Shown: piece by piece, positions 1 to 6,770 of the stretch
How the letters are laid out: each line of letters begins with the position of its first letter
Position numbering within the stretch: position 1 is the first letter of the stretch
Made by a program: the position numbers and the translations under genes
Source of the DNA: Candidatus Latescibacterota bacterium
Lineage (GTDB): Bacteria; JAAXHH01; JACQVL01
Assembly: GCA_016209865.1 (NCBI GenBank)
Contig: JACQVL010000254.1
Span: 1-6,770, forward strand
Length of the DNA: 6,770 nt
Reading direction: 5' to 3'
The notes under the pieces: generated by a model
Databases searched by the model: none
What the model was told of the DNA's origin: nothing
What the model saw: only the letters and a program-made list of their open reading frames with translations

Positions 1-361
1 GCCTGTCGTCGGCGTACGGATGGCTGTGCCAGCCGGCGCCGTGGTTGCCCGCCGGCCGGCTGAGGTTCACGCAATGGTCAAAACGGATGATGGGACCCAA
101 CGCACGGCGGGCCAGGTCGAGCATCTGCGGGTGGCCGATCAGGCTGGCTAAGTAGGGGTCATACTCGGCCGAATAGAAATGCGGCTTCGGGTCGAGGTCG
201 GGCAAGACCTCCAGCTCCTGGATGTGGGCGAGCGACACGGTGAGGCGCTCGCAGGCCTGGGGAGTCAGCAGACTCGGCAGAACCGCGTAACCGTCCCGGT
301 CGAGTTCCGCTTTCTGTCGATCATCGAATTCATACGGCCGGAAGAGCGGGGCCTGGTCCAT
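1..361 (-). CDS. Phytanoyl-CoA dioxygenase (PhyH)-like protein, N-terminal part
   Basis: This is a partial gene: 120 codons from the ATG at 361-359, running off the left edge. Seen: an opening helix-rich segment with DRDGYAVLPSLLTP (residues 21-34), the typical PhyH start in which a 'GY' strand follows a short helix. Later come NLSRPAGNHGAGWHSHPYAD (residues 99-118), the region where the iron-binding HxD motif of Fe(II)/2-oxoglutarate dioxygenases lies. The start is supported by AAAGGAG about 7 nt upstream. PhyH enzymes are soluble, use 2-oxoglutarate and O2, and hydroxylate varied small molecules. The substrate cannot be read here. Oddity: the first visible candidate ligand motif reads H-S-H rather than the canonical H-x-D. 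The distal His and the Arg that binds 2-oxoglutarate lie outside the window. Family placement is fairly good; activity is inference. Confidence 0.75.
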   Translation of the reverse strand, partial: MDQAPLFRPYEFDDRQKAELDRDGYAVLPSLLTPQACERLTVSLAHIQELEVLPDLDPKPHFYSAEYDPYLASLIGHPQMLDLARRALGPIIRFDHCVNLSRPAGNHGAGWHSHPYADDR

Positions 362-402
362 CAGTCACTCCTTTCCTGTCTTCGCGTTGCGTTGTCACGA
401 TA

Positions 403-432
403 AAGGTAGAGGGAGGGAAATTGTGATGTCAA
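403..432 (-). promoter_or_regulatory. Putative sigma-70 promoter of the PhyH-like gene
   Basis: On the minus strand a perfect TTGACA (432-427) is followed after 18 nt by a weak -10 candidate, TACCTT (408-403, 3 of 6 consensus). Transcription would start near 396, about 35 nt before the ATG at 361. The -35 is convincing and the -10 is poor, which fits a regulated promoter. The dyad at 418-440 overlies it. Confidence 0.45.
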
Positions 433-440
433 CACAATTT
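418..440. promoter_or_regulatory. Operator-like inverted repeat
   Basis: Two perfect 8-nt inverted arms, AAATTGTG (418-425) and CACAATTT (433-440), flank a 7-nt spacer that contains most of the minus-strand TTGACA. The centre would lie near -33 relative to the predicted start of the PhyH-like transcript, a usual repressor position. The half-site AATTGTG resembles the lac operator half-site, so a LacI-family or similar dimeric regulator is plausible. No regulator gene is in the window. The dyad lies about 45 nt upstream of the divergent plus-strand -35, so it could also affect that promoter. Confidence 0.5.
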
Positions 441-483
441 TCTCGTCCGGTGTCTTTTCCTCCGATTTTTCGTAAATTTTTTC

Positions 484-511
484 TGGACGCGCGGGTTTTT
501 TCGGATATAAT
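484..511 (+). promoter_or_regulatory. Sigma-70 promoter of the lipoprotein gene
   Basis: A perfect TATAAT (506-511) is preceded at 16-nt spacing by TGGACG (484-489), which matches TTGACA at 4 of 6 positions. The stretch upstream is T-rich in an otherwise GC-rich window. Transcription would begin near 518, giving a leader of about 95 nt before the ATG at 614. Confidence 0.6.
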
Positions 512-613
512 CTATAGAGGGGAGAGGGTGTCGAGTCGATGCTGCTCACTGGGATGAACCCTCGGGCGGTGGTGAGCTTCATCATGGCCTGTTCACATCA
601 AGGAGGGGTACTC

Positions 614-1174
614 ATGACCAAGCGCAGAATGGTATCGTGGCTTGTCACCGGGATCTGCGTGATGATCCTCGTCGTAGCAGGATGCAGCAAACCCCCGACC
701 GAGGCGATCCAGGCCGCCGAACAGGTGATCTCCGATGCCAAGACGGAAGGGGCTGAACAGTACGCGGCCACACGGCTGAAGGCGGCTGAGGAGGCGCTCG
801 CCGACGCGAAGGCCAGGGTCGACCAGAAGGCGTATTCGGAGGCGCGCCAGCAGGCGGAGATGGTCATCGGGATGGCGGATTCCTTTAAAATGGATATCGC
901 CGCCGCCAAGGAAATGATGAAACTGGACGCTGAGAGGAAGGTGGAGGAATTCAAGACGATGTGGGCGGACATGAACGCCTCGATCGAGAAGACGCGCGGC
1001 GCGGCCGGGAAGGCCCTCGCCAAAGAAGCGTCCGACTTGGCGGCTCTGGTCAATACGTTGCCCCAGCAGATGAACGAGGGCAAGTACGCGGAGGTGCTCA
1101 AGGCCATCGACGAAGCGACCGTGAAAGCCAATGAGTTGAAGGAACGAGCGGCTGGCGCCACCGGGAAGAAATAG
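614..1174 (+). CDS. Small alanine-rich helical lipoprotein (DUF4398-like)
   Basis: This 186-aa protein has a lipoprotein signal: positively charged TKRR (2-5), a hydrophobic stretch (7-21), then lipobox VAGC with the lipidated Cys at 24. The start at 614 was chosen over an upstream in-frame ATG at 539 because AGGAGG (601-606) sits 7 nt before it and it places the signal peptide correctly. After Cys24 the chain is rich in Ala, Glu, Lys and Gln with almost no breaks, so it should be nearly all alpha-helix or coiled coil. The pattern of residues 24-100 (PP after the Cys, a 'GAEQYAATRLKAAEEAL' segment, then a second helix with YSEARQQAEM) resembles the DUF4398 lipoprotein group. Inferred: a periplasm-facing, membrane-anchored structural or envelope protein. 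Position +2 after Cys is Ser-Lys, not Asp, so outer-membrane sorting is expected if Lol rules apply. Function is unknown. It is monocistronic, with its own promoter and terminator. Confidence 0.88.
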   Translation: MTKRRMVSWLVTGICVMILVVAGCSKPPTEAIQAAEQVISDAKTEGAEQYAATRLKAAEEALADAKARVDQKAYSEARQQAEMVIGMADSFKMDIAAAKEMMKLDAERKVEEFKTMWADMNASIEKTRGAAGKALAKEASDLAALVNTLPQQMNEGKYAEVLKAIDEATVKANELKERAAGATGKK

Positions 1175-1242
1175 GTCGATCGACCAGCCGTCGCGGCGTG
1201 ACCGTACGCCTGGGTTGAGCGGGAAGACCCGCCTCTCACACG

Positions 1243-1275
1243 AAGCCGCCTGGGGAAAACCCCGGCGGCTTTTGT
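1243..1275 (+). terminator. Rho-independent terminator after the lipoprotein gene
   Basis: The arms AAGCCGCC-T-GGGG (1243-1255) and CCCC-GGCGGCTT (1260-1271) pair over 12 bp with one bulged T and an AAAA loop (1256-1259). TTTTGTGTGT follows. The flanking ACAC and GTGT can lengthen the stem. It lies about 70 nt after the lipoprotein stop and just before the ptsN promoter, which separates the two transcription units. A smaller hairpin, GCGGG-AAGA-CCCGC (1219-1232), precedes it without a T tract. Confidence 0.85.
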
Positions 1276-1303
1276 GTGTCCGGAGCCTGACGTGAAAACA
1301 GGG

Positions 1304-1334
1304 TTGACTTTTCAGCGCGACTGTCGCATACTAT
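1304..1334 (+). promoter_or_regulatory. Sigma-70 promoter of the ptsN-rph-rdgB unit
   Basis: TTGACT (1304-1309, 5 of 6) is followed either by CATACT at 17-nt spacing (1327-1332, 4 of 6) or TACTAT at 19-nt spacing (1329-1334, 4 of 6). Transcription would begin near 1340, leaving a leader of about 70 nt before the ATG at 1413. It sits right after the upstream terminator. Confidence 0.6.
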
Positions 1335-1368
1335 AGGTTCAATGCTTGTGCATCGGATACGACCCGCA

Positions 1369-1382
1369 CCCGTCGCGACGGG
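1369..1382. repeat. 14-bp perfect palindrome in the ptsN leader
   Basis: CCCGTCGCGACGGG is a perfect dyad 30 nt before the ptsN start codon and inside the predicted 5' untranslated region. In RNA it could form a 5-bp stem with a CGCG loop. It could be a DNA operator or a leader hairpin. In GC-rich DNA it could also be chance. Confidence 0.35.
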
Positions 1383-1412
1383 ACGGACTGAAGAGACCGG
1401 GGGGACACGGGG

Positions 1413-1880
1413 ATGAATTTGTTGGATATCCTGAGTGAGCGTCAGGTGCTTGTCGGGTTACAGGCGACTGACAAGCGGGGGGTGATCGAGGAACTGGCCC
1501 GGGCGCTGACCGATTCCGGGAAGATCAACGATCTGGACAATGTCCTGCAGGCGGTCTTAGAGCGGGAAAAAATCATGAGCACCGGCATCGGGAAAGGGGT
1601 GGCCATCCCGCATGGCAAGTGCGGGGCGGTGCAGGAGCTGGCCGGAGTCCTGGGGATCAAACGGGAAGGCATCGATTTCGCGGCACTCGACGAACAGCCG
1701 GTCTACCTCTTCTTCCTCCTCGTCTCGCCCCCCGACATCTCAGGTCCCCATATCCGCGCCCTCGCCCATATCTCCCGGCTCTTACGCCACGATAACCTCC
1801 GGAAAATGCTGATCGACGCCAAGACCCCCCAGGAAGTGCTCTCGATTATCGCCGCCGAAGAGCAGCGCCATATCACCTGA
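1413..1880 (+). CDS. ptsN: PTS IIA-like nitrogen-regulatory protein PtsN
   Basis: This 155-aa single-domain protein has the length and pattern of the fructose/mannitol-type EIIA domain. Seen: 'MNLLDIL' start, the helix [16 protein letters not shown] (21-36), [20 protein letters not shown] (51-70) with the phosphorylatable His67 in the AIPHG motif, and [14 protein letters not shown] (111-124) near the second conserved His. In the nitrogen PTS the protein receives phosphate from NPr and acts on partners, such as potassium transport or sensor kinases, rather than carrying sugar. It is cytoplasmic. No PTS permease, NPr or rpoN-hpf cluster, its usual company in Proteobacteria, lies in the window. 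It leads a unit with rph and rdgB. The ribosome site is only a G-rich run (about 1399-1404), but this start gives the family's usual N-terminus. Confidence 0.93.
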
Positions 1881-1890
1881 TTCTTGCGGA

Positions 1891-1918
1891 TTCATCGTTC
1901 ATCATTCTGCGTTCATCG
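1891..1918 (+). repeat. Heptanucleotide tandem repeat, ptsN-rph junction
   Basis: Four consecutive 7-nt units fill the 55-nt gap between the ptsN stop and the rph start: TTCATCG, TTCATCA, TTCTGCG, TTCATCG. A partial fifth unit begins with TTC at 1919. Units 1 and 4 are identical, and units 2 and 3 differ by one and two bases. The array stops just before the rph ribosome-binding site (AGGGGA at 1925-1930). Confidence 0.8.
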
Positions 1919-1935
1919 TTCCAAAGGGGACGGCC

Positions 1936-2715
1936 GTGACCGCACGATCAGACGGCAGACAGTCAGACGAATTACGACTGGTCAAGATCACCCGGAGCTT
2001 CCTCCGGCACGCCGAAGGCTCCGCGCTGATCGAGATGGGCAGGACGGTGGTCATCTGCTCGGCGACCGTCGAGGAGTCCGTCCCGAAGTTTCTGAAAGCG
2101 ACCGGCAGGGGTTGGGTGACGGCGGAGTATGGCATGCTCCCCCGGAGCACGGCGGAACGGGTCGCCCGGGAGGGACGGCAAGGCCATCTGTCGGGACGCA
2201 CCCAGGAAATCCAGCGGCTGGTCGGCCGGTCGCTGCGGTCGGTCGTGGAACTGGACGCTCTGGGCGAACGGACGATCCTGATCGACTGTGACGTCCTGGA
2301 AGCGGACGGGGGGACGCGGACGGCGGCCATCACCGGGAGTTTTGTCGCCCTGTATGACGCGATCCAGGGGCTCCTTCAGGCCGGACGGGTCGACCACTCC
2401 CTCATCCGGGACTTCATCGCGGCCGTCAGTGTCGGAGTCATTCAAGGAGTTCCGACGCTCGACCTCTGCTACGAAGAAGATGCTGCGGCGGATGTCGACC
2501 TGAACTTAGTGATGACGGGCAGCGGGCATCTGGTCGAAATCCAGGGCACAGCGGAGCATCATCCGTTCTCGACGGCACAACTCCACCGGATGCTCGACCT
2601 CGGACGGCAGGGGATCGAGCAGCTCGTCGCCCTGCAGAAAGCGACGCTCGACCTTCCGCCCGACGCCGCGTTGCGAGGGTTCGGGGATGACGATCGTCCT
2701 GGCCACCCGGAATAA
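1936..2715 (+). CDS. rph: Ribonuclease PH
   Basis: RNase PH is a phosphate-dependent 3'-to-5' exoribonuclease that trims tRNA 3' ends and works as a ring of six subunits in the cytoplasm. The 259-aa product carries the family signature nearly throughout: R8-QSDELR-VKITR (8-20), [13 protein letters not shown] (59-71), [16 protein letters not shown] (86-101), [18 protein letters not shown] (117-134), [17 protein letters not shown] (179-195) and EIQGTAE (201-207). By family knowledge Arg88 and the Thr127-Arg128 pair bind phosphate, and Asp182 and Asp188 belong to the acidic metal-binding region. The start is GTG at 1936, with AAAGGGGA ending 5 nt upstream; it gives the standard N-terminus. Its last 29 nt overlap rdgB. 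The C-terminal tail beyond about residue 240 is Asp/Pro-rich and not conserved. Confidence 0.97.
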
Positions 2716-3628
2716 CGGGAAGATCGAGGAGATGCGCGCCGGGCTGGTCGATGCCGGATGGACCGTCCGGTCGTGCGCGGACTTCCCCGGTTGTCCGGTC
2801 GTCGAGGAAACCGGCGTGACGTTCGCGGAGAACGCCCTCCTCAAAGCCCGTGCTGTGGCGCGGTTCGCCCGGCACCCCGCCCTGGCGGACGATTCCGGTC
2901 TGGAGGTGGACGCCCTGGGCGGCGCGCCCGGTGTCCATTCTGCCCGGTTCAGCGGACCGGACGCGACCTCTGCGTCGAACAACGCCGCCCTGCTCGGACG
3001 GCTGTCGGGCGTGCCCGACGCCGCACGGACGGCCCGGTTCCGGTGCGTGATCGCCGTGGCCGCGCCAAACGGACGAGCCTGGATAGTCGAGGGGGTGTGC
3101 GAAGGCCGGGTCGGGACAACCCCCCGTGGTACGGCCGGGTTCGGGTACGACCCGCTCTTCATCCCGGACGGCTACACCCAGACGTTCGCGGAACTCGACA
3201 GGACGACCAAGAACCAGATCAGTCACCGAGGCCGGGCGATGCGAGCGGTGAGCGCGTTGTTGCGGACGTTGCGGCGGGATTTAATCAGGGGTCAGGGGTC
3301 AGTAAAGAGGAGGGAGTATATGGAAGAGAACCGGTACTACACCCTGGCTGACGGGACGGTCTTTGCGGTCGATCCTCCTCTCTCGTTAGAAATCTGGTCG
3401 GATCGCCTCCACATCATCTATTACGGGGAAAGCCTGGAGCGGTGGGATTACCAGACCGTGATCAAGAAACTCCGGGAGCGCCACGGATACCTGTTCAAGA
3501 TGCGGCTCTCGAACGACCTGACCCACGAGGTCAGGGCCCTCACCCCGGATGAATGTTCGCCGGAAATCCAGGCACACGCCGAGACACTCAATTGGCCGAG
3601 GACAACGTTCGAACGTTCGAACGTTTGA
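2687..3628 (+). CDS. rdgB: RdgB/HAM1 non-canonical purine NTP pyrophosphatase, open into a C-terminal extension
   Basis: RdgB hydrolyses dITP, ITP and XTP to monophosphates plus pyrophosphate, keeping deaminated purines out of DNA and RNA. Residues 1-197 match the normal length and motifs: ATRNNGK (6-12), [15 protein letters not shown] (40-54), [13 protein letters not shown] (65-77) with the likely general base Asp69, [10 protein letters not shown] (81-90), [10 protein letters not shown] (151-160) and the C-terminal SHRGRAMRA (179-187). The ATG overlaps rph by 29 nt, has GAGGG upstream, and suggests translational coupling. Oddity: there is no stop near residue 197. The frame runs through a heptamer repeat (3285-3302), a strong internal ribosome site and a second Met (residue 212) to TGA at 3626-3628, giving 313 aa. 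This may be a true fusion, or two genes whose separating stop has been shifted out of frame by repeat copy number. RdgB identity is sure; the fusion is not. Confidence 0.9.
3285..3302 (+). repeat. Heptanucleotide tandem repeat at the expected rdgB stop
   Basis: TCAGGGG is repeated 2.6 times (3285-3291, 3292-3298, then TCAG). It is read in frame by the extended rdgB frame. With one unit fewer the same frame would read CAG-TAA and stop. With one more, the frame would run to a TGA that lies at 3349-3351 in this window. The ribosome-binding site for the internal ATG at 3320 follows immediately. Confidence 0.8.
3320..3628 (+). CDS. Unrecognised 102-aa protein, in frame with rdgB
   Basis: I do not recognise this protein. 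It could be a separate gene or the C-terminal domain of the RdgB fusion. Favouring a separate gene: ATG at 3320 with AGGAGG (3308-3313) 6 nt upstream, the best Shine-Dalgarno in the window, and an RdgB domain that is complete at residue 197. The first half is strand-like with aromatics ([10 protein letters not shown] at 6-15, LHIIYYGES at 30-38). The middle is basic and helical ([10 protein letters not shown] at 47-56), and the rest is charged. There is no signal peptide, membrane segment or Cys cluster. The last residues, TTFERSNV, are encoded by the octamer repeat at 3604-3643, so the original C-terminus may have been replaced. It converges with the ThDP gene; the two stops are 5 nt apart. 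Confidence 0.55.
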   Translation: MEENRYYTLADGTVFAVDPPLSLEIWSDRLHIIYYGESLERWDYQTVIKKLRERHGYLFKMRLSNDLTHEVRALTPDECSPEIQAHAETLNWPRTTFERSNV

Positions 3629-3643
3629 ACGTTCTAACGTTTT
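3604..3643. repeat. Self-complementary octanucleotide tandem repeat between convergent genes
   Basis: Five 8-nt units run without a gap: AACGTTCG, AACGTTCG, AACGTTTG, AACGTTCT, AACGTTTT. The unit contains the palindromes AACGTT and, across the join, TTCGAA, so either strand can fold into hairpins. On the plus strand the array ends in five Ts (3640-3644), so it may serve as a terminator for the rdgB unit. It contains the TGA (3626-3628) of the plus-strand gene and the TAG (3636-3634 on the minus strand) of the ThDP gene. Confidence 0.85.
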
Positions 3644-5370
3644 TCCCCCGTATACCCTACCTGCTTCCCCTGTTCCAGCGCTTCCTCGTAGGCGATCAGC
3701 GGCGTCTCTTCGCCGGAGACGACGACATCGACGACGGCGGGCGTCCCCGCCTCCAGCGCCCGGCGCAGCCCGGCGCGCAGGTCGCCCGGCTGGGTGATCC
3801 GGACCCCCATCAACCCGTACGCCCGTCCGACCGCCGCGAAATCCACGTCGCCCCACCGGAACGAGGCGCCGGACCCGCCGAATAGAATCCGGTGGTAATG
3901 ATCGATCCAGGCTAAGCTCCGGTTGTTGAACACGATGTTGATGACGTTCGTCCCGTGCAGGCCGAGGCTGGCGAACTCCCCGATGTAGTAGGAAATCCCT
4001 CCGTCTCCGCACAGGTTAATCACCCGGCGGCCCGGACAGGCGGCGCACACCCCCATCGCGGCCGGAAGGCCGAATCCTAATCCCGCCGAACCCCTTGGAG
4101 CTATGATCGTTCGACCGGCTCGCTTAAGGTAATAGTGGACTAACCCCCACCCGCTGGCGTAGCTCGCGTCACAGACGATCAGGTCGTCCGGGGTGGTCAA
4201 CTGGTTGAGCTCGGCGATCACCCGCTGGGGCTTGATCGGAACCTTCGTCGAGACGAGCCTGGACGCGATCGTCAGCATCCACTCCTGCCGGAGCGCCCGC
4301 GCATAATTGAGACGGGCAGTTGAGCGCCTCCGTCTCTTGATCCGGCCGCGGACCGCGTCGATCACCGCCCGCAGGCCGAGCTTCGCGTCCCCCACCAGCC
4401 CGACCTCCGTCGGGAACACCTTCCCGATCTCCGCCCCGTCGATGTCTAAGTGGATCACCCGCTGTCCGGCCTTCGGGAGCGTCCATGTGAAGGTCGAGTT
4501 CTGGCCGGACTTGCACCCGACCATAAACACCAGATCGGCCTCCTCGGTGGCCCGTCTCGCGCAGCTCGTCCCGATGTTGCCCAGCAGGCCGAGGGAGAGG
4601 GGATGGTCGTCCTCGACGGCGCCGCGGCCGGAGAAGGTGGTCACGACGGGCATCGTCAGCCATTCCGCCAGCTCCCGGACTTCGTCCCACGCCTGCGCGA
4701 GATGCACCCCGCCCCCGGCGAGGAGGACGGGCAGACGCGCGGAAGTGAGCGCCGCCGCCGCCGTCTCGACGTCGCCCGGGTCGGGGGCGCTCCGTTCGCC
4801 CGGGAACCGCCCGTACGCCGGGTTGACGTGGGACGGGATGCTGTCCGGCTCGATCGGCGTGTCGAAGAGGTCCTGGGCGATGATCAGGGCGACCGGGCCG
4901 GGCCGGCCGGTCGTGGCCGTCTTGATGAGGACGTTGAGCATCGCCGGGAGCTGCTGGGGGGAGCGGAGCGTCGCCACCCGCTTGACGAACGGCCGGACGA
5001 GGCTTTCCTGATCGATCCCCTGGGTGGCAGTCCCCCCCCGGTCGATCAGGTGCGTCCAGCCCGTCGGGATGTCGCTGATGATGACGAGGACGGGGATGGA
5101 CGAGGCGTACGCCTCGAACAGTCCGGAGGGCAGTTTGACCGCGCCGGGGCCGACGGTCACGTCGCACACCCCGATCCGGCCGGACATCCGGGCGAACCCA
5201 TCGGCGGCGAACACGGTGTTGCGTTCGTCCCGGAACATCAGGTGGCGGATGCGTGGGCCTCGCCGCTCGATGCCGTCGACCAGGGCGACCGTCTGTCCGC
5301 CCGCCGCGCCGAAGACGTGGGTGACGCCGTACTGGATGAGGAGCTCGGTGAGCAGGTCACCGGTATGCAT
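3634..5370 (-). CDS. Thiamine-diphosphate-dependent enzyme, acetolactate synthase-like superfamily
   Basis: This 578-aa protein has the usual three-domain order: an N-terminal pyrimidine-binding domain (about 1-165), a central domain (about 190-340) and a C-terminal diphosphate-binding domain (about 375-555). Seen: Glu49 in FRDERNTVFAADGFAR (46-61), the Glu that activates ThDP; SGRGAVEDDHPLSLGLLG (247-264), like the central-domain FAD or nucleotide segment of acetolactate synthases; and GDGG (455-458) with NN (482-483), the Mg-ThDP motif. Family members ligate or decarboxylate 2-oxo acids. The residues after NN (RSLAWIDHYH) do not match the acetolactate synthase pattern, so ilvB is not assigned. 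A linker with KRRRR (345-349) joins the last two domains. The start at 5370 has GGAGG 8 nt upstream. A longer frame to 5460 would overlap the neighbouring gene and lacks the family N-terminus. It probably forms an operon with the oxidoreductase 70 nt upstream. Confidence 0.88.
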   Translation of the reverse strand: MHTGDLLTELLIQYGVTHVFGAAGGQTVALVDGIERRGPRIRHLMFRDERNTVFAADGFARMSGRIGVCDVTVGPGAVKLPSGLFEAYASSIPVLVIISDIPTGWTHLIDRGGTATQGIDQESLVRPFVKRVATLRSPQQLPAMLNVLIKTATTGRPGPVALIIAQDLFDTPIEPDSIPSHVNPAYGRFPGERSAPDPGDVETAAAALTSARLPVLLAGGGVHLAQAWDEVRELAEWLTMPVVTTFSGRGAVEDDHPLSLGLLGNIGTSCARRATEEADLVFMVGCKSGQNSTFTWTLPKAGQRVIHLDIDGAEIGKVFPTEVGLVGDAKLGLRAVIDAVRGRIKRRRRSTARLNYARALRQEWMLTIASRLVSTKVPIKPQRVIAELNQLTTPDDLIVCDASYASGWGLVHYYLKRAGRTIIAPRGSAGLGFGLPAAMGVCAACPGRRVINLCGDGGISYYIGEFASLGLHGTNVINIVFNNRSLAWIDHYHRILFGGSGASFRWGDVDFAAVGRAYGLMGVRITQPGDLRAGLRRALEAGTPAVVDVVVSGEETPLIAYEEALEQGKQVGYTGEKR

Positions 5371-5411
5371 GCGATGATCCTCCAATTTGTACTGATCCCT
5401 GCCCTCTGTTT

Positions 5412-5439
5412 TTACCGACCACCGACTACCGATCACCAC
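5412..5439 (-). repeat. Heptanucleotide tandem repeat, oxidoreductase-ThDP junction
   Basis: Read on the minus strand, the 70-nt gap begins with GTGGTGA, TCGGTAG, TCGGTGG and TCGGTAA: three close 7-nt units (5432-5412) and a degenerate fourth (5439-5433). It starts 1 nt after the oxidoreductase stop codon and ends well before the ribosome-binding site of the ThDP gene. Confidence 0.75.
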
Positions 5440-5440
5440 T

Positions 5441-6670
5441 TTAAATCCCCCACCGCTCATTCAGCTCCCGCTGATACCCCTCGACCGCGCCGCTGATGAC
5501 GTCGTCCACGCGGACCGCCTGCCCGCTGTGGGCGGACTCGTACATCGCCTCGGACACCGCTAACGCCTTCAACCCGTCCCAGCCATCCACTTCGGGACGG
5601 CGGCTGGTCGCGATCGCCTCCACGAAGTCATGGCACTCGATGGCGACGCTCTTCGAGACCCCGTGCGGGAACGACCGGTCGCGCGTCTGCCGGTCGAGGG
5701 ACACTAAGTACTCCGCTTCCAGGTCGCGGAGCGGCCGCCGGACGCCGTCTTTCCTGACCAAATCCCCGTCGCTCTCGATGAACCCCCCGCCGAACGCGTG
5801 AATCGACCCGCCGCGCGTCCGGTCCTCCAGAAACCCCTCGCTCCCGTAATAGGCCATCCATTCCCGCTTATCCGCCGTCGTCGCGTTCGTCCAGAGCCAG
5901 GAGCCGAAGACGCCGCTCTTGAAATGAAACGTCGCCAGACAGGTGTCCTCCCCTTCCGTCACGATGACCCCCTTTGTCTCGTGCCGGATCTTCCGCTGCT
6001 CGACGTTCGCCAGCTCGGCGTACACCCGTTCGACCTCCCCGAAGAAGTAGATCAGGGTATCCATGAAATGGACTCCACCGTCGAGGCTCCAGCCGCCGCC
6101 CATCATCAGCCGGTCCATCCGCCAGTTCAACAGCGAAACAAAATGCGGTTCAGGGGGTTGCGGCCCCCAGTTACAGGTCTGATTGAAAAACATCCGAGGC
6201 TGGCCGATCAGCCCTTTCTCTTGGATCGCCCACCGGGCGGTGCGCTGGCCCAGCCCGCGCCGTGAGTTCTCCGCCGTCGCTAAGAGTGTTCCGGTTCGGA
6301 CGGAGGCTTCGATCATCTTCTTCGCCGCTTTGATCGTGATGGCAAACGGTTTCTCAGTCATCGCATGGACGCCCGCCTCCAGGCAGGCGATGACGGCGGT
6401 GTGATGCTGGTAGTGGGCGACGCACACGTCCGCGCCGTCCAGTCGTTCTTTCTCCAGCATCGCGTCCAGCGAGGTGTACGCCTTCGGCTTCGTCGTCTGG
6501 AATTCCGCGATCGTCTGACTGAACTGCGCCGTCCGCTCCGGAACCGGGTCGCAGACGGCGGCGATCTCGAACTTCTGGCAGCCGTTTTCAGCGAGAAGAC
6601 GATACCCTCTGAGATGTTCCCCGGCGATCCCGCCGCAGCCTACGATGGCCAACCTGACGCAGTCGCTCAT
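5441..6670 (-). CDS. Gfo/Idh/MocA-family NAD(P)-dependent oxidoreductase
   Basis: This 409-aa enzyme has a two-domain build: an N-terminal Rossmann fold (about 1-130) and a C-terminal alpha/beta substrate domain. Seen: LAIVGCGGIAGEHL (7-20) with the dinucleotide-binding GxGGxxG, Asp41 at the end of the second strand (AAVCDP), the family EKP motif at 106-108 (Lys107 catalytic), and GGGWSLDGGVHFMD (191-204), whose Asp197 and His201 fit the conserved catalytic pair. Relatives oxidise or reduce sugars, inositols, sugar acids and similar polyols; the substrate cannot be told. The start at 6670 was chosen over an in-frame ATG at 6694 because AGGAG lies about 5 nt upstream and it removes an extra, non-family octapeptide. 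No signal peptide is seen, so it is cytoplasmic. It is the first gene of a probable two-gene unit with the ThDP enzyme downstream. Confidence 0.93.
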   Translation of the reverse strand: MSDCVRLAIVGCGGIAGEHLRGYRLLAENGCQKFEIAAVCDPVPERTAQFSQTIAEFQTTKPKAYTSLDAMLEKERLDGADVCVAHYQHHTAVIACLEAGVHAMTEKPFAITIKAAKKMIEASVRTGTLLATAENSRRGLGQRTARWAIQEKGLIGQPRMFFNQTCNWGPQPPEPHFVSLLNWRMDRLMMGGGWSLDGGVHFMDTLIYFFGEVERVYAELANVEQRKIRHETKGVIVTEGEDTCLATFHFKSGVFGSWLWTNATTADKREWMAYYGSEGFLEDRTRGGSIHAFGGGFIESDGDLVRKDGVRRPLRDLEAEYLVSLDRQTRDRSFPHGVSKSVAIECHDFVEAIATSRRPEVDGWDGLKALAVSEAMYESAHSGQAVRVDDVISGAVEGYQRELNERWGI

Positions 6671-6746
6671 GGAGACTCCTGGTTCATCCGACATTTTTAC
6701 GGATCACGCTGATGAGAGTTTGATGATCAAAACAGGGCATCCGTAG

Positions 6747-6767
6747 GGGCGATCCTTGTGATCGCCC
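6747..6767. repeat. REP-like hairpin repeat
   Basis: Perfect 8-nt inverted arms GGGCGATC (6747-6754) and GATCGCCC (6760-6767) enclose the 5-nt loop CTTGT. The 'GTAGGGGCGATC...GATCGCCCGC' style is that of dispersed extragenic palindromes found in many copies in several environmental phyla. It lies upstream of the oxidoreductase. The window edge hides whether further units follow. Confidence 0.6.
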
Positions 6768-6770
6768 GCA

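Follow-up and report, generated by a model that had tools for sequence, protein, structure and literature searches.

The rdgB gene in the stretch of DNA analyzed here (6,770 nt in full, hereafter "the window") runs without a stop codon through a short heptamer array and into the following gene. The question raised by this locus is whether the array serves as a contingency switch that decides how RdgB ends, as a preliminary description of the sequence had claimed, or whether the fusion came about in another way, such as the one-time repeat insertion that the same description offered as its fallback.

The rdgB gene and the array at its 3′ end

The rdgB frame is open on the forward strand from the ATG at 2687 to the TGA at 3626–3628, giving a 313-aa ORF (2687–3628) that extends, as the preliminary description had stated, from RdgB into a second protein. 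Residues 1–199 (2687–3283, + strand) form the RdgB/HAM1 domain (XTP/dITP diphosphatase), as judged from Pfam, NCBIfam, and AlphaFold2. The Pfam family Ham1p_like matched residues 3–188 (7.6e−65), and the NCBIfam models NF011397 and TIGR00042 both exceeded their cut-offs (for TIGR00042, RdgB/HAM1, 177.7 bits over the whole domain against a curated cut-off of 145.35); taken together, Pfam and NCBIfam placed the domain at residues 2–195, with its end near 188–195. The AlphaFold2 model was confident up to approximately residue 200, where the array starts, with the final helix of the core fold predicted at approximately residue 201, and its low confidence after approximately residue 203 is uninformative, as homologues are absent there. 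The likeness to XTP/dITP diphosphatases of the RdgB/HAM1 type thus covers the full domain, including the invariant residues of the alignment; the difference lies at the C-terminus, where a linker encoded by the array and then 102 further residues take the place of the usual stop at about residues 196–201.

The array, TCAGGGG-TCAGGGG-TCAGTAA (3285–3305, + strand), begins in codon 200 of the ORF and is a short, three-unit member of a family scattered over the genome. TRF reported 2.6 copies of TCAGGGG at 3285–3302 with a 100% match, including two full and perfect units, so the copy number and the position behind the RdgB domain given earlier both stand. The in-frame junction reads ATC AGG GGT CAG GGG TCA GTA AAG AGG AGG GAG TAT ATG, with the last ATG at 3320, and the closing TAA of the array (3303–3305) is out of frame with rdgB. 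By frame arithmetic, the loss of one unit would yield a 203-aa RdgB (ending ...IRGQ) with a CAG-TAA stop 14 nt upstream of the ATG at 3320; the gain of one unit would move RdgB into the third frame, with a product of 223 aa; and the gain of three units would restore the fusion frame. The array as it stands and the arrays with one unit fewer or one unit more would therefore give three different ends, and our recomputation reproduced the GGT-CAG-TAA stop and the other short tail that the preliminary description had derived for unit loss and unit gain, respectively.

The second protein is a 102-aa ORF of no known family (3320–3628, + strand), in frame with rdgB and coding-like in composition. It is preceded by the Shine-Dalgarno sequence AGGAGG (3308–3313, + strand), read directly from the sequence and located 6 nt before the ATG, which agrees with the strong ribosome-binding site reported earlier. 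Its codon score was +27.5, whereas the remaining forward frames scored −37 and −49, and its GC3 was 0.77; because the score is positive in this forward frame only and GC3 is at this level, the ORF resembles a real gene. Since it keeps a strong Shine-Dalgarno sequence and an ATG, it is probably also started on its own, so that a free 102-aa protein is made as well. Homologues were found in none of the 38 relatives, the phylum, Pfam, NCBIfam, PHROGs, viral contigs, or plasmids, and the structure of the protein alone (mean pLDDT, 48) is not predictable without them.

In 13 genomes of the same order, RdgB is 195–198 aa long, ends at a normal stop, and is unfused; any gene that begins shortly after rdgB is a different one, and both the heptamer array and the 102-aa gene are absent from the same-order relatives. 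Likewise, none of 38 relatives, among them the 15 other genomes of the phylum that were searched, carries the 18-mer of the rdgB array. The relatives belong to other families and are 57–64% identical; at that distance, they suggest that rdgB would have ended at its own stop, with no array, before an insertion.

The window holds further repeat arrays. A AACGTTCG octamer array with a terminator-like hairpin lies between convergent genes (3604–3641, no strand assigned) and contains both the TGA of the 102-aa ORF (3626–3628) and the TAG of a TPP enzyme gene (3634–3636, − strand); similar arrays occur at five further sites in the genome and at none in the relatives. A second heptamer array, GGTCGGT/GGTCAGT-like, is found a few nucleotides past the stop of a Gfo/Idh/MocA gene (5414–5437, − strand), and GGTCGGTGGTCGGT had 286 matches in the genome with up to one mismatch, compared with 2 for its control; an imperfect TTCATCG heptamer array (1891–1921) starts approximately 10 nt past the stop of a PTS EIIA gene. 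The three heptamer arrays and the octamer array of the window are all located at gene 3′ edges.

A scattered family and its placement at gene edges

The rdgB array is not a chance sequence, because the 14-mer TCAGGGGTCAGGGG had 48 matches in the 3.75-Mb source assembly (a single draft of 356 contigs, 83% complete), compared with 1 for the reversed control. A looser array pattern had 144 matches, against 1 for its control. Sixty-four arrays were mapped with their flanks. Their lengths were multiples of 7 (21, 28, 35, and 42 nt), some minus one edge base, and 37 of the 64 were 34–35 nt long, corresponding to four G-tracts. A typical full array reads ACAGGGG TCAGGNN TCAGGGG TCAGGGG TCAG(T/G)AA, that is, four G-tracts and a closing unit, and the family consensus is approximately ACAGGGG(TCAGGNN)(TCAGGGG)nTCAG(T/G)AA. 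With only two G-tracts, the RdgB copy counts among the shortest of the family. The G-tracts suggest that the arrays may shape DNA or RNA structure where genes end.

A literature search for TCAGGGG or GGGGTCA as a bacterial repeat returned nothing relevant. In an unrelated phylum, 16 of 198 genomes contained the identical unit, with up to 20 matches per genome; its flanks there are similar, with AGGGG preceding it and TCAGAAAA or TCAGGAA following it. The unit is thus patchy but widespread, whether through spread or through convergence. The arrays extracted from that phylum (L205–L224) often followed long open frames.

The arrays follow a placement rule, which we describe using gene calls from a purpose-written codon-usage caller, so that single cases may be off. 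Among the arrays located outside genes (n = 55), 43 have their start no more than 40 nt from the edge of the gene behind when the G-strand is read 5′ to 3′, whereas only 6 have their end at such a distance from the gene ahead; the nearer gene was the one behind in 38 cases and the one ahead in 8 (two-sided binomial, 9e−6). The gene behind (n = 43) was on the same strand in 27 cases and on the opposite strand in 16. The G-strand therefore points out of the gene, and the neighbors are dozens of unrelated genes, including cases in which the array is antisense and upstream of a start codon.

Seventeen pairs of arrays face each other, with their G-strands inward, around blocks of 101–228 bp, and no other close arrangement was seen among the mapped arrays. 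The DNA just after the arrays is shared between loci (1,219 blastn matches, self-overlap within pairs included), whereas the DNA just before them gave 3 matches between loci. The inward pairs and this common DNA indicate that the arrays are often the ends of composite intergenic blocks scattered over the genome. Target-site duplications were not obvious by eye at the 17 inverted pairs. The interiors of two pairs (L046, 1487–1644, and L198, 1344–1507) are approximately 93–98% identical, resembling a non-autonomous element with inverted ends, and the palindrome GGATTCCCGCTTTCGCGGGAATGAC occurs inside some of the bracketed blocks (the interiors of L046, L061, and L198).

These data bear on the proposal that slippage of 7-nt units switches RdgB between being free, short-tailed, or fused, and that selection favors this switching. 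The frame arithmetic at rdgB is exact, and array lengths throughout the genome differ by whole units, so that units have been gained or lost over long times. However, rdgB is a housekeeping gene with two full units, and the same arrays flank many unrelated genes, in some cases in antisense at the 5′ edge, where the reading frame is of no consequence. The phase-variable heptamer tracts upstream of the surface-adhesin genes hmw1A and hmw2A of Haemophilus influenzae have 13–38 units, and the survey of that species did not count 7-nt repeats of fewer than 3 units as simple sequence repeats (PMC2651432); the rdgB array, with 2.6 units, falls below that threshold. It resembles the hmw1A and hmw2A tracts in its 7-nt unit and in that a unit change would shift the frame or spacing, and differs from them in unit number and in the kind of gene. 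A dedicated contingency switch is thus highly improbable, and we do not retain this claim of the preliminary description, given the two full units and an array family found at gene edges of every kind.

Reading frames across the arrays and the origin of the fusion

Repeated TCAGGGG is free of stop codons in all three frames. Among the 34 arrays that lie behind a sense-strand gene, the stop fell just before the array in 12 and at its start in 1; it was counted at the closing codon in 8 (one of which, L178, is only a contig end) and slightly past the array in 7, and the frame read through further in the remaining 6. Because the array is stop-free in every frame, about two thirds of those behind sense genes would be translated. 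The twin of the rdgB junction, L180, is among the six that run on: one open frame leads from a histidine kinase gene through the array and an AAGGAG into a sigma-54 response regulator gene, at its ATG. Arrays also occur inside coding sequences; at L068, the array lies within a formate dehydrogenase alpha subunit and encodes approximately 12 residues that are absent from solved homologues, and at L039, it lies between a nucleotidyltransferase domain and a hexapeptide domain. The frame outcomes computed for rdgB are therefore a property of the repeat, which is stop-free in all frames and carries TAA or TGA in its closing unit, and not of rdgB.

Reading through is thus not confined to this locus, which argues against an error in assembly or base calling, with a true unit number that differs and an RdgB that ends normally at CAG-TAA. 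Repeats are error-prone, and the source is a draft of many contigs and incomplete. Nevertheless, an 18-nt array is much shorter than a typical short read and is easily spanned, and errors of 7 nt are unusual; we count both points, together with the other arrays of the family that read through, against such an error at rdgB and consider it very improbable.

A fusion favored by selection, in which the heptamer linker joins a nucleotide-pool hydrolase to a partner domain in a useful two-domain protein, is consistent with the open frame, with a composition that is coding-like throughout, and with L180, where a histidine kinase is likewise joined to its likely regulator. Against it, the 102-aa gene retains AGGAGG and an ATG, the fusion is absent from the relatives, and the partner has no homologue among the sequences searched; the low-confidence prediction of the residues after approximately 203 also weighs on this side but is uninformative without homologues. 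We regard such a fusion as unlikely, and that the fused frame might be under selection is nevertheless counted against our preferred explanation.

That explanation, which we consider likely, is that the rdgB array is a copy of a scattered G-rich heptamer element that landed on the 3′ end of the gene and fused it to its neighbor. A copy of the TCAGGGG element would have come onto the end of rdgB, displacing the old stop. Translation would then pass through the stop-free array until the closing TAA or TGA, which serves one frame, or until a later stop. The closing TAA lies outside the rdgB frame, which by a one-in-three chance coincides with that of the gene starting 15 nt later and so gives the 313-aa read-through ORF. 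In other words, rdgB would read through the array because the array has no stops, and into the next gene because the frame happens to match, while the next gene would retain its own Shine-Dalgarno sequence and ATG and could still start alone. We infer this order of events, the production of the fused protein, and that later unit changes would be rare rather than adaptive. The one-time repeat insertion proposed as a fallback in the preliminary description fits both the unfused, array-less relatives and the scattered family, and the RdgB fusion seems to be a side effect of a repeat family dispersed across the genome rather than a dedicated on/off switch.

More tentatively, TCAGGGG may be a spreading gene-edge element of unrelated phyla, whose inward pairs bracket intergenic DNA and whose lack of stops writes C-terminal tails, inserts, and fusions, that of RdgB included. 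As judged from the frames, a stop-free repeat at gene ends of this kind could fuse neighboring genes and would be a simple way for proteins to gain new tails and fusion partners. It also calls for caution in annotation, as array-fused ORFs need not represent real domain architectures.

Comparison with known gene-edge repeats

Heptamer arrays at gene edges were already known from a few lineages, with no role assigned to them. Those found here follow the same placement rule with another unit and with inward-facing pairs. The TAACTGA direct repeats of marine Beggiatoaceae, which lie mostly just upstream of start codons (PMC4679880), are similar in being short heptamer arrays (2–6 units) at gene edges, in having neighbors without a functional pattern, and in their patchy distribution across phyla. 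However, TAACTGA contains stop codons in its forward orientation, whereas TCAGGGG points outward from the gene and is stop-free in all frames.

The closest likeness is to the G-quadruplex-forming heptamer repeats GGGAATC of Xanthomonas and GGGGA(C/T)T of Nostoc PCC 7120 (Rehm et al. 2015, PMC4692102), which are located within 50 bp after a stop codon (sense) or upstream of a start codon (antisense) and were judged unlikely to drive phase variation. Both those repeats and TCAGGGG have a 7-nt unit that contains a G-tract and are dispersed through the genome in numbers above chance (here, 48 and 144 matches against 1 each for the controls), with few units and a preference for four G-tracts, shown here by the family as a whole (37 of 64 arrays). 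Both lie nearer to the gene behind, here with the G-strand outward and within 50 bp; some copies overlap stop codons, inverted pairs are known in both, and the neighbors are of mixed function. The TCAGGGG arrays differ in that 17 inward-facing pairs bracket 101–228 bp and in that arrays appear to be translated within coding genes and at two gene-gene joins. The RdgB copy itself differs in having two G-tracts only, and so cannot form a four-tract quadruplex on its own. Because the unit here is GGGGTCA, and not GGGNATC or GGGGAYT, the TCAGGGG arrays are another member of the kind described by Rehm et al. rather than the same family.
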